A DNA stretch of 64,000 nt from the NCBI RefSeq assembly GCF_000959525.1, contig NZ_CP009830.1, positions 62,001 through 126,000 on the forward strand, in the 5' to 3' direction. Each line of letters begins with the position of its first letter. The first letter of the stretch is position 1. Origin of the DNA: Burkholderia multivorans ATCC BAA-247. Its GTDB lineage: Bacteria; Pseudomonadota; Gammaproteobacteria; Burkholderiales; Burkholderiaceae. The notes beneath the pieces were generated by a model that was given only the letters and a program-made list of their open reading frames with translations, had not been told where the DNA came from and searched no databases. Below, one piece after another: positions 1 through 64,000 of this stretch. Position numbers and translations under genes: made by a program.

Positions 1-1388
1 ACCGCGTAGTGCTTGACCGGTCGCCCGCGCAGCGTCGCGTGCACGGCCGCGACGACCAGCATGTTGATGACGAGGCACACCAGGCCGAGATTGATGCCGC
101 CGAAATCGACATGCAACAGGTAAAACAGCATCGCGAGCGCCTGCCCGCACAGCATGCCCGATGCCACGGCGACGGGTCGCACGCGACGCTGGGCGAGCAG
201 GATCAGCACGCCGGGCAGAAACTGCGCGATGCCGTAGAACGTCGTGTTGATCAGCGTGAGCATCAGGTTCGGCGTCAGCATCGTCGTCGCGATCGACAGC
301 AGCAGATAGCCGACGATCACGTATTTCGCCGCGCGCTTCTGGCGCGTCTCGGGCAGATTCGGCATCAGGTTGCGCGTGACGATCGGCCCGATCGCGAGAC
401 AGATGCCGGCCAGCACGAGCAGCCCCGACAACGCGGCCCCCGCCGCGACGAGCCCGATCAGCCAGCCCGGCAGCAGATGGACGACGGCCGCGAAGAAGGC
501 ATCGTTCGGCGACGCGAGCTTCAGGTTCGCGCTGATCGCGTAATACGACGCGACGACGAGGAACGGATACATCAACATGTACAGCGGCATCGCGACCTGC
601 GTGCGGCGAATCGTGTTCGGCCCGCGCGCCGTGAAAAAGCCCTGCACCGCGAACGGCATGATGTAGAAGCCGAGCGACTGATAGAGCATCGTGCTCATCG
701 AGAAGCGCAGCTGCGATGCGGTCATCGTGTTGCTCACGTGCCGGCTCGCGGCTTCGAATACGGGATGCACGCTGCCGACCTTCAATGCGACGGCCGTGCC
801 CGTGACGACGATCGCGACCAGCATCAGGATGTCCTTCAGGATCGCGATATACGCGGACGCGCGCACGCCCGACATCGCGATATACGTGAACGCGAGCGCC
901 GCGCAGACGAGAATCAGATACAGCGGATCGACGTGCCAGCCGAGTCCTTTCAGTGCGGCGGCGAGCCCCGTGAACTGCATCTGCCCCCACGGAATCAGGA
1001 ACACGATCGATGCGAGCGCAACGATCAGCTCGAGCGCGCGGCTGCCGTAATGGCCTTTGAACAGATCCGCGAGCGTAATCGCATGATGCCGGCGCCCGGC
1101 TTCCCAGATCTTCGGGCCGATGAAATAGCCGATCGGATAGGCGAGCAGGATATAGCCGAGAAACCATACGCCGTAGGTCGGCCCTTTCGCGTAGATCCCG
1201 CCGGGAAAGCCGACCATCGTGCCGATGCTGTAGATCTCGCCGGCGGTCAGGAAGAACAGCAGCGCCGTACCGAACTGGCCCGACGCGACGAAGAAGTCAT
1301 GCACGCTCTGCTTGCCGTGCCCGCGTCGCGAGTGGTAGGCCAGGTAAAGCGACAGCGCGATCAGCGCGGCGAAGACGACCGTGGACAT
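1..1388 (-). CDS. Sodium:solute symporter (SSS family), 3' end cut by the window edge
   Basis: About 460 residues are visible from the ATG at 1388 and the frame is still open at base 1, so the C-terminus is missing. The protein is almost entirely hydrophobic segments, about a dozen, with the SSS-like stretch 'AGEIYSIGTMVGFPGGIYAKG' after TM2 and 'FLIPWGQMQFTG' further on. Members of the family couple Na+ entry to uptake of a small solute across the inner membrane; substrate cannot be read from sequence. It lies 78 bp downstream of a small DUF3311 membrane protein on the same strand, a pairing common for this subfamily, so the two are probably co-transcribed. Confidence 0.9.
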   Translation of the reverse strand, partial: MSTVVFAALIALSLYLAYHSRRGHGKQSVHDFFVASGQFGTALLFFLTAGEIYSIGTMVGFPGGIYAKGPTYGVWFLGYILLAYPIGYFIGPKIWEAGRRHHAITLADLFKGHYGSRALELIVALASIVFLIPWGQMQFTGLAAALKGLGWHVDPLYLILVCAALAFTYIAMSGVRASAYIAILKDILMLVAIVVTGTAVALKVGSVHPVFEAASRHVSNTMTASQLRFSMSTMLYQSLGFYIMPFAVQGFFTARGPNTIRRTQVAMPLYMLMYPFLVVASYYAISANLKLASPNDAFFAAVVHLLPGWLIGLVAAGAALSGLLVLAGICLAIGPIVTRNLMPNLPETRQKRAAKYVIVGYLLLSIATTMLTPNLMLTLINTTFYGIAQFLPGVLILLAQRRVRPVAVASGMLCGQALAMLFYLLHVDFGGINLGLVCLVINMLVVAAVHATLRGRPVKHYA

Positions 1389-1466
1389 GCGCACCTCGGC
1401 GAAAGAACGGGAACGAAGGGTTCGCCGGAAAGCGCAGGCGGCCGGCGGTCCGCGCGAACGAATCGG

Positions 1467-1661
1467 CTACGCGCCGGGTGCATGGCGGTCGAACAGCATC
1501 CAGCACGCGAACAGGCAGCCGGACGTCAGCACGAACCACGCGAAGATCCACATAAACAGAAACGGCACGCCGAACACGTAGCGGTCCTGCGACGCGACCC
1601 ACGGCAGCACGCCCATCACACCGAGATACGGAATACCGATGCCGATCAGATATCGGAGCAT
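1467..1661 (-). CDS. DUF3311 small membrane protein
   Basis: 64 residues, start ATG at 1661 preceded by a purine-rich GAGGAGG-like site. It has two predicted transmembrane helices (about residues 4-22 and 31-55) with a short polar loop containing SQDRYVFGVPFLF, typical of DUF3311. These proteins sit directly upstream of sodium:solute symporters and are thought to act as accessory subunits; that role is inferred from gene pairing rather than shown here. Longer reading frames on this strand that include it have no credible upstream coding character. Confidence 0.8.
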   Translation of the reverse strand: MLRYLIGIGIPYLGVMGVLPWVASQDRYVFGVPFLFMWIFAWFVLTSGCLFACWMLFDRHAPGA

Positions 1662-1858
1662 GCACGCCTCCTCGCTAACGGGTTCGTCGGGAACAGCGAT
1701 GCGAGCGCGCTGCGGCACGTCGCGCGCAATCGTCGAACCCAGTATTCGAAGCCAAAATGCGCGGCGATAGTGCCAGACGCGGGGAATCGTTTGGGCCAGC
1801 GGGCGCGCAGGCCAACGTGAACGCGAGCGCGACGCGCGCCGCACCGCGCCGCACCGCG

Positions 1859-2752
1859 TCACGCGCGCGGACCGAGGCGTTCGGCGAGAAATCCGATGAA
1901 CGTACGCAGCGTGACGAAGCCTTCGCGATGCTGGGGAAACACCGCGTTCAGCGTGATTGGCGCCGGCGCGTACGCGTCGAGCACCGGCACGAGCGCGCCG
2001 CTGTCGAGCGCCGCGCCGACGATGAAGGACGGCAGCAGCGCGATGCCGAGCCCCGCAATCGCCGCATCGCGCACGACTTCGCCGTTGTTCGCGACGAGCG
2101 GCCCCTGCACGTCGAACGTGCGCGGCGCGCCGTCGACGCGGAACTCCCAGCCGACGCGCCGCTCGCGCCCGTACAGCAGGCACGTGTGATTCGCGAGCTC
2201 GGCCGGGGTCGCGGGCCCGCCGTGCCGCTTCAGATACGCGGGGCTCGCGCACGCGATCATCTTCCACGCGCCGAGCGCCCGCGCGATCAGCGTCGAATCC
2301 TCGAGTGCGCCGATCCGCAGCACGAGATCGAAGCCCTCGCCGATCACGTCGACGCGTCGATCGGTCAGATCGAGATTGAGCCGCACAGCCGGGTGCGCGG
2401 ACAGGAACTCGGCGATCAGCGGCGAGACGTGCGTGATCCCGAACGACAGCGGCGCGCTGATCTTCAGCGAACCGTGCAGTTCGGTGCTGCGCACCGACAT
2501 CGCCTGCTCGGCGTCGGCGACTTCCGCGAGGATCCGCTGCGCGCGCGCATAGAACTCCTGGCCCGATTCGGTCACGGCCAGATTGCGCGTGTTCCGGTGC
2601 AGCAGGCGCACGCCGAGCGATGCCTCGAGCGCCATCGTGCGCCGGCTGACGAACTGCTTCGACAGCATCAGCTGATCGGCCGCTGCGGTGAAACTGCCCG
2701 CATCGACGGTCGCGACGAAGATCCGGAGGTCGTTGAGTTCCATATTGTCCAC
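1859..2752 (-). CDS. LysR-family transcriptional regulator
   Basis: 297 residues, full length for the family. An N-terminal winged HTH covers about residues 5-64 (FTAAADQLMLSKQFVSRR is the recognition region), followed by the periplasmic-binding-like effector domain. ATGs at 2752 and 2743 are both possible starts. It is transcribed away from the pirin gene at 2871, and the 118-bp gap holds a perfect T-N11-A dyad (2791-2805). The classic arrangement is that the regulator controls itself and the divergent pirin/wrbA genes. Effector unknown. Confidence 0.9.
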   Translation of the reverse strand: MDNMELNDLRIFVATVDAGSFTAAADQLMLSKQFVSRRTMALEASLGVRLLHRNTRNLAVTESGQEFYARAQRILAEVADAEQAMSVRSTELHGSLKISAPLSFGITHVSPLIAEFLSAHPAVRLNLDLTDRRVDVIGEGFDLVLRIGALEDSTLIARALGAWKMIACASPAYLKRHGGPATPAELANHTCLLYGRERRVGWEFRVDGAPRTFDVQGPLVANNGEVVRDAAIAGLGIALLPSFIVGAALDSGALVPVLDAYAPAPITLNAVFPQHREGFVTLRTFIGFLAERLGPRA

Positions 2753-2790
2753 TTGGATGCGACAGTGATTATCGCCTCAGCGATTTATTT

Positions 2791-2805
2791 GTCAAATCGA
2801 TTGAC
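2791..2805. promoter_or_regulatory. Candidate LysR box between lysR and pirin
   Basis: GTCAA-ATCGA-TTGAC is a perfect 5-bp-arm inverted repeat and contains the T-N11-A pattern bound by LysR proteins. It lies between the divergent starts of the LysR gene (2752) and the pirin gene (2871). Site assignment is inference. Confidence 0.5.
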
Positions 2806-2870
2806 CTACGATGGATGTCAACACAGCGCGACTGCCCACTTCCGAGGCGACGCGTCACCAAGGACCCATC

Positions 2871-3596
2871 ATGATCGACATCCGTGCAGCAAACCAACGC
2901 GGCCGTGCGGAGCACGGCTGGCTCAGCTCCCGCCACACGTTCTCGTTCGCGAACTACTTCGATCCGCAGCAGGTCGGCTTCTCCGATCTGCTGGTGATCA
3001 ACGACGATCGCGTCGCGCCGGCGCGCGGCTTCGGCACGCACCCGCACCGCGACATGGAAATCCTGTCGTACGTGCTCGAAGGCGCGCTGGAGCACAAGGA
3101 TTCGATGGGCACCGGCTCGGTGATCGTGCCGGGCGACGTGCAGCTGATGAGCGCCGGCACCGGCGTGCGCCACAGCGAGTTCAACCACTCGCCGGACGCG
3201 CCCGTCCACTTCCTGCAGATCTGGGTCGGGCCGGCCGAGAAAGGCGCCGCGCCGCGCTACCAGCAGACGCACGTCGCGGCCGACGACAAGCGCGGCAAGC
3301 TCGCGCTCGTCGTGTCGCCGGACGGCACCGCCGGTTCGCTGAAGATCCGCCAGGACACGCGGATCTACGCGGGCCTGTTCGACGGCGACGAACGCGCGAC
3401 GCTCGAGCTCGCGCCGGATCGCTTCGCCTACGTGCACGTCGCGCGCGGCAGCGTCACGGTCAACGGCGTGACGCTCGGTGAAGGCGACGGCGCACGGATT
3501 CGCGGCGAACAGGCGCTGACGTTCGCCGATGGCCACGATGCCGAAGTGCTGGTCTTCGACCTGCGTCCGATCGAAGTGACGGCCGAGTGGGCATGA
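2871..3596 (+). CDS. Pirin family protein (cupin fold)
   Basis: 241 residues from the ATG at 2871; the open frame extends upstream to 2811 but into the regulatory gap. Two cupin domains are expected. The pirin metal ligands are all visible: His57 and His59 in GTHPHRD, His101 and Glu103 in RHSEF. Pirins are metal-binding proteins; several have quercetinase activity or act as redox-sensitive partners, so the actual role is open. The gene is divergent from a LysR regulator and followed by wrbA, suggesting a quinone or electrophile response group. Confidence 0.92.
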   Translation: MIDIRAANQRGRAEHGWLSSRHTFSFANYFDPQQVGFSDLLVINDDRVAPARGFGTHPHRDMEILSYVLEGALEHKDSMGTGSVIVPGDVQLMSAGTGVRHSEFNHSPDAPVHFLQIWVGPAEKGAAPRYQQTHVAADDKRGKLALVVSPDGTAGSLKIRQDTRIYAGLFDGDERATLELAPDRFAYVHVARGSVTVNGVTLGEGDGARIRGEQALTFADGHDAEVLVFDLRPIEVTAEWA

Positions 3597-3615
3597 CGCC
3601 TGCTCGGGAAACCGG

Positions 3616-3642
3616 GCCCCGCCGCGTGCGGGGCTTCTTTTA
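3616..3642 (+). terminator. Rho-independent terminator after pirin gene
   Basis: GCCCCGC (3616-3622) and GCGGGGC (3628-3634) form a perfect 7-bp stem with a 5-nt loop followed by TTCTTTT. It is 20 bp after the pirin stop and 17 bp before the wrbA start, so it may attenuate rather than fully separate the two genes. Confidence 0.65.
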
Positions 3643-3658
3643 AGCGGAGATTCGCAAC

Positions 3659-4261
3659 ATGGCCAAGGTACTCGTTCTTTACTACTCGTCCTACGGACAC
3701 GTCGAAACGATGGCGCAGCACGTCGCGGAAGGCGCGAAATCGGTGCCCGGCGTCGAGGTCACGCTCAAGCGCGTGCCGGAGACGATTCCCGCCGATCAGG
3801 CGAAGGCGATCGGCATCAAGGTCGATCAGGCCGCACCGGTCGCGACCGTGGACGAGCTCGCGGACTACGATGCGATCCTGTTCGGCACGCCGACGCGCTT
3901 CGGCAACATGGCCGGCCAGATGCGTACGTTCCTCGACCAGACGGGCGGCTTGTGGATGAAGGGCGCGCTGGTCGGCAAGATCGGCAGCGTGTTCGCGTCG
4001 ACGGGCACGCAGCACGGCGGCCAGGAAACGACGATCACGTCGTTCCATACGACGCTGCTGCATCACGGGATGGTGATCGTCGGCGTGCCGTATGCGTGCA
4101 GCGGGCTTGTCAACATGAACGAGATCACGGGCGGCACGCCGTACGGCGCGACGACGCTAGCGGGCGCGGACGGCAGCCGTCAGCCGAGCGCGAACGAACT
4201 CGACATCGCGCGCTATCAGGGCAAGCACGTCGCGGAACTCGCGGTGAAGCTCGCCTCGTAA
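3659..4261 (+). CDS. wrbA: NAD(P)H:quinone oxidoreductase, WrbA type
   Basis: 200 residues, the normal WrbA length. The flavodoxin-like FMN site is visible at the N-terminus ([12 protein letters not shown]) with the further WrbA motifs GTPTRFGNM and [13 protein letters not shown]. WrbA is a cytoplasmic tetrameric FMN enzyme that reduces quinones by two electrons, avoiding semiquinone formation. A GCGGAGA site precedes the ATG. It follows the pirin gene on the same strand and fits the quinone/aromatic theme of the region. Confidence 0.95.
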
Positions 4262-4385
4262 GCCCGTCGTCAGGTCGCGCGCGTGGGGCGACCATGCGCG
4301 TTACGGGCGTGGCGCCGCGACGCCGCGCGCAGGCGGCGGGCGCCGTGCCGGCCGCCCGCGCGCCGCGCGTCGTGCGCCGCCGGCG

Positions 4386-4694
4386 TTACTGCCCGGAAGC
4401 CGGCGCGGCCGGCGCCGCGTTGGCCGGCGCCTTCTGCACCGCGTTCTGCGGATAGTTGCTCTGATCGTTGGTCAGCCGATAGCCGCTGCCCGTGCCGATC
4501 GCCTTCAGGTCCTTCGCGTGCCGCTCGCGTGCCGCCTTGCGCGCCGCTTTCTTCTTCGCCTTGTCGAGCTGCTTCTGCGTCGGCGCGGATGCCGCCGTCG
4601 TGTCCTGCGCCCATGCCGCCGGCGCGGCGGTCAACAGCAGACCGAACGACGCCGTGACTGCCACTGCCACCGAAACCACGCGAGACTGCTTCAT
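4386..4694 (-). CDS. Small secreted Lys/Ala-rich protein, function unknown
   Basis: 102 residues with a clear Sec signal peptide (MKQSRV..., hydrophobic core, cleavage after AWA about residue 29). The mature part begins with a basic Lys/Arg/Ala-rich helix (about 40-65), then a Tyr/Asn/Gln segment (GSGYRLTNDQSNYPQN) and an Ala/Pro tail. An AAGGAGAT ribosome site precedes the ATG at 4694. It resembles the small exported proteins of unknown function abundant in Burkholderia. It converges with wrbA. Confidence 0.7.
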   Translation of the reverse strand: MKQSRVVSVAVAVTASFGLLLTAAPAAWAQDTTAASAPTQKQLDKAKKKAARKAARERHAKDLKAIGTGSGYRLTNDQSNYPQNAVQKAPANAAPAAPASGQ

Positions 4695-4909
4695 GCCGGA
4701 TCTCCTTGTCGATTGTCGAGGGTGAATCGAGCGGCGCCGGCGCGCTCGCGACGGATGTCGGTTGCGCACGACGGCGCCGATGCAACGTTAGCCGATCGCC
4801 GCGGAATTGTCCTTGTGCATTCGTGAATTCCGGCGATAACGGCCCGCATACGTGCCGGCCGCGATCGAAACGCGCAATGCGAGACTGCCGTACGACCGCA
4901 CCGCGCCGC

Positions 4910-5644
4910 TCAGAGCCAGCGCGATACGATCGGCAGCAGGATCGGCACGACGAACGCGGTCAGCACGCCATTGAGTCCCATCCCGAGCCCGGCGAACGCA
5001 CCGGCTTCCTCGCTGACCTGAAACGCGCGCGCGGTGCCGATGCCATGCGAGGCGACGCCGAGCGCGAAGCCGCGCACCGCGGGCTCGTCGATGCGCAGCG
5101 CGTTCAGGATGCTGCGCGCGCAGACGGCGCCGAAGATCCCGGTCGAAATGACGAGCACGGCCGTCAGCGACGGAATGCCGCCGATCTCCGCGGCGACCGC
5201 CATCGCGATCGGCGTCGTCGCGGACTTCGGCGCAAGCGACGCAATCGTCTGATGAGACGCGCCGAGCAACGCGGCGATGCCGACCGCCGACACGATCGCC
5301 GTCAGCGAACCGGCGACGAGGCCGATCAGCAGCGGCAACGCCGCGCGGCGCAGCTTCGCCCATTGGCGATACAGCGGCAGCGCGAGCGCGACGGTCGCGG
5401 GGCCGAGCAGGAAGTGAACGAACTGCGCCCCTTCGAAATACGTCGGGTAGGGCGTGCGCGTCAGCGTCAGCAGCGCGACGATCAGCGCGACCGCGATCAG
5501 CACCGGGTTCGCGAGCGGATTGAAGCGGGCACGCGCATAGACGGCCTGCGCGACGAGATACGCGATCAGCGTGATCGTGAGTCCGAGCAGCGGACTCGCG
5601 GCGAGGTAGACCCAGATCGCGCCGAGCTTCGGGAAGGCCGTCAT
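4910..5644 (-). CDS. lrgB: LrgB/CidB-family membrane protein
   Basis: 244 residues with about seven hydrophobic segments and the LrgB signature around TTPIAMAVAAEIGGIPSLTA and GVASHGIGTARAF. The start codon overlaps the lrgA stop by 4 bp (ATGA), so translation is coupled. LrgA/LrgB pairs have been linked to murein hydrolase control and, in other bacteria, to glycolate or pyruvate transport; which applies here is not visible. Confidence 0.92.
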   Translation of the reverse strand: MTAFPKLGAIWVYLAASPLLGLTITLIAYLVAQAVYARARFNPLANPVLIAVALIVALLTLTRTPYPTYFEGAQFVHFLLGPATVALALPLYRQWAKLRRAALPLLIGLVAGSLTAIVSAVGIAALLGASHQTIASLAPKSATTPIAMAVAAEIGGIPSLTAVLVISTGIFGAVCARSILNALRIDEPAVRGFALGVASHGIGTARAFQVSEEAGAFAGLGMGLNGVLTAFVVPILLPIVSRWL

Positions 5645-6012
5645 CGCGTGCCCTCCGCGGTGCCGGTCGCGCGTTGCTGGCGCCGCAGCAGCGCGCGCGT
5701 GACGAGTGCGGTAACGGCGATCGCGAGCGTCGTGCTGACGACGAGCGCGACGACGACCGCGACCGCATCGCCGCGCACGCGGCCCGCCGACACCATGATC
5801 CCGACGCCGGCCGGCACGAACAGCAGCGACAGATGGCGCAGCAGTTCGAGCGCGGTCGGCTCGATCGCGTCGGCGACCTGCGGCCGCAGCATCGCGAAAC
5901 CGAACAACAGCAGCATGCCGATCACCGGGCCGGGCACCGGCAAACCGAACAGATAGGACACCCCTTCCCCGAGACACTGGAAGGTCAGCAATACCGCGAA
6001 AGCCTGCAACAT
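5641..6012 (-). CDS. lrgA: LrgA/CidA-family membrane protein
   Basis: 123 residues with four transmembrane segments, the holin-like LrgA fold (MLQAFAVLLTFQCLGEGVSYL at the N-terminus; PGPVIGMLLLFG). It is the upstream gene of a two-gene lrgAB operon, with a 4-bp overlap into lrgB. A GGAGAAT site precedes the start. No LytSR-type or LysR regulator is adjacent; the upstream DNA is the decayed ring-cleavage cluster. Confidence 0.9.
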   Translation of the reverse strand: MLQAFAVLLTFQCLGEGVSYLFGLPVPGPVIGMLLLFGFAMLRPQVADAIEPTALELLRHLSLLFVPAGVGIMVSAGRVRGDAVAVVVALVVSTTLAIAVTALVTRALLRRQQRATGTAEGTR

Positions 6013-6109
6013 GAAGCGATTCTCCTGACGACGGCGCGCGCCGCGGCGGCCGGCACGCGCCGGCCGCTACCGGCCTTGGCGCGCGGTAAGCGCGATCGTA
6101 CCAAGTTCG

Positions 6110-6310
6110 CGAAACCTGCAGCGTCGTTCGGCCGGCGTCAGTTCGAGCTCGCGCGCGAAGCCGTGCAGATGCCGTACCAGTGCGCTCATGATCGTTTTGA
6201 GCCGCCCGTCCTCGCAGGCAGCGGACGTCACGCGCACCGTGTCGGCGATCGCGCTCGGCGAGTCGTCGGCGCGTGCGCCGGAACTCGGCTCGATCTCGTC
6301 TCTTGATACG
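6110..6310 (-). pseudogene. Remnant of an intradiol (hydroxyquinol-type) dioxygenase, N-terminus only
   Basis: Reading the minus strand, an open stretch contains RLKTIMSALVRHLHGFARE followed by LELTPAE, which matches residues about 27-52 of the intact dioxygenase at 14492-15364 (RLRMLMQSLVRHLHAFVRE, TELTEAE). The match stops abruptly and the catalytic domain with the Tyr/His iron ligands is absent. It lies just downstream of a maleylacetate reductase and a broken aldehyde dehydrogenase in the same order as the intact hap cluster, which supports decay of a duplicated or displaced cluster. The gap from 6013 to 6352 otherwise holds no gene. Confidence 0.7.
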
Positions 6311-6352
6311 CGTGACGCGCACGCGGCAAAGGGCTCGCCGGCGTCGCGCCGC

Positions 6353-7411
6353 TCACGCCGGCCGGCGGCCCGCATAGGCGTCTTCGAGCAGCGCGCGCAG
6401 CGATGCGCGCTCGGGCGGGCGCGGGTTCCAGTACGGGTTGCGCAACGCGAGATCGAGCACGCGTTCGATGTCGGCCTCCTCCATGCCGATGTCCTTCAGC
6501 GCGACCGGCACGCCGCTGGCACGGGCGAGATCGAAAACGCCGCGTGCCGCGTCGTCGGCGCCGAGTGCGGCAGCGATGCGGCGCATCGCGGCCGGCGCGG
6601 CGTCGCGGTTGTAAGCGAGCGCATGCGGCAGCACGATCGTATGCGTTTCCGCGTGCGGCAGGTTCAGCGTGCCGCCGAGCGTATGGCACAGCTTGTGATG
6701 CAGCGCCATCCCGACGCTGCCGAGCACGGCACCGCACAGCCAGGCACCGTACAGACAGTCGGCGCGCGCGTCGGCGTCGTGCGCGTCGTGCACGATGCGC
6801 GGCAGGCCGCCGGCCAACGCACGTATGCCTTCCTCCGCCATCAGGCTCGCGACCGGGTTCGCGTCGGGCGCGTACAGCCCTTCGGCCGCGTGCGCGATCG
6901 CGTTGATCCCGCTCGTCACCGAGAGCGCCACCGGCAGCGACAGCGTCAGGTCCGGATCGTAGATCACCGCCTTCGGCAGCACGCGCAGGTCGCGGCCCGT
7001 CTTCTTCACCCCGCCTTCGGTGAGCCCGTAGATCGGCGTCATTTCGGAGCCGGCATAGGTCGTCGGCACCGCGACGATCGGCAGTCCCGAATCGAGCGCG
7101 ATCGCCTTACCGAGGCCCGTCGTCGAGCCGCCGCCGATCGCGATCGCGCAGTCCGCATCGACCTGCGCGGCAAATGCGCGGGCCGCGCGCGCCGTCTCGA
7201 TCGGCACGTGCATGACCGCTTCGGCAAACACGCCGGCGGCGCGCGCGGCGAGCCGATGCGCGAGCGCTTCGGCCTGCGCGCGCTGCGGCGGCGTCGAGAG
7301 CACGATCGCGCGCGTGGCGCCAAGGCGCTCGATTTCCTGCGGCAACTGCGCGAGACTGCCCGCGCCGAATACGACGCGCGACGGCAGGCCGTTGTAGACG
7401 AACGAATGCAT
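6353..7411 (-). CDS. Maleylacetate reductase (iron-alcohol-dehydrogenase family), second copy
   Basis: 352 residues from the ATG at 7411; the same frame stays open far upstream through pseudogene DNA, so the long frame is not the gene. It carries the NAD-binding GGGST motif (AIAIGGGSTTGLGKAIAL) and the metal region HHKLCHTLGGT. Maleylacetate reductase converts maleylacetate to 3-oxoadipate at the end of hydroquinone, resorcinol and chlorophenol degradation. It is a clear paralogue of the hapF product at 15393-16460. Both neighbours (dioxygenase downstream, dehydrogenase upstream) are remnants, so this gene may be a survivor with no dedicated operon; reading frame and motifs look intact. Confidence 0.88.
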   Translation of the reverse strand: MHSFVYNGLPSRVVFGAGSLAQLPQEIERLGATRAIVLSTPPQRAQAEALAHRLAARAAGVFAEAVMHVPIETARAARAFAAQVDADCAIAIGGGSTTGLGKAIALDSGLPIVAVPTTYAGSEMTPIYGLTEGGVKKTGRDLRVLPKAVIYDPDLTLSLPVALSVTSGINAIAHAAEGLYAPDANPVASLMAEEGIRALAGGLPRIVHDAHDADARADCLYGAWLCGAVLGSVGMALHHKLCHTLGGTLNLPHAETHTIVLPHALAYNRDAAPAAMRRIAAALGADDAARGVFDLARASGVPVALKDIGMEEADIERVLDLALRNPYWNPRPPERASLRALLEDAYAGRRPA

Positions 7412-7434
7412 CGCGATGCGCTCCGTGTAAAGGT

Positions 7435-7812
7435 TCAACGCGGATAGTACGGCGGAATCTGCGCATCGACGTCGAGCCGCACCGATTTCGCATGGATGTA
7501 CTCGTGCATCGCGTCGAAGCTCTTTGCGCACCCGTCGTCGCTCGCGCAGACGCTGCCGAGCGGCAAGCCGGGGCTCACGCGCTTGTAGCCATCCGCACCG
7601 CCTCTCGGATCCGCGTGCGAAGCCGTGCGCACGCTGTCGGTCGCGCGTCCAGAGGCCGGCGCCGAGCCCGCACGCGGCGCGGGCCGCGATCGCGAGCGCC
7701 TCGTCGCCGGTGCGAAACGTCGTGACCGTCACGAACGGGCCGAACCCTGCGTGCTGCGCGACGCGGTCGCCCGGCTTCGCATGCACGCAAAAGCGGCGGG
7801 CGTAGGCCCGCC
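7435..7812 (-). pseudogene. Aldehyde dehydrogenase C-terminal remnant with frameshift
   Basis: Two minus-strand frames together spell the last quarter of an aldehyde dehydrogenase. About 7640-7812 reads GDRVAQHAGFGPFVTVTTF...GLGAGLWTRD, matching ADRIAQEEVFGPFVTVLRF...GLGSGLWTND of the intact HapE. About 7435-7590 in another frame reads GYKRVSPGLPLG...FDAMHEYIHAKSVRLDVD, matching CYKRVNPGSPFG...FEAMHDYTEARSVWVNVD. The nucleotide-binding domain, catalytic Cys and general base Glu are missing, and at least one frameshift lies near 7620. It is upstream of the second maleylacetate reductase exactly as hapE is upstream of hapF. Confidence 0.85.
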
Positions 7813-7854
7813 GCGTCGATCTCCGCGCGCACCTCGCGGCGCGCGCATGCGCCG

Positions 7855-8889
7855 TTACTTCAGACGCGTCGCGATTTCGTTCGCCATCGCCTTCAGTGCG
7901 GCCTGCGTCGGCGCATCGGCGGCCAATGCGTTGAGCAGCCCGAAATCGTGGATCGTGCCGTCGTAACGCGTCGTCGTCGCTTCGACGCCGGCCGCGTCGA
8001 GCTTGCGGCCGTATGCTTCGCCTTCGTCGCGCAGCACGTCGAACTGCGCGACCTGGATCAGCGCGGGCGGCAGCCCCTTCAGTTGCGCGACGCTCGCGCG
8101 CAGCGGCGACGCATAGATCTCGTTGCGCTGCGCTTCGTTCTTCGTGTACGCGTCCCAGAACCACTTCATCATCGGGCGCGTCAGGAAGTGGCCCTGCTGA
8201 TACGCGCGATACGAACCCGTGTCGAAGTCGTGATCGGTGACGGGCCACAGCAAACCCTGGAAGCGAATCGCCGGCCCGCCCTTGTCCTTCGCCATCAGCG
8301 CGACGACCGCCGCCATGTTGCCGCCGACGCTATTGCCGACCACCGCGAGACGGCTGCCGTCGACGCCGATTTCGGCACCGTGTGCGGCGACCCACTTCGT
8401 TGCGGCATAGGCCTGATTGATCGCGACCGGATAACGCGCTTCCGGCGACGGCGTGTAGTTGACGAACACGGCCACCGCACCCGATTGCACGACGAGATCG
8501 CGCACGAGCCGCTCGTGCGTCGGGAAATCGCCGAGCACCCAGCCGCCGCCGTGGAAGAACATGAACACGGGCGGCGTGCCCGTCGCGTGTTGCGGACGCA
8601 CGATCGTGATCGGCACGGACAGCCCGTCCTGCTCGATCGTGCGGTTCGACACGTCGATCCCCGACAGGTCGACCTTCACGCCGTTCTGTGCGTCGACGAG
8701 CACCTGCCGCGCCTTCGCGGGGCTCAGCGTTTCGAGGCCCGGGCCCTTCTGCGCGTTCAACGCGGCGAGAAACGCGCTCGTCGTCGCGTCGGGGCGCACG
8801 GTGTCGGCGCCTGCCGCGAACGCGGCCGGAACGGCGGAAGACAATGCCGCGACGGCGGCGACGATCAGCAGCGGCTTGACGATCTTCAT
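7855..8889 (-). CDS. Exported alpha/beta hydrolase (HSL-like)
   Basis: 344 residues with a Sec signal peptide (residues 1 to about 25, ending AAFAA). The oxyanion motif HGGGW (in FMFFHGGGWVLGD) and nucleophile elbow GNSVGG mark the hormone-sensitive-lipase/acetyl-esterase group; an Asp (FDVLRDEGEAY) and His (TIHDFGLL) complete a plausible triad. Substrate unknown. It starts 59 bp after the ohr stop and probably forms an operon with ohr under the TetR regulator. Confidence 0.88.
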   Translation of the reverse strand: MKIVKPLLIVAAVAALSSAVPAAFAAGADTVRPDATTSAFLAALNAQKGPGLETLSPAKARQVLVDAQNGVKVDLSGIDVSNRTIEQDGLSVPITIVRPQHATGTPPVFMFFHGGGWVLGDFPTHERLVRDLVVQSGAVAVFVNYTPSPEARYPVAINQAYAATKWVAAHGAEIGVDGSRLAVVGNSVGGNMAAVVALMAKDKGGPAIRFQGLLWPVTDHDFDTGSYRAYQQGHFLTRPMMKWFWDAYTKNEAQRNEIYASPLRASVAQLKGLPPALIQVAQFDVLRDEGEAYGRKLDAAGVEATTTRYDGTIHDFGLLNALAADAPTQAALKAMANEIATRLK

Positions 8890-8948
8890 GATGAGACTCC
8901 TGAATCGGGTAATGGATGGGCGATGAACGGGTCGGTTGCCATGTACGG

Positions 8949-9374
8949 TCAGACGAGCGTCAGCGTGACGTCGATGTTGCCGCGCGTCGCGTTCGAGTAC
9001 GGGCAGACGACATGCGCGCGCTCGATCAGCGTCTGCGCGACCTCGCGCTCGAGGCCCGGCAGCGAGATCTTCAGTTCGACTTCGATGCCGAAGCCCTTCG
9101 GGATCGCGCCGATGCCGACGCTGCCTTCGATCGACGCGTCGGCGGGCATCGCGATCTTGTCGCGCGCCGCGACGAACTTCATCGCGCCGATGAAGCACGC
9201 GCTGTAGCCGGCCGCGAACAGCTGCTCGGGATTCGCGCCTGCACCGCCCGCGCCGCCGAGTTCGCGCGGCGTCGTGAGCTTCAGGTCCAGATTGCTTTCG
9301 GGCACCGTCGCACGGCCGTCGCGGCCGCCGGTGGCTTTTGCGTGAGCGCGGTACAGCACTTTTTCGATCGACAT
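8949..9374 (-). CDS. ohr: Organic hydroperoxide resistance protein Ohr (OsmC superfamily)
   Basis: 141 residues, full Ohr length. The two reactive cysteines are Cys60 ([10 protein letters not shown]) and Cys124 ([14 protein letters not shown]); Ohr enzymes use them with lipoylated proteins to reduce organic hydroperoxides. AAAAGGAG 7 bp before the ATG at 9374 decides the start over a longer frame to 9407. Ohr is usually controlled by the MarR-type OhrR; here a TetR gene lies upstream and its operator repeats flank the ohr promoter. Confidence 0.95.
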
Positions 9375-9463
9375 GACAGGCTCCTTTTCAACGAGTGAGT
9401 GGAACAACCTTCCAACCGGGGTCGCTCGCAGGCGGCATCGTCGTCGCCGGCTTCGCGTTTGTT

Positions 9464-9479
9464 TATCTACTCATAGATA
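9464..9479. promoter_or_regulatory. TetR operator upstream of ohr
   Basis: TATCTA-CTCA-TAGATA, a perfect 6-bp inverted repeat, about 90 bp upstream of the ohr start codon. The identical 16 bp occurs at 10186-10201 in front of the tetR gene, which strongly suggests one regulator binds both. Confidence 0.8.
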
Positions 9480-9498
9480 GATAAACATCCCCAAAAAA

Positions 9499-9520
9499 TG
9501 CAGATGCCCAGGCATCTGCG
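9499..9520 (-). terminator. Possible second hairpin with T-run between tetR and ohr
   Basis: CAGATGCC-CA-GGCATCTG (9501-9518) is a perfect 8-bp stem; on the minus strand it is followed by CATTTTTT. It could stop read-through from tetR, or be an attenuator ahead of ohr. It lies between two copies of the TetR-type repeat. Confidence 0.45.
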
Positions 9521-9527
9521 CAACTTA

Positions 9528-9549
9528 GTCTATCTACCAACAGATAGAC
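9528..9549. promoter_or_regulatory. Third TetR-like inverted repeat
   Basis: GTCTATCT and AGATAGAC are perfect 8-bp arms around ACCAAC. The TATCTA/TAGATA core is shared with the two identical operators at 9464 and 10186. It lies between the tetR terminator and ohr, so it may be an auxiliary operator upstream of the ohr promoter. Confidence 0.65.
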
Positions 9550-9561
9550 AGCCAAACCCGA

Positions 9562-9583
9562 CAAAAGGGCGGCGAACCGCCCT
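9562..9583 (-). terminator. Rho-independent terminator of the tetR gene
   Basis: On the minus strand AGGGCGG-TTCG-CCGCCCT forms a perfect 7-bp stem with a stable TTCG tetraloop and is followed by TTTTG. It starts 25 bp after the tetR stop codon, so ohr must have its own promoter. Confidence 0.75.
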
Positions 9584-9607
9584 CCTTCTTGCTCACGCGC
9601 CCCGTCG

Positions 9608-10174
9608 TCAGGCCCGCGTCTTCCAGACCGCCTCGACGTCCTCGAGGCGCGCCCGCGTATGAAACAGCCGGCTCGCGAGCACGCTGCCCTGAAACGCCGC
9701 GTACAGCGCGCGCGCCGCCGCGTCGGGCTTGCCGCTGAAGCTGAGCGTGCCTTCCTTCGCGCCTTGCGCGAGCAGCTCCGCGAGCCAGCGCTCGTTCGCC
9801 TGGAAGAACGCCTGCACCGCCTGCCGCACGTTGTCGGGCAGCGACTCGATATCGGCCGCAAGCATGCCGCACAGACAGATCCGGTCGCCGTCGCCGAGCG
9901 TGCGCCCGAACAGCTTCGTGTACAGACTCAGCTTCACGTCGGCCGGCAACGACGGATCGATCGCGCGCATCGCGGCCAGCACTTCGTCGCTGTATGCCGC
10001 TACCGCTTCCAGCACGAGATCGTCCTTCGACGGGAAGTAGTAATGGATGCTCGACGTCTTCACGCCCACCAGATCGGACAGGTCGCGATAGCTGAAGCCG
10101 TTGTAGCCGCGCAGCATCATCAGCGTGATCGCGTGATCGAGAATCTGTTCGCGGACGGTCGGTTTCGTTTCCAT
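9608..10174 (-). CDS. TetR/AcrR-family regulator of the ohr operon
   Basis: 188 residues. The N-terminal HTH covers about residues 8-55 (FSYRDLSDLVGVKTSSIHYYF), followed by a helical ligand-binding domain. A close cysteine pair, Cys100 and Cys102 (DRICLCGML), sits at the domain core and could be a redox switch, which would suit control of a peroxidase; this is inference. The operator at 10186-10201 is 12 bp from its start codon, so it very likely represses itself, and the same sequence precedes ohr. Confidence 0.92.
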   Translation of the reverse strand: METKPTVREQILDHAITLMMLRGYNGFSYRDLSDLVGVKTSSIHYYFPSKDDLVLEAVAAYSDEVLAAMRAIDPSLPADVKLSLYTKLFGRTLGDGDRICLCGMLAADIESLPDNVRQAVQAFFQANERWLAELLAQGAKEGTLSFSGKPDAAARALYAAFQGSVLASRLFHTRARLEDVEAVWKTRA

Positions 10175-10185
10175 GGATCGAACTT

Positions 10186-10201
10186 TATCTACTCATAGAT
10201 A
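10186..10201. promoter_or_regulatory. TetR operator upstream of tetR
   Basis: TATCTA-CTCA-TAGATA, identical to the site at 9464-9479. It is 12 bp upstream of the tetR ATG. The ABC-transporter gene on the other strand starts 250 bp away and could also be affected, but no second copy lies close to it. Confidence 0.8.
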
Positions 10202-10452
10202 GACAGTCAAGGACTTTTTTGCGACTCGATAAAAAAGATGGCGCGCCGCCGAGCGGCCGCCGTGCCGGCATGGTTTACAACCGCCCTGCAACGCAGGCGA
10301 AACGATGCGACACTCGCAGCCGGGCGCCGCGGCCGCGACGCGATCCGCGCTCCAGCGGCCGCGCGCCGGTGCGGCCACATGCGGCCGCGCACCCACCGCT
10401 ATTGGCGTGACCGATCGGGCCCCGTCGCCCGATCGCATCAGGAGAATGATCG

Positions 10453-12306
10453 ATGTATTCGTGGTTTGAACGACGGCTGCCGACCTTCCCGCTCGAAGAG
10501 CCCGCGACGCCGCCGAACGGCTTCTTCTCGTTCGTCTGGGCCTGCACGCAGGGCGCGCGCGGCTGGATCCTGCTGATCGCGCTGACCTCGGCGGCGCTCG
10601 CCGCCTACGAAGCCGCGCTGTTTGCGATGATGGGCCGCGTGGTCGACTGGCTGTCGTCGGCGACGCCGGCGACGTTCGGCGAGCTTCACTTCGGCACGCT
10701 GGCCGGCTTCGCGGCGATCCTCGCAGGCAGCGTCGTGCTGATCGCGCTGCACACGATGGTCAAGCATCAGGTGCTCGCGATCAATTTCCCGATGCGGCTG
10801 CGCTGGCTGTTTCATCGACTGATGCTCGAACAGAGCCTGTCGTTCTATGCGAACGAATTCGCGGGCCGCGTGACGACGAAGATCATGCAGACTGCGCTCG
10901 CCGTGCGCGACGCGCTGTTCATGTCGGTCGACGTCGTGATCGGCGTGGCTGCGTACCTGCTCGGCATCCTCGCGCTTGCCGCGAGCTTCGACTGGCGACT
11001 GATGATTCCGCTCGCGCTGTGGGCGCTCGGCTACGGCGCCGCGTGCGCGTATTTCGTGCCGCGTCTCGGCCGCGTCGGCAGCGAGCAGGCCGATGCGCGC
11101 GCGCTGATGACGGGCCGCATTACCGACGCGTATTCGAACATCACGACCGTCAAGCTGTTCTCGCATACGCGCCGCGAGGCGGATCACGCGCGGCGCGCGA
11201 TGGAAGCGTTCAAGGTCACCGGCGATGCGCAGATGCGGCTCGTCAGTGCGTTCGAGATCGTCAATCATCTGCTGTCGACGGCGCTGCTGGTCGGCTCGAC
11301 GGGCCTCGCGGTCGCGCTGTGGATGCACGGCGAAGCGAGCGCAGGCGTCGTCGCCGCCGTGATTGCGATGGCGCTGCGGCTGTCGAGCTACTCGCACTGG
11401 ATCATGTGGGAGATGACCGAGCTGTTCGAGAACGTCGGCACGATCCAGGACGGCATCACGACGCTCACGCGCGTGCGCAGCGTCGTCGACGCGCGCGATG
11501 CGCGGCAGCTCGTCGTGTCGCGCGGCGAGATCGTGTTCGACAACGTACGGTTCGCGCATGACGACAACGAGAAGCCGGTGTTCGACGGGCTGAACCTCAC
11601 GATTCGTCCGGGCGAGCGGATCGGCCTGATCGGCCGCTCGGGCGCCGGCAAGTCGACGCTCGTGAACCTGCTGCTGCGCTTCTACGACGTGGACGGCGGC
11701 GCGATCCGGATCGACGGGCAGGACATCGCGCACGTCACGCAGGACAGCCTGCGCGCGGCCATTGGCATGGTCACGCAGGATACGTCGCTGCTGCATCGGA
11801 CGATGCGCGAGAACATCCTGTACGGCCGCCCGGATGCGACCGAACGGGAGATGCGCGCCGCCGCCGAGCGTGCGGAAGCGTCGGAATTCATCGAGCGGCT
11901 GCGCGACCGGCATGGGCGCTCGGGCTATGACGTCGAGGTCGGCGAGCGCGGCGTGAAGCTGTCGGGCGGCCAGCGGCAGCGCGTCGCGATCGCGCGCGTG
12001 ATGCTCAAGGACGCGCCGATTCTCGTGCTCGACGAAGCGACGAGCGCGCTCGACTCCGAGGTCGAAGTCGCGATCCAGCGCAGCCTCGACAGTCTGATGA
12101 CGGGCAAGACGGTGATCGCGATCGCGCATCGGCTCTCGACGATCGCGGCGATGGACCGGCTGATCGTGCTCGACGAAGGACGAATCGTCGAGGAAGGCAC
12201 GCATCAGCAATTGCTGCAGGCAGGCGGGATTTACGCGGCGCTGTGGGCCCATCAGAGCGGCGGGTTTCTCGGCGAGACGGCGGACGAGGCGGCACCCGCG
12301 CAGTGA
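10453..12306 (+). CDS. ABC exporter, fused permease and ATPase (MsbA/MDR type)
   Basis: 617 residues. An N-terminal six-helix membrane domain spans about residues 30-330; the nucleotide-binding domain follows with Walker A GRSGAGKST at 394-402, signature LSGGQRQR at about 503, Walker B ending Asp527-Glu528 (LVLDEATSALD) and the H-loop in IAHRLST. It should act as a homodimer exporting a lipophilic substrate or drug from the inner membrane. An AGGAGAAT site precedes the ATG. The upstream gap holds a TetR operator nearer the divergent tetR gene. A decayed near-copy of its 3' end lies at 22384-22580. Confidence 0.93.
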   Translation: MYSWFERRLPTFPLEEPATPPNGFFSFVWACTQGARGWILLIALTSAALAAYEAALFAMMGRVVDWLSSATPATFGELHFGTLAGFAAILAGSVVLIALHTMVKHQVLAINFPMRLRWLFHRLMLEQSLSFYANEFAGRVTTKIMQTALAVRDALFMSVDVVIGVAAYLLGILALAASFDWRLMIPLALWALGYGAACAYFVPRLGRVGSEQADARALMTGRITDAYSNITTVKLFSHTRREADHARRAMEAFKVTGDAQMRLVSAFEIVNHLLSTALLVGSTGLAVALWMHGEASAGVVAAVIAMALRLSSYSHWIMWEMTELFENVGTIQDGITTLTRVRSVVDARDARQLVVSRGEIVFDNVRFAHDDNEKPVFDGLNLTIRPGERIGLIGRSGAGKSTLVNLLLRFYDVDGGAIRIDGQDIAHVTQDSLRAAIGMVTQDTSLLHRTMRENILYGRPDATEREMRAAAERAEASEFIERLRDRHGRSGYDVEVGERGVKLSGGQRQRVAIARVMLKDAPILVLDEATSALDSEVEVAIQRSLDSLMTGKTVIAIAHRLSTIAAMDRLIVLDEGRIVEEGTHQQLLQAGGIYAALWAHQSGGFLGETADEAAPAQ

Positions 12307-12525
12307 GCGTCGCGGTGAAGCCGGCCGCCGGCATCGGTGCACGCCAGGCCGGCGAACGGCTTCGCGAGTGCATCCCCGTCCCGTCGCAACCGGCCGGACC
12401 GGCGCTCAGGCGCGGGCTGCGGGCGTCCCCGCGTTGAACGTCGCCCAGCACGGTGACGAGAACGAGTGCGGCAATCAGCCCGAGATGTTCGAAGAAGCCG
12501 CATGCCAAGTTCGCCCGCCACCGCC

Positions 12526-13614
12526 TTAGAACATCGTATGCACCCCGATGCGTGCAACGGCCTGGCTCGCCGAGCCGGACGCCCCGTTCGGATCGAGCAC
12601 GCCGTTGATCTGCGCATTCGCGCCGCTATTCGCGCGTTGATAGTCGGCGGACACATAGACCATCGTGCGCTTCGACAACAGGTATTGCAGCGCGGCGCTG
12701 ACCTGATGCGCATGGTTGTCGTTCACGGCCTCGTTGCCCTTCATGTACATGTATTTCGCGCCGAGAAAGACGTCCGGCCGGATCCGCCAGACCGCGCCGG
12801 CTTCGGCCATCCACACGCCGGCTTCGTTGAATGAATTGCGCACGGTGGTCAGCAAGGCCTTGGCGGTGACCGCGCCAAAGTCGTAGTGCATGCCGACGCC
12901 CCAGTTGCGCACGCTGGTCGACGGTGTCCCCGGCGTCGAGCCGTACTTCTCGTTCGTATAGGCCGCGCCGATACCCAATGCACCGGCCTCGTAGTTCAAT
13001 CCGACGCTGACGGTATTGTTCGCGCCGACGGAACCGGCCACACCGCCGAACGCATACATCACGCCGCCGGAAAACCCGCCAATCGTCGGTGAACTGTATT
13101 TGACGGAATTCGCAACGGGCTTGCTGCCCGCCGTGCGGTCCCAATCGAACGCCCCGGTCGGATTGTTCGGCAGCGCAAGCCGCTGAAACGGCCCGTTCCT
13201 GAAGCCGTACAGCCCCGTGATGTCCATCGAAATCGCGTTGCCCTTCGCGAACAGCGAATCGACCATGAAGTCGTACTGGTTACCGAGCCGGACGCTGCCG
13301 AACCGGTCGCTCTCGATGCCGACGTAAGCGTTACGGGCAAAGAGGCCCGTGCCGACGATGCTGCCGTTCGCCATCGAGAACTGGTTCACGAGCGCGAACG
13401 TCGCGTGATAGCCGCCGCCGAGATCTTCCGTGCCGCGAAGGCCGAACAGGTTCGGCGTGAAGATGCCGTCGTCGAACTTGACGTTCTTCCCGCCGCCCTC
13501 GTTACCCACATACGAAATGCCGCTGTCGATCAGCCCGAACAGCGTCACGCTGCTTTGCGCATACGCGCCCGGCGCGATGGCGAGCATCGCGACTACACCA
13601 AACCCGAGTTTCAT
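12526..13614 (-). CDS. Gram-negative general porin (OmpC-like, Burkholderia type)
   Basis: 362 residues. A signal peptide (about 1-20, cleavage AYA-QSS) is followed by the usual opening strand SSVTLFGLIDSGISYV, and the protein ends on Phe (RIGVHTMF), as needed for outer-membrane barrel assembly. It should be a trimeric 16-stranded outer-membrane pore. It lies downstream of the ABC exporter on the opposite strand, and next to the hap catabolic operon, so it may serve aromatic uptake. The 219 bp between it and the ABC gene hold no clear gene. Confidence 0.93.
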   Translation of the reverse strand: MKLGFGVVAMLAIAPGAYAQSSVTLFGLIDSGISYVGNEGGGKNVKFDDGIFTPNLFGLRGTEDLGGGYHATFALVNQFSMANGSIVGTGLFARNAYVGIESDRFGSVRLGNQYDFMVDSLFAKGNAISMDITGLYGFRNGPFQRLALPNNPTGAFDWDRTAGSKPVANSVKYSSPTIGGFSGGVMYAFGGVAGSVGANNTVSVGLNYEAGALGIGAAYTNEKYGSTPGTPSTSVRNWGVGMHYDFGAVTAKALLTTVRNSFNEAGVWMAEAGAVWRIRPDVFLGAKYMYMKGNEAVNDNHAHQVSAALQYLLSKRTMVYVSADYQRANSGANAQINGVLDPNGASGSASQAVARIGVHTMF

Positions 13615-13836
13615 CGTGTCTCCGTCTTTTTTGGAAATTCGCGAGCGGGCGTCCGCTACGTCACCGGCGCTCGCCCGATGCTTTTTTTGAAACAACACCT
13701 TCCCTGCCCCGGATCGACGACGATTCAGGGCGGCACATCCGACGTTGCTTAGTGATACTGATTCAACAGAACGAACGAAATATCACGCGCGCGTCGCTGG
13801 CTTCATCGCGTCGACGCGATTACGCGAACCCTCGAT

Positions 13837-14172
13837 TCAAGCGTCTCGGCAAATCACCCACGCCGCCGGATCGACTTCAACCGGCACGGCTTCCAGCCCC
13901 GCACCGGCGCACGGCCCGTCGATACACATCCCGTCGTCGAACCGGAACAGCGCGCTGTGATGCGCACACATCAGCACCTGCGACCGATAGCACGAAACGT
14001 TGCCCGGTACGAAGTCGAGCGGAACCGAGAAATGCGGGCAGCGGTTCACGTACGCCCACACCTGCGCCCCGCGCCGCACGACGATCACCGACCGGCCGAT
14101 GCACGCTTCATCGACGACCCGCGCCCCGCCGTCGGGCACGTCGGAGACGCGGCAGAGTTGCGTCGCGTTCAT
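13837..14172 (-). CDS. Rieske-type [2Fe-2S] ferredoxin (HapI-like position)
   Basis: 111 residues. The Rieske motifs are complete: Cys45-x-His47 (RCPHFS) and Cys69-x2-His72 (MCAHHS). The small size indicates a soluble ferredoxin that feeds electrons to an oxygenase or reactivates a ring-cleavage enzyme. It is the last gene of the hap operon. Ferredoxins in such operons can re-reduce an oxidised dioxygenase iron, which would suit HapCD; that is inference. No Rieske oxygenase alpha subunit is present in the window. Confidence 0.85.
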   Translation of the reverse strand: MNATQLCRVSDVPDGGARVVDEACIGRSVIVVRRGAQVWAYVNRCPHFSVPLDFVPGNVSCYRSQVLMCAHHSALFRFDDGMCIDGPCAGAGLEAVPVEVDPAAWVICRDA

Positions 14173-14174
14173 GC

Positions 14175-14486
14175 TCAGACTCTCCGCTCCGGGTTGCCGA
14201 GGCTCCAGTCCCACGGCCGCACCTCCACCCGCGAAAACAGCCCTTCCTTCACATAGGGATCGTTGCCGACGAACCGCATCACCGCATCGATATCATCGGC
14301 TTCGATCACAAGCAGCGTGCCGTTCATCGCATCGCCCTGCGGATCGAGCGTCGGGCCGCCGAGCCGCACGTACACGCCATGCTGAGCCGCCGAGCGCAGA
14401 TAGCTGCGATGCGTGGACCGCACGCGATCGCGCACGTCGCGCATCCCCGGCTGGTCCGTCGCGAACACCGCAAAGAATCGAGCCAT
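14175..14486 (-). CDS. YciI-family protein
   Basis: 103 residues, single YciI/muconolactone-isomerase-like ferredoxin fold, with the typical segments HRSYLRSA, GGPTLDPQG and NDPYVKEGLF. YciI-like domains often carry a His-Asp pair and appear in aromatic operons, with isomerase or dehydrochlorinase-like roles proposed; function here is unknown. It sits between the hydroxyquinol dioxygenase (5 bp) and the Rieske ferredoxin (2 bp), so it is clearly co-transcribed with them. Confidence 0.82.
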   Translation of the reverse strand: MARFFAVFATDQPGMRDVRDRVRSTHRSYLRSAAQHGVYVRLGGPTLDPQGDAMNGTLLVIEADDIDAVMRFVGNDPYVKEGLFSRVEVRPWDWSLGNPERRV

Positions 14487-14491
14487 ATCGG

Positions 14492-15364
14492 TCAGCTCCG
14501 GTCGAGCACGAAGTCGTACGTCGCTTCGCGGTACGCACCGTTGATGCCGAACCGGCGCGCCAGCTCATCGCCCGCTTCGCGCCGGCGATAGGCGACCATC
14601 AGCGACGGCTTCACGCCAAACACGGCATCCGACTGCAGGTACGCGTCTTCCTCGTCGAACAGATGCGTGACGAGCCTGCGATAGCCGGGCGCATCGATCA
14701 TGAAGTGCAGGTGTGCGGGGCGCCACGGATGCCGCCCGGTCGCGTCGAGCATCTTGCCGACCGGGCCGTCGGTCGGAATCGGATAGCTGACCGGCAGAAT
14801 CGTCGTGATCGCGTAACGCCCCTGCGCGTCGGTCCGGTAGCGGCCTCGCAAGTTGCCGTGCGGCTGCGCCGGGTCCTGTCCGGAATACATGCCGTTGTCG
14901 GCGGTCTGCCAGACGTCGAGCACGGCATCCGGCACCGGCGCACCGTCGGTGGTCAGCACACGGCCATGCACGAGCGCCGGCGTGCCGGGCGTGAGCGCCA
15001 TGTTCTCGCCATACGCGCGATCGGGCATCCCTTCGATGTAGAACGGTCCAAACACCGTCGTTTCCGTCGCACCGGTCGCCAAGCGATGGTTGATCGCGTC
15101 GACCAGCATCGACACACCGAGCGTGTCGGACAGCAGGATGAACTCCTGCCGCACGACGTCGTCGCACATCTGCCCGGTTTCGGTCAGGAAGCGAATCGCG
15201 GCCATCCACTCGGCTTCGGTCAGCTCGGTTTCGCGGACGAACGCATGCAGGTGCCGCACGAGGCTCTGCATCAGCATGCGCAAGCGCGGGTTCGGCGCGC
15301 CGTCGAAGCTGGCGACGACCTGCTCGGTCAACCGCGTATCGCCGTCGTCATGATCATTCGTCAC
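14492..15364 (-). CDS. hapG: Hydroxyquinol 1,2-dioxygenase (intradiol)
   Basis: 290 residues. It has the N-terminal dimerisation domain (LVRHLHAFVRETELTEAEW) and a catalytic domain with the Fe(III) ligands Tyr160 (NGMY), Tyr194 (PVSYPIP), His218 and His220 (RPAHLHF). The enzyme opens hydroxyquinol (1,2,4-trihydroxybenzene) to maleylacetate, the substrate of the adjacent reductase. The start is a GTG at 15364 with AAAGGAGA 6 bp upstream; no ATG fits the N-terminus. Catechol 1,2-dioxygenase activity is an alternative but the maleylacetate reductase context favours hydroxyquinol. Confidence 0.88.
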   Translation of the reverse strand: MTNDHDDGDTRLTEQVVASFDGAPNPRLRMLMQSLVRHLHAFVRETELTEAEWMAAIRFLTETGQMCDDVVRQEFILLSDTLGVSMLVDAINHRLATGATETTVFGPFYIEGMPDRAYGENMALTPGTPALVHGRVLTTDGAPVPDAVLDVWQTADNGMYSGQDPAQPHGNLRGRYRTDAQGRYAITTILPVSYPIPTDGPVGKMLDATGRHPWRPAHLHFMIDAPGYRRLVTHLFDEEDAYLQSDAVFGVKPSLMVAYRRREAGDELARRFGINGAYREATYDFVLDRS

Positions 15365-15392
15365 GTTCGTCTCCTTTGACGCGGACCGCCGC

Positions 15393-16460
15393 TCACCGCG
15401 GCGCGCGCCCTTCCCATGCATGCTGAAGCAACTCGCGGATCGCGACACATTCGATCGGCCGCGGGTTCGCATACGGATTCCGGCATGCGAGGTCGGCCGC
15501 CTCGTCAAGGCCCGCCTCCGGCATCCCGAGGTCGCCAAGCGCCGCCTGCAGCCCGAGCTGCCGGTTCAGTTCGAACAATAGCGTGCCGGCGTCGGCGGCG
15601 TCGCTACCGCCCAGCGCCCGCGCGACACGCCGCAGCGCGTCGGGCGCCGCCGCATGGTTGTAGTGCGCGGTATGCGGCAACATCGCGGCATGCGTCTGCG
15701 CGTGCGGCAGGTTGAAGGTGCCGCCGAGCGTATGACAGAGCTTGTGATGCAACGCCATGCCGACCGCGCCCAGGCACGTGCCGGCAAGCCAGGCGCCATA
15801 CAGTGCGCGGCTGCGCATCTCGCGATCGTCGGGCGCGCGAACGATCGCCGGCAATGATTCGCCGAGCGCACGTATCGATTCCTCCGCCATCAGACTGATG
15901 ACCGGGTTCGCATCGTCGGCATAGAGCGCCTCGACCGCGTGCGCCATCGCGTTGACGCCGGACGCCGCCGAGATCCCCGGCGGCAACGACAGCGTCAGCG
16001 ACGGGTCGTAAAGCACCGTGCGCGGCAGCACGCGCGGGTCGCGCCCGGTGCGCTTGAGGCGGCCTTCCGTCAGCCCGAAGATCGGCGTCATCTCCGAGCC
16101 CGCGTAGGTCGTCGGCACGGCGAGGATCGGCAGCGACGATTCGAGTGCGATCGCCTTGCCGAGCCCGATGGTCGAACCGCCGCCGATCGCGACGCAGCAG
16201 TCCGCGCCGAGTTCGACGGCCATCTCGCATGCCGCGCGTGCCACTTCGACCGGCACGTGCATCACGGCCTGCGCGCACACGCCGGCCGCGCGCTCGCCCA
16301 GTACGCGGCTCACGCGCTCCGCGAGCGGCTGCTGCTCGGGCGTCGACAGGATCAGCGCCCGCTGCACGCCGAGTGCATTCAGCTCGTCCGGCAGCCGTTC
16401 GAGCGCGCCCCATTCGAAGACGACGCGCGAAGGCGTTCCCTGGTAGACGAAGCGCTCCAT
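15393..16460 (-). CDS. hapF: Maleylacetate reductase
   Basis: 355 residues of the iron-alcohol-dehydrogenase family, NAD(P)H-binding GGGST (CVAIGGGSTIGLGKAIAL) and metal-site region HHKLCHTLGGT. It reduces maleylacetate to 3-oxoadipate, feeding the tricarboxylic acid cycle. It receives maleylacetate from both HapE (hydroquinone branch) and HapG (hydroxyquinol branch). It starts 7 bp after the hapE stop codon and is 28 bp from hapG. A paralogue at 6353-7411 sits in a decayed version of this same gene order. Confidence 0.93.
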   Translation of the reverse strand: MERFVYQGTPSRVVFEWGALERLPDELNALGVQRALILSTPEQQPLAERVSRVLGERAAGVCAQAVMHVPVEVARAACEMAVELGADCCVAIGGGSTIGLGKAIALESSLPILAVPTTYAGSEMTPIFGLTEGRLKRTGRDPRVLPRTVLYDPSLTLSLPPGISAASGVNAMAHAVEALYADDANPVISLMAEESIRALGESLPAIVRAPDDREMRSRALYGAWLAGTCLGAVGMALHHKLCHTLGGTFNLPHAQTHAAMLPHTAHYNHAAAPDALRRVARALGGSDAADAGTLLFELNRQLGLQAALGDLGMPEAGLDEAADLACRNPYANPRPIECVAIRELLQHAWEGRAPR

Positions 16461-16467
16461 CGCGACC

Positions 16468-17934
16468 TCAACGCTTGAAGTGCGGCGGCACGTTGCCGTC
16501 GACGTTGACCCACACCGAGCGCGCTTCCGTGTAGTCGTGCATCGCCTCGAAGCCCATCTCGCGGCCGTAGCCCGACTTGCCGATGCCGCCGAACGGGCTG
16601 CCCGGGTTGACGCGCTTGTAGCAGTTGATCCAGCACATCCCGGCGTCGATCTTCGATGCCATCCGGTGCGCGCGGGACAGATCGTTGGTCCACAAACCGC
16701 TGCCGAGCCCGTATTCGGTCGCGTTCGCAATCGACAGCGCTTCCTCGTCGCTGCCGAAGCGCAGCACCGTGACGAACGGACCGAACACTTCCTCCTGCGC
16801 GATGCGATCGGCTGCGCTCTTCGCTTCGATGACGGTCGGACGCACGTAATAACCGTCGGCGAGTGCGGCATCCTGCGGCGCGCTGCCGCCGGCGAGCACG
16901 CGGCCGCCCTGCTCGCGCGCGACGTCGACGAACGACAGCACGCGATCGAGATGCTGCTTCGACGTCAGCGGACCCATCTCGGTGTCCGGGTCCAGCGGAT
17001 TGCCGATGCGGATCGACGAAGCCAGCGACACGAAGCGCTCGAGGAACGCGTCTGCGATACGCTCGTGCAGGATCAGACGCGAACCTGCGATGCAAGCCTG
17101 CCCCTGGTTGTGGAAGATCGCCCACGCGGCGCCGTTGATCGCGGCGTCGAGGTTCGCATCGTCGAATACGATGTTCGCGCCCTTGCCGCCCAGCTCCAGC
17201 TGCAAGCGCTTCAGGTTGCCCTGCGATGCGTCGACGATCCGGCGGCCCGTCGCGGTCGAACCGGTGAACGCGATCTTGCCGACCCCGGGGTGTTCGGCGA
17301 GCCGCTGGCCGGCGGTGTGTCCATAGCCGGGCACGATATTGACGACGCCGGCCGGAAATCCGACCTCGGCCATCAGCTCGACGATCCGCAGCGTCGACAG
17401 CGGCGTGATCTCCGACGGTTTCAGCACGACCGTGTTGCCGGCGGCCAGCGCCGGGCCCATCTTCCAGCTCGTGAACATCAGCGGGAAATTCCACGGCACG
17501 ATCTGCCCGACTACGCCGATCGGCGCGCGCTGCACATAGTTGAGGAAGCCCGGTTCGACCGGAATCACCGAGCCTTGCAGCTTGTCGGCCATCCCGCCGA
17601 AGTAGCGAAAGCACGCTGCCGTGCGCGGCACGTCGAGCGCCCGGGAATCGCGGATCGGGTGTCCGGTATCCAGCGATTCGAGCTGGGCGAGTTCCTCGGC
17701 ATTCGCCTCGATCGCATCCGCCAGACGCAGCAGCAGCCGGCCGCGCTCGGCCGCCGCCAACGCCGACCATTTCGGAAACGCGCGCGTCGCGGCTTCGACC
17801 GCCGCGTCCACGTCCGCGGCGGTGGCGGCGGCGATTTTCGCGATCAACGAGCCGTCGTGCGGATTGAGCACGTCGATCGTGCCGCGGTCGACGGCGTCGA
17901 CGAAGCGCCCGTCGATGAAGAGTTGGGTTTGCAT
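16468..17934 (-). CDS. hapE: 4-Hydroxymuconic semialdehyde dehydrogenase (aldehyde dehydrogenase family)
   Basis: 488 residues, full length. Visible active-site residues: Asn149 (VPWNFP), Glu247 (LELGGKGA), and nucleophile Cys281 (GQACIAGS); the Rossmann motif is FTGSTATG at 223-230. In the hydroquinone pathway this enzyme oxidises 4-hydroxymuconic semialdehyde, the HapCD product, to maleylacetate with NAD(P)+. The assignment rests on its place between hapD (32 bp) and hapF (7 bp). A frameshifted C-terminal relic of a homologue lies at 7435-7812. Confidence 0.92.
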   Translation of the reverse strand: MQTQLFIDGRFVDAVDRGTIDVLNPHDGSLIAKIAAATAADVDAAVEAATRAFPKWSALAAAERGRLLLRLADAIEANAEELAQLESLDTGHPIRDSRALDVPRTAACFRYFGGMADKLQGSVIPVEPGFLNYVQRAPIGVVGQIVPWNFPLMFTSWKMGPALAAGNTVVLKPSEITPLSTLRIVELMAEVGFPAGVVNIVPGYGHTAGQRLAEHPGVGKIAFTGSTATGRRIVDASQGNLKRLQLELGGKGANIVFDDANLDAAINGAAWAIFHNQGQACIAGSRLILHERIADAFLERFVSLASSIRIGNPLDPDTEMGPLTSKQHLDRVLSFVDVAREQGGRVLAGGSAPQDAALADGYYVRPTVIEAKSAADRIAQEEVFGPFVTVLRFGSDEEALSIANATEYGLGSGLWTNDLSRAHRMASKIDAGMCWINCYKRVNPGSPFGGIGKSGYGREMGFEAMHDYTEARSVWVNVDGNVPPHFKR

Positions 17935-17966
17935 GAATCGTCCTCGATTGGTTGCGCGAGCGCGGC

Positions 17967-18986
17967 TTAGAACTCGATCGGATACGGCGCCAGCTCGCCG
18001 CTTTCGTATCGCTGCGGCAGGTCCGGCGTTGCGTTCTCCCAGACCAGCAGCATCGAGCGCTTCGTCGAGTAGCCCTGGTGCCGGATGTCGGCCGGCATTG
18101 CGCAGATGTCGCCGGCGCGCATCGTGATCCGCGCACGCGGCGCACCGGTGTTCTTGTCGCCGATGTCCCATACGATTTCGTCCGACAGCTGCAGGAACCA
18201 TTCGACCCGGTCGTTACCATGGAACACCGGCAGGATGTATTCCTCCGTCGTCGGGCAGAACAGGCTGCGCCCGCACACGGATGTCACGGACGGATTCCAC
18301 GTCACGTCGGAGCGCGACAGGTACTTGAACAGGTTGAACGCGTGCAGCTCCCCTTCGAATCCGGGCTCCACGTGCACCTCCGGCTCGTCCTGATCGACGT
18401 CGAGAAACGCGCGGTTGACCGGCAGCGCGTCGCGCAGCGGCGAATCGCCTTCGAGGCCCGGCATGCGGCGCGTCGCGATACGCGTGCGCTCGATCGCCGA
18501 ATCGTTTTCACCGTGTTTGCGGCCGAATGCGCTGCCCGTCTCCTGTGGCGCCGCGAACGGATCGAAGCCTTCGTTGGTCCAGTCGTGCAGCATCGCCTTG
18601 AACGTCGCCATGACCGTCGGCGTCTCGAACGTCTCGGTGTAGTCGACACCGGCTTCCTTCAGGATGCCGTTGAACGTTCCCGCATAGACGTCGACCTTGC
18701 CGTAGTGATTGCGCGTGCCGAACACGTGATCGAAATTCACCCAGCCGTAGAAGAAGCCCCACGCGACGTCGCGCATCATCGCGCGCAGGAACGCGTCGGC
18801 GGGTATCGCATGCGTGCGGGTCTGGCCTCTCGCGGGCCAGCTGATCTTCACGAAGTACTCGTCGCGCTGGAACGCGAACTCGCCGAGCTGGAAGCGGCGG
18901 TAACCGGTGACGGCATCGGCTAGCGTGACCTGCACCAGATCGGCGGCAAAGCCTGCGGAAAGATCGAGGGTCTCGAGCGTGGCCAT
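17967..18986 (-). CDS. hapD: Hydroquinone 1,2-dioxygenase, large subunit
   Basis: 339 residues (about 38 kDa), the size of the large subunit of the two-component hydroquinone dioxygenases HapCD/PnpCD. The Fe(II) ligands known for PnpD, His-Asn-Glu-His, are found here at His256, Asn258, Glu262 (FHGNDRVEWF) and His303 (DIRHQGYS). The cupin-like fold and non-heme Fe(II) chemistry open hydroquinone between C1 and C2 to give 4-hydroxymuconic semialdehyde. It lies 42 bp after the small-subunit gene. The ligand set and the neighbouring pathway genes make this assignment firm. Confidence 0.93.
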   Translation of the reverse strand: MATLETLDLSAGFAADLVQVTLADAVTGYRRFQLGEFAFQRDEYFVKISWPARGQTRTHAIPADAFLRAMMRDVAWGFFYGWVNFDHVFGTRNHYGKVDVYAGTFNGILKEAGVDYTETFETPTVMATFKAMLHDWTNEGFDPFAAPQETGSAFGRKHGENDSAIERTRIATRRMPGLEGDSPLRDALPVNRAFLDVDQDEPEVHVEPGFEGELHAFNLFKYLSRSDVTWNPSVTSVCGRSLFCPTTEEYILPVFHGNDRVEWFLQLSDEIVWDIGDKNTGAPRARITMRAGDICAMPADIRHQGYSTKRSMLLVWENATPDLPQRYESGELAPYPIEF

Positions 18987-19028
18987 GAGATGTCTCCAGG
19001 AATAGTTGAATGGTTTCGAGCGGGCGGA

Positions 19029-19523
19029 TCAGTGCACGCAGATCTCGGCCCACTTCTCGACGGACAGCTCGCCGAGCACGGTCTGCACGAGCGCGACGCC
19101 GGGCTTGCTCGCGATGAACCGATACGCGCAGCCCGCCGGCAGCAATGCCTGATGCCCCTTGCGCAGCACCACGTGGCCCATCTCGCGGCCCGCCGGCTCG
19201 ACGCCGGCGCTCACGGTGCCGCGGCCCGTGGTGGGCGGGCTGTCGAGCTTGATGAAGTCGATGCGGACTTCGCCGTCCATCTGGATCGCGAACTCGTCGT
19301 GCGCGCAAGCAAACCACGGCGACTCGCCCTCGGTCCGCAGCACCTCGATCACGTATTCGAGGTTCTTGCCGGCGACCACTTTCTCGTAGGGCGCCGACTT
19401 CGATGCGATGTCGAAGATGTTCGAAAACGCGTAGTGCTTCGCGCTGCCGCTGGTGATTTCGATCTCGCCGCGCGTGTAGCTGTCGAGCGAACCAAAAACG
19501 GTGTGACGTGCCGTGTCGGTCAT
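19029..19523 (-). CDS. hapC: Hydroquinone 1,2-dioxygenase, small subunit
   Basis: 164 residues (about 18 kDa), matching the small subunit of HapCD/PnpCD heterotetramers. It has a cupin-like beta-rich sequence (KHYAFSNIFDIASKSAPYEK; HVVLRKGHQALLPAGCAYRF) without the metal ligands, which are in HapD. CTCAGGAG 6 bp upstream of the ATG at 19523 fixes the start. It is the first gene of the hap operon; a candidate LysR box at 19610-19626 lies upstream, beside the end of the LysR gene. Confidence 0.9.
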   Translation of the reverse strand: MTDTARHTVFGSLDSYTRGEIEITSGSAKHYAFSNIFDIASKSAPYEKVVAGKNLEYVIEVLRTEGESPWFACAHDEFAIQMDGEVRIDFIKLDSPPTTGRGTVSAGVEPAGREMGHVVLRKGHQALLPAGCAYRFIASKPGVALVQTVLGELSVEKWAEICVH

Positions 19524-19609
19524 TGCTGTCTCCTGAGTTGAACCGCTTGTTGGATTCAACTCTAGGGGCAAGGACGCCCCTCAACAAGGCAACGGACCGC
19601 GACTACGGC

Positions 19610-19626
19610 ATTTGCGATTCGCGAAT
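19610..19626. promoter_or_regulatory. Candidate LysR box upstream of hapC
   Basis: ATTTGCG-ATT-CGCGAAT is a near-perfect 7-bp inverted repeat with T-N11-A spacing. A 17-bp version differing at two bases (ATTCGCGAAATGCAAAT) lies at 22142-22158 upstream of the MFS gene. The site is about 90 bp before the hapC start codon, suited to activation by the adjacent LysR protein. Confidence 0.65.
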
Positions 19627-19637
19627 AATCGCGTCGT

Positions 19638-20567
19638 TCAGCGAACCCAGCCGCGTTCCAGCAGCGGGCGGTCCCACGGCGATTCCTCACCGATGTATTC
19701 GGCGAGGAATTCGACGAGCGCCTTGACCTTCAACGCCTGTCGCTGCGTTGCGGGATAAACGGCCGCGAAGCTCAGCGGCGCAATCTGGAAATCGGTCAGA
19801 ATCGGCACCAATCGGCCCGCGACGAGTGCGTCGCTCGCGACGAGCGTCGGGAGGCACACGACACCGCCGCCCGTCAGGGCGTACTCGCGCAGCAGATGGA
19901 CGGAGTTCGAACGGATCATGCCGGGCAGCTCCATCTCGACGACCTCGTCGCCGCGCGTGAGCGTCCAGCGATTGCGCGATGGATAACCGGAATACAGCGC
20001 CGTGGTGTGCTGCAGCAATTCGCGCGGATGCTGTGGCGCGCCATGCGCTTCGAGGTACGCGGGCGATGCGCAGAACAGGCGCCGCACGACGAACAGTCGC
20101 CGCTCGATCAGCGAGTCGGAAATCGGCGGGAAGATCTGGAATGCGATGTCGAACCCTTCTTCGACCGGGTCCACGACACGATCGTTGACGATGACGTCGA
20201 GCTGGATGCCCGGATAGCGGCGATTGAATTCGGCGAGCGGCACGCCGAAGTGATCGAGCGCGAAGCCGGGCAGCATCTGGATGCGCAGCCGACCGGTCGG
20301 CGTCGCGCGCAGCTCGCGCATCTGGTCGGTCAGCTCGTTCACGCGCCCGACGACCTCCGCGCATTCGCGGTAGAAGGTCTCGCCCACTTCGGATAAGCGC
20401 ACGTGCCGCGTGCTTCGATGGAACAGCGGTGCGTTGACGAACTTCTCCAGTTGCTGGATACGGTTCGTCACGACCGAACTGGTGACCCCAAGCTGACGGG
20501 CCGCTTCGGCGAAGCTGCTCGCCTCCGCGACCCTGACGAATGCCTCGATGCTCAGAAACCGGTCCAT
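19638..20567 (-). CDS. LysR-family regulator of the hap cluster
   Basis: 309 residues from the ATG at 20567 (a frame extension to 20585 lacks support). The HTH is at about residues 1-60 (FAEAARQLGVTSSVVTNRIQQLE), with a LysR effector domain after it. It is on the same strand between the MFS gene and hapC, and the same 17-bp box occurs before both, so it probably activates transport and ring cleavage together in response to hydroquinone or a pathway intermediate. Effector identity is inference. Confidence 0.9.
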   Translation of the reverse strand: MDRFLSIEAFVRVAEASSFAEAARQLGVTSSVVTNRIQQLEKFVNAPLFHRSTRHVRLSEVGETFYRECAEVVGRVNELTDQMRELRATPTGRLRIQMLPGFALDHFGVPLAEFNRRYPGIQLDVIVNDRVVDPVEEGFDIAFQIFPPISDSLIERRLFVVRRLFCASPAYLEAHGAPQHPRELLQHTTALYSGYPSRNRWTLTRGDEVVEMELPGMIRSNSVHLLREYALTGGGVVCLPTLVASDALVAGRLVPILTDFQIAPLSFAAVYPATQRQALKVKALVEFLAEYIGEESPWDRPLLERGWVR

Positions 20568-20688
20568 ACCGCGCCCTTGCTGCAAGCGAAAGCACCAGTC
20601 TAACCGGAGCTGCCGGCCGGTTGGATCATGCGAAAGGCGTCACTCTGTCGCCTGGCGGGTGTCAATCGCGCCGGCCGCCTCCGGGACG

Positions 20689-21939
20689 TTACGGCTGCTT
20701 GCCGGCCGTCAGCTCCGGCTGCACGCCGACGCGGCGCTGCAGCACGGCCGGCGCGGTTTCCCGCATCAGCGTGCTGACCACGATGCCGAGCAGCACCGCG
20801 CCCATCGGCAGCCACAGGATGTTCTGGATCCCGAAGTGCGCGGCGACGTAGCCGCCCATCGCCGGCGCGATGCCGCCGCCGAAGATTTCGCCGCAGCCGA
20901 CCACCACGCCGATCGACGTCGACACGAGGCCCACCGGCGCGGCTTCGGTTGCAACCGGCCCCGACAGCAGCGACACCAGCCCGAGCGTGAAGAACGAGGC
21001 GACGAACAGGACGATGAACAGCATGACGGGCTGCGGACCGAGGCCGCGGAAGAGGTAGAGCATCACGGCCGTGCCGGCGAAGCCGACGATACTTGCGACG
21101 CGGCGACCCACCAGATCCGACAGTCCCGGCAACCCGAACTGCCCGAAAAAGCCGCCGAAGCCGATTGCCGATACGACGAGCCCCATCTTCTGCGTGCCTA
21201 GCGACAGGTAGTCCGTCAGATACAGCGGCAATAGCGCGCCGAGCACGAACACGCCCGTCATCGCGCAACACAATGCGGCCATCGCGACGAGGATGTTGCG
21301 GCTCTTCAGTACGTGGCCGAGGGACGCCGGCGCGTGTTCCGACTCGACTGCCTTCGCGCGTTTCGGTTCGCGAATCACGAAGAACATGACGGCGCCAAGA
21401 ACCAGGCCCGGCACCGCGACGAGCGCGAATACCCAGCGCCACGACACGAACTCGAGCAGCTGCGTCGCGATGATCGGCGACAGCGCGAGCCCGAACAGCG
21501 CGAAGCCGCTTTGCTGTAGCCCGAGGTTCAGCCCGCGCCGCCGCGGATGCGACGCGTCGGCCGTCGCCGCGAAGCTGGTCGGGCAAAACGAGCCTTCGGC
21601 GACGCCCATTAGCCCGCGAATCGCGATCAGCCCGAGCAGCCCGCTCGCGAGCCCCGAGAAGCCGGAGAGCAGCGAGAACGCGACGATCGCGGGAATCAGT
21701 ACTTTGCGGCGGCCGACCTTGTCCGAGATGCCGCCCATCAGCGCGGCGAAGATGCCCCATGACAGGCCGAGCACGCCAATGCAGTTGCCGACGTCCTGCG
21801 CCGTCAGGTTGAGGTCCTTCATGATCGAGGGGAACAGCGGCGCGATCAGCCAGCGGTCGAGGCCGACCAGCCCGAAACCGAGCGCCAGCAGCGTGACCGC
21901 CTTCCACTCGTACGCGGTATCCCACTTGTTTGCTTTCAT
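20689..21939 (-). CDS. MFS transporter, probable aromatic or organic acid uptake
   Basis: 416 residues with 12 predicted helices and the MFS loop motif GGISDKVGRRKVL between TM2 and TM3. The N-terminal helix carries GFGLVGLDRWLIAPLFPSI, reminiscent of the anion:cation symporter group. CACGGAGACAG precedes the ATG at 21939. It is upstream of the LysR gene and hap operon and carries a matching LysR box, so it is likely an importer of the aromatic growth substrate. Direction and substrate are not shown. Confidence 0.88.
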   Translation of the reverse strand: MKANKWDTAYEWKAVTLLALGFGLVGLDRWLIAPLFPSIMKDLNLTAQDVGNCIGVLGLSWGIFAALMGGISDKVGRRKVLIPAIVAFSLLSGFSGLASGLLGLIAIRGLMGVAEGSFCPTSFAATADASHPRRRGLNLGLQQSGFALFGLALSPIIATQLLEFVSWRWVFALVAVPGLVLGAVMFFVIREPKRAKAVESEHAPASLGHVLKSRNILVAMAALCCAMTGVFVLGALLPLYLTDYLSLGTQKMGLVVSAIGFGGFFGQFGLPGLSDLVGRRVASIVGFAGTAVMLYLFRGLGPQPVMLFIVLFVASFFTLGLVSLLSGPVATEAAPVGLVSTSIGVVVGCGEIFGGGIAPAMGGYVAAHFGIQNILWLPMGAVLLGIVVSTLMRETAPAVLQRRVGVQPELTAGKQP

Positions 21940-22383
21940 GTCTGTCTCCGTGAAGCTGGTCAGCCCGCGCGAGGCGCGGCGTTCGTGCATGAGCCAGGTC
22001 CGTTGTCTTTGGGTGCGATGCGACACGAGCCGCGCGGAAATGGCGGTCGCCTGCCGGCCGGAAGCGTCGAATTAACGCGCCGACGCCCGAACGATAGGTG
22101 TGCGGATGCGGATTGGGTATGGAACAACCGGCGAACGCGCCATTCGCGAAATGCAAATAATCGGCGTGGTGGACGCGCGGGTCGGCGGAGCAGCGCTGTG
22201 CGAACGCGCGCGGGATTGAGACCGCGCAGCTACGGGGGAATCCCTCATAGACATCGGCGTGCTGCTCGCGGCGCCCGGGACGTGACCGCTTCGAGGCCGG
22301 AGCGCCTGCTATGGAAAAGCGGAGACTGAAGAGGCAGCGACAAATGTGCAGGCATTCGCGGGCGCGCATGCGGGTCATGCTGC
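21940..22383. other. Intergenic region with one recognisable site
   Basis: No gene is supported in these 444 bp. The only structure I can name is the LysR-type box at 22142-22158. The DNA upstream of about 22384 grades into the ABC-transporter remnant. Confidence 0.5.
22142..22158. promoter_or_regulatory. Candidate LysR box upstream of the MFS gene
   Basis: ATTCGCG-AAA-TGCAAAT, 15 of 17 bases identical to the reverse complement of the box at 19610-19626. It lies about 200 bp before the MFS start codon, farther than usual, so the promoter would have to lie well upstream of the gene. Confidence 0.5.
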
Positions 22384-22580
22384 GCGATCCACCGCAGCGT
22401 CGAGCCCGTCGATTTCGGCCTCGCACCGCGGCGCGATCGCTTGGGCATGGCTGATCAGGCTCGACGAGAAACGCGCAAACGCGGTGCGACAGGGCGGGCC
22501 GAATTTACGCGGCGCTGTGGGCGCATCAGAGCGGCGGGTTTCTCGGCGAGACGGCGGAGTCCGAAGCTGCCATGCGGTAG
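22384..22580 (+). pseudogene. Decayed 3' end of an ABC-exporter gene
   Basis: The last part (about 22498-22580) reads YAALWAHQSGGFLGETAESEA... to a TAG stop, almost identical at DNA level to codons for YAALWAHQSGGFLGETADEA at the end of the ABC exporter gene (12230-12306). Upstream, broken by small deletions, are stretches matching the codons for VAIQRSLDS, AHRLSTIAAMDRLIVLDE. No open frame joins them. This is the relic of a second copy of the exporter, again located next to a porin gene. Confidence 0.8.
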
Positions 22581-22841
22581 CGCGCGTGGCCGACGCGCCT
22601 CGGCAGCGCCACGTCGTGCATGCACGCCAAACCGCAACTGCAATCGTCCGTGAACGGCAAGCTCGACGGGTCGTCGCGACACCCGCATCGCCTCGGTGAA
22701 CGCCGTTGCATCGGAGCGGTCCGCCCGTACGCCGCGGCGCCTCATAACGTTCCGACAATTTATTGGTTCCCTCGACGATGTGTCTGTCCGTATCGTTCAC
22801 CCCGAATCGTCAGACCTAACGACCAACGGGGGAATCCAGTC

Positions 22842-24014
22842 ATGAAACGCATCAGGTCACTCGCCTTGCTCGCCCTGCCGGCATCGCTCTACGCGGCCGG
22901 CGCGCACGCGCAAAGCAGCGTCACGCTGTACGGGATCGTCGATGCCGGCATCGCGTACGTGCACAACGCGCAGAACGCGAACGGCAGCAACGCGTCGAAC
23001 CTCGTCAAGTTCAGCAGCGGCAACCTGTCCGGCAGCCGCTGGGGGCTGCGCGGCACCGAGGATCTCGGCGGCGGGCTCGCCGCGCTGTTCCAGCTCGAGA
23101 ACGGCTTCAACATCGGCACGGGCGCGCTCGGCCAGGGCCAGCGCGAGTTCGGCCGCAAGGCGATCGTCGGCCTGTCGAGCGGTACGTACGGCACCGTGAC
23201 GCTCGGCCGCCAGTACGATCCGGTCGTCGATCTCGTGCAGGGGCTCACGGAGGACAACTACTTCGGCGGCGTATTCGCGACGCCCGGCGATCTCGACAAC
23301 TACGACAACAGCCTGCGCGTGAGCAATTCGGTGAAGTACACGAGTCCGCTGATCGCCGGCTTCCAGGCCGAAGCGCTGTACGGCTTCGGCGGCGTCGCCG
23401 GGGCGACGGGCAGCGGGCGCACGTACAGCTTCGCACTCGGCTATGCCAACGGCCCGCTGTCGCTCGGCGCCGGCTACTTCTTCGCGAACGGCGGCACGAC
23501 GGCCGCGAACGGCATCCGCTCGTGGACGAGCAGCTCGGACACGCTGTTCAACACCGTGATCAATCAGGGCTTCTCGAGCGCGAAGTCGATTCAGATCGTG
23601 CGCGTGGCCGGCCAGTACGTGGCCGGGCCGGCGACGTTCGGCATCGCGTATTCGAATACGCAATACGGCGCCGACACGCTGTCGACGTTCCGCCAGACCG
23701 CGAAGTTCAACAACGGCTCCGCGTTCTTCAACTGGCAGTTCTCGCCGGCATTGCGCGCGGGCGTCGGCTACAACTACACGTCGCTGACGGGGCCGACCTC
23801 CGCGCATTACAACCAGGTCAATGTCGGGGCCGACTACGCGCTGTCGAAACGCACCGATCTGTACGCGCTGTTCGGATATCAGAAGGCGAGCGGCCATACG
23901 CTCGACGCAAACGGCGCGCGCGTGAACGCGACCGCGTCGGTCGGGTCGTACGGCGTCAATTCCGGTACCGATACGCAGGAACTGGCGATCGTCGGGATCC
24001 GGCACAAGTTCTGA
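22842..24014 (+). CDS. Gram-negative general porin (second copy type)
   Basis: 390 residues. Signal peptide about 1-23 (cleavage AHA-QSS), first strand SSVTLYGIVDAGIAYV, terminal Phe (AIVGIRHKF). It is an outer-membrane trimeric porin like that at 12526-13614 but diverged in loops. GGGGGAAT precedes the ATG at 22842. A strong terminator follows at 24061. It is next to the hap/MFS block, so a role in substrate entry is possible. Confidence 0.94.
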   Translation: MKRIRSLALLALPASLYAAGAHAQSSVTLYGIVDAGIAYVHNAQNANGSNASNLVKFSSGNLSGSRWGLRGTEDLGGGLAALFQLENGFNIGTGALGQGQREFGRKAIVGLSSGTYGTVTLGRQYDPVVDLVQGLTEDNYFGGVFATPGDLDNYDNSLRVSNSVKYTSPLIAGFQAEALYGFGGVAGATGSGRTYSFALGYANGPLSLGAGYFFANGGTTAANGIRSWTSSSDTLFNTVINQGFSSAKSIQIVRVAGQYVAGPATFGIAYSNTQYGADTLSTFRQTAKFNNGSAFFNWQFSPALRAGVGYNYTSLTGPTSAHYNQVNVGADYALSKRTDLYALFGYQKASGHTLDANGARVNATASVGSYGVNSGTDTQELAIVGIRHKF

Positions 24015-24060
24015 CCGCTGCCCGCCGCCGCGATAGCGGCGTGCAGGCAAGTATCGCGAC

Positions 24061-24092
24061 GGGCGCGCACTGCGGTGTGCGCCCGCTTTTTT
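24061..24092 (+). terminator. Strong rho-independent terminator after the porin
   Basis: GGGCGCGCAC-TGCG-GTGTGCGCCC makes a 10-bp stem (one G-T pair) followed by GCTTTTTTG, 46 bp after the porin stop codon. Confidence 0.88.
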
Positions 24093-24577
24093 GCTCGCTC
24101 GAAACAAGACGTCCCATCGCGTGAGCCGCGTGTGCGGCCCGTCACTGGCGAAGGCCGGCGAACCGGACCGTTAGTTGCGTCAACGTGCCGATTGTCACGA
24201 TGCGGTCGTCGGCCTGCCGATGACATCGACGGAAAGTGTGCCGCCAAAACGACCGAACAGTTCCGTACCGACAGCACCAGACTGTCCATGGCCAGCGCGC
24301 CGTACGCAGCCGAATAATCCTTCAGTCGACGACAGCGACCGACATCGCCGAAGCCGAAGCGAACCGCAAAGCGCACCGACAGCGGTTCGGCTATATTCAC
24401 ACCTTGCTTTTCGTCAGGCGAATACGCCGTGCTCGACGCTCGCATGCGCGCGCGGCCGCCGGCGCCAGGCAAACGAACCCTTCAAGGGTGACGGAGACTC
24501 GTCCGGTCATCGGCCGCCCACAAGGCGACCGGCGCGCTGGACGTCAATAGAAATATCAATCGATATGGAGATGGCTG
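24093..24577. other. Intergenic region, no gene seen
   Basis: This 485-bp gap between the porin terminator and the Liv-type binding protein holds no supported frame or RNA. Its right end must carry the promoter and leader of the binding-protein gene; an AT-richer stretch (GAAATATCAATCGATATGGAG) ends at its ribosome-binding site. Confidence 0.5.
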
Positions 24578-25732
24578 ATGGAACGAAGCATTGTCGGCAT
24601 GCGCTGCAAACCCCTGATCACGGCCGCACTCGCCGTCGCCGCATTCGGCGCGGCGTCGGGCGCATTGGCCGATCAGGTCGTCAAGATCGGCAGCGTTGAA
24701 CCGACGACGGGCGGCATCGCACACCTCGGCAAGGACAACGAGAACGGCGCGCGCCTCGCGGTCGAGGAAATCAACGCGAAGGGGCTGACGATCGGCGGCC
24801 AGAAGATCACGCTGCAGTTCGACCCGCAGGACGACGCGGCCGATCCGCGTCAGGCGACGCAGGTTGCGCAGAAGCTCGTCGACGACAAGGTCGTCGCCGT
24901 GATCGGCCATCTGAACTCGGGCACGTCGATCCCCGCCTCGAAGATCTACAGCGATGCGGGCATCGTGCAGATTTCGCCGTCGGCGACGAACCCGACCTAC
25001 ACGCAGCAGGGCTTCAAGACGACGTATCGCGTGGTCGCGACCGACGCGCAGCAAGGCCCGGCGCTCGCAAGCTACGCGCAGTCGAACGGCGTGAAGACGG
25101 TGGCCGTCGTCGACGATTCGACCGCGTACGGCCAGGGCCTCGCGAACGAGTTCGAGAAGAAGGCGAAGGCGCTCGGCCTGAAGGTGCTGTCGCACGACGC
25201 GACGAACGACAAGGCGGTCGACTTCCGCGCGATCCTGACCAAGATCAAGGGCGAAAACCCCGACGCGATCATGTACGGCGGCATGGACGCCACCGGCGGC
25301 CCGCTCGCGAAGCAGGCGAAGCAGCTCGGTCTGCGCGCGAAGATCCTGTCTGGCGACGGCGTCTGCACGGACCAGCTCGCGCAGCTCGCCGGCCCCGCGG
25401 CCGACAACGTGCTCTGCTCGCAGGCCGGCGCGGCCATCGAGAAGATGCCGGGCGGCGCCGCGTTCGTCGCGAAGTATCAGAAGCGCTTCAACCAGGGCAT
25501 CAAGTTCGATGCGCCGTTCGCGTACGACGCCGTGTACATCGTCGTCGACGCGATGAAGCGCGCGAACTCGACCGACCCCGCGAAGATCCTGGCCGCGATG
25601 CCGGCGACCAAGTACGAAGGCGTGATCGGCACGACGACGTTCGATTCGAAGGGCGACCTGACGCACGGGATCATTTCGATCTACGGCTACAAGAGCGGCA
25701 AGAAGACCTTCCTCGATCAGGTCCGGATGTAA
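24578..25732 (+). CDS. Branched-chain-amino-acid-type ABC substrate-binding protein (LivK family)
   Basis: 384 residues. A signal peptide ends near residue 32 (SGALA-DQV). The mature protein starts VVKIGSVEPTTGGIAHLGKD and contains VIGHLNSGTSIPAS and SPSATNPTYT, the ligand-contact regions of LivJ/LivK-like type I periplasmic binding proteins. A single disulphide may form between the cysteines in GDGVCTD and VLCSQ. No permease or ATPase is adjacent, so it must use a transporter encoded elsewhere, as is common for LivK paralogues. TATGGAGA precedes the ATG. Confidence 0.93.
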   Translation: MERSIVGMRCKPLITAALAVAAFGAASGALADQVVKIGSVEPTTGGIAHLGKDNENGARLAVEEINAKGLTIGGQKITLQFDPQDDAADPRQATQVAQKLVDDKVVAVIGHLNSGTSIPASKIYSDAGIVQISPSATNPTYTQQGFKTTYRVVATDAQQGPALASYAQSNGVKTVAVVDDSTAYGQGLANEFEKKAKALGLKVLSHDATNDKAVDFRAILTKIKGENPDAIMYGGMDATGGPLAKQAKQLGLRAKILSGDGVCTDQLAQLAGPAADNVLCSQAGAAIEKMPGGAAFVAKYQKRFNQGIKFDAPFAYDAVYIVVDAMKRANSTDPAKILAAMPATKYEGVIGTTTFDSKGDLTHGIISIYGYKSGKKTFLDQVRM

Positions 25733-25821
25733 CGGCGGCCGCGACGTCGGCTCGACGGGTGTCGCCGCCCGTCGGCGCCGGCGCCGCGCGGGCCGGCTTT
25801 GCTTGACGGAGGACAGCAATC

Positions 25822-26124
25822 ATGTGTGCGATGGCGTATGCCGATTTTCAGCAGGAGTTGAAGAAGGCGCAATTGACCGCGCGCGAGTTCGCGCGGCTGA
25901 TCCGGATGAATGAAAGCTCGATCACGAACTATTCGAGCAAGGGCACGGTACCGTCGCATCTCGCCGTGATCGCGACGCTGATCGGCGCGCTGGCCGCGCA
26001 CGAAATCGACTTCCGCCGCGTGATCCGGCAGACGCGGATCGAGCCGAAACGGCCGCGCGGTGTCGGTGCGTTTCCCGCAACGGCCCATCCGCGTACCGCA
26101 AAGCGCGGCGACGAACAGTCGTAA
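25822..26124 (+). CDS. Small XRE-like helix-turn-helix protein
   Basis: 100 residues. The N-terminal 65 residues resemble a lambda-repressor-like HTH (LKKAQLTAREFARLIRMNE, SSITNYSSKGTVPSHLAVIATLIGAL), with a basic, disordered tail. ACGGAGGACA upstream supports the ATG at 25822, though ATG 25831 would also do. It probably binds DNA; a target is not evident. It lies 89 bp after the LivK-type gene on the same strand. Confidence 0.72.
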   Translation: MCAMAYADFQQELKKAQLTAREFARLIRMNESSITNYSSKGTVPSHLAVIATLIGALAAHEIDFRRVIRQTRIEPKRPRGVGAFPATAHPRTAKRGDEQS

Positions 26125-26293
26125 AACGCGTCAACCGGCGGCCGCGAACGGCACGCCGCCGCGCGATGAGACTATCCGTTCGGATCGCTCGCATGCGCGC
26201 ACGCGCGAGTTCACGATAGACGGCACGTCGTTCGATGCGCGCTTCGCAAGCGGCGTTCGCGATCGGTCGATCGCTTCTCGCCGCCCCGCCCTG

Positions 26294-26407
26294 TCATGCC
26301 ATCGCAGCCGCCTGTGCGGCCGCCTGAGTTCGCTGCAGCAACTGCTCCCGCATCTTCCCCATCGTCGCGATGTTGCGCGTCTGCACGTCGCCGAAGCCGC
26401 GATTCAC
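26294..26407 (-). CDS. Possible 37-residue ORF coupled to the upstream dehydrogenase
   Basis: A GTG at 26407 overlaps the stop codon of the large dehydrogenase (GTGA), opening a frame that reads VNRGFGDVQTRNIATMGKM and ends AAAQAAAMA. The Gln/Ala-rich helical character is protein-like rather than shadow-like and the overlap suggests translational coupling. I do not recognise the family; it could also be the tail of a lost gene. Confidence 0.35.
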   Translation of the reverse strand: MNRGFGDVQTRNIATMGKMREQLLQRTQAAAQAAAMA

Positions 26408-29400
26408 TGTGCCGCCCGCACGTGATCGAGCAGCACTTGCAGCGGATGCCGCACCTGCCGCGCGGACATGCGCTTGACCTGACTGCGGCACGAATAGCCG
26501 GTCGCCAGCGCTTCGCCAGCCGGCTCCGGTGCATCGACGTGCGCGGCCCACGACTGCGCGTAGATCGTCCGCGACGTATCGACGTTGCGAGCCTCGTGTC
26601 CATACGTGCCCGACATCCCGCAGCATCCTGCCGGCTGGACCTGCAGACGCAAGCCGCGGCGCGCGAATACCTGCACCCATTGCTTGCCGCTGTCCGGTGC
26701 GTTGGTCTTCTCGGTGCAGTGCGGCAGCAGCCGATACGCGCGTGCCGCGTCGCCGGCCCGCGTATCGGCCCGTGTATTACCCCTCACATCGGGCAGCACA
26801 TCGAGCAGCCACTCCTGCGGCAGCGCGACCGGCGGCACGTCGTGCAGCCCCGGCACCTTGCGGTATTCCTGCCGATACGTGAGCGTGATGGCGGGATCGA
26901 CGCCGACGAGCGCGACGCCCGCACGCGCGAGCGCAGCCAGCTGCGTCGCGTTGCGGATTGCGGCCCGCTCGAATGCGCGCAGGAAGCCCTGCACGTGCAG
27001 CGCCTTGCCGTTCGGCGCGAGCGGCGCGAGCCACACGTGAAAGCCGAGCCGCGCGGCCAGCTCGATCAGCGTCGCCAGCTGTTCGGTGTCGAAATAGCGC
27101 GTGAACGTGTCCTGCACGATCACGACGCTGCGCGCGCGCTGCGCATCGGTCAGCGCGGCGAGCGCATGCGGATCGGCCGGCCGCACGTTCCACTGCCGAA
27201 TGACGGCCGCGAGATCGAAGCGGCTCAGCAACGGGCTGTCGACCATGCCGACGTGCCGTTCGAACAGCGTGCGCACCCAGCCCGCACGCATTAGTCCGTT
27301 GTATAGCGCCGGCACGCGCGCGAACCACGGCACTGTGAATTCGAGCGAGCCGATCAGGTAGTCGCGCAGCGGCCGCAAGTAGCGCTGGTGATAAAGCTCG
27401 AGAAAGCGCGAACGGAACTCCGGCACGCTGACCTTGACCGGACACTGCCCCGCGCAGGACTTGCACGCGAGGCATCCGGCCATTGCGTCGTACACGTCGT
27501 GCGAAAAGTCCGCTTCGCCGCGACGTGCGGCGCGCGTGTTGCGCCAGCGGTCGACGAAGCCGCGCAGCCACGGCTGCCGCTCGCGTGCGGCGGCGAGCAC
27601 GTCGGCGCCCGCTTCTCCTTGCAGACGCAACCATTCGCGCATCAGCGACGCGCGCCCCTTCGGCGAATGCACGCGCTCGCGTGTCGCCTTCCATGACGGG
27701 CACATCGCGTCGTCAGGATCGAAGTTGTAGCACGCGCCGTTGCCGTTGCAGTGCATCGCGGTGCCGTAGCTTTGCCATACGCGTTCGTCGATCTGCCGGT
27801 CGTGCTCGCCGCGCGTCGGCACTTCGTCGATCTTCAGCAGCCGCATCGCGGGCTGCGGCGGCGTCGCGATCTTGCCTGGATTGAACTGGTTGTGCGGATC
27901 GAACGCGGCTTTCAGCTGCTGCAGCGCCGGATACAGCTCGCCGAAGAACGCCGGCGCATATTCCGAACGCACGCCCTTGCCGTGCTCGCCCCACAGCAGC
28001 CCGCCATGCCGCTGCGTGAGCGCGGCTACCGCATCCGACACGGGCCGCACCAGCGCGGCCTGCTTCGGGTCCTTCATGTCGAGCGCCGGGCGCACGTGCA
28101 GCACGCCCGCATCGACGTGGCCGAACATCCCGTACCGCAGCCCGTAGCCGTCGAGCAGCGCGCGGAATTCGGCGATATACGCGGCGAGATTCTCGGGCGG
28201 CACGGCCGTGTCTTCGACGAACGGTTGCGGGCGCGCTTCGCCCTGCACGTTGCCGAGCAGCCCGACGGCGCGCTTGCGCATCGCGTAGACGCGCTTCACC
28301 GCATCGTCGCCGGCCGCGATCGTATGGCCGAGGCGCTCGACCGTCGTGTCGGCGCGCAGATGCTCGACGAACGCGCGTACGCGCGCGTCGACCTCGTCGG
28401 CATCGTCGCCGCTGAACTCGATCAGGTTGATGCCGAGCGTCGGGCGCCGGTCGTCCTGCGGGAAATAGTCGGCGACGCTGCTCCACACGAAATCCTTCAT
28501 GGCGAGCATCAGCACGGTCGAGTCGACGGTTTCGATCGACAGCGGCTTGAGCTCGAGCAGCGCGCGCGCATCGCGCAGCGCCTCCATGAAGCCCGCGTAG
28601 CGCACGTTGACGAGCACCGAATACTTCGGAATCGGCAGCACGTTGAGCGTCGCCTCGACGACGAAGCCGAGCGAGCCTTCCGCACCACACAGCACGCTGT
28701 TGAGGTTGAACCGGCCGTCGGCCTCGCGCAGGTGCGCGAGATCGTAGCCGGTCAGGCAGCGGTTCAGCTTCGGGAACTTCGCCTCGATCAGCGCGGCGTG
28801 GTCGTCGCTGATCCGGCGCGCGGTGCGATAGACCTCGCCGATCCGGTCCTGCCGCGCGCAACGGCGCGCCAGCTCGTCGTCGGGCAGCGCGGTGCTATGC
28901 AAGCGCTCGCCGCCCGGCAGCACGAATTCCAGCGCGAGCACGTGATCGCGCGTCTTGCCGTACGTGCAGCTGCCCTGCCCGCTCGCATCGGTGTTGATCA
29001 TCCCGCCGATCGTCGCGCGGTTCGACGTCGACAGCTCCGGCGCGAAAAACAGTCCGTGCGGCTTCAGCGCCGCATTCAGCTGATCCTTGACGACGCCCGC
29101 CTGCACGCGCACCCGGCGCCGCTTGACATCGATCTCCAGAATCCGGTTCAGGTTGCGCGACAGATCGACGACGAGCCCATCGGTCAACGACTGTCCGTTC
29201 GTGCCGGTGCCGCCGCCGCGCGGCGCAACGACGATGCCGCGATGCGCCGGCTGCGCGAGCAGCCGCGCGAGTCGTTCGACGTCGCCTACGTCGGATGGGC
29301 ATACGACCGCCTGCGGCAGGCGCTGGTAGATCGAGTTGTCGGTCGCCTGCACGGTGCGGTTCGCGTAGTCCGCGCGGATTTCGCCGGCAAAGCCGGCCGC

Positions 29401-29475
29401 GCGCAGCGCATCGAGAAAGTCGCGATAGGCCGCGGCGGTCGGGGCGGCGGGACGGGGCAACGGAGCGATCGGCAT
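26404..29475 (-). CDS. FAD-linked oxidase / Fe-S dehydrogenase (YdiJ-like, D-2-hydroxyacid type)
   Basis: 1023 residues, the size of E. coli YdiJ. Domains in order: FAD-binding type 4 (about 50-240, with VVAPRGGGTGTNGQSLTDG), FAD-oxidase C-terminal domain (about 270-540), a ferredoxin-like segment with CLACKSCAGQCP near residue 670, and a C-terminal CCG-type redox domain (CCGMSGTYGHE near 950). Such enzymes oxidise D-2-hydroxyacids (D-lactate, D-2-hydroxyglutarate) and pass electrons to the respiratory chain. A divergent LysR gene at 29627 is the likely regulator. Substrate is inferred only from family. Confidence 0.9.
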   Translation of the reverse strand: MPIAPLPRPAAPTAAAYRDFLDALRAAGFAGEIRADYANRTVQATDNSIYQRLPQAVVCPSDVGDVERLARLLAQPAHRGIVVAPRGGGTGTNGQSLTDGLVVDLSRNLNRILEIDVKRRRVRVQAGVVKDQLNAALKPHGLFFAPELSTSNRATIGGMINTDASGQGSCTYGKTRDHVLALEFVLPGGERLHSTALPDDELARRCARQDRIGEVYRTARRISDDHAALIEAKFPKLNRCLTGYDLAHLREADGRFNLNSVLCGAEGSLGFVVEATLNVLPIPKYSVLVNVRYAGFMEALRDARALLELKPLSIETVDSTVLMLAMKDFVWSSVADYFPQDDRRPTLGINLIEFSGDDADEVDARVRAFVEHLRADTTVERLGHTIAAGDDAVKRVYAMRKRAVGLLGNVQGEARPQPFVEDTAVPPENLAAYIAEFRALLDGYGLRYGMFGHVDAGVLHVRPALDMKDPKQAALVRPVSDAVAALTQRHGGLLWGEHGKGVRSEYAPAFFGELYPALQQLKAAFDPHNQFNPGKIATPPQPAMRLLKIDEVPTRGEHDRQIDERVWQSYGTAMHCNGNGACYNFDPDDAMCPSWKATRERVHSPKGRASLMREWLRLQGEAGADVLAAARERQPWLRGFVDRWRNTRAARRGEADFSHDVYDAMAGCLACKSCAGQCPVKVSVPEFRSRFLELYHQRYLRPLRDYLIGSLEFTVPWFARVPALYNGLMRAGWVRTLFERHVGMVDSPLLSRFDLAAVIRQWNVRPADPHALAALTDAQRARSVVIVQDTFTRYFDTEQLATLIELAARLGFHVWLAPLAPNGKALHVQGFLRAFERAAIRNATQLAALARAGVALVGVDPAITLTYRQEYRKVPGLHDVPPVALPQEWLLDVLPDVRGNTRADTRAGDAARAYRLLPHCTEKTNAPDSGKQWVQVFARRGLRLQVQPAGCCGMSGTYGHEARNVDTSRTIYAQSWAAHVDAPEPAGEALATGYSCRSQVKRMSARQVRHPLQVLLDHVRAAQ

Positions 29476-29626
29476 CGGAGGAACAGGTCAAGAGAATGAA
29501 TCCGTCCGCGGCCGCCGCCGAATCATGAATTTTGAGCAAGTTTCCGCGCGGCCGAGGTTTCCAGTATCGTTCGGATAATAGCCGCAAACAAACGTATTCT
29601 TGTCCGTCGACACTTGCATAAAACTC

Positions 29627-30514
29627 ATGAATTATCGGCGTCTGACTCCGTCCATGTCGTTGCTGCTCGTCTTCGAGGCCGCCGCGCGTCATGAGAGCTA
29701 CACGCGCGCGGCCGACGAGCTGTCGCTGAGCCAGAGCGCGATCAGCCGGCAGATCCAGACGCTCGAGGATCAGCTCGGCGTGCCGCTGTTCCGGCGCGAA
29801 GGCCGCTCGGTAAAGCTGACCGACGTCGGCCGCCGCTACTTCGCCGAGGTCGGCGGCGCGCTCGGCCGCATTCGCGGCGCGACGCTGCAGGCGATGTCGC
29901 ATCAGGCGGGCGCCGGCACGCTGCGGCTCGCGACGCTGCCGACGTTCGGCTCGAAATGGCTGCTCCCGCATCTGCATGACTTCTATGCCGCGCATCCGGG
30001 CGTGACCGTGCATCTGCATTCGCGGATCGGCAACATCGATTTCCACGTCGACGATCTCGACGCGGCGATCGCGGTCGGCACCGGCGACTGGCCGGGCCTG
30101 CATGCGCACCGGCTGTACAACGAGTTTCTGATCGCGATCGCGAGCCCCGACGCGCCGCCCGACGCAAACGGCGAGCGCGCCCCTGCGTGGGCCGCTCGGC
30201 AGACGCTGCTCGGCGTGACGAGCAATCAGCACGCGTGGGCGGAATGGTTTGCGCACTACCGGCTCGACCACCGCCAGATGCGGATCGGCCCGAGCTTCGA
30301 ACTGACGTCGCACCTGATTCAGGCCGTGCGCGCCGGAATGGGGATCGGGCTCGTGCCGAAAGTGCTCGTCGAGGACGAGCTGAGCCGCAACGAACTGGTG
30401 TCGATCGGCGAAGCGATCACGAGCCGGCGCAGCTACTACCTCGTGTATCCGCCGGAGAACGAATCGTTGCCGTCGTTGGCGGCGTTTCGGGATTGGCTGA
30501 TGAACGCGCGCTGA
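29627..30514 (+). CDS. LysR-family regulator (GcvA-like)
   Basis: 295 residues from the ATG at 29627; an upstream extension to 29600 is possible. The start MNYRRLTPSMSLLLVFEAAARH and HTH (YTRAADELSLSQSAISRQIQTLE) are typical of the GcvA-type branch. It is divergent from the FAD/Fe-S dehydrogenase across a 151-bp gap, so it most likely controls that gene. No convincing operator is assigned. Confidence 0.9.
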   Translation: MNYRRLTPSMSLLLVFEAAARHESYTRAADELSLSQSAISRQIQTLEDQLGVPLFRREGRSVKLTDVGRRYFAEVGGALGRIRGATLQAMSHQAGAGTLRLATLPTFGSKWLLPHLHDFYAAHPGVTVHLHSRIGNIDFHVDDLDAAIAVGTGDWPGLHAHRLYNEFLIAIASPDAPPDANGERAPAWAARQTLLGVTSNQHAWAEWFAHYRLDHRQMRIGPSFELTSHLIQAVRAGMGIGLVPKVLVEDELSRNELVSIGEAITSRRSYYLVYPPENESLPSLAAFRDWLMNAR

Positions 30515-30635
30515 AACGTGCGATCGAGATCGGGTTCGGGTTCGGATCTGTTTGAAACGCCGCTTCCGCGCGATCGTGCGCCGCGCTCGTCGCTCATGTG
30601 CCGGCGAAGCGAGTGCAGCGCTGTTTCTCCAAACC

Positions 30636-31496
30636 TCAAAGACTGATCGCAGCGATCCCGGCCAGCACGACGACGGCGCCGGCGATGCGGCGCGCCAGAT
30701 GATCTTCGCGAAAGAGCCAGTACGCGAGAAGCGAGCCGATGATGATGGACGATTCGCGCAAGGGCGCGACGAGCGCCAGCGGCGCAGAGAGCATGGCGGT
30801 CAGCACGAGGACGTAGGCCAGCGGAGAGAACACGGCGACGATGAGAATCGGCACGGTATCGACGCGGATGGCGGCCTGGATTCGATGCCCTCGCCGCAGC
30901 GCGCTTGGCGTCATGATCAGACTCTGTAGCAGCAGTGTGCCGGCGTAGTAACTCACGGGCGCCAGGTGCAGCGTGGTGACCGAGTAGCCGTCCCACAGCG
31001 TGTAACCGGCAATGGCGGCACCCGTCGCGACACCCCACAGCATTCCCTTGAGCGGCGCACGCCCGTGCGTGGCTGGATGGCCAGTGACGACAAAAATACC
31101 CGCAACCACGAGGCATGCACCGAGCATCGCGACCGGGGTAAGCCGCTCGCCCATGAAGAGCATCGCGAACAGTATCGTGAGTAGCGGCCCCGTCCCTCTG
31201 GCGACCGGATATACGACGCCGAGTTCGGCGCGATCGTAACCGGCCTGCAAGGCCAGCGAGTAAACGATGTGCAGCGCCGCCGAAACGGCCGCCCCCGCCG
31301 CAAGTTGCCAGTCGATCGTCTGCTGCCCCTTGACGATCTGCACGATGCCGATCGGCACACAAAGCAGTGTCGAGACGCAGCTATAGGCCCAGACGAACAC
31401 CAGCGTGTCTTCCCGCTTGTACTTCGAGGCGAGGTTCCACACGGCGTGGGCGACGGCCGCGGCAAGGACGATCGCAATCGTGCCGGACTGCATCAA
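30636..31496 (-). CDS. EamA/DMT-family transporter
   Basis: 286 residues, ten predicted helices in two EamA repeats (first about 5-135, second about 150-285). The N-terminal VAHAVWNLASKY and the repeat-end motif GERLTPVAMLGACLVVAGIF fit DMT metabolite exporters. Its ATG overlaps the stop of the RpiR regulator by 4 bp (31493-31496), so the two are translated together. Substrate unknown. Confidence 0.9.
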   Translation of the reverse strand: MMQSGTIAIVLAAAVAHAVWNLASKYKREDTLVFVWAYSCVSTLLCVPIGIVQIVKGQQTIDWQLAAGAAVSAALHIVYSLALQAGYDRAELGVVYPVARGTGPLLTILFAMLFMGERLTPVAMLGACLVVAGIFVVTGHPATHGRAPLKGMLWGVATGAAIAGYTLWDGYSVTTLHLAPVSYYAGTLLLQSLIMTPSALRRGHRIQAAIRVDTVPILIVAVFSPLAYVLVLTAMLSAPLALVAPLRESSIIIGSLLAYWLFREDHLARRIAGAVVVLAGIAAISL

Positions 31497-32377
31497 TCGA
31501 TGTCGGGCAGATCGATACCGGCGCGCTCTGCGCAGCGGCTGCGCGCCGGATCGCGCAGCGCGAGGGCGGCGACCAGCGCGTCGATAACGACGAGCTGCGC
31601 CAGGCGACTGCCCGCAGCGGCCATCTGCGCCGGCAACGGCGCGCCGCCGACGACCAGCGCGATGTCTGCGAGGTTCGCCAGCGGCGTCCCGTATTGGTTG
31701 GTGACGGCAACGAGCGTGGCGCCGGCCGAGGATGCCGCATCCGCGACGGCGAGCGTCGAGGACGTGCGCCCGGTCGAACTGACCGCGATGACAACATCGC
31801 CGGGCCCGAGAAGCCGGGCCGCGATCATCGCCGAAAGATAGTCGGGAATCCCGACGGTTGTCACGCCGACCGCGCGCAACCGGAAGACTGCGTCGGCGGC
31901 GACGGTAGCCGAAGGGCCGGCACCGAACGCGAATACCTGGCGCGCTTGCTGAATCGACGCGACCGCCTTGTCGAGCGCGGCGATTTCAATGGCCCCGCTG
32001 AGTGCGGACAGTGCATCGACGCCCGTGCGGATGGACGTCTCCAGCACCGCGGCCGAGCTCGCGTCCGCAGTGAGTACTTCAGGCGGCGCGAAAAAGCGGG
32101 CGGTGCCGCGAGCACGCGCGATCTCGATTTTGAGCTCGGTGAACCCCGTGAACCCAAGCGCACGTGCGGCGCGAATGACGGTGGGCGGCGAAACACCGGC
32201 ACGCGCGGCGACCTGTGCGGTCGTGCTCGCGCCGACGAACAGCGGGTCGCTCAGCAAGAGCTCGACCACCTTCGCCTCGCTCGCGGCCAGATCGCCGCTG
32301 CGGGCTTGAATGCTGCCGATCCATTGCTGCAGACGTCGTTCGCCGCCTGAAACTCCATTACCAATATCTTCACTCAT
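31493..32377 (-). CDS. MurR/RpiR-family regulator (HTH plus SIS domain)
   Basis: 294 residues. N-terminal RpiR HTH (about 20-90; TTAQVAARAGVSPPTVIRAARALGF) and a C-terminal SIS sugar-phosphate-binding domain (about 130-260; VFAFGAGPSA, VVIAVSSTGRTSST). Upstream a promoter and a perfect palindrome overlap and lie only a few bases from the ATG. It is co-translated with an EamA transporter and divergent from a ketopantoate-reductase-like gene; it likely controls both. The effector may be a phosphorylated sugar or related acid. Confidence 0.92.
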   Translation of the reverse strand: MSEDIGNGVSGGERRLQQWIGSIQARSGDLAASEAKVVELLLSDPLFVGASTTAQVAARAGVSPPTVIRAARALGFTGFTELKIEIARARGTARFFAPPEVLTADASSAAVLETSIRTGVDALSALSGAIEIAALDKAVASIQQARQVFAFGAGPSATVAADAVFRLRAVGVTTVGIPDYLSAMIAARLLGPGDVVIAVSSTGRTSSTLAVADAASSAGATLVAVTNQYGTPLANLADIALVVGGAPLPAQMAAAGSRLAQLVVIDALVAALALRDPARSRCAERAGIDLPDID

Positions 32378-32379
32378 GT

Positions 32380-32413
32380 GTAATATATTACGTACCGTCT
32401 GCCACGCGCGCAA
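32380..32413 (-). promoter_or_regulatory. rpiR promoter with overlapping palindromic operator; possible leaderless start
   Basis: On the minus strand TTGCGC (32408-32413), a 17-bp spacer and TAATAT (32385-32390) form a good sigma-70 promoter. The -10 lies inside the perfect palindrome GTAATATATTAC (32380-32391). Only 7 bp separate the -10 from the rpiR ATG at 32377, so transcription should begin at or next to the start codon. A protein on the palindrome would block the promoter. Confidence 0.65.
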
Positions 32414-32451
32414 CCATTCCGTCGGCATGCGCGGTTACAGGAGTCCCTCTC

Positions 32452-33348
32452 ATGAACGCCGAAATCGGTACTGAAATCGCTGTCGTCGGCCCGGGCGCCA
32501 TCGGCACCACGGTCGCGGCGGCACTGCACGAAGCGGGCCGCACGCCCTTGCTGTGTGGCCGCACGCCCCGCGATGAGTTGACGCTGCGCGATGGCGACCG
32601 CCTCATCGTCGTGCCGGGCCCGGTCCGAACGGATCCCGCGGAAATCGGTCGCACGGTCGATCTTGTCTTCCTGTCAGTCAAGGCAACGCAAACTGCCGCG
32701 GCCGCAGAATGGCTGACGGCGCTGACCGGCCCGGAAACCGTGGTGTGTGTCTTGCAGAACGGAATCGAGCAGTTGGATACGGTGGCCCCGCATTGTTCGC
32801 AAGGGCGGATCGTTCCCGCGGTCGTATGGTTTCCCGCGCAGGCGCAACCGGACGGCTCGGTACGGTTGCGAGGCGACGTGCGCCTCAGCCTGCCGGATAC
32901 GGCGGATGCCCGCACGGTGGCCGACGCGTTGCGCGGGACGCGATGCGCCGTGGACGTGACGGCCGCCTTCAGTTCTCTGGCCTGGCGCAAATTGTTGCAG
33001 AACGCGGTAGCCGGTCTTATGGCGCTCACGGTCCGCCGCTCGGGCATGTTCGGCCGCGCCGACATCGACGAGCTTGCACTGGCTTATCTGCGCGAATGCC
33101 TGGCGGTGGCTCGCGCGGAAGGCGCTGAACTCGGCGACGAGGTGCCACAAGAGATTCTCGACAAGTTCCGCGCAGCGCCTGCCGACATGGGCACCTCCAT
33201 CCTCACGGACCGGGAAGCCGGCCGGCCGCTGGAATGGGATATCCGCAACGGTGTCATCTCGCGTCGCGGCCGGGCGCACGGCATTCCGACGCCGATCAGC
33301 GACGTCCTTGTGCCGCTCCTCGCGGCCGCGAGCGACGGGCCGGGTTGA
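32452..33348 (+). CDS. Ketopantoate reductase (PanE/ApbA)-family oxidoreductase
   Basis: 298 residues. The Rossmann motif VVGPGAIGTTVA is near the N-terminus (GxGxxG-like with Pro), followed by VFLSVKATQT and the family catalytic Lys in LAWRKLLQNAVAG; the C-terminal helical domain contains TSILTDREAGRPLEWD. The family reduces 2-oxo acids such as ketopantoate with NADPH. The divergent RpiR regulator and EamA exporter argue against a housekeeping pantothenate role. ACAGGAGT precedes the ATG. Confidence 0.88.
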   Translation: MNAEIGTEIAVVGPGAIGTTVAAALHEAGRTPLLCGRTPRDELTLRDGDRLIVVPGPVRTDPAEIGRTVDLVFLSVKATQTAAAAEWLTALTGPETVVCVLQNGIEQLDTVAPHCSQGRIVPAVVWFPAQAQPDGSVRLRGDVRLSLPDTADARTVADALRGTRCAVDVTAAFSSLAWRKLLQNAVAGLMALTVRRSGMFGRADIDELALAYLRECLAVARAEGAELGDEVPQEILDKFRAAPADMGTSILTDREAGRPLEWDIRNGVISRRGRAHGIPTPISDVLVPLLAAASDGPG

Positions 33349-33496
33349 TGCCCTGACGGCTGTAGATTGCCCCATACTCGCCCCCCCCGTGAGCCGATCT
33401 GCAGGTACGAAGGTCGCCGTCGACAGCAGGGCCCCGGCATCGATTGCCATTTCTTCCGTCACATGGGGCCGCTTCTCCGTGGGCGAGAGCTGCTGA

Positions 33497-34384
33497 TCAA
33501 ATCTGCGCGCGTCGCAAGATCACCCCACTGATCTGCTTTCCGTACAGGCCGATAGCCAATCCCAGCACGACGAGGGCTGTGGCGGCAACCTTCGGCGTAC
33601 CGATATGCTCACCGAAGACCAGTACCGAGCCCACCATGCCGAAAATGGGTACGAGCAACGACAGCGGTGCTACACGCGACACCGGGTACGTTTTCAAAAG
33701 CTTGTTCCAAGCCCAATAGCCGAACAAGGTCGTCGGATAAACTTGAAACAGTATCGAGAAGATCGCCGACCAATTCAAACGAGACAGGGTCTCCACATAG
33801 ATCTGTGTGCCGTGCTGGAACAACGCGATCGCAAAGAGCGGAACCGGCGAAAATAGACTCGACCAGACAAGAAACGCCAACACGTCTTTGGTGCCCGCTC
33901 GCTTAATGATTATGTTGGCCACACTCCATGAAAGCGCGCCGATCACGACAAGTGCGACTCCCAGCGTGCTGACGGACCCGTCGGTGATGGTGATGATCGC
34001 GGCCAGTCCGATAAGCGCAAGGACAATACCTGCGTACTGGTATCTCGAGATCGATTCCTTGAATACGAATGAACCGAGAAGAATCGTGAAAAACGCGCTA
34101 AATTGCAAAACCAGTGATGCGATGCCCGCTGAGAGGCCCGCTTGGATTCCCAGGTTCACGACGCCCCAGAGCCCCACGCCGAACAGCAAGCCGTAACTGG
34201 CCAGGTATCCGATGCCCACTTGCGGCCGTCGAAGTATGAAAACGGCGGGAATGGCACAGAGCGCGAAACGTATACCTGCAAGAAGGAACGGATCGACTGA
34301 CGTCAATCCGAGTTTGATCACGGAAAAATTTGCGCCCCAGATTGCCGTCACGAGGACCGCAAGGAGAATGTGTTTAGTTTTCAC
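33497..34384 (-). CDS. EamA/DMT-family exporter in a lower-GC patch
   Basis: 295 residues with ten helices and two EamA repeats (AVLVTAIWGANFSVIKLGL at the start; GVALVVIGALSWSVANIII opens the second). It resembles amino-acid or cysteine-metabolite exporters of the EamA/RhaT group. Base composition and codon use are visibly less GC-rich than flanking genes. It is divergent from a MocR regulator; such pairs usually mean the regulator controls the exporter in response to an amino acid. Confidence 0.88.
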   Translation of the reverse strand: MKTKHILLAVLVTAIWGANFSVIKLGLTSVDPFLLAGIRFALCAIPAVFILRRPQVGIGYLASYGLLFGVGLWGVVNLGIQAGLSAGIASLVLQFSAFFTILLGSFVFKESISRYQYAGIVLALIGLAAIITITDGSVSTLGVALVVIGALSWSVANIIIKRAGTKDVLAFLVWSSLFSPVPLFAIALFQHGTQIYVETLSRLNWSAIFSILFQVYPTTLFGYWAWNKLLKTYPVSRVAPLSLLVPIFGMVGSVLVFGEHIGTPKVAATALVVLGLAIGLYGKQISGVILRRAQI

Positions 34385-34594
34385 GATATCGTTTGTGGAT
34401 AGTCAGAAGAGAATCGATAAATTGATGTGACGCTGACGTCATGCCGCTTTCGACCATGGTGAGGATGCTTGCATAGAAACAAAATTCGTCGGCGAGCCAT
34501 ATGCATATATTTTTATCCGATTAGCGATTTAAGATCGCCCGATAGGATGAACGGCGTGCGAACTCATTGTTCCGCTGCATACGCTGTAATGGAA

Positions 34595-34649
34595 TGAACA
34601 CTTGATCAACTGTCACCACGAAGTGTCAGCTAGAATGCACTGAACACTT
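34595..34649. promoter_or_regulatory. Triple repeat, candidate MocR operator
   Basis: TGAACACTT occurs at 34595-34603 and again, as an exact direct repeat, at 34641-34649; an inverted relative AAGTGTCA lies between them at 34621-34628. MocR proteins commonly bind two or three direct and inverted half-sites next to their own gene; the last copy ends 7 bp before the mocR ATG. Confidence 0.6.
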
Positions 34650-34656
34650 CCTGTAA

Positions 34657-36069
34657 ATGGCCGCCATGAAAATCGCCCTTGATCCCCTGAAGCCTGTATC
34701 GCTTAAGGAACAACTCGTTTATCAGATCGAGGACATGATTCGCTCGCGGCAGGCGCCGGTCGGCACAAGGCTTCCCTCGATTCGCCAACTCGCCACGGCC
34801 AACCGGGTCAGCCGTTTTCCGGTCATGGAGGCCTATGACCATCTCGTGTCTCGAGGTTTGATCGAGCCCCGGCATGGCTCCGGTTTCTATGTCACAAACT
34901 GTGTTGGCCCCTACGACCATTGGCCTCCCGGTGCAGATCCTGAAGTGGCCCGCGCAGAGTCCGGACAGATCCTGCGGCAGTTCGATGCCCCGGGGGGAGC
35001 GCCACCCTTGTCGAGCGGCTTTATTCCGGCCGCGTGGCGCGACGTTGAGGGCATTGCACAGTCCGTGCGACACGTTTCACGCACCGATATCATGAGCCTC
35101 GTCGACTACGCAGTGCCGCAGGGTGACGGAATTCTGAGAACGCAAATTTCGCGTCAGCTTGCCCGCTTCGAAATCGGTGCTCCGCCTCAGCAGATTCTTG
35201 TCACACATAGTACAAGTCACGCTCTCGATCTTGTCGCACGCATGATGCTGCGCCCTGGCGATACGGTATTCGTGGAGGATCCCGGTTATTTCAACCTGTT
35301 TGGCCTGCTCAAACTGCAGGGGATTCAGTTAATCGGGGTTCCACGTCTGCGCACCGGACCGGACGTTGATGCGATGCAAGCATTACTTGCAGCGCACCGC
35401 CCTAAACTGTTCTTCGTTAATACGGTATTCCATAACCCAACCGCCACGAACATAGCGCCGCAAATCGCATTTGCGATTCTGCAACTGGCGCAACAGTACG
35501 ATTTCTATGTCGTGGAGGATGACGTCTACGCCGACTTGCAATCGGCCCCGACGCAACGACTTGCCGCGTTGGATCAGCTCAATCGCGTGATCTACGTCAA
35601 TGGATTTTCAAAAACATTGTCTTCGTCGCTGCGACTCGGATATATCGCTGCACATGCTGATCTAATTCGTCATCTCGTCGACGTGAAAACATTGACGAGC
35701 ATGGGAGGCACACGATTCGCAGAAAACGTCGTCGCGACACTTCTTGAACGAGGTCTCTATCGAAGGCACATGGAAAAGTTGCGACACAAGGTAAATGATG
35801 CGTTAATGCGTGCGGTCGAACAATTGCGACGATCGGGCTGGGAAACATACGAGGAACCATGTGGCGGGATGTTCGTGTGGGCACGTGTGCCGCATATCGA
35901 GGACTCCGCACGCCTGGTCGAACACGCGGCCGAGTATGGAATCAACATCGCACCGGGTGCCCATTACCGGCCTGGCAATCAGGCATGCCCTTGGTTGCGC
36001 TTCAACGCGGCGTACATGCGCGAAGGGCAGACGCCGGCGTTCCTCGATAGCGCGGCCAGCTTGCGCTGA
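34657..36069 (+). CDS. MocR-type regulator (GntR HTH fused to aminotransferase-like domain)
   Basis: 470 residues. A GntR winged helix (about 15-80; LPSIRQLATANRVSRFPVMEAYDHL) is fused to a fold-type I aminotransferase domain with the PLP lysine at Lys319 (NGFSKTLSSSLRLGY) and the Asp in VVEDDVYADL. The PLP domain senses an amino acid or vitamer instead of catalysing. ATGs at 34657 and 34666 are possible. It lies in the lower-GC patch, divergent from an EamA exporter, its probable target. Confidence 0.92.
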   Translation: MAAMKIALDPLKPVSLKEQLVYQIEDMIRSRQAPVGTRLPSIRQLATANRVSRFPVMEAYDHLVSRGLIEPRHGSGFYVTNCVGPYDHWPPGADPEVARAESGQILRQFDAPGGAPPLSSGFIPAAWRDVEGIAQSVRHVSRTDIMSLVDYAVPQGDGILRTQISRQLARFEIGAPPQQILVTHSTSHALDLVARMMLRPGDTVFVEDPGYFNLFGLLKLQGIQLIGVPRLRTGPDVDAMQALLAAHRPKLFFVNTVFHNPTATNIAPQIAFAILQLAQQYDFYVVEDDVYADLQSAPTQRLAALDQLNRVIYVNGFSKTLSSSLRLGYIAAHADLIRHLVDVKTLTSMGGTRFAENVVATLLERGLYRRHMEKLRHKVNDALMRAVEQLRRSGWETYEEPCGGMFVWARVPHIEDSARLVEHAAEYGINIAPGAHYRPGNQACPWLRFNAAYMREGQTPAFLDSAASLR

Positions 36070-36215
36070 TCCTTGAGCAGCAGGTCCGGTGTTCGCATCC
36101 GTTCCTGCAACTGCCGGGACGACCAGCGCTCAGCCGACAGCGCTCGATGTAGGACTCGCGCTTAAACGGATCTTCGGCGCACATCGGCGTTTTCAGATGA
36201 GTCCGGCCCGATTAA
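36060..36215 (-). pseudogene. Remnant of a DUF1016 (YhcG-type PDDEXK nuclease) gene
   Basis: On the minus strand one frame reads THLKTPMCAEDPFKRESYIE and continues RCRLS, and after a frameshift near 36135 another reads ERWSSRQLQERMRTPDLLLK. Joined, these match the DUF1016 N-terminal pattern (W-TH-x-L...EDPLKRDFY...C-x-x-ERWS-x-R-x-L-x-x-x-I). Both flanks are missing. It marks the edge of the lower-GC patch and suggests loss of a mobile nuclease or toxin-like gene. Confidence 0.6.
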
Positions 36216-36266
36216 CACTTCAGCCGCGCGCATGTAGCGGTGATGAGTCGACCTCGTTCGGAACCC

Positions 36267-37040
36267 TCACATGTCGATAATCGGCCGCAGCAGCGCCTGC
36301 CCTTCATACAGATAACGCAGACAGCGCTCGCGAATGTCGTCGAGCGACAGCGACGACACCTGCGTCGTGATCGTGAGGCTCGCGCACATCTGCCCGGCGC
36401 GATTCGTCAGCGGCACGCCGAGGATCCGCATGCCGACCTCGTACTCCTGATCCAGTTCCACGTACCCCTGCTCCCGGATCTGCGCGACGATCGCCTTGAT
36501 CTCGTCGACCGACGTGCGCGTAAACGGCGTCAGCGGCTTGCGCTCGACGCGCGCCAGATACGCGTCGACCTCGTCGTCGGGCAGCGACGCGAGCCACAGC
36601 CGGCCGCTGCCCGTGCAGTACATCGGTAGCCGATAGCCCTGCCGGATCGACATCGACGACACGTTCGCGATCCGGCTGCGCACGATATGCACGACCTCGT
36701 CGCCGTCGAGCACGGCTACCGACACGTGTTCGCGCGTTTCGCTCGCGACCTTCTCGACGATCGGCCGCAGCATGCGCGGCAGCCGCGCCGAATCGACATA
36801 CGCCTGGCCGATCCGCAGCGTCTTCGCGGTCAGCCAGTATTGGCGGCTGTCGGTCTGCGCATAGCCGTCGTGCACGAGCGTCAGCAAAAAGCGCCGAGCC
36901 GCGCTTCGCGTGAGCCCGGCAAGACGCGCGACGTCGGCGACGCTCAGCCGCGGTGTTTCCTCGGTGAACAGCTGGATGATCGCGAGCCCTTTCTGCAGAC
37001 CGACGATCAGGTCGCGCTCGTGGATGGGCGGCTGGGGCAT
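36267..37040 (-). CDS. IclR-family regulator (PcaR/PobR-like)
   Basis: 257 residues from the ATG at 37040; the frame continues to a TTG at 37061. N-terminal winged helix (about 12-75; LSVADVARLAGLTRSAARRFLLTL) and IclR effector domain (about 85-255; RQGYRLPMYCTGSGRLWLA). The sequence resembles the PcaR/PobR branch that controls aromatic-acid catabolism. It is divergent from an AroE-like dehydrogenase and MHS transporter across 141 bp and probably activates them. Confidence 0.92.
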   Translation of the reverse strand: MPQPPIHERDLIVGLQKGLAIIQLFTEETPRLSVADVARLAGLTRSAARRFLLTLVHDGYAQTDSRQYWLTAKTLRIGQAYVDSARLPRMLRPIVEKVASETREHVSVAVLDGDEVVHIVRSRIANVSSMSIRQGYRLPMYCTGSGRLWLASLPDDEVDAYLARVERKPLTPFTRTSVDEIKAIVAQIREQGYVELDQEYEVGMRILGVPLTNRAGQMCASLTITTQVSSLSLDDIRERCLRYLYEGQALLRPIIDM

Positions 37041-37181
37041 GGTTTGGGTCCGAAACGGCAAACGAGTGCGATTATCGCATCGTCATTGCGCTGATCGCTC
37101 GAATCGGCCGATTCCGGCGTTGTCGCGCGCCGGCCGCGGTCGCACCATGCGTGCTGTTCGCCCTCCCACTCCGGTGCATTC

Positions 37182-37988
37182 ATGATCAGCGGTACGACCG
37201 AATTATTGGCCATCGTCGGCTCCCCCATCGCGCAGGTGAAATCCCCGCAGAACTTCAACGCATGGTTCGCGCGTCATGGCAAAGACGCATCGATGATTCC
37301 GATCGATCTCGAACGCGAATCGCTCGACGCGTTCGTCCGGACGCTGCGCGCATGGCGCAATCTTCGCGGCTGCGTGATCACCGTGCCGTACAAGCAGGAG
37401 ATCGCCGCACGCATCGACATGCTCAGCGAGCGTGCGCACGCACTCGCGTGCGTGAACGTGATCCGCCGCGAAGCCGACGGCACGCTCGCGGGCGACATCG
37501 TCGACGGCGACGGTTTCCTGAAGGCCGCGCGCCAGCACGGCTTTTCACCGCGCGGCGCGCGGGCGCTCGTGATCGGCGCCGGCGGTGCGGGCAGCGCGAT
37601 CGCGTGGGCGCTGTGCGAGCACGGCGCGACCGCGCTCACGCTCGTCGATCTCGACGCATCGCGCACGCAGCGGCTGCGCGCGCTGCTGCGCGCGCGTTTT
37701 CCGGCGGTCGACACCGGCACGCAGGTCGATTCGCTCGCCGCGTTCGATCTCGTCGTCAACGCGTCGCCGGCCGGCATGCCGGACAACGACGTGCTGCCGC
37801 TCACCGAACATCGGCTCGCGACGCTGCGCGCGACCACGCTCGTCGCGGACGTCGTCACGACGCCGGACATCACGCGCTTTCTTGCGATCGCGCGCCGTAC
37901 CGGTTGCCGGATCCAGACCGGCGCCGAGATGGCGCTCGCGCAGTTCGACGACCTGCGCGCGTTCATGACGGCGCCGCTCGCCGCGTGA
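37182..37988 (+). CDS. Shikimate dehydrogenase-like (AroE-family) oxidoreductase
   Basis: 268 residues. NADP-binding GAGGAGSAIAWAL, catalytic Lys in ITVPYKQE and Asp in GDIVDGDGF are present. The shikimate-binding motif PIAHSxSP reads PIAQVKSP here: the first conserved Ser is Val, and the Asn-Thr before the catalytic Asp are Ile-Val. It is therefore unlikely to be the biosynthetic AroE and may act on another cyclic or hydroxy acid (RifI/SDH-like branch). The IclR regulator and MHS transporter point to a catabolic role. Confidence 0.85.
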   Translation: MISGTTELLAIVGSPIAQVKSPQNFNAWFARHGKDASMIPIDLERESLDAFVRTLRAWRNLRGCVITVPYKQEIAARIDMLSERAHALACVNVIRREADGTLAGDIVDGDGFLKAARQHGFSPRGARALVIGAGGAGSAIAWALCEHGATALTLVDLDASRTQRLRALLRARFPAVDTGTQVDSLAAFDLVVNASPAGMPDNDVLPLTEHRLATLRATTLVADVVTTPDITRFLAIARRTGCRIQTGAEMALAQFDDLRAFMTAPLAA

Positions 37989-38064
37989 GCCCGTGCGCCG
38001 CGCGCGCCGGCGCGAACCACTGCGCGCAGCCCACCTACCCGATAGCAAAGACAGGAGACGACAG

Positions 38065-39447
38065 ATGAACCTCGATGCGACAACCGCTGCGCCATCCATG
38101 CAGCAGACCCGGCGCGCGACCGCCAGCGGCTGGATCGGCTCGGTGCTCGAATACTACGACTTCTTCATCTACGCGCAGGCCGCGTCGATGGTATTTCCGC
38201 AGCTGTTCTTTCCGCACGGCGATCCGACGCTCGCGATCGTCGCGTCGCTCGCGACGTACGGCGTCGGCTACGTCGCGCGGCCGATCGGCGGCTTTGTGCT
38301 CGGGCGCCGCGGCGATACGCACGGCCGCAAGCATCTGCTGCTGTTGTGCATGTTCCTGATGGGCGTGTCGACGTTCGCGGTCGGCCTGCTGCCGACGTAC
38401 CGGCAGATCGGCATCGCGGCGCCGATCGCGCTCGTCGTGCTGCGGTTGATCCAGGGCTTCGCCGTTGCCGGCGAAATCTCGGGCGCGAGCTCGATGATTC
38501 TCGAGCAGGCGCCGTTCGGCAAGCGCGGCTACTACGCAAGCTTCGCGCTGCAGGGCACGCAGGCCGGCCAGATCCTCGCGGCGGCGATCTTCATGCCGCT
38601 CGCATACTGGCTGCCGGCCGATGCGTTCGTGTCGTGGGGCTGGCGCATTCCGTTTCTGCTCAGCGCACTCGTGCTCGCCGCCGGCTACATGATCCGCCGT
38701 CATGTGCAGGAATCGCCTGCGTTCATCGGCGAAGGCACACAACACGCGATGCCCGAATCGCCGATCCGCGTCGCGCTGCGCGACAGCTGGCGCGACATCG
38801 TGCGGATCGCGGTCATGGCGACCGCCGCGGTAATCGCGATGGTCGCGACGATCTTCGGCGCCGCATATGCGGTGCAGCCCGCCTACGGGATCGGCTTTCA
38901 TGCGGATACCTATCTGGTGATCCCGTTCGTCGGCAACGTCGTCGCAGTGATCCTGATTCCTTTCGTCGGACGATTGTCCGACCGCATCGGCCGCCGCATT
39001 CCGGTCGTCGTCGGTTCGCTGGGCGCGGGGCTGCTGTCGTATGCGTATCTGTATGCGATCAGCGCCGGCAACGCGCCGGCCGCGATTCTCACGTCGGTGC
39101 TGATGTGGGGCGTCGTCTATCAGGGCTTCAATGCGGTGTTCCCGAGCTTCATGCCGGAACTCTTTCCGACGCGCACGCGCGTCTCCGCGATGTCGATCGG
39201 GCAGAACATCGGCATGGCGCTGACTGCGCTGCTGCCCTCGCTGTTCGCGGCGATCGCGCCGCCCGGCACGCACGACATTCCGCTGCGGATCGGCACCGTC
39301 ACGCTCGCGATCAGCGCGCTCGCGGCCGTCGCCGCATGGACGGCACGCGAAACGCACCGCACGCCGCTGCACGAACTGGGCGGCCCCGCCGCGACGCGCC
39401 GCGCCGCCGAACGCCTTGCACCGGCCGACGCGATCGAGGCGCGCTGA
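38065..39447 (+). CDS. MFS transporter, metabolite:H+ symporter (MHS) type
   Basis: 460 residues, 12 helices. The start SGWIGSVLEYYDFFIYAQAA is the MHS-family signature seen in shikimate, proline/betaine and alpha-ketoglutarate carriers; RRGDTHGRKHLL is the TM2-TM3 loop. ACAGGAGACGACAG precedes the ATG. It follows the AroE-like gene by 76 bp and likely imports that enzyme's substrate. Confidence 0.9.
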   Translation: MNLDATTAAPSMQQTRRATASGWIGSVLEYYDFFIYAQAASMVFPQLFFPHGDPTLAIVASLATYGVGYVARPIGGFVLGRRGDTHGRKHLLLLCMFLMGVSTFAVGLLPTYRQIGIAAPIALVVLRLIQGFAVAGEISGASSMILEQAPFGKRGYYASFALQGTQAGQILAAAIFMPLAYWLPADAFVSWGWRIPFLLSALVLAAGYMIRRHVQESPAFIGEGTQHAMPESPIRVALRDSWRDIVRIAVMATAAVIAMVATIFGAAYAVQPAYGIGFHADTYLVIPFVGNVVAVILIPFVGRLSDRIGRRIPVVVGSLGAGLLSYAYLYAISAGNAPAAILTSVLMWGVVYQGFNAVFPSFMPELFPTRTRVSAMSIGQNIGMALTALLPSLFAAIAPPGTHDIPLRIGTVTLAISALAAVAAWTARETHRTPLHELGGPAATRRAAERLAPADAIEAR

Positions 39448-39631
39448 AGCAAAAACGCACGGTCTGTCGCAATCGTGATGATTCGCGTCGTGTCCGGATA
39501 AAAGCGCGGCCGCCGCGGCGCCGTTAACGCGTTCGCAGCCCGGGCGCCGCGCGCTGCATGCGGCGTTCGTCCCTCCGACCCGGAACACTTCTGCGCCAAC
39601 GGCCGCGCGCGGCCGCCGGCAAGGGAACGAC

Positions 39632-41197
39632 ATGCGAAAACGATTCACGATCCGCGGCGGGCTCGTCGCGACCATCGCCGGCTATACGCTGCTGCTCGTC
39701 CTCGTGGTCGCCGCGTGCATCGGCGGCCTGTACCTCGGCAACGACTCGCTCGAAGCGATGTACCGCGACGACACCGCGTCGCTGCTGCACCTGAAGACCA
39801 GCTCCGAGCGCATGCTCGTGCTGCGCGAGCGCATGGCCGACGTCGCGCAGATCATCAGCGCCGGCCGGCCCGCGAAGGACGAAATCGCGCAGCTTCACAC
39901 GCTGCTGCAGCAGAGCAACGACGAACTGCTCGCGTATTCGCGGCTGCATAAGCGCGACGCGCAGGAGCAGACGCTGTTCGACGCACTGCAGGCCAGTCGC
40001 CGCACGCTGCTCGATCGCGTGTTCTCGAAGGCGCTCGCGCAGCTCGATCAGGACGACGCGTTCAATTTCCTCGACACGCAGCGCACCGCGCCGCCCGAGC
40101 TGTTCGCCGCCTACCAGAAGGCGATCGATGCGCTCGAAGCGTTCCAGGTCGAGCGCGAGAAGGCGCGCTACGAAGCGGCCGGCGAGCGCTTTCACCGGAT
40201 CGTGTGGGCGATGGCGGCGGTCGCCGCGATCGCGCTGGTCGTCGGCTTCGTCGCGCAGCGTCTGCTCGCCAAGGCGATCATCGAGCCGATCGCGCTCGCG
40301 GTCGATCATTTCGACAAGATCTCGAAGGGCGATCTGACCAGTGCGGTCGCGATCGGCGGCGACAACGAGATGGCCTATCTGCTCAACGCGCTGAAGCGGA
40401 TGCAGGACGGGCTCGTCGACACGGTCAGCCAGGTACGCGCGAGCACGGAAACGATCGTCGGCGACGTGCGTACGATCGCGAGCGGCAACGTCGACCTGTC
40501 CGCGCGCACCGAACAGCATGCGGTGTCGCTGCAGCAAGCGGCCGCGAGCATGGAGCAGCTGACGGCGACGGTGCGGCAGAACGCCGACAACGCGCGCGAT
40601 GCGCGCAGCTACGTCGAAGGCGCGGCCGGCATCGCGGCGCGCGGCGGCGAGGCGATGCAGCGCGTCGTCGACACGATGTCGGCGATCTCGCAAAGTGCCG
40701 CGCAAATCGCCGGCATCGTCGGCGTGATCGAAAGCATCGCATTCCAGACCAACATCCTTGCGCTCAACGCGGCGGTCGAAGCGGCGCGCGCAGGCGAACA
40801 GGGCCGCGGCTTCGCGGTCGTCGCGACCGAGGTGCGCGGGCTCGCGCAGCGCTGCGCGGCGGCGGCAAAGGAGATCCGCGAGCTGATCGGCGATTCGACG
40901 CAGCGCGTCGAACACGGCAGCGGCCTCGTCGCGCATGCCGGTTCCGCGATGACCGAGATCGTCGCGGCCGTCGAGCGCGTGAACGCGATCATGAGCGACA
41001 TCAGCACGGCGTTCGACGAACAGTCCTCGGGCATCGAGCAGGTGAACGCGACCGTCACGCAGATGGAGCAGACGATGCAGCGCAATACCGCGCTTGTCGA
41101 AGAGACGGCTGCCGCCGCGCTGTCGCTCGAGGAGCAAGGCGCGCGGCTCAGCAATGCGGTCGCCCAGTTTCGGCTGCGGGAGGCGGCGTCCGCATGA
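39632..41197 (+). CDS. Methyl-accepting chemotaxis protein
   Basis: 521 residues. TM1 about 9-33, a helical periplasmic sensor of about 155 residues, TM2 about 191-212, a HAMP linker, and a cytoplasmic signalling domain with the conserved hairpin tip [20 protein letters not shown]. The C-terminus (FRLREAASA) lacks a CheR/CheB pentapeptide. The ligand is unknown; being next to an uptake system suggests chemotaxis to a carbon source, but that is only proximity. Confidence 0.95.
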
Positions 41198-41931
41198 GGT
41201 GAGCGCGCGCAGTCGCAACGGTTCGTCGAGGCGATCCGAACGGGTTAACCCCAGCCTCCACCCCGCTCGAAGCAGCGCGCGCCGTTACCTGTACTTTCGA
41301 ACGGCCGACGCATATGCGGCACTCCCATTCGGGAGGGAACCGGCTGTCCGGCGAGGGGCTTTGGGCGCATCTCGATAATCGTGTTTCGCCTCCCGTCTCG
41401 CTGCGCAAACCGAAAATGAGAAGCAGTGTCGCTTCGAGAATCAATGGCGTTTCGTATCGGCTGTGCGATTACTCGTGACCGCTTCAACTGCTCGGCATCG
41501 CGCATCACACCGCTGCGGCATCTCGATCACACGCATCTGTGCCGACGATTCGACACCCCGATGAGCACACGCCACTCGACTAACCCGATCATTGCGCACG
41601 CATCGACTGTGTCTTTTTGACTTGCGGCGCTCCAAACGGCATCGCGTACCGACCTCCCGATACCTCTCCTCCCGACGAATTGCGGCGCAGCACGCGGTGC
41701 CGGGCGCCGCCCGCGCAACGAACGCCGAAGCGCCGCACGACGTGCGCCGCCATCGCACGCGATCCGTCGCCGCAGCACCGCATCGCGATCGGCGGTCCCT
41801 CGATACGCGCGCCAGGCACGACGCTTGCCCCTGTCGGCCGGCCTGCCGTACGGCACGGCGAGCGCGCTTCGCTTCGCGGCTCGGAGCGCACACGGCTGGC
41901 CAGCGCCGCATTCACTCAGGGAGACGTTGTC
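41198..41931. other. Intergenic region, nothing recognised
   Basis: These 734 bp between the chemoreceptor and the phosphoesterase contain only frames of low-complexity Arg/Ala character on both strands and no clear RNA, repeat or gene relic. GC content falls somewhat in 41350-41600, where a promoter could lie. Confidence 0.5.
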
Positions 41932-43443
41932 ATGGACGGGACCGGAGCATATCGCCATTACGACCGGCGGCGCTTTCTCGCCGGCGTTGCCGCTGTTGCG
42001 GGCAGTGTCGCGCTATCGGGCTGCGGCGGCGGGGGTGGCGACGGCGGCAACGGCGGCGCTAACGGCGGATCGGGCGCCGACGGCAATGCGGCCGCGCCGT
42101 CGATCGGCAACACGCCTTCGCCGAACGGCGGCGATCGCTACAGCCTGCCGCGGCCGCCGCTGCCGGACCCGTCGAATGCCGGCATCGATCACATCGTGCT
42201 CGTCACGATGGAAAACCGTTCGTTCGATCACTTCCTGAGCTGGGTGCCCGGCGCCGAGGGCATGCCCGCGAACCGGCAATACAACGACGCGTTCGGCGCG
42301 ACACATACACCGTTCGCGCTCGCGTCCAATTCCGCGTACGGCTATCAGGCCTGCGCGTATCACGACCCGAACCACAGCTACGAAGGGGCGCGCACGCAAC
42401 TCGCGTCCGGCGCGATGAACGGCTGGCTGCTGACGCCGGGCACGAGTCAGACGCAGGGCGACCTGCTCCCGATCGGCTATTACACGTCCGCCGATCTGCC
42501 GTTCTTCAGCGCGGCGGCGACTCACTACACGATCGGCGACTTCTACTTCACCGGCATTCTGACGAGCACGTTTCCGAACCGCCTGTATCTGCACAGCGGC
42601 GCAACCGACCGCCTCGGCGACGGCATCGATACGTCGACGCTGCGCACGATCTGGGACAACCTCGCCGATGCGAACGTCGGCTGCCATTACTACTATCACG
42701 ACGTGCCGTTCACGGCGCTGTACGGCACGCGCTATGTCGGCATCTCGCATCCGTTCTCCGAGTTCCTGTCGAATGCGGCGGCCGGTACGCTGCCGGCGTT
42801 CTGCATGGTCGACCCCGCTTTCGCGGGCGAACGGGAGGGCACGTCCTCCGACGATCATCCGCACGCCGACATTCGCGACGGCCAGGCATTTCTGAATCAG
42901 GTGTATGACGCACTACGCACGAGCCCGACGTGGAGCCGCACGCTGCTGATCATCGTGTACGACGAATGGGGCGGGTTTCTCGAACACGTGGTGCCGCCGA
43001 CGCGGCCGATCAGCAACAACGAGCTCGCGCTCGGCAACGACGGCAAGCTCGGCTGCCGCGTGCCGCTCGCGCTGCTCGGCCCGCGCGTGCGGGCGGGCAC
43101 GGTCACGCGCTATCCGTTCGATCCGAGTTCGATTCATGCGCTGCTGCAATGGCGCTTCGGCCTGAAGCCGCTCGGCGTGCGCGGCAGCGATCCGGCGACC
43201 GTCAATCTCGCCTACGCGCTCGATCTCGCGAGTGCGCCGCGCACCGACGCGCCCGCCTTCACCGTGCCGCAAGGGCCGTTCGGCGGGCTGTGCGCCGGCG
43301 CGACCGCACCGGCGCCGTCCGACTCGATCTCGCAGATCGATCCGTCGCAAATGGCCGCGAAACCCGCAGTGAATCCGACCGCCGACCGCTTCGCGGACCT
43401 GCGCGCGAAGGCGGCGGCGCTCGGCTTCGCGACCGGCGGCTGA
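41932..43443 (+). CDS. Tat-exported phosphoesterase (phospholipase C / acid phosphatase AcpA family)
   Basis: 503 residues. The N-terminus has a twin-arginine signal (DRRRFLAGVAAVAGSVAL) ending in a lipobox-like LSGC, then a Gly-rich linker, so it is probably a Tat-exported lipoprotein. The phosphoesterase domain starts at DHIVLVTMENRSFDHFLSW, containing the metal-binding Glu-Asn of the family; YDEWGGFLEHVVPP is another family motif. It should hydrolyse phosphate esters or phospholipids in the periplasm or outside. CAGGGAGA precedes the ATG at 41932; the longer upstream frame is not used. Confidence 0.9.
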   Translation: MDGTGAYRHYDRRRFLAGVAAVAGSVALSGCGGGGGDGGNGGANGGSGADGNAAAPSIGNTPSPNGGDRYSLPRPPLPDPSNAGIDHIVLVTMENRSFDHFLSWVPGAEGMPANRQYNDAFGATHTPFALASNSAYGYQACAYHDPNHSYEGARTQLASGAMNGWLLTPGTSQTQGDLLPIGYYTSADLPFFSAAATHYTIGDFYFTGILTSTFPNRLYLHSGATDRLGDGIDTSTLRTIWDNLADANVGCHYYYHDVPFTALYGTRYVGISHPFSEFLSNAAAGTLPAFCMVDPAFAGEREGTSSDDHPHADIRDGQAFLNQVYDALRTSPTWSRTLLIIVYDEWGGFLEHVVPPTRPISNNELALGNDGKLGCRVPLALLGPRVRAGTVTRYPFDPSSIHALLQWRFGLKPLGVRGSDPATVNLAYALDLASAPRTDAPAFTVPQGPFGGLCAGATAPAPSDSISQIDPSQMAAKPAVNPTADRFADLRAKAAALGFATGG

Positions 43444-43471
43444 CGCAGGCGCAGCCGCCAAGGGGCGGCGC

Positions 43472-44500
43472 CTACGACCGCGGTACCGCGCCGGCTGCCG
43501 TCGCCGCTTGCAGGGCGACGGCCGGCGGCGCGAGCGTCTGTTCGCCGCCGTCCGCGTTGCCCGCACGCGCACTACGGCTGAAGCGGCGAACGGCCTGCGG
43601 CGGCTGACCGATCGTCCGCAGGAAGGCGCGCCGCATCCGTTCGCGATCGGCGAAGCCCACTTCATCGGCGATCACGTCCAGCGATAGACGCCCTTTCTCG
43701 AGCAGCAGCCGCGCGGCTTCCACGCGCAGATGCTCGACCGCCTTCGCCGGCGACTGGCCGGTTTCCGCACTGAACGCGCGGCTGAACTGGCGCGGACTCA
43801 GTCCCGCGACGTCCGCGAGCTCCTCGACGGTCAGCGGCTTGCGCAGATTCGCGCTCGCATAGTCGATCGCCTTCTGGATCCGGTCCGATTTCGGTTCGAG
43901 ATCGAGCAGCGTCGAGAACTGCGATTGCCCGCCTGCGCGACGGTGGTAGACGACGAGCTTGCGCGCGACCGCGCGCGACACCTCGTGTCCGTGATCCTTC
44001 TCGATCATCGCGAGCGCCATGTCGATCGTCGCGGTCATCCCGGCCGACGTCCAGATCGGCCCGTCGACGATGAAGATCTGATCGTCCTCGACCGTCACCT
44101 CCGGATAACGGCGCTGAAGGTCGGCCGCGAAGCGCCAGTGCGTCGTCGCGCGCCGGCCGTCCAGCGCGCCGGCCTCCGCGAGAATGAACGCGCCCGTGCA
44201 CGGCGCCGCGATGCGTCGCGACGTCGTCAGCGCGCGCCGCACGAACGCGGTCAGCGCAGGCGACGCGATGTCGATCTCGACACCGGAACCGAACATCACC
44301 GTATCGAACGACGTGTCGGAAAACGGCTGCGTCTCGACGCGGATGCCGGCCGACGACAGCACGAGCCCGCCCTCCTCCGACAGCACCGTGACCTGATACG
44401 CCGGCTCGCCGAGCACGACGTTCGCGAGCTCGAACGCAGTGATCGCCGCGAAGCCGAGCAGATAGAAATTCGGGAAGACGACGAAACCGATCGTATGCAT
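43472..44500 (-). CDS. GlxA-type regulator (DJ-1/PfpI domain plus AraC HTH)
   Basis: 342 residues. N-terminal DJ-1/PfpI-like domain (about 1-190) with the nucleophile-elbow Cys in APCTGAFILAEAG, then an AraC double HTH (about 210-310; LTVEELADVAGLSPRQFSRAF). Such proteins activate catabolic genes for amines and related compounds. It is divergent from an MFS gene across 115 bp and probably controls the MFS/AhpD-like/cupin run. Confidence 0.92.
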   Translation of the reverse strand: MHTIGFVVFPNFYLLGFAAITAFELANVVLGEPAYQVTVLSEEGGLVLSSAGIRVETQPFSDTSFDTVMFGSGVEIDIASPALTAFVRRALTTSRRIAAPCTGAFILAEAGALDGRRATTHWRFAADLQRRYPEVTVEDDQIFIVDGPIWTSAGMTATIDMALAMIEKDHGHEVSRAVARKLVVYHRRAGGQSQFSTLLDLEPKSDRIQKAIDYASANLRKPLTVEELADVAGLSPRQFSRAFSAETGQSPAKAVEHLRVEAARLLLEKGRLSLDVIADEVGFADRERMRRAFLRTIGQPPQAVRRFSRSARAGNADGGEQTLAPPAVALQAATAAGAVPRS

Positions 44501-44615
44501 GCGCGTGCCCCGGCGATGTCCGAAATTGCTTGTATATATGACATTTGAGACACGGTCAATCGCGACTATCCTCTCCGCGTATCGCTCCCGAAACCCTTAC
44601 CGCCAGAGCTTTCGT

Positions 44616-45836
44616 ATGGATCGTCGACTATCGATACTCGCCGTCGGAATGTTCGCGATGGGGACCGACAACTTCGTCGTCGCCGGCATTCTGCCCGGCG
44701 TCGCGGCATCCCTTCATACGTCGGTCGCGCTCGCCGGACTCATGGTGACCTGTTACGCGTTCACGTACGCCATCGCCGCCCCGATCATGGCGGCGCTCGC
44801 CGGCCGGTGGCCGCGCAAGCTGCTGCTGGTGTCCGCGCTGGGCATCTTCGTCGCCGGCAACGTATTGAGCGCGCTCGCGACCGACCTCGGCGTCGTGCTG
44901 TTCAGCCGCGCGCTGGCCGGCTTCGGCGCGGCGCTGTTTTCGCCGACCGCGCTCGGCGTCGCATCGGCGCTCGCGACACCCGAACGGCGCGGACGGGCGC
45001 TGGCCGCCGTGACGGCCGGGCTGACCGGCGCGACCGCGCTCGGCTCGCCGCTCGGCACCTTCATCGGCGGCTTCGGCGGCTGGCGCTCGACGCTCTGGTT
45101 CGTCGCCGCGCTTGGCGCCGTCGCGATGATCGGCGTGTGGACCATGCTGCCGGCCGTGCCGCGCCCCGCGCCGGTCGGCCTGCGCGAGCGCATCGCGCCG
45201 ATGCGCGACGCGCGGATCGCATTGACCTTGCTGACCTCGCTGTTCGCATTCGGCGGCTTCCTGATGGTCTACACGTATGCGGGCGTCGTGCTGCAGCGCG
45301 TGACGCACGGCGACGAACGCATGCTCGCGGCGCTGTTCCTGCTGTGGGGTGTCGCGGCGACTGTCGGGAATTTCATCGCCGGCCGGCTGGTCGACCGCTT
45401 CGACAGCCGCCGCGTGATCGACGCGATGCTCTGGATTGCGATCGTCAACTTCTGCCTGCTGCCGTGGACGGCGGCCCACGCGTTCGGCGCGATCGTGTCG
45501 CTGACGATCTGGGGCCTCTGCGGCTGGGGGCTGATCGTGCCGCAGCAGCACCGCCTCGTGCATGCCGCGCCGCAGGTCGCGCCGCTCGTGCTCGCGCTGA
45601 ACAATACAGCGACCTATATCGGGCTCGCGGCCTCCGGCGTGCTCGGCGGCCTCGTGCTGCGCACGATCGACGCGCGCTACCTCAGCGTGGTCGCGGCCGC
45701 GCTGATCGTCGTCGCGTTCGTGTGCGCCGAAGCCGCGTATCGACGGATGCGCGCGCCCGCCGCGATCGACCGAACGACACCGGACACGCGTATCGAAACA
45801 CGCGTACTGACAACCCCCGTTGAACATGGAGAATGA
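44616..45836 (+). CDS. MFS transporter (DHA1 drug:H+ antiporter type)
   Basis: 406 residues from the ATG at 44616; the frame extends upstream into the promoter region. Twelve helices, with the DHA1 N-terminal pattern LAVGMFAMGTDNFVVAGILPG and loop AGRWPRKLLL. Likely an inner-membrane efflux pump. It is followed after 1 bp by the AhpD-like gene, so they form an operon, and a GlxA-type regulator lies divergently upstream. Confidence 0.9.
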   Translation: MDRRLSILAVGMFAMGTDNFVVAGILPGVAASLHTSVALAGLMVTCYAFTYAIAAPIMAALAGRWPRKLLLVSALGIFVAGNVLSALATDLGVVLFSRALAGFGAALFSPTALGVASALATPERRGRALAAVTAGLTGATALGSPLGTFIGGFGGWRSTLWFVAALGAVAMIGVWTMLPAVPRPAPVGLRERIAPMRDARIALTLLTSLFAFGGFLMVYTYAGVVLQRVTHGDERMLAALFLLWGVAATVGNFIAGRLVDRFDSRRVIDAMLWIAIVNFCLLPWTAAHAFGAIVSLTIWGLCGWGLIVPQQHRLVHAAPQVAPLVLALNNTATYIGLAASGVLGGLVLRTIDARYLSVVAAALIVVAFVCAEAAYRRMRAPAAIDRTTPDTRIETRVLTTPVEHGE

Positions 45837-45837
45837 C

Positions 45838-46287
45838 ATGACCCGCCGTCTCGACTATGCGCAGATTGCGCCCGCCGGCATGAAGGCGCTCGGCAGCGTC
45901 TACGGATACGTGATGCAAAGCGGCCTTTCGCCGATCCTCGTCGATCTCGTCTATCTGCGCGTCTCGCAGATCAACAATTGCGCATACTGCCTCGACATGC
46001 ACACGCGCGACCTGATCGAACGCGGCGTGAGCATCGAGAAGCTCGCGCTCGTCCAGGCATGGGCCGAAGCCGGCTCGCTGTTCGACGAACGCGAACGCGC
46101 GGCGCTCGCCTGGGCCGAAACGGTCACGCGCGTCGCCGAGACCGGCGCGCCCGACGCTGCGTACGAGGCCGCGCGGCAGGTATTCGACGAGCGGGAAATC
46201 GTCGATCTGACGATTGCGATCAGCCTGATGAATGCCTATAACCGAATGGCAATCAGCTTTCGCAACACGCCGCAGGCTGCGCTGTAA
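45838..46287 (+). CDS. AhpD-like carboxymuconolactone decarboxylase-family protein
   Basis: 149 residues, all-helical. The redox motif Cys48-x2-Cys51-x3-His55 (NNCAYCLDMHTRD) is the AhpD peroxidatic/thiol signature. These proteins act as thiol-dependent peroxidase or oxidoreductase partners. ATGGAGA upstream supports the ATG at 45838, 1 bp after the MFS stop. Part of a likely efflux/stress operon. Confidence 0.9.
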   Translation: MTRRLDYAQIAPAGMKALGSVYGYVMQSGLSPILVDLVYLRVSQINNCAYCLDMHTRDLIERGVSIEKLALVQAWAEAGSLFDERERAALAWAETVTRVAETGAPDAAYEAARQVFDEREIVDLTIAISLMNAYNRMAISFRNTPQAAL

Positions 46288-46334
46288 TCGTTCGGCGCGG
46301 CCTGCATGCGACGCCCGCAGCGAGGCCCGCAACG

Positions 46335-46706
46335 ATGCTCAGGATCGGCAACCTGTTCGATATCGAACGCACGCCCGGCGACGGCGAACGCTTCGACACG
46401 CTCGTCGCCGGATCGAACGTGACGATCGAGCGGATCGTCTCGGCCGGACACGCCAGTCCGCCCGGCTTCTGGTACGACGATCCGCGCGCCGAATGGGTCG
46501 TGCTGTTGTCGGGCGCGGCCGTACTCGAGTTCGAACACGGCGCCACGCGCCACGCGCTGCACGCCGGCGACCATGTGCTGATCGACGCGCATTGCCGGCA
46601 CCGCGTCGCGTGGACCGATCCGTCGGTGCCGACCGTGTGGCTCGCGGTCTACCACGAACCCGAGCGCGTCGCTTCATCGGCATCGGCGCCGGCGCGCCCT
46701 TCTTGA
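46335..46706 (+). CDS. Cupin-domain protein
   Basis: 123 residues, a single small beta-barrel domain (WVVLLSGAAVLEFEHG, LHAGDHVLIDAHCRHRV). The cupin motif 1 is weak: the usual His-x-His pair is replaced around PPGFWYDDPRAEWV, while HCRHRV retains histidines of motif 2. It lies 47 bp after the AhpD-like gene. Function unknown; co-regulation with the MFS gene is plausible. Confidence 0.82.
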   Translation: MLRIGNLFDIERTPGDGERFDTLVAGSNVTIERIVSAGHASPPGFWYDDPRAEWVVLLSGAAVLEFEHGATRHALHAGDHVLIDAHCRHRVAWTDPSVPTVWLAVYHEPERVASSASAPARPS

Positions 46707-46912
46707 ACCGCGCGTCGAGGTCGATGCCGGCGCTTCGTCGCGAACCGGCATCGAGCGTCCGACAGCAGGATCGACTTCGTCGGCATCGTAGTCGCCATGC
46801 GTCGCAACGCAGTAGCGCCAGGAACGGAGGCCCGCTGTTGCCGGTTCGGCGCCCGTCGCGCGTCGTACGGTTTACGATGTCGGTTTCGTTATTCGACGAC
46901 GGAGCCCGATCG

Positions 46913-47335
46913 ATGCAACCCCGAATCAGCGTGCTGACGCTAGGCGTCGACGATCTGGACGCCGCGCTGCGGTTCTACCGCGACGGCCTCGGCCTGAAGA
47001 CCGACGGCATCGTCGGCCGCGAATTCGAACATGGCGCGGTCGCGTTCTTCGATCTGCAGCCGGGGGTCAAGCTCGCATTGTTCGGCCGCGCCGACCTCGC
47101 GCACGACACCGGCCTGCCGCCTGCGACGCGCGACGGCATCGCATCGACGATCGGCCACAACGTCGCGAGCGCACGCGAAGTGGACGACGTGATGCGGCAA
47201 GCGGCGGCCGCCGGCGCGCGCATCGTGAAGCCCGCCGGCGAGACGTTCTGGGGCGGCTATTCCGGCTACTTCCAGGATCCCGACGGCCACGTGTGGGAAG
47301 TCGTCTTCAATCCGGCCTTCGTCCCGGCCGGCTGA
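46913..47335 (+). CDS. VOC-family (glyoxalase/bleomycin-resistance fold) protein
   Basis: 140 residues from the ATG at 46913, which has CGGAGC nearby; the frame extends to 46877. It has two beta-alpha-beta-beta-beta modules (LGVDDLDAALRFYRDGLGL; YSGYFQDPDGHVWEVVFNPAF). The final Glu in WEVVFN is the usual metal ligand. Function within this large superfamily cannot be read from sequence. It is separated by 206 bp from the cupin gene. Confidence 0.88.
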   Translation: MQPRISVLTLGVDDLDAALRFYRDGLGLKTDGIVGREFEHGAVAFFDLQPGVKLALFGRADLAHDTGLPPATRDGIASTIGHNVASAREVDDVMRQAAAAGARIVKPAGETFWGGYSGYFQDPDGHVWEVVFNPAFVPAG

Positions 47336-47384
47336 GCGGCGAAGCGGCCGGGACGAAGGCCGGGCGCCACGGCCGCGCCGCCCG

Positions 47385-48242
47385 TCACGCCGCGAAGTCG
47401 GTCGACGCCGACAGCGCGCGCCACGCTTCCGTTTCCTGCGCGACGTACGCGTTCTTTGCGGCGATCGCGGCCAGCGTGTCGGTGCCGAGCGGCAGACGCA
47501 ACGGCGGGTTCGGCGCATCGACGAGCGCGATCATCGCGGCCGCGAGCTTCGTCGGGTCGCCCGGCTGGTTGTGATTCAGCTGCGCGGCCTTGCGACGCAC
47601 GGCGCCCGACGTCGCCTCGTAATCGTCGATCACGGTCGGCGCGACGACCAGCGACGACGCATCGAGAAAATCGGTGCGGAAATAGCCGGGCTCGACGACC
47701 GTCGCGTGAATGCCGAGCGGCTGCAGTTCCGCATGCAGCGCTTCGGTGATCCCTTCGACCGCGAACTTCGTCGACGAATAGACGCCGAACCCGGCCGCCG
47801 CGCGATAGCCGCCGATCGACGAGATGTTGATCACGTGCCCCGACCGGTTCGCGCGCATCGTCGGCAACGTCGCGCGCGTGACATTCAGCAGCCCGAACAC
47901 GTTCGTGTCGTACATACGGCGCACGTCCTTGTCCGACGATTCCTCGACCGCGCCGAGCAGGCCGAAGCCCGCATTGTTGACCAGCACGTCGATGCGGCCG
48001 AAGCGTTCGACCGCCGCCTGCACGGCCGCGCGCGCCTGCGCTTCGTCGGTCACGTCGAGCGCGACCGGCAGCAGCGCGGCCGATTCGCCGAGCCGCTCGA
48101 CGATCGCCGACACGTTGCGCCCTGCCGCGACGACGGCGTTGCCGTCCGCGAGCGCCGCTTCCGCAATCAGTGCGCCGATCCCGCGCGACGCGCCGGTGAT
48201 GAACCAGACGCGCTTGAAACCGTGATGTTGCGTGGCTGCCAT
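47385..48242 (-). CDS. Short-chain dehydrogenase/reductase
   Basis: 285 residues of the classical SDR fold: NAD(P) motif TGASRGIG, NNAG in VLVNNAGFG, catalytic Ser in NISSIGG and Tyr-Lys in YSSTK. GGAGAAAC precedes the ATG at 48242. It is divergent from a LysR gene (118 bp gap) that probably controls it. Substrate unknown. Confidence 0.92.
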   Translation of the reverse strand: MAATQHHGFKRVWFITGASRGIGALIAEAALADGNAVVAAGRNVSAIVERLGESAALLPVALDVTDEAQARAAVQAAVERFGRIDVLVNNAGFGLLGAVEESSDKDVRRMYDTNVFGLLNVTRATLPTMRANRSGHVINISSIGGYRAAAGFGVYSSTKFAVEGITEALHAELQPLGIHATVVEPGYFRTDFLDASSLVVAPTVIDDYEATSGAVRRKAAQLNHNQPGDPTKLAAAMIALVDAPNPPLRLPLGTDTLAAIAAKNAYVAQETEAWRALSASTDFAA

Positions 48243-48360
48243 GACGTTTCTCCTACGTGTGTGATGAAGTGAGTTCATCGTAGGCGCGTCGATTGACACA
48301 CACTAGCTGCCGCGAACTGGACGCATAATCAATTTTTATTTGCGAATCGGGGAGGCCGCC

Positions 48361-49335
48361 GTGAACGAAGTTCGTGCGATCACCGTCTTCGTGCGCGCCG
48401 CGACGCTCGGCAGCCTGCGCGCGGCGGCCGTCGATCAGGGCATCTCGCCGCAGGCGGCGAGCCACGCGGTGATGCAGCTCGAGAAGGCGCTCGGCGTGCG
48501 GCTCTTTCACCGGACGACGCGCAAGCTGAGCCTGACGGACGAAGGCGAGCGACTGTTCGACAGCGTGAAGCCGGCGCTTGCGATGCTCGCGTCCGCCCTC
48601 GGCGATGCGCGGCGTTCGAAGTCCGAGGTAGCCGGCCTGCTGCGCGTGAGCGCGCCGCGCGCGCTCGGGCTGCCCGTGCTCTGGCCGTGCTTCGAGGCGT
48701 TTGAGCACGCGTATCCCGACGTGCAGCTCGACGTGCGGTTCGACGATCAGTTCACCGATCTCGTCACTGAGCGCGCGGACGTCGGATTCCGCGGCGGCCC
48801 GCCGCCGTCCGCCGGCTCGATCGCGCGGCCGCTCGTGCCGATCCAGTTGATCGTATGCGCGTCGCCCGAGTACATCGCGCGCCACGGCGCGCCGCGCACG
48901 ATCGACGAACTCGCCGCGCATCGCTGCACGGGCTATCGACGCGCGAACACAGGCAAGCTCGCGCAGTGGACGTTTCGCGTCGGCGACGAAATCGTGTACC
49001 GCGACGTGCCCGCCGCGCTCACCGTGAACGACACGGACATGGAAACGCATGCGGTACTGTCGGGCCTCGGGGTCGGACAGCTCGGCAGCTTCAGTGCGGC
49101 GATGCATATCCGCAGCGGCCGGCTCGTTCCGTTGCTGACCGAACACGTGGTCGAGCACGGGATAATCTATCTGTACTACGGTCACCGCACCGAGCGGTCG
49201 CTGCGCGTGAAGACGTTCATCGACTTCGTCGTCGACCGGCTCGCCGACAATCGCGACTTCTTCCTCGACGCAGCTGAGCTGCGCGCGATGCAGCACGGTA
49301 CGCCGCGGCGGCGCGCGGCCAAAGCGCGCCGGTAG
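48361..49335 (+). CDS. LysR-family regulator divergent from the SDR gene
   Basis: 324 residues starting at a GTG (48361) with GGGGAGG 6 bp upstream; the frame goes 7 codons further back without a ribosome site. HTH about residues 1-60 (LRAAAVDQGISPQAASHAVMQLE) and a LysR effector domain. Divergent arrangement suggests it regulates the SDR gene and itself. Confidence 0.9.
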   Translation: MNEVRAITVFVRAATLGSLRAAAVDQGISPQAASHAVMQLEKALGVRLFHRTTRKLSLTDEGERLFDSVKPALAMLASALGDARRSKSEVAGLLRVSAPRALGLPVLWPCFEAFEHAYPDVQLDVRFDDQFTDLVTERADVGFRGGPPPSAGSIARPLVPIQLIVCASPEYIARHGAPRTIDELAAHRCTGYRRANTGKLAQWTFRVGDEIVYRDVPAALTVNDTDMETHAVLSGLGVGQLGSFSAAMHIRSGRLVPLLTEHVVEHGIIYLYYGHRTERSLRVKTFIDFVVDRLADNRDFFLDAAELRAMQHGTPRRRAAKARR

Positions 49336-49389
49336 CGGCCGGCGAGCCGGCCCGTCGCCACGCGCTTCGCTACGCGCACGTTCGCCCTG

Positions 49390-50493
49390 TCAGGCCGCGA
49401 CCGGCTGCCGCTGCGCCTCCAGTTCGCGCACGAGCGGCAGCACGCGCTTGCCGAAGTATTCGACTTCCTCGATGAAATGCAGGAAGCCGGCGAGCACGAG
49501 ATCGACGCCGATCGCCTTCAGCTCGACGATGCGCTGCGCGATCTGCTCGGGCGTACCGATCAGGTTCGTGCGGAAGCCGTCGTTGTACTGGACCAGATCC
49601 TCGAACGTCGATTTCGCCCAGTTGCCCTCGCCTTCCGGCGAAGCCTTGCCGGCCTGCTTCACCGCGTCGCCGAACGCGTGCACCGCTTCGACATGGGCGT
49701 GACGGACGATATCGTCGAGCACGGCGCGCGCCTCGTCCTCCGTGTCGCGCGCGATCACGAACGCATTGACGCCGATTCGCACGCGATGGCCGTTCGCGGC
49801 CGCCTTCGCGCGAATGTCGTCGATCTGGGTCTTCAGGTTTTCGGGCGTATTGCCGTTCGTGAAGTACCAGTCGGACACGCTTGCCGCGTTGTCGCGTGCG
49901 GCGCGCGAACTGCCGCCCTGAAAGATTTCCGGATGCGGCTTCTGCAGCGGCTTCGGGCTCAGCGTGTAGTTGTTGAAACGATAGAAGTCGCCCTTGAACG
50001 TGAAGTTGTCCTGCGTCCAGATGCCCTTCAAGGCCTGAATGAATTCCTTCGAACGTCGATAGCGCTCGTCATGCTCGAGCCACGGCTCGCCGATCGCGGT
50101 GAATTCGTCCTTGAACCAGCCGCTGACGACGTTGATCGCGATGCGTCCGTTCGAAATATGGTCGATCGTCGCGAGCTGCTTCGCGACGACGGCCGGATGC
50201 CAGGGCCCCGGCAGGATCGCCGCGAGCACTTTCAGTTTCGTCGTCGCGTGCAGCAGCGCCTGGCTGAACGATACCGACTCGTGCTGATACTCGGCGCCGT
50301 AGCCGGCCGTGAAGCGGATCTGACTCAGCGCATAGTCGAAGCCGGCCGCTTCGGCGACGCGCGCGAGCTGCTGGTTGTATTCGAGGCTCCAGTCGGTACG
50401 CTGCTCGATCGTGCTGACCACGAGTCCGCCGCTGACGTTCGGCACCCAGTACGCAAATTTGACGCCATCGGCGTGCGATTCGGTAACGCTCAT
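49390..50493 (-). CDS. sfnG: Dimethylsulfone monooxygenase (FMNH2-dependent)
   Basis: 367 residues of the bacterial luciferase-like TIM-barrel family. The N-terminal FAYWVPNVSGGLVVSTIEQR is distinctive of SfnG, and SGWFKDEF and GGSSRAARDNA are family motifs. SfnG splits dimethylsulfone to methanesulfinate and formaldehyde using FMNH2 supplied by the adjacent reductase, a sulfur-scavenging step under sulfate limitation. It follows msuE by 27 bp in one operon. A related SsuD/MsuD-type sulfonate role is less likely from the N-terminus. Confidence 0.9.
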   Translation of the reverse strand: MSVTESHADGVKFAYWVPNVSGGLVVSTIEQRTDWSLEYNQQLARVAEAAGFDYALSQIRFTAGYGAEYQHESVSFSQALLHATTKLKVLAAILPGPWHPAVVAKQLATIDHISNGRIAINVVSGWFKDEFTAIGEPWLEHDERYRRSKEFIQALKGIWTQDNFTFKGDFYRFNNYTLSPKPLQKPHPEIFQGGSSRAARDNAASVSDWYFTNGNTPENLKTQIDDIRAKAAANGHRVRIGVNAFVIARDTEDEARAVLDDIVRHAHVEAVHAFGDAVKQAGKASPEGEGNWAKSTFEDLVQYNDGFRTNLIGTPEQIAQRIVELKAIGVDLVLAGFLHFIEEVEYFGKRVLPLVRELEAQRQPVAA

Positions 50494-50520
50494 GAATTGT
50501 CCTCGTCGGGAAAAGCGGGA

Positions 50521-51090
50521 TTACGCGGCGGCGTCTGCCGCCACCGGAAACTGACGTGCGCGCAGGTGCGGCGCGGCATGCCGGGCCGCGCGTGCGATGC
50601 GTGCGTGTAGCGCCGGATTCGCGATCGCGTAGCGGTCGAAATCGCTTTCCGATGCATACACGCCGATCGGCAGCGTGCGCGCCTGGAAGAAGCCGAGCAG
50701 CGGGCGCAGCTGGTGGTCGATCACGAGCGCGTGCCGCTCGCTGCCGCCGGTCGCGGCAAGCAGCACGGGAACGTCGATCAATGCGTCGCGATCGACGAGA
50801 TCGAACAGATGCTTGAGCAGGCCCGTGTACGACGCGCGATAGACGGGGCTCGCGACGATCAGCACGTCGGCCGTTTCGATCGCGCGCAGTTGCGCGTCGA
50901 GGTCCGGCGGCACCTGTGCGCGCGTCGCGGCGCCGGCAAGCCGGCCGCCGATTTCCGCGAGCTCGATGCGTCGCGTTTCGATGCGTGCCGCATTGCCGAG
51001 CGCCGCGAGGAGCGCGTCGATCAGCACGAGCGTGCGCGACGGTCGTTGCAGGCTGCCCGATACCGCGACGACATTCACCGGTTTGCTCAT
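50521..51090 (-). CDS. msuE: NAD(P)H-dependent FMN reductase (MsuE type)
   Basis: 189 residues, flavodoxin-like: phosphate-binding SGSLQRPSRT at the N-terminus and ASPVYRASYTGLLKHLFD, the SsuE/MsuE signature. It supplies FMNH2 to SfnG. CAGGAGAGAC precedes the ATG at 51090. A consensus sigma-54 promoter lies 53 bp upstream of the start codon. Confidence 0.92.
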   Translation of the reverse strand: MSKPVNVVAVSGSLQRPSRTLVLIDALLAALGNAARIETRRIELAEIGGRLAGAATRAQVPPDLDAQLRAIETADVLIVASPVYRASYTGLLKHLFDLVDRDALIDVPVLLAATGGSERHALVIDHQLRPLLGFFQARTLPIGVYASESDFDRYAIANPALHARIARAARHAAPHLRARQFPVAADAAA

Positions 51091-51142
51091 TGCTTGCGTC
51101 TCTCCTGTCGAAGCGGGCCAGGTGCCCGTCGCCGGACTGCGT

Positions 51143-51158
51143 TGCAAGCGGCGTGCCA
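51143..51158 (-). promoter_or_regulatory. Sigma-54 (RpoN) promoter of msuE-sfnG
   Basis: On the minus strand TGGCACG-CCGC-TTGCA matches the -24/-12 consensus perfectly, with exact GG-N10-GC spacing. Transcription should start near 51133, giving a leader of about 43 nt. sfn genes in Pseudomonas are RpoN-dependent through SfnR-type activators, which agrees with this site. Confidence 0.85.
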
Positions 51159-51263
51159 TTTCGGCGAGTCGCGCAGAGGTGCAGCGGCGAAGGGCGGGTG
51201 TCGGGATGGTGCGCGACGTCCGGCGGGCGCCGCGGCGTTATTCCACGCGCGACGATATGCGTG

Positions 51264-51278
51264 TGAGCAAGACGCTCA
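51264..51278. promoter_or_regulatory. Candidate activator-binding dyad upstream of the sigma-54 promoter
   Basis: TGAGC-AAGAC-GCTCA is a perfect 5-bp-arm inverted repeat centred about 138 bp upstream of the predicted start, the usual distance for an enhancer-binding protein site. Assignment is inference; the rest of 51160-51630 holds no supported gene. Confidence 0.35.
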
Positions 51279-51661
51279 TAACGCTATCGGCGGGCGAGAT
51301 GAACGAGCGTGAACAGTGATGCTGATTCGGTGCTGCTGGGGCAGCAGTGTCCGGAGCGTGGCGGGCGCGTGCTCGGTCGGCATTTGTGTTCGTTCGCGGC
51401 GAGCCATTGTTATCGATCCACGATTGCCGTTCGTCGTCGCGCGTCGCAATAGCCGCTCGCAGAGTGCAGCGGCGCTTCCTTTCCGCGCGCCGTCAGGCCG
51501 GTCGCTGGTCTCGTCGCGAACGCTCGAGCGCGCGGTTCAGACATCCGCCTCGAGACACGAAGCATTGGCGCCAGCGCGCTCCTTTGTCTCGGGACAATGA
51601 CCGGGTTCGGGCGCGGTCACCCGCCACGCGGATGATCACATCGATCACAAAAATGATCGAT

Positions 51662-51733
51662 TTGCGCAAAATGCGCGGCCGAAGTACACTCCAGATTGAT
51701 CGTTTCAATCATATAAGTGACCGATTCAATCAA
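51662..51733 (+). promoter_or_regulatory. Promoter and direct-repeat operators of the D-threonate operon
   Basis: TTGCGC (51662-51667), a 17-bp spacer and TACACT (51685-51690) form a plausible sigma-70 promoter. Just downstream are two near-identical blocks, TGATCGTTTCAATCAT (51697) and TGACCGATTCAATCAA (51718), offset by exactly 21 bp, i.e. two helical turns. Further TGATC/GATCA motifs lie upstream at 51633-51658. These are likely sites for the operon's DeoR-family regulator. Confidence 0.6.
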
Positions 51734-51759
51734 AGTCCGATCAGAGAATGGAGACTGGC

Positions 51760-52740
51760 ATGGCTCAAATACACATCAAGCGCGGCATCGAGCGCGTACC
51801 CGGCGGCATGATGATCGTGCCGCTGCTCGTGGGCGCACTCGTCGCCACGTTTTTGCCTGACATGCCGAAGTTTTTCGGCTCTTTTACCAATGCGCTGTTC
51901 ACCGGTGCGCTGCCGATCCTCGCCGTGTTTTACGTCTGCATGGGCGCGAGCATCGATGTCAAGGCAACGCCCTACCTGCTCAAGAAGGGTGGCGCGCTGT
52001 TCGTCACGAAGGTCGGTGCCGCGATCGTCGTGGGCGTCGTCATGGGGCATTTCCTCGGCGAACAGCCGATCTCGTCGGGATTGTTCGCCGGCCTGTCGAC
52101 GCTCGCCGTCGTCGCGGCGATGAACGACACCAACGGCGGGCTGTACATGGCGCTCATGGGCCAGTACGGTCGCTCCGAAGACGTCGGCGCATATACGATC
52201 ATGTCGCTCGAATCCGGGCCGTTCCTGACCATGGTCACGCTCGGCGTGGCCGGACTGTCGGCGTTCCCGTGGCCGACGCTGGTCGGCAGCATTCTGCCGC
52301 TCGCATTCGGCATGCTGCTCGGCAACCTGGATCGCGAGATGCGTGCGTTCCTCGGCAAAGCGGTACCCGTGATGATTCCGTTCTTCGCGCTGGCGCTCGG
52401 CGCGAGTCTCGATCTGCACAAGGTGTGGCAGGCCGGCGTGCTCGGCGTCGGTCTGGGCATTGCTGTCGTGATCGTGACGGGCATTCCCCTTTACCTTGCG
52501 GACCGTCTGACGGGCGGCACCGGCGTCGCCGGTACCGCTGCGGCGAATACGGCAGGTAACGCGGCCGCCGTGCCGGCGTTGATCGCCGCGGCGAATCCGG
52601 TCTACGCGGAGGCCGCCAAGAGCGCGACGCTGCTGGTGGCCGCGTGCGTCGTCGTGACCGCGGTCCTTTCGCCGATCCTGACCGCGGCCGTCGCAAAACG
52701 CGTGCAGGTCGGACGCGAAGCAACGGAAATGGCGCAATGA
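51760..52740 (+). CDS. kdgT: 2-keto-3-deoxygluconate permease-family transporter
   Basis: 326 residues, about ten helices, KdgT family ([41 protein letters not shown]). In this operon the substrate is more likely D-threonate or D-erythronate than ketodeoxygluconate. ATGGAGAC precedes the ATG at 51760. Its stop overlaps the kinase start by 4 bp (ATGA). Confidence 0.88.
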
Positions 52741-54035
52741 GCATGCTGATCATCGCGGACGATCTGTCGGGCGCCGCCGATTGCGCGATCGGCTTTGCGA
52801 ACGCCGGCTATCGGACGGTCGTCACGCTCGACGTGCCGGCGCAAGGCCTCGACGCGAGCGCCGCCGACGTGATCGCAGCCGATACCGACACCCGCCGTCT
52901 CACGCCGGCCGAGGCCGCGCAGCGCACGTCGGCCGCGTGGCGGGCGTTGCGCGAACCGGGCCGGCGCCTCTACAAGAAGATCGACTCGACGCTGCGCGGC
53001 AATTGGGCCGCCGAAGTCGCCGCGTTGCAGCCGCTCGCGGGTCTTGCGATTGTCGCGCCGGCGTTTCCGGCGACGGGCCGCACCGTACTCGGCGGCCGTG
53101 TGTTCGTGCGCGGCGAGCCGCTCGAAACCACCGATACCTGGCAGCTCGAAAATGCGGGCCGCACCGCAGACCTGCACGCGATGCTCGCGCAAGCCGGTGT
53201 TTCGACCGCCCAACTCGACGTGGACGCATTGCGCGAAAGCAGCCAGACGCTCATCGCGCGAATCGCCGCCGTGGCGGCGAGCGGCACCGAGGCGCTGGTG
53301 GTCGACGCCGAGACGAAGGACGACCTGATCGCACTTGCACGGGCGACGGCACAGATGGACGACGCGCTGTTCTGGGTCGGCTCGGGCGGGCTCGCGCGCG
53401 AAATCGCGAGCGTGGAAAGTCTGTTCGCCCCGCGCGCGGCGCGAACAGACGCCGTCGCTTCGCAACGGCAGCCACGACACGCACCCGTGCTGGTGCTGGT
53501 GGGCAGCCTGTCGGCGGTATCGGAGCGGCAGTGCGCGATGCTGCGAGAACGCGCCGGCATGATGGAACTGACGGTACCGCCCGCCGTGCTGCGCGGCGGC
53601 GAGCGCCACGCGGACGTACCGCAATGGCAGGCGCGCATCGGCGACGCGCTGCGAACGGGGGCGGACCTGCTGCTGCGCATCGGCAGCGACGACGCGTTCG
53701 ATCCGGCGGAAGGCGCGTTGCTGTCGGCCGCGCTTGCCGCGCTCGTCAAGCCGCATTTCGCGGTGCTCGGCGGCTTGATCGCGACCGGCGGCGAAACCGC
53801 CCGCGCGATGCTGAGCGCGGTTGGCGTCGGCAGCGTCGAACTGATTGAGGAGATAGAGGCCGGCGTGGCCGTCGGCAAGCCGATCGGTGCCGCCACTTGC
53901 CAGCCTCACCTGCGTATCGTCACGAAGGCGGGGGCGTTCGGCACCGATCACGCATTGTTCGCCGCGTGGCGCTATCTCCGCGAAACGCCGGCAGCGAGCG
54001 TCAGCGCAGGCGCCCGCTCACACGGTTCGGCCTGA
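52737..54035 (+). CDS. dtnK: Four-carbon acid sugar kinase (DUF1537; D-threonate/D-erythronate kinase)
   Basis: 432 residues. The N-terminal substrate domain opens [20 protein letters not shown] and includes [10 protein letters not shown]; the C-terminal ATP domain includes [17 protein letters not shown]1537 kinases phosphorylate D-threonate or D-erythronate at O4. Gene order with pdxA2 favours D-threonate: the kinase gives 4-phospho-D-threonate for oxidative decarboxylation to dihydroxyacetone phosphate. Translationally coupled to the permease. D-erythronate remains possible. Confidence 0.88.
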
Positions 54036-54095
54036 TCGTTCCTACGCGATCGGCATGCAGTAGAGCAGAATTCAAGGACATCAAGGCAAAACATC

Positions 54096-55097
54096 ATGAG
54101 CAACTACCTTCCCGTGATCGGCATTACGATGGGCGACGCAGCAGGCGTCGGCCCGGAAATCATCGTCAAGAGCCTCGCACACGACGTCGTTTATCGGCAA
54201 TGCCGTCCGCTCGTGATCGGCGATGCGCGCCGGCTCGAACGAGCAAACGAGATCGTCGGCGGCACGGCGAAGATCCGTCGCATCCAAGAAGCGGCCGACG
54301 CGCGCTACGAGCCGGGCACGATCGACTGCATCGATCTCGGCCTGATTCCGGCCGACCTGCCCTTCGGCCGCTTGTCGGCCGTCGCGGGCGATGCGGCCTA
54401 TCAATTCATCGCGCGCGCGGTGAAGCTGGCCGAAGCCGGGCAGATCGACGCCATCTGCACGGCGCCGCTCAACAAGGAAGCACTGCACGCCGGCGGCCAC
54501 AAGTATCCCGGCCATACCGAAATGCTCGCGCATCTGACGGGCGTCGACGAAGTATCGATGATGCTGGTCGCGCCGCAACTGCGCGTGATTCATGTGACCA
54601 CGCATATCGGGATCATCGACGCGATCCGCAAAATCGAGCCGGGCCTCGTACAGCGCACGATCGAGCGCGGCCACGCGACGCTCGTGAAAGCCGGCATCGC
54701 AAAGCCGCGCATCGGCGTATGCGGGATCAATCCGCATGCCGGGGAGAACGGCCTGTTCGGATACGGCGAGGAAGAAGAGAAGATCGTGCCGGCGGTCGCG
54801 GTGTTGCAGGAACGCGGCCTCGACGTGACCGGCCCGCTGCCTGCCGACACGCTGTTTTTCCGTGCGGGCCGCGGCGACTTCGATCTCGTTGTCGCGATGT
54901 ATCACGACCAGGGTCACGGCCCGGTGAAGGTGCTCGGGCTCGAAGCGGGCGTCAACGTGACGGTGGGACTGGAGGTCATCCGCACATCGGTCGATCACGG
55001 CACCGCGTTCGACATTGCGGGCACGGGCGTCGCCGACGAGCGCAGCCTGCTCGAAGCGCTGCGCCAGGGCGCCGAACTCGCGACGCGGCGCGGCTGA
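54096..55097 (+). CDS. pdxA2: 4-phospho-D-threonate 3-dehydrogenase (PdxA2)
   Basis: 333 residues, PdxA family. Metal-binding His and Asp regions are seen in YPGHTEMLAHLTG, HVTTHIGI and MYHDQGHGPVKVLG; the N-terminal GITMGDAAGVGPEI is the family start. PdxA2 enzymes oxidise and decarboxylate 4-phospho-D-threonate to dihydroxyacetone phosphate with NAD+. The gene's place after a DUF1537 kinase separates it from biosynthetic pdxA. Confidence 0.9.
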   Translation: MSNYLPVIGITMGDAAGVGPEIIVKSLAHDVVYRQCRPLVIGDARRLERANEIVGGTAKIRRIQEAADARYEPGTIDCIDLGLIPADLPFGRLSAVAGDAAYQFIARAVKLAEAGQIDAICTAPLNKEALHAGGHKYPGHTEMLAHLTGVDEVSMMLVAPQLRVIHVTTHIGIIDAIRKIEPGLVQRTIERGHATLVKAGIAKPRIGVCGINPHAGENGLFGYGEEEEKIVPAVAVLQERGLDVTGPLPADTLFFRAGRGDFDLVVAMYHDQGHGPVKVLGLEAGVNVTVGLEVIRTSVDHGTAFDIAGTGVADERSLLEALRQGAELATRRG

Positions 55098-55164
55098 GCG
55101 CACAACCAGCGTGACGGAATGCGCGCGGGCCGTGGTGTAACATCGGCAACCTCCCATCCTGCAG

Positions 55165-55971
55165 ATGTCAGCCATGAAAGCGTCCGAGCGCCATCGCGCG
55201 ATTCTCGATCTCGTCCTGACGGGCGACGCCAGCGTCGAACAACTCAGCGCCGCGCTCGGCGTATCCGAAGCTACCGTGCGGCGCGACCTGACGACGCTCG
55301 CGAACCAGCGCCGTCTCGTGCGCACCTATGGCGGTGCGACGGCGCTGATCGGCGCACACGAACCGGAGGCGTCGCTCGAGGAACGCAAGGCGACGCAGCG
55401 CGAGCAGAAAGAAGCGATTGCCCGCGCGGCGGCCGCTCACGTGCACGACGGCGATACGCTGCTGCTCGACGGCGGCACGACCTGCGCCGCGCTGGCGCGG
55501 CATCTCGTCTCGCGCGTCGATCTTCATGTGGTGACCAACAACCTGCTTGCCGTCATGACGCTGGCGAACGCGCCCGGCGTCCATCTCACGTTGATCGGCG
55601 GCGATCTGCGCAAATCGAGCATGAGCACGCTCGGGCCGCTCGCCGAGCTGTCGCTGAGCCGCTTGAGCGTCGACAAGGCGTTTCTCGGCGCGGACGGCGT
55701 GGTCGCGGAGTTCGGGCTGTGCGAAGCGAGCGCGCAACAAGCGTATCTGAAGGACTGCATCATCCGGCGCGCGGCTCAGACGTTTGTGCTTGCCGACGCC
55801 GACAAGCTCGGTCGCTCGCGGCAGCAACACTGGACGCCGCTCGAACGAGACTGGCGGTTGATCACGTCCAGCATGGCCGACGAGGCGCTTCTTGCGCCGT
55901 TCAGGGCGCTCGGACGCGTCGTGGTCGAGACGGCCGATATGGACACGCCGTCGCGCTCGGCGATCTCGTAA
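55165..55971 (+). CDS. DeoR-family regulator of the acid-sugar operon
   Basis: 268 residues. DeoR HTH (about 6-60; ASVEQLSAALGVSEATVRRDLTTL) and a sugar-phosphate-sensing domain (LLDGGTTCAALARHL; LGADGV; ADADKLGR). It follows pdxA2 by 67 bp on the same strand and most likely represses the kdgT promoter through the repeats at 51697-51733, relieved by a phosphorylated acid sugar. Confidence 0.9.
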   Translation: MSAMKASERHRAILDLVLTGDASVEQLSAALGVSEATVRRDLTTLANQRRLVRTYGGATALIGAHEPEASLEERKATQREQKEAIARAAAAHVHDGDTLLLDGGTTCAALARHLVSRVDLHVVTNNLLAVMTLANAPGVHLTLIGGDLRKSSMSTLGPLAELSLSRLSVDKAFLGADGVVAEFGLCEASAQQAYLKDCIIRRAAQTFVLADADKLGRSRQQHWTPLERDWRLITSSMADEALLAPFRALGRVVVETADMDTPSRSAIS

Positions 55972-56060
55972 TACTGCGCGAAGCGCGCCGTACAACGAAG
56001 CGGAAAGGCGCAGGACCTTCGACGACGAGGTAGCGAACCGTCGGCCGAAAACATCCGACG

Positions 56061-57005
56061 TCACGTTCCATCCTTACCTCCCTGTAAAACGTCGCGGCCT
56101 TGCTGCGATGCCGACCTGACGAACGCGTCCAGATCGCGGTTGAAACGCTCGGGCTCCTCGATAAACGGCGCATGGCCGGCGTCCGCGTACACCTCACTTA
56201 CGATGTGCGGATTCAGCGCGGCCGCGCGGGCGAGCGTCGCACGCGTGTCGACCAGTACGTCGCGACCTCCGTAGATGAAGAGCAGCGGTACGCGCGCCTT
56301 GGCGAGCCCCTGCGCGGCGAACACCGTCATGGTCGGCACTTCTCGCTGCATGTCCCACGATGCCATGGCGGCGTTCGCGAGCAGCCGCGCGAACGTGTCG
56401 GCGTCGGGCCGATGATTGAAACAAAGGCCGACGAAGGTGCGCTCGCCGTCCAGATGCGTCTGCAGATCGGCCGAATTCATGTCGCGATAAACGTCGGGGT
56501 GTGCGACGATCTGACCGGGCGCGAGCTCGACCACGCCGTCGACATACACGGCACCCGCGATCCCGCTATCGCCATATTTCGCGAGATAGTTCGAGATCAC
56601 CACGCCGCCGAGCGACCAGCCGACCACGACGGGCTTGCGCGCATGCGAGCCGCGGATTACCGCTGCGAGGTCGTCGGCCCAGCGGTTCCCGTCGTGATAG
56701 GGCTCCGGGCCGGGCGGCTTGCCGGACAGACCGTGGCCGCGCAGATCATAGGTAATGATCCGGTATTGGCTCAATTCGCGACTTCGCACCTGCGCATCCC
56801 AGTTCAGGCGGCTGCCAAGCAGTCCATGCACCAGAATGATCGGCGGGCCGCCCGGATTACCGCTTTCCTGAACGGCGATCCTTACCCCGTCCGCCGATGT
56901 CACCGTATAGCTGTTCGGTGCGGCAAACGCGTCGGGGGCGGACGCAAGCAGCGTAACCGCCGAGAGCGCGGAAATCAAAAGGTGAGAGAACGTCCGTAAG
57001 CTCAT
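56061..57005 (-). CDS. Exported alpha/beta hydrolase
   Basis: 314 residues with a signal peptide (about 1-28, cleavage AFA-APN). Alpha/beta-hydrolase motifs: HGLLGSRLNW (oxyanion region), nucleophile GWSLGG, acid Asp in YGGRDVLVD, and His in DAGHAPF. It resembles haloperoxidase/dienelactone-like esterases; substrate unknown. It is divergent from a MerR gene and its promoter contains a MerR-type operator. Confidence 0.88.
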   Translation of the reverse strand: MSLRTFSHLLISALSAVTLLASAPDAFAAPNSYTVTSADGVRIAVQESGNPGGPPIILVHGLLGSRLNWDAQVRSRELSQYRIITYDLRGHGLSGKPPGPEPYHDGNRWADDLAAVIRGSHARKPVVVGWSLGGVVISNYLAKYGDSGIAGAVYVDGVVELAPGQIVAHPDVYRDMNSADLQTHLDGERTFVGLCFNHRPDADTFARLLANAAMASWDMQREVPTMTVFAAQGLAKARVPLLFIYGGRDVLVDTRATLARAAALNPHIVSEVYADAGHAPFIEEPERFNRDLDAFVRSASQQGRDVLQGGKDGT

Positions 57006-57042
57006 TGTCTTGCCTGGGAGAGTGTCGGTACGCTTACTCTCA

Positions 57043-57064
57043 ACCCTTACACTGATGTGAGAGT
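57043..57064. promoter_or_regulatory. MerR-type operator in the hydrolase promoter
   Basis: A 22-bp imperfect dyad with arms ACCCTTACA and TGTGAGAGT around CTGA. On the minus strand it starts within a -35 TTGACT and a weak -10 TGAGAG follows at 19-bp spacing, the stretched layout MerR proteins activate by twisting DNA. Outer arms ACTCTCA/TGAGAGT extend the symmetry. Confidence 0.6.
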
Positions 57065-57091
57065 CAAGCGAATCGTGCTACGCTGCTTTGC

Positions 57092-57478
57092 ATGAAAAAC
57101 ACGCCTTCCCTGCAGCTGCTGGCGATCGGACAACTTTCGCAACTCACTGGCGCCAGCGTGCGGTCGATCCGCCACTACGACGAACATGGTCTGCTCGCTT
57201 CGGTACGTGCGAGCAATGGCTATCGCATGTTTCCCGAGAAGGCCGTCACGCAGGTCAAGCAGATTCAGCGCATGATCGCGACCGGATTCACCATCGACGA
57301 TATTCGCGGTTTCCCCGACTGCATGCTTCTGATCGAGGGTGCCCGTTCTTGCGATCAGATCACCGACGTTCAGCGGGCAAGGCTCGAGGCGATCGAGCGT
57401 CAGATCGCCGATTTGGAAAAGCGTCGGGCGCGCCTTCTCAAGACCTTGAACGAAGGGGTGATTCCGCCGGTCGATTGA
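57092..57478 (+). CDS. MerR-family regulator
   Basis: 128 residues. N-terminal MerR HTH (about 10-77; LLAIGQLSQLTGASVRSIRHYDEHGLL), then a dimerisation helix (LEAIERQIADLEKRRARLLKTL). It has a single Cys in PDCMLL and one in RSCDQI, not a metal-binding set. It is divergent from the hydrolase gene with a MerR-style dyad between them and probably activates it in response to an organic ligand. Confidence 0.9.
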   Translation: MKNTPSLQLLAIGQLSQLTGASVRSIRHYDEHGLLASVRASNGYRMFPEKAVTQVKQIQRMIATGFTIDDIRGFPDCMLLIEGARSCDQITDVQRARLEAIERQIADLEKRRARLLKTLNEGVIPPVD

Positions 57479-57522
57479 TGCGGCGTGGCAATGGCCACGG
57501 CCGCGACGCTGCACCCTGCGCG

Positions 57523-58230
57523 CTACCCGGCCTGGCGCCACGCAGCGCTCTCGCGGCCATGCGTCAGCAGCTTGCGCGCAATCTCGGCCACGCGTGCCAC
57601 ATGCGCGACGGCTGCGTCGCGTGCCGCCCTCCCGTCGCCGGCCGCGATCCCGGCGAGAATCTCGCGCATTTCTTCGACCGCCTGCTGACCGCGATCGTCG
57701 GAAGCAATCGTCAGTGCACGCAGCCGATTGATGCGAGCGATCAACGTCTGCACGATCTCCCACGCAACGTGCTTTTTACCGGCGATGAACATGCGCTCGT
57801 AGAACGCCGACGTCAGCGCCTTCACCGCGTGATGATCCTGCGTATCGAACGCGTGCCGGATCCGGTCGATGCACGTCGAAAGATCTGCGACGAGCGACGC
57901 ATCGGCATGCTCCGCGCAGGCCATCGCGGCCTCGCCCTCGAGCAAGGCGCGGATCTCGTAGATCTCGGCGGCCGTGTCGAAGTCGAGGACCGCGACGATG
58001 GGCCCCTGGTTCGGGACCGAGTCGACGAGGCCCTCCGTTTCCAGATGGCGCAGGACCTCGCGCACGACGGTCCGGCTTACGCCCAGGATCTCGCACAGTG
58101 AGCGTTCGACGAGCCGTTCGCCCGGCTGGAAATGCGCGTCGAGGATCGCGGTGCGCATCTTCTCGAGCGCGAGCTCCCGCAGCGTGGCAGTAGGCCGCTC
58201 GACTTTCAGTGACGGCAGTGCGTGACGCAT
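57523..58230 (-). CDS. GntR-family regulator with FCD domain
   Basis: 235 residues from the ATG at 58230; a GTG at 58245 overlapping the ABC ATPase stop (GTGA) would add five residues and give translational coupling. GntR winged helix about 15-80 (LVERSLCEILGVSRTVVREVLRHLE) and an FCD ligand domain with the metal/ligand residues in EIYEIRALLEGEAA and FYERMF. It ends the ABC-importer operon. The FCD segment ARINRLRALTIA is nearly shared with the second GntR protein at the window edge. Confidence 0.9.
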   Translation of the reverse strand: MRHALPSLKVERPTATLRELALEKMRTAILDAHFQPGERLVERSLCEILGVSRTVVREVLRHLETEGLVDSVPNQGPIVAVLDFDTAAEIYEIRALLEGEAAMACAEHADASLVADLSTCIDRIRHAFDTQDHHAVKALTSAFYERMFIAGKKHVAWEIVQTLIARINRLRALTIASDDRGQQAVEEMREILAGIAAGDGRAARDAAVAHVARVAEIARKLLTHGRESAAWRQAG

Positions 58231-58241
58231 GGCCGTTGCCG

Positions 58242-59348
58242 TCACGCTTGCGCGAACAGGCGCGCGTCGCGCGCATCCCACTCGACGAGCGCCTGTGCGC
58301 CGATCACGATGCCGTTGCCGTGTCGATGGGCGGCCGGCGTGCGGATCGAGATTTCCTGCTGCCACGGTGTCGCGACCGCGTAGTGCATCGCATCGCCGAG
58401 ATAGGTGATGTCGCGCACCGTGACGGGAAGACCCGCGCCGACGGCCGACGCAGTTGCCGCGCCCACGTATTGCACCGGGCGGATGCGTATCTGTTCCGGA
58501 CGAATCATCAGCGTGCCATCGTCGCCGGCAGCGAGCGAGGGATGGAACGCGTCCGAGGCCGTTTCGATACCGTTGGGAAACACGCCGCCCATGCGACCGT
58601 CGCGTGTCTTCGTCACCTTGACCGGCAGGAAATTCGAGTTGCCGATAAAGCTCGCGACGAAGCGCGACGCGGGATTCGCATACAGTTCCTCGCCCGTGCC
58701 CACCTGCTCGATCCGCCCCTGGTTGAACACGGCGATACGGTCGGACAACCGCAGCGCCTCCTCCTGGTCGTGCGTGACGTAAAGGATCGTCACACCGGTC
58801 TCCTGGTGAATGCGGCGCAGTTCGAGCTGGATTTCCTCGCGCAGCTTCTTGTCGAGCGCGGACAGCGGCTCGTCCATCAGCAGCACGGGCGGATCGTAGG
58901 CCAGCGCACGCGCGATCGCGACGCGCTGCTGCTGGCCGCCGGAGAGTTGCGCAGGCATCCGGTCACGGCATTCGGACAGATGTACGAGCTTCAGCATCTG
59001 CTCCACTTTGGCGCGGACTTCCGCGTCGGGCCGGCGCCGCACGCGCAGCGGGAACGCGACGTTCTCGCCCACGCTCAGGTGTGGAAACAGCGTATAGCGC
59101 TGAAACACCATCCCGATGTTGCGCTGGTTCGGCGCAACCGAAAGCAGCGACTTGCCGTCGAGCAGCACGCGTCCGTCGGTCGGCTCCTGAAAGCCCGCGA
59201 CGATATAAAGCGTGGTGCTCTTGCCCGAACCCGACGGCCCGAGGAAGGTCATGAATTCGCCCTTGCGCACGTCGAGCGACACGTGGTCGATCGCAACGAC
59301 GTCATCGTAGGTCTTGCGCAGGCGCTGGATTTGCAGGAAAGCAGTCAT
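58242..59348 (-). CDS. ABC importer ATPase (polyamine/PotA-like)
   Basis: 368 residues. Walker A GPSGSGKST, Q-loop, signature LSGGQQQRVAIARAL, Walker B LLMDEPLSALD and H-loop VTHDQEEAL are intact, with a C-terminal TOBE domain (about 285-365; MIRPEQIRI). PotA-type ATPases energise import of polyamines or related compounds. It is the fourth gene of a five-gene run with binding protein and two permeases. Confidence 0.93.
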   Translation of the reverse strand: MTAFLQIQRLRKTYDDVVAIDHVSLDVRKGEFMTFLGPSGSGKSTTLYIVAGFQEPTDGRVLLDGKSLLSVAPNQRNIGMVFQRYTLFPHLSVGENVAFPLRVRRRPDAEVRAKVEQMLKLVHLSECRDRMPAQLSGGQQQRVAIARALAYDPPVLLMDEPLSALDKKLREEIQLELRRIHQETGVTILYVTHDQEEALRLSDRIAVFNQGRIEQVGTGEELYANPASRFVASFIGNSNFLPVKVTKTRDGRMGGVFPNGIETASDAFHPSLAAGDDGTLMIRPEQIRIRPVQYVGAATASAVGAGLPVTVRDITYLGDAMHYAVATPWQQEISIRTPAAHRHGNGIVIGAQALVEWDARDARLFAQA

Positions 59349-59359
59349 GGCGTAGTACC

Positions 59360-60160
59360 TCAGTGAGCGCGTGCGCGGCGCACCACGGCGCCCGCCAGCA
59401 TCAATACGGTCGTCAGTCCGACGAGCAGCGACGACGCGGCCGCGACGACGGGCGTCAGGTCTTGCCGCAGCGTTGCCCAGATCCGCACGGGCAACGTCTG
59501 CAGCGTCGGGCTCGACATGAAGATCGACACCACGACTTCATCCCACGACGCGAGAAACGCGAAGACCGCGGCAGCAAACAGGCCGAGCCGGATGGCAGGC
59601 AGCGTGACGCGCAGCTTCACCGTGAGCGGCGATGCGCCGCAGATCAGCGCGGCGTCTTCCAGCGCCGTGTCGAAGCTCAAGAGCGAATTGCTGATCGAGA
59701 TGATCGAAAACGGCAGCGCGATGATCAGGTGACCGATCACGAAGCCGGTCATCGTGCCGTTGAGCCCGATACGCAGAAAGAATGCATAGAGCGCAACGGC
59801 GAGCACGACGACGGGTAGCACCATCGGTGTCAGGAAGAAGCCGCGCACCGCCTCGCGGCCGCGGAACCTGCCCCGCACGAGCGCCAGCGAGGCAAGAAAG
59901 CCGATCGCGACGGACAGCATCGTCACGATAATCGCCAGCTTCGCGCTGGTCAGCAGCGAGTCGATCCAGCCGGCGTCGGTAAACAGCTGCCGATACCATT
60001 CGAGCGTCCAGCCCGGCGGCGGGAAAATGAGCCACTGCGAATCGCCGAACGACAACGCGACGATAAACACGATCGGCAACAGCAGGAACAGTGCGACGGC
60101 CGCGCCCACGGCCACCAGAATCCAGCGCAGCGCGCCGAGGCGATCGAAATCGAGCAACAT
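59360..60160 (-). CDS. ABC importer permease (PotC-like)
   Basis: 266 residues, six transmembrane segments and the EAA loop (EDAALICGASPLTVKLRVTLP) that contacts the ATPase. Its ATG lies 1 bp beyond the stop of the first permease gene, so the two are coupled. It forms the inner-membrane channel with the 60162-61046 product. Confidence 0.92.
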   Translation of the reverse strand: MLLDFDRLGALRWILVAVGAAVALFLLLPIVFIVALSFGDSQWLIFPPPGWTLEWYRQLFTDAGWIDSLLTSAKLAIIVTMLSVAIGFLASLALVRGRFRGREAVRGFFLTPMVLPVVVLAVALYAFFLRIGLNGTMTGFVIGHLIIALPFSIISISNSLLSFDTALEDAALICGASPLTVKLRVTLPAIRLGLFAAAVFAFLASWDEVVVSIFMSSPTLQTLPVRIWATLRQDLTPVVAAASSLLVGLTTVLMLAGAVVRRARAH

Positions 60161-60161
60161 G

Positions 60162-61046
60162 TCAGCGGCCTCCGGCGGCGGCGCGTGCGCTGCCCGTGAA
60201 GCGCAGCTGCAACGCATAGAGCGCGAGCGTGACGGCAAGCAGCACGAAGGCCGCGGCGCCGGCGAGCCCCCAGTTCAGCAGCTCCTGCACGAGTTGCGCG
60301 ATCAGTTCGGCCAGCATCATGTACGACGGCCCGCCGAGCAGCGTCGGCGTGACGAAGTAGCCGAGCGCCATGACGAACACCATCAGCGCACCGGACGCCA
60401 CGCCCGGCATCGCGAGCGGCACGAGGATGCGCCAGAACGCCTGCCAACGGCTCGCACCGCACACCGCGGCCGCGCGCAGCGTCGACGGGTCGATGCCGCG
60501 CAGCGTCGCATGCAGCGGCATCACGAGAAACGGCAGCATGATGTAGGTCATGCCGATCGTCACGCCGGTCAAATTGTTGACGAGCGACAGCGGCTCGCGG
60601 ATCACGCCGAGCGCCATCAGCGCGCGGTTGATCGGCCCCGTTCCCTGCAGCAGCACCATCCACGCGAACGTGCGCGCGAGCAGGTTCGTCCACATCGACA
60701 ACAGCAGGATCGCGAACAGCACCGAACTGAGCTTGCGCGGAGCGATGGCGAGCAGCCACGCCATCGGAAAGCCGACGGTCAGCGTGACGAGCGTCACGAC
60801 CGTCGCGACGATGAACGTATTGCCGAACACGCGCACGTACGTCGTCGAGCCGAGTAGCTGCGCGTAGTTGTGCAGCCCTGGCGCCGGCTCGAGCACACTG
60901 CGCAACAGCAGCGACAGCACGGGCAGCAGGAAAAAGATCACGAGCAGCAGCATCGCGGGTGCCAGCAGCCGCACGCTGCGCCAGTCGCGCCGCTTGCGCG
61001 GCGGTGTCGCGGCAGGATGCGCGACGGTACTCAATACGTTTGGCAT
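60162..61046 (-). CDS. ABC importer permease (PotB-like)
   Basis: 294 residues, six helices, EAA loop RAAAVCGASRWQAFWRILVP. AAAGGAGACACC precedes the ATG at 61046, which resolves the start within a much longer frame. It pairs with the PotC-like permease and is 140 bp downstream of the binding protein. Confidence 0.92.
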   Translation of the reverse strand: MPNVLSTVAHPAATPPRKRRDWRSVRLLAPAMLLLVIFFLLPVLSLLLRSVLEPAPGLHNYAQLLGSTTYVRVFGNTFIVATVVTLVTLTVGFPMAWLLAIAPRKLSSVLFAILLLSMWTNLLARTFAWMVLLQGTGPINRALMALGVIREPLSLVNNLTGVTIGMTYIMLPFLVMPLHATLRGIDPSTLRAAAVCGASRWQAFWRILVPLAMPGVASGALMVFVMALGYFVTPTLLGGPSYMMLAELIAQLVQELLNWGLAGAAAFVLLAVTLALYALQLRFTGSARAAAGGR

Positions 61047-61186
61047 GGTGTCTCCTTTGTCGGCCAGCGCCGGCACTTCAGTGCCTGTTGCCACTGGCCC
61101 CATGCAGGTTCGTTGCGCTACCGGGCGGTTCCGTCCAGTTCGGCCTCCTGAACGGCGTTCAGGTCGGTACAACGCCACGCGCCGGC

Positions 61187-62239
61187 TTACTTCGACTGCC
61201 ACGCGTACCAGCGCTTCGCGATCGCATCGCGGTTCTCGGCCCAGTACTTCATGTCGAGATTGATCTGCGAATTCTTGTATTGGTCGGGCAGTGCTTTCGC
61301 GATCGCCGGCGGCATCAGCGCCGCCGACTTCACGTTGATCGGTGCATAGCCGGTATTGGCGGCGAACTTGGCTTGGGCCTCCGCGCTCGTTGCGGCGGCC
61401 AGGAACTTCATTGCCGCGTCGCGATGCTTGGCGCCCTTCGGAATCACAAGCATGTCGGCCGCGGTCAGGTTCTGATTCCACGACATGCCGACCGGTACGC
61501 CCGTCTGCGCGAGCGCATGCAGACGGCCGTTCCAGAACATGCCGATCGGCGCTTCGCCCGATGCGAGCAACTGCTGCGATTGCGCGCCGCCGCTCCACCA
61601 GACGATATCGCTCTTGATCGAATCGAGCTTCTTGAACGCGCGGTCGAGATCGAGCGGATACAGCTTGTTCGGCGCGACGCCGTCGGCGAGCAGTGCGATC
61701 TCGAGCACGCCCGGCGCCGACCACTTGTAAAGCGTACGCTTGCCCGGGAAACGCTTCGTGTCGAACAGATCGACCCAGTTCTGCGGCTGCGCCCCCGTGT
61801 ACTTCGCCTTGTTGTAGCCGAGCACGAACGAATAATAGAAACTGCCCACGGCAGACGGCGTCGCGAAGCGCGGGTCGAGGTCGGCCTTCTTCACCACGGA
61901 ATAGTCGATCGGCTCGATCAGTCCGGCCTTTTCCGCCGCATACGCGAAGTCGCCTTCGACGTCGACGACGTCCCAGCTGACGTTGCCGCTTTCGACCATC
62001 GCCTTGAGCTTGCCGTAGTCGGTCGGTCCGTCCATCAGCACCTTGATGCCGCTCGCCTGCGTGAACGGCTGCGCCCAGTCCTTCTGCTGCGACGATTGGG
62101 TCGTCCCGCCCCAGCTCGTGAACACGATCGGGTCCGCAGCGACCGCCGGTGCGGCGCAAAGAACGGCCAACGGTGCGATACAGGCAAGCTGCGATGCCAG
62201 ACGCGGTGCTGCGAAACGCGGGATGCTTCTGCTGCTCAT
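61187..62239 (-). CDS. Periplasmic substrate-binding protein (PotD/spermidine-binding family)
   Basis: 350 residues. Signal peptide about 1-34 (AVA-ADP), then a two-lobed type II binding protein opening PIVFTSWGGTTQSSQQKDW and including DVVDVEGDFAYAAEKAG. TGGAGAGAG precedes the ATG at 62239. The substrate is probably an amine or amino-acid-like compound by family, but the co-located flavin reductase suggests something later oxygenated. Confidence 0.9.
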   Translation of the reverse strand: MSSRSIPRFAAPRLASQLACIAPLAVLCAAPAVAADPIVFTSWGGTTQSSQQKDWAQPFTQASGIKVLMDGPTDYGKLKAMVESGNVSWDVVDVEGDFAYAAEKAGLIEPIDYSVVKKADLDPRFATPSAVGSFYYSFVLGYNKAKYTGAQPQNWVDLFDTKRFPGKRTLYKWSAPGVLEIALLADGVAPNKLYPLDLDRAFKKLDSIKSDIVWWSGGAQSQQLLASGEAPIGMFWNGRLHALAQTGVPVGMSWNQNLTAADMLVIPKGAKHRDAAMKFLAAATSAEAQAKFAANTGYAPINVKSAALMPPAIAKALPDQYKNSQINLDMKYWAENRDAIAKRWYAWQSK

Positions 62240-62386
62240 GGTCTCTCTCCAGATGAAACGGGTGCGGCTTGCGGCCACCGGAACGGCAGCCCTCCGAATA
62301 CGCGTGCTCGGTCCGGCAGCGCCCGCCGCGCCGGCTGCTCGATCGCCTCGTTCGTCACTGCGGCGCATCGCGCGCCGCCGATGCCG

Positions 62387-63349
62387 TTACGCGGCAGCCA
62401 GCGGCTGGACCGTACCGGCCTCCGTGTCGCCGACGTAGATTCCATATGCGTCCTGCCTGCGTTCGCGCACGTAGCGCTCGAGCATCGAGCGCACGGCGGT
62501 ATCGGCGATTTCGTCCCAAGGAACTTGCCACAGCGGCACGATGCGAATACTGCTGTCGAACCACGGCGAACCGGTGGGCATCACGCGGCCGCGGTAATAG
62601 ATGTGCACGCCCGGCTCGCGGCCGCCGGCCGATTCGAAGACGGCGAACAGGAAGTCGAGATGCGCGTTGAGCCCGAGCTTCGTCAGCACACCGCGCAGGC
62701 TCGCCGCGTCGCTCGCCGGTTCGAGCCGGCTGCCGGTCGGCAGGCGCAGGCCGTGCGGCGTATCGACGAGCACCAGCCCGTCGCGATGTTCGAGAATCGC
62801 GCCCACCCGTGCGCACCCCGCCGCGGACAACGCGTCCTGCGACAGGCTGAAGTTCACGTATGCGCCGCGGCAATAGCCGAGCGGCGACGCGCTCGTCTGC
62901 GCGAAGTCGACCACGCGTCCGATCAGAATGATGTGGTCCCCCGCGTCGACCACGTCGTGCGTCACGCAGTCGAAGCTCGCGGCCGCATCCCGGATCACCG
63001 GGGCACCCGTTTTGCGCGTATCCCACGGTACTCGGGCGAATTTGTCCTGTGCTTTCGAGGCGAACACGCCGGACACGTCGGCCTGGTTCTCCGCCAGCAC
63101 GCTCACCGCAAAACGCTGCGTGGCCGAGAACACCGGATGGCTCGACGCCGTCTTCGAGATGCACACGAGAATCAAGGGCGGATCGAGCGACACCGACGTG
63201 AACGAGTTGGCGGTGAAGCCGCGCGGCGAACCGTCGGGCTGGATCGTCGTGACGACCGTCACGCCGGTGACGAATGCACCGAGGGCGCGGCGAAAGCCGG
63301 ACGTGTCGAATGGCTGCTGCTCGATCGGCTCGGTTATCGACTCGGTCAT
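62387..63349 (-). CDS. Two-domain flavin reductase with degenerate Nudix-like C-terminus
   Basis: 320 residues. The first about 165 residues are a flavin-reductase-like domain (FRRALGAFVTGVTVVTTIQP; GFTANSFTSVSLDPPLILVC) that makes FMNH2 or FADH2 for a partner monooxygenase. Residues about 175-310 form a second domain; VGAILEHRDGLVLVDT and LPTGSRLEPASDAASLRGVL resemble the Nudix fold, but the catalytic Glu residues of the Nudix box are replaced. It lies at the head of the ABC operon, behind two GntR-type palindromes. No monooxygenase is in view. Confidence 0.82.
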   Translation of the reverse strand: MTESITEPIEQQPFDTSGFRRALGAFVTGVTVVTTIQPDGSPRGFTANSFTSVSLDPPLILVCISKTASSHPVFSATQRFAVSVLAENQADVSGVFASKAQDKFARVPWDTRKTGAPVIRDAAASFDCVTHDVVDAGDHIILIGRVVDFAQTSASPLGYCRGAYVNFSLSQDALSAAGCARVGAILEHRDGLVLVDTPHGLRLPTGSRLEPASDAASLRGVLTKLGLNAHLDFLFAVFESAGGREPGVHIYYRGRVMPTGSPWFDSSIRIVPLWQVPWDEIADTAVRSMLERYVRERRQDAYGIYVGDTEAGTVQPLAAA

Positions 63350-63387
63350 GGCGTCCTCCCGGGATGGCTGTGCTGCTTGATGAGATT

Positions 63388-63441
63388 ATGGTATGCCATC
63401 TTATGGGCTACAACAATGGACGCTGTATTATGGAATACCAT
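63388..63441. promoter_or_regulatory. Paired palindromes upstream of the flavin reductase gene
   Basis: ATGGTATGCCAT (63388-63399) and ATGGAATACCAT (63430-63441) share ATGG-N4-CCAT and are exactly 42 bp apart, four helical turns. They lie 39 and 81 bp upstream of the flavin reductase ATG. They are probable operators for one or both FCD-type GntR regulators that flank the operon. Confidence 0.65.
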
Positions 63442-63463
63442 GAGTCGAATCGGCACACAAAAC

Positions 63464-63496
63464 AAAAGGCCGCCGGCAAGTTTGCCGACGGCCTTT
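63464..63496 (-). terminator. Rho-independent terminator of the gntR gene
   Basis: On the minus strand AAAGGCCG-T-CGGCAA and TTGCCG-G-CGGCCTTT form a long stem with one mismatch, followed by TGTTTTGT. It lies 42 bp after the stop of the GntR gene at the window edge. The stem also carries Ts in the other direction, so it may work both ways. Confidence 0.78.
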
Positions 63497-63537
63497 CGTG
63501 GTGAATCGCGCGTATCGACGCCCGCGCCGGCGTGTCG

Positions 63538-64000
63538 TCAACGGTCGTCGACGGCCTCGTCCTGCTGCTGCGCGAGCGCGGACTGCGCCAGCTCGGAAAC
63601 GCGCTTGATGTGCGCCGCCGACGCCGCCGCGGCCGCGTCGCCATCGCGCCGCTCGATCGCGTCGAGCAGGCGGTTCATCTCCGTATTGGAATCGCTGCCG
63701 CGCCCCGGCATTGCGATGGTCAGCGCACGCAGCCGATTGATGCGCGCATTCAGCGTCTTAACGACCGTCAGCGACACGTGTTTGCCCGCCGCCTCGAACA
63801 GCGCTTCATAGAAGCGTTCGGTGTATTCGAGCACGCGCGGCAGATCTTCCTTCTCGAACGCATCCTCGATCACCGCGCGAATTTCGCGCAGTCGCTGCAC
63901 GACTTCGGGCGTCGCGCCCTCCGCGCACGCGCGCGCCGCATTGGCTTCGAGCAGCCCGCGCAGTTCGTAAATCTCGCCGACCTGCCCCGGATCGAGCCGC
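63538..64000 (-). CDS. GntR-family FCD regulator, N-terminus beyond the window
   Basis: About 154 C-terminal residues are visible; the frame runs open through base 64000 (it reads ...GQVGEIYELRGLLEANAARA), so the DNA-binding domain is off the edge. The FCD motifs EIYELRGLLE and FYEALFEAAGKH match the paralogue at 57523-58230, and LNARINRLRALTIA is nearly identical. It is transcribed toward the flavin reductase/ABC operon and probably regulates it through the paired palindromes. Confidence 0.88.
   Translation of the reverse strand, partial: RLDPGQVGEIYELRGLLEANAARACAEGATPEVVQRLREIRAVIEDAFEKEDLPRVLEYTERFYEALFEAAGKHVSLTVVKTLNARINRLRALTIAMPGRGSDSNTEMNRLLDAIERRDGDAAAAASAAHIKRVSELAQSALAQQQDEAVDDR

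Follow-up and report, generated by a model that had tools for sequence, protein, structure and literature searches.

A probable remnant of a second hap-type ring-cleavage cluster, with a maleylacetate reductase gene under purifying selection, in Burkholderia multivorans

According to the passages of PMC3727088 that name it, hapCDEFGHIAB of Pseudomonas fluorescens is a cluster for hydroxyacetophenone degradation. The order dehydrogenase, reductase, intradiol dioxygenase recurs at the locus described here and the families match by Pfam; unlike the P. fluorescens cluster, this locus keeps only the reductase, the other two of the three genes being reduced to debris, and the remainder of the cluster was not found there. 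We take hapF and hapG of P. fluorescens to encode the reductase and the intradiol dioxygenase, respectively. The reduction of maleylacetate to 3-oxoadipate is the last step of this branch. A second counterpart is found on plasmid pNK83 of Caballeronia sp. NK8 (NZ_AP024327.1, 16237-21464), where C-D-E-F-G and a Rieske protein gene are contiguous, the dioxygenase gene follows the reductase gene directly, as in B. multivorans, and the reductase is 77% identical to that of our locus, here termed MAR2. The NK8 genes differ from ours in being all annotated whole, with a 4-base overlap between those for the reductase and the dioxygenase. The closest reductases, with 86-87% amino acid identity to MAR2, are encoded in clusters of what we call lineage 2 in genomes G016 and G047. 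The G016 cluster lies upstream of lrgAB, as does our locus; in both clusters, unlike at our locus, transporter genes come after the reductase.

The window, the whole stretch of 64,000 nucleotides analysed, is part of a contig of 550,289 bases (C1) within the 6.32-Mb genome of B. multivorans ATCC BAA-247. Positions 6000-7860 are letter-identical to NZ_CP020399.1, the 550,288-base replicon of B. multivorans FDAARGOS_246, which is recorded as a plasmid; replicons of this type are called the third replicon here, a name of our own. On the minus strand tblastn and Pfam place an aldehyde dehydrogenase (ALDH) relic, MAR2 and a dioxygenase stub in the order E-F-G (Table 1). The same window carries an intact cluster, for the genes of which we assume the names hapC-G by similarity and from general knowledge. 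Inside this intact cluster, a gene at 14175-14486 that is flanked by hapG and the gene for the Rieske protein encodes a YciI-family protein (PF03795); neither of the two further clusters compared by annotation has one. The hairpin at the right-hand edge of the relic block is the one site found by the scan, against 1.0 expected in shuffles, and its support comes from the similar hairpin with a run of T that stands at the empty sites of relatives. At the other edge, similarity to the relatives' gaps starts at 6104.

Table 1. Features of the relic locus and of the intact cluster (window positions)
Feature	Position	Strand	Basis
lrgB	4910..5644	-	annotation
lrgA (CidA/LrgA family), left flanking gene	5641..6012	-	Pfam LrgA 4.1e-26
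lrgA-upstream region common to relatives without the block, left-hand edge	6013..6104	-	comparison with relatives' gaps
Intradiol dioxygenase (hapG-type) N-terminal stub, ~55 residues	6103..6267	-	tblastn, Pfam
MAR2, intact maleylacetate reductase (iron-type alcohol dehydrogenase family), 352 aa	6353..7411	-	Pfam, structure alignments, omega
MAR2 leader, conserved (end of ALDH relic and spacer)	7412..7471	-	1/60 differences
ALDH (hapE-type) C-terminal relic, ~last 126 residues, two frames meeting near 7586-7588	7438..7804	-	tblastn, Pfam
Terminator-like hairpin following the upstream alpha/beta-hydrolase gene, block edge on the right	7793..7814	-	hairpin scan, empty sites
Alpha/beta hydrolase, right flanking gene	7855..8889	-	Pfam Abhydrolase_3 5.3e-72
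Intact hap cluster, other lineage	14492..19523	-	annotation in NZ_CP020399.1, coordinates shifted by 8001
hapG	14492-15364	-	annotation
hapF	15393-16460	-	annotation
hapE	16468-17934	-	annotation
hapD	17967-18986	-	annotation
hapC	19029-19523	-	annotation

When the products of the intact cluster are compared with positions 4700-9500 by tblastn, HapE residues 363-436 match 7586-7804 and residues 439-488 match 7438-7587 in a different frame (joint E 7e-24), and HapG residues 10-64 match 6103-6267 (E 2e-8). Taken separately, 7586-7804 is recognized by Pfam as Aldedh (1.6e-10) and 6103-6321 as Dioxygenase_N (6.7e-8), while the 50-residue piece 7438-7587 alone has no Pfam match at E 0.001. The dehydrogenase-like sequence extends to about 7804 and the dioxygenase-like sequence to about 6103, and no similarity of the stub beyond about 55 residues was found. 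An earlier note, made from the letters of this DNA, had described a frameshifted C-terminal dehydrogenase, an intact reductase and an N-terminal dioxygenase stub, all of which these searches bear out. The flanking pieces are truncated and frameshifted homologous coding sequences with neutral-like divergence, the marks of pseudogenes in a decayed operon remnant. With E and G fragmentary there is no intact hap-type hydroquinone/hydroxyquinol cluster at the relic, and in window positions 1-22000 matches to C and D lie solely within the other hap cluster. RefSeq calls genes in the debris, a 102-aa 'dioxygenase' (WP_006411105.1; NZ_CP020399.1 37277-37585, window 6067-6375) and a 47-aa 'betaine-aldehyde dehydrogenase' (WP_226823244.1; NZ_CP020399.1 36074-36217, window 7435-7578), and we flag both as likely pseudogene fragments.

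Is the relic a decayed duplicate of the hapE-hapF-hapG genes of the window itself? The earlier note, which spoke of a decayed twin, was right about the minus-strand E-F-G order of the relic and the position of the hap cluster. Order and strand are the same in both, and 6347-7769 shares 69% DNA identity with the intact hap cluster of this replicon. The relics indeed align to the HapE and HapG products above chance, yet each piece finds its best match in another lineage. By tblastn the ALDH pieces are 63-64% identical to the G047 dehydrogenase, as opposed to 46% to HapE, and the stub reaches 67% identity with the G047 dioxygenase (49 residues) but 40% with HapG (55 residues). In one blastp ranking HapE comes last of 17 intact homologues for both ALDH pieces; for the stub the G047 dioxygenase comes first and HapG 11th of 14, with ten dioxygenases scoring above it and three from the other lineage below.

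A reductase tree was built from 92 sequences, comprising 79 of 80 loci (L106 was dropped by the length filter) and 13 others. MAR2 joins the reductases of G016 and G047 (support 100/99) inside a clade of 19 Caballeronia, Paraburkholderia and Burkholderia rows (100/99), whereas six HapF rows form a separate clade (100/100). Against the identities to G016 and G047 given above, MAR2 is only 62% identical to HapF, and its lineage occurs in only four of the 65 genomes searched (identity at least 85%; all others at most 70%). Judged by these sequence comparisons the relic is a member of a second, divergent hap-type lineage. The tree refutes a duplicate of the window's own genes, barring gene conversion of each of the three pieces, and we regard that origin as hardly credible. 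The earlier note had allowed for a duplicated or a horizontally gained cluster; with duplication set aside, what is left is a cluster that is divergent and has had its own separate history. It may have been inherited from an early Burkholderia ancestor or gained laterally.

Whole clusters of this kind exist elsewhere. Caballeronia sp. NK8, C. fortuita and C. hypogeia have the order C-D-E-F-G-Rieske, as do, with spacers, P. terrae and B. peredens; in G047 and seven Caballeronia/Paraburkholderia-type loci, C-D-E-F is followed by about 5 kb and then by G-Rieske. Contiguous E-F-G as in the relic is a property of NK8, C. fortuita and C. hypogeia, with a spacer in P. terrae, and this exact order is absent in G016 and G047, where the block of transporter genes stands behind F. 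Pfam identifies the products of the five genes that follow the G016 reductase gene as one binding protein, a pair of ABC ATPases and a pair of permeases, of the branched-chain amino acid type; the genes at this position in G047 resemble these by look, Pfam having been run on those of G016. No G homologue was found in the 17-kb G016 stretch L070, and a 41% homologue is present in that genome some 5 kb past lrgB. The G047 query ORF 13826-15397 is probably in the wrong frame; its matches, up to E 2e-7, were taken as compositional noise and left unused.

The 30 best matches to the locus among the 65 genomes are two relic bearers and 28 relatives (L011-L038), and in 22 of the 28 both flanking genes lie within the stretch. 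The distance from flank to flank is 228-601 bases in 21 of these relatives and 1343 in one, compared with 1842 and 1855 in the relic bearers. Searches of the 22 gaps with tblastn, blastn and DNA profiles gave no convincing trace of E, F or G: the best tblastn match has E 0.018 (reductase, L037), the best blastn matches (E 0.004) cover 44 bases of MAR2 in L037 and 17 bases of the stub in L020, and the best DNA-profile match has E 0.11 (reductase, L019). The remaining blastn matches are to the shared lrgA-upstream and hairpin regions. With nhmmer, 38 bases in G013 (L020) match the stub at E 0.39; this match was discarded, as 11 of 400 first-order Markov controls reach it (31 of 400 with the full-length profile).

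The gap between lrgA and the hydrolase gene holds other cargo in four of the remaining six relatives (G043, G019, G018 and G056; the six also include G026 and G057, which have no assignment in the cargo count), and likewise in G011 and G005. A 6-kb block with sensor kinases is present in G043, G019, G011 and G018, and blocks of 25-30 kb with kynureninase and a DmpG-type aldolase were identified by Pfam in G018 and by similar ORFs in G056 and G005. No tRNA gene was detected in the nine loci scanned. G029 carries a single alpha/beta hydrolase there. At 89% identity this protein was considered as a survivor of the G016 cluster, a candidate we dropped since homologues with E <=1e-110 occur in 49 of the 65 genomes, one of them 90% identical and located elsewhere.

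These empty sites bear on how much of a cluster was ever present. Only a 1.7-kb fragment, with the end of E, the whole of F and the start of G, might have been inserted by illegitimate recombination: both ends stop inside genes, between the hydrolase hairpin and the lrgA-upstream region, the edges are alike in all three relic sequences, and both the confinement of the C and D homologues and the relatives without the block would fit such an event. On the other hand the G016 cluster, oriented like the relic, stands upstream of lrgAB at a distance of about 17 kb, and the regulator gene of the G047 cluster is about 3.3 kb from an exporter gene, the counterpart of which occupies 10453-12306 in the window. 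Clusters near the same neighbours favour a resident cluster that was later lost or eroded, an argument to which we give moderate weight, and a fragment insertion is in our view possible but rather unlikely. In G047 itself the exporter gene (L071:60-1711) breaks off after about residue 317 and its remainder matches contig C199; the ORF at L071 60-746 is an IS605 OrfB-type transposase by Pfam.

The explanation we prefer, and consider quite probable, is that 6103-7804 is the remnant of a second, divergent hap-type cluster in which MAR2 has been kept working by purifying selection. We infer that the whole cluster was once present at this place. A hydroquinone/hydroxyquinol ring-cleavage cluster of the hapC-D-E-F-G type would have lain between the alpha/beta-hydrolase gene and lrgAB; the dehydrogenase and dioxygenase genes would then have been truncated and left to decay at about the synonymous rate, with MAR2 between them remaining a working enzyme. 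The latter would be a second isozyme in addition to HapF and would reduce maleylacetate to 3-oxoadipate, perhaps retained for added capacity or for other substituted maleylacetates, and may be transcribed from the leader within the dead dehydrogenase gene.

The relic is available in three sequences, those of the window, of B. multivorans 2023CK-01339 (NZ_CP143553.1) and of B. pseudomultivorans LMG 26883 (G028), the nearest other species that carries the block. Selection was assessed by pairwise codon maximum likelihood (GY94-type model, F3x4, own script). Between the window and B. pseudomultivorans MAR2 has an omega of 0.052 (dN 0.008, dS 0.157; likelihood ratio 61.7 against omega 1), with 27 synonymous and seven nonsynonymous codon differences and with 3, 4 and 27 changes at the first, second and third codon positions. 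For 12 other genes in the same species pair omega ranges from 0.007 to 0.114, the highest value being that of hapF. When the differences are polarised by G016 and G047, one branch has 11 synonymous and two nonsynonymous changes and the other nine and three, with seven and two unpolarised, so both branches are constrained. The two synonymous and two nonsynonymous differences within B. multivorans alone (likelihood ratio 2.0) provide no power.

The flanks behave differently. In the same comparison 34 of 1059 bases differ in MAR2 as opposed to 59 of 313 in the ALDH part and 30 of 223 in the stub zone, and there are six gap events in the two relics together and none in MAR2 (P 8e-6; P 0.14 if the other B. 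multivorans strain is used). Flank divergence is 16.6%, which is near the dS of MAR2 and above that of three nearby intergenic stretches (8-11%). By this measure the ALDH and dioxygenase remnants appear to decay at about the synonymous rate. Constraint extends to the leader, where a single base of the 60 differs from B. pseudomultivorans (Fisher test against the remaining ALDH relic, P 2e-4; other strain pairs, P 0.002 and 0.02). The erosion on both sides that the earlier note described is evident in lesions that differ among the three related sequences and in the divergence of about 17% between the two species, and its suggestion that the reductase is still selected agrees with the omega value. 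Neither of the outcomes it had named as adverse, chance-level similarity of the flanking pieces or different intact genes in the sister flanks, was encountered.

Could MAR2 nevertheless be a functionless pseudogene that has not yet decayed? It is the single gene of a broken operon, HapF provides a second reductase, and a consensus scan for a sigma-70-like promoter found none, with 0.1 expected. Set against this are the low omega with constraint in both lineages, 1059 bases free of gaps and the conserved leader, which support purifying selection on MAR2 and make a pseudogene very improbable. The B. multivorans case is an ordinary evolutionary event, one more instance of a kind already known, but its internal control is unusually clean: 1.7 kb of one replicon holds both the survivor and the debris, the latter serving as a built-in neutral control. 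It offers a compact case in which one gene of a decayed pathway cluster selectively survives.

MAR2 has both domains of the iron-type alcohol dehydrogenase family, Fe-ADH (PF00465, residues 10-153, 1.2e-27) and ADH_Fe_C (PF25137, residues 165-346, 3.3e-44), which span the full-length protein of 352 residues. Residues 3-351 align with 3jzd (E 1.3e-151), which is filed as an iron-containing alcohol dehydrogenase, and MAR2 is alike over almost its whole length to the solved structures 3hl0 and 3w5s, both named maleylacetate reductase. No NCBIfam family scored above its cut-off for MAR2. In the reductase tree MAR2 groups with enzymes encoded in ring-cleavage clusters, many beside hapC-D-E or an intradiol dioxygenase. 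To have a second reductase is common: at least two matches with E 1e-60 or better are present in 27 of the 65 genomes, that of the window included. Most likely MAR2 works as a second maleylacetate reductase alongside HapF; the flux that it would serve is conjectural. There is a small chance that it has been re-used outside the old pathway, for another upstream route or another carbonyl substrate, with a new promoter arisen inside the dead dehydrogenase gene, in which case the relic would illustrate a catabolic enzyme cut free of its operon and put to another use. The passages of PMC2842291, a paper that holds the terms 'maleylacetate reductase' and 'Burkholderia multivorans', concern matter other than this locus.

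The debris also varies within the species. Between the two B. multivorans strains MAR2 differs at four of 1059 positions and the ALDH relic at 37 of 372. ALDH relic positions 7472-7787 differ from L160 at 36 of 313 positions, with 14 gap bases in addition and nearly identical flanks, so that two strongly different haplotypes exist within B. multivorans. All three relic copies depart at 47 of the 325 sites that are alike in three intact homologues, which is consistent with decay that started before the copies split, although these departures could partly predate the death of the relic. Further departures are shared by 2023CK-01339 and B. pseudomultivorans at 11 sites, by the two B. multivorans at nine, and by the window and B. 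pseudomultivorans at two. The simplest reading of the haplotypes, although not proven, is recombination among decayed copies.

The relic shared by the two species may have travelled with the replicon, and we give about even chances to its having come laterally in this way and passed between B. multivorans and B. pseudomultivorans, a proposal that concerns the route only and is compatible with the cluster remnant under selection that we prefer. The reductase lineage is, as noted, confined to four genomes. MAR2 and part of the relic are 82-83% identical in DNA to G016 and G047 and other genes 81-89%; divergence of the same order as in other genes argues against a recent import from these two. 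For B. ubonensis, passages of PMC5614643 report that this replicon shows no lateral transfer within the species. In the comparison of window 2800-52000 with G028:C4, B. multivorans and B. pseudomultivorans share 96-97% identity along 12 kb of the third replicon, compared with 84-88% for the main matches of G013 and G029 on the replicon. Two chromosomal stretches of the two species are 85-91% and 84-93% identical, about as close as G029, and one further stretch (L230) has scattered, uninformative matches of 70-76%; that one chromosomal block also reaches 93% weighs against the replicon route. In an rpoB tree of 48 genomes, a single-gene tree and weak as such, B. multivorans and G013 form one pair and B. 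pseudomultivorans and G029 another (support 100 in each case); neither G013 nor G029 has the relic. The contrast suggests that B. multivorans and B. pseudomultivorans have exchanged their third replicons, in whole or in large part.
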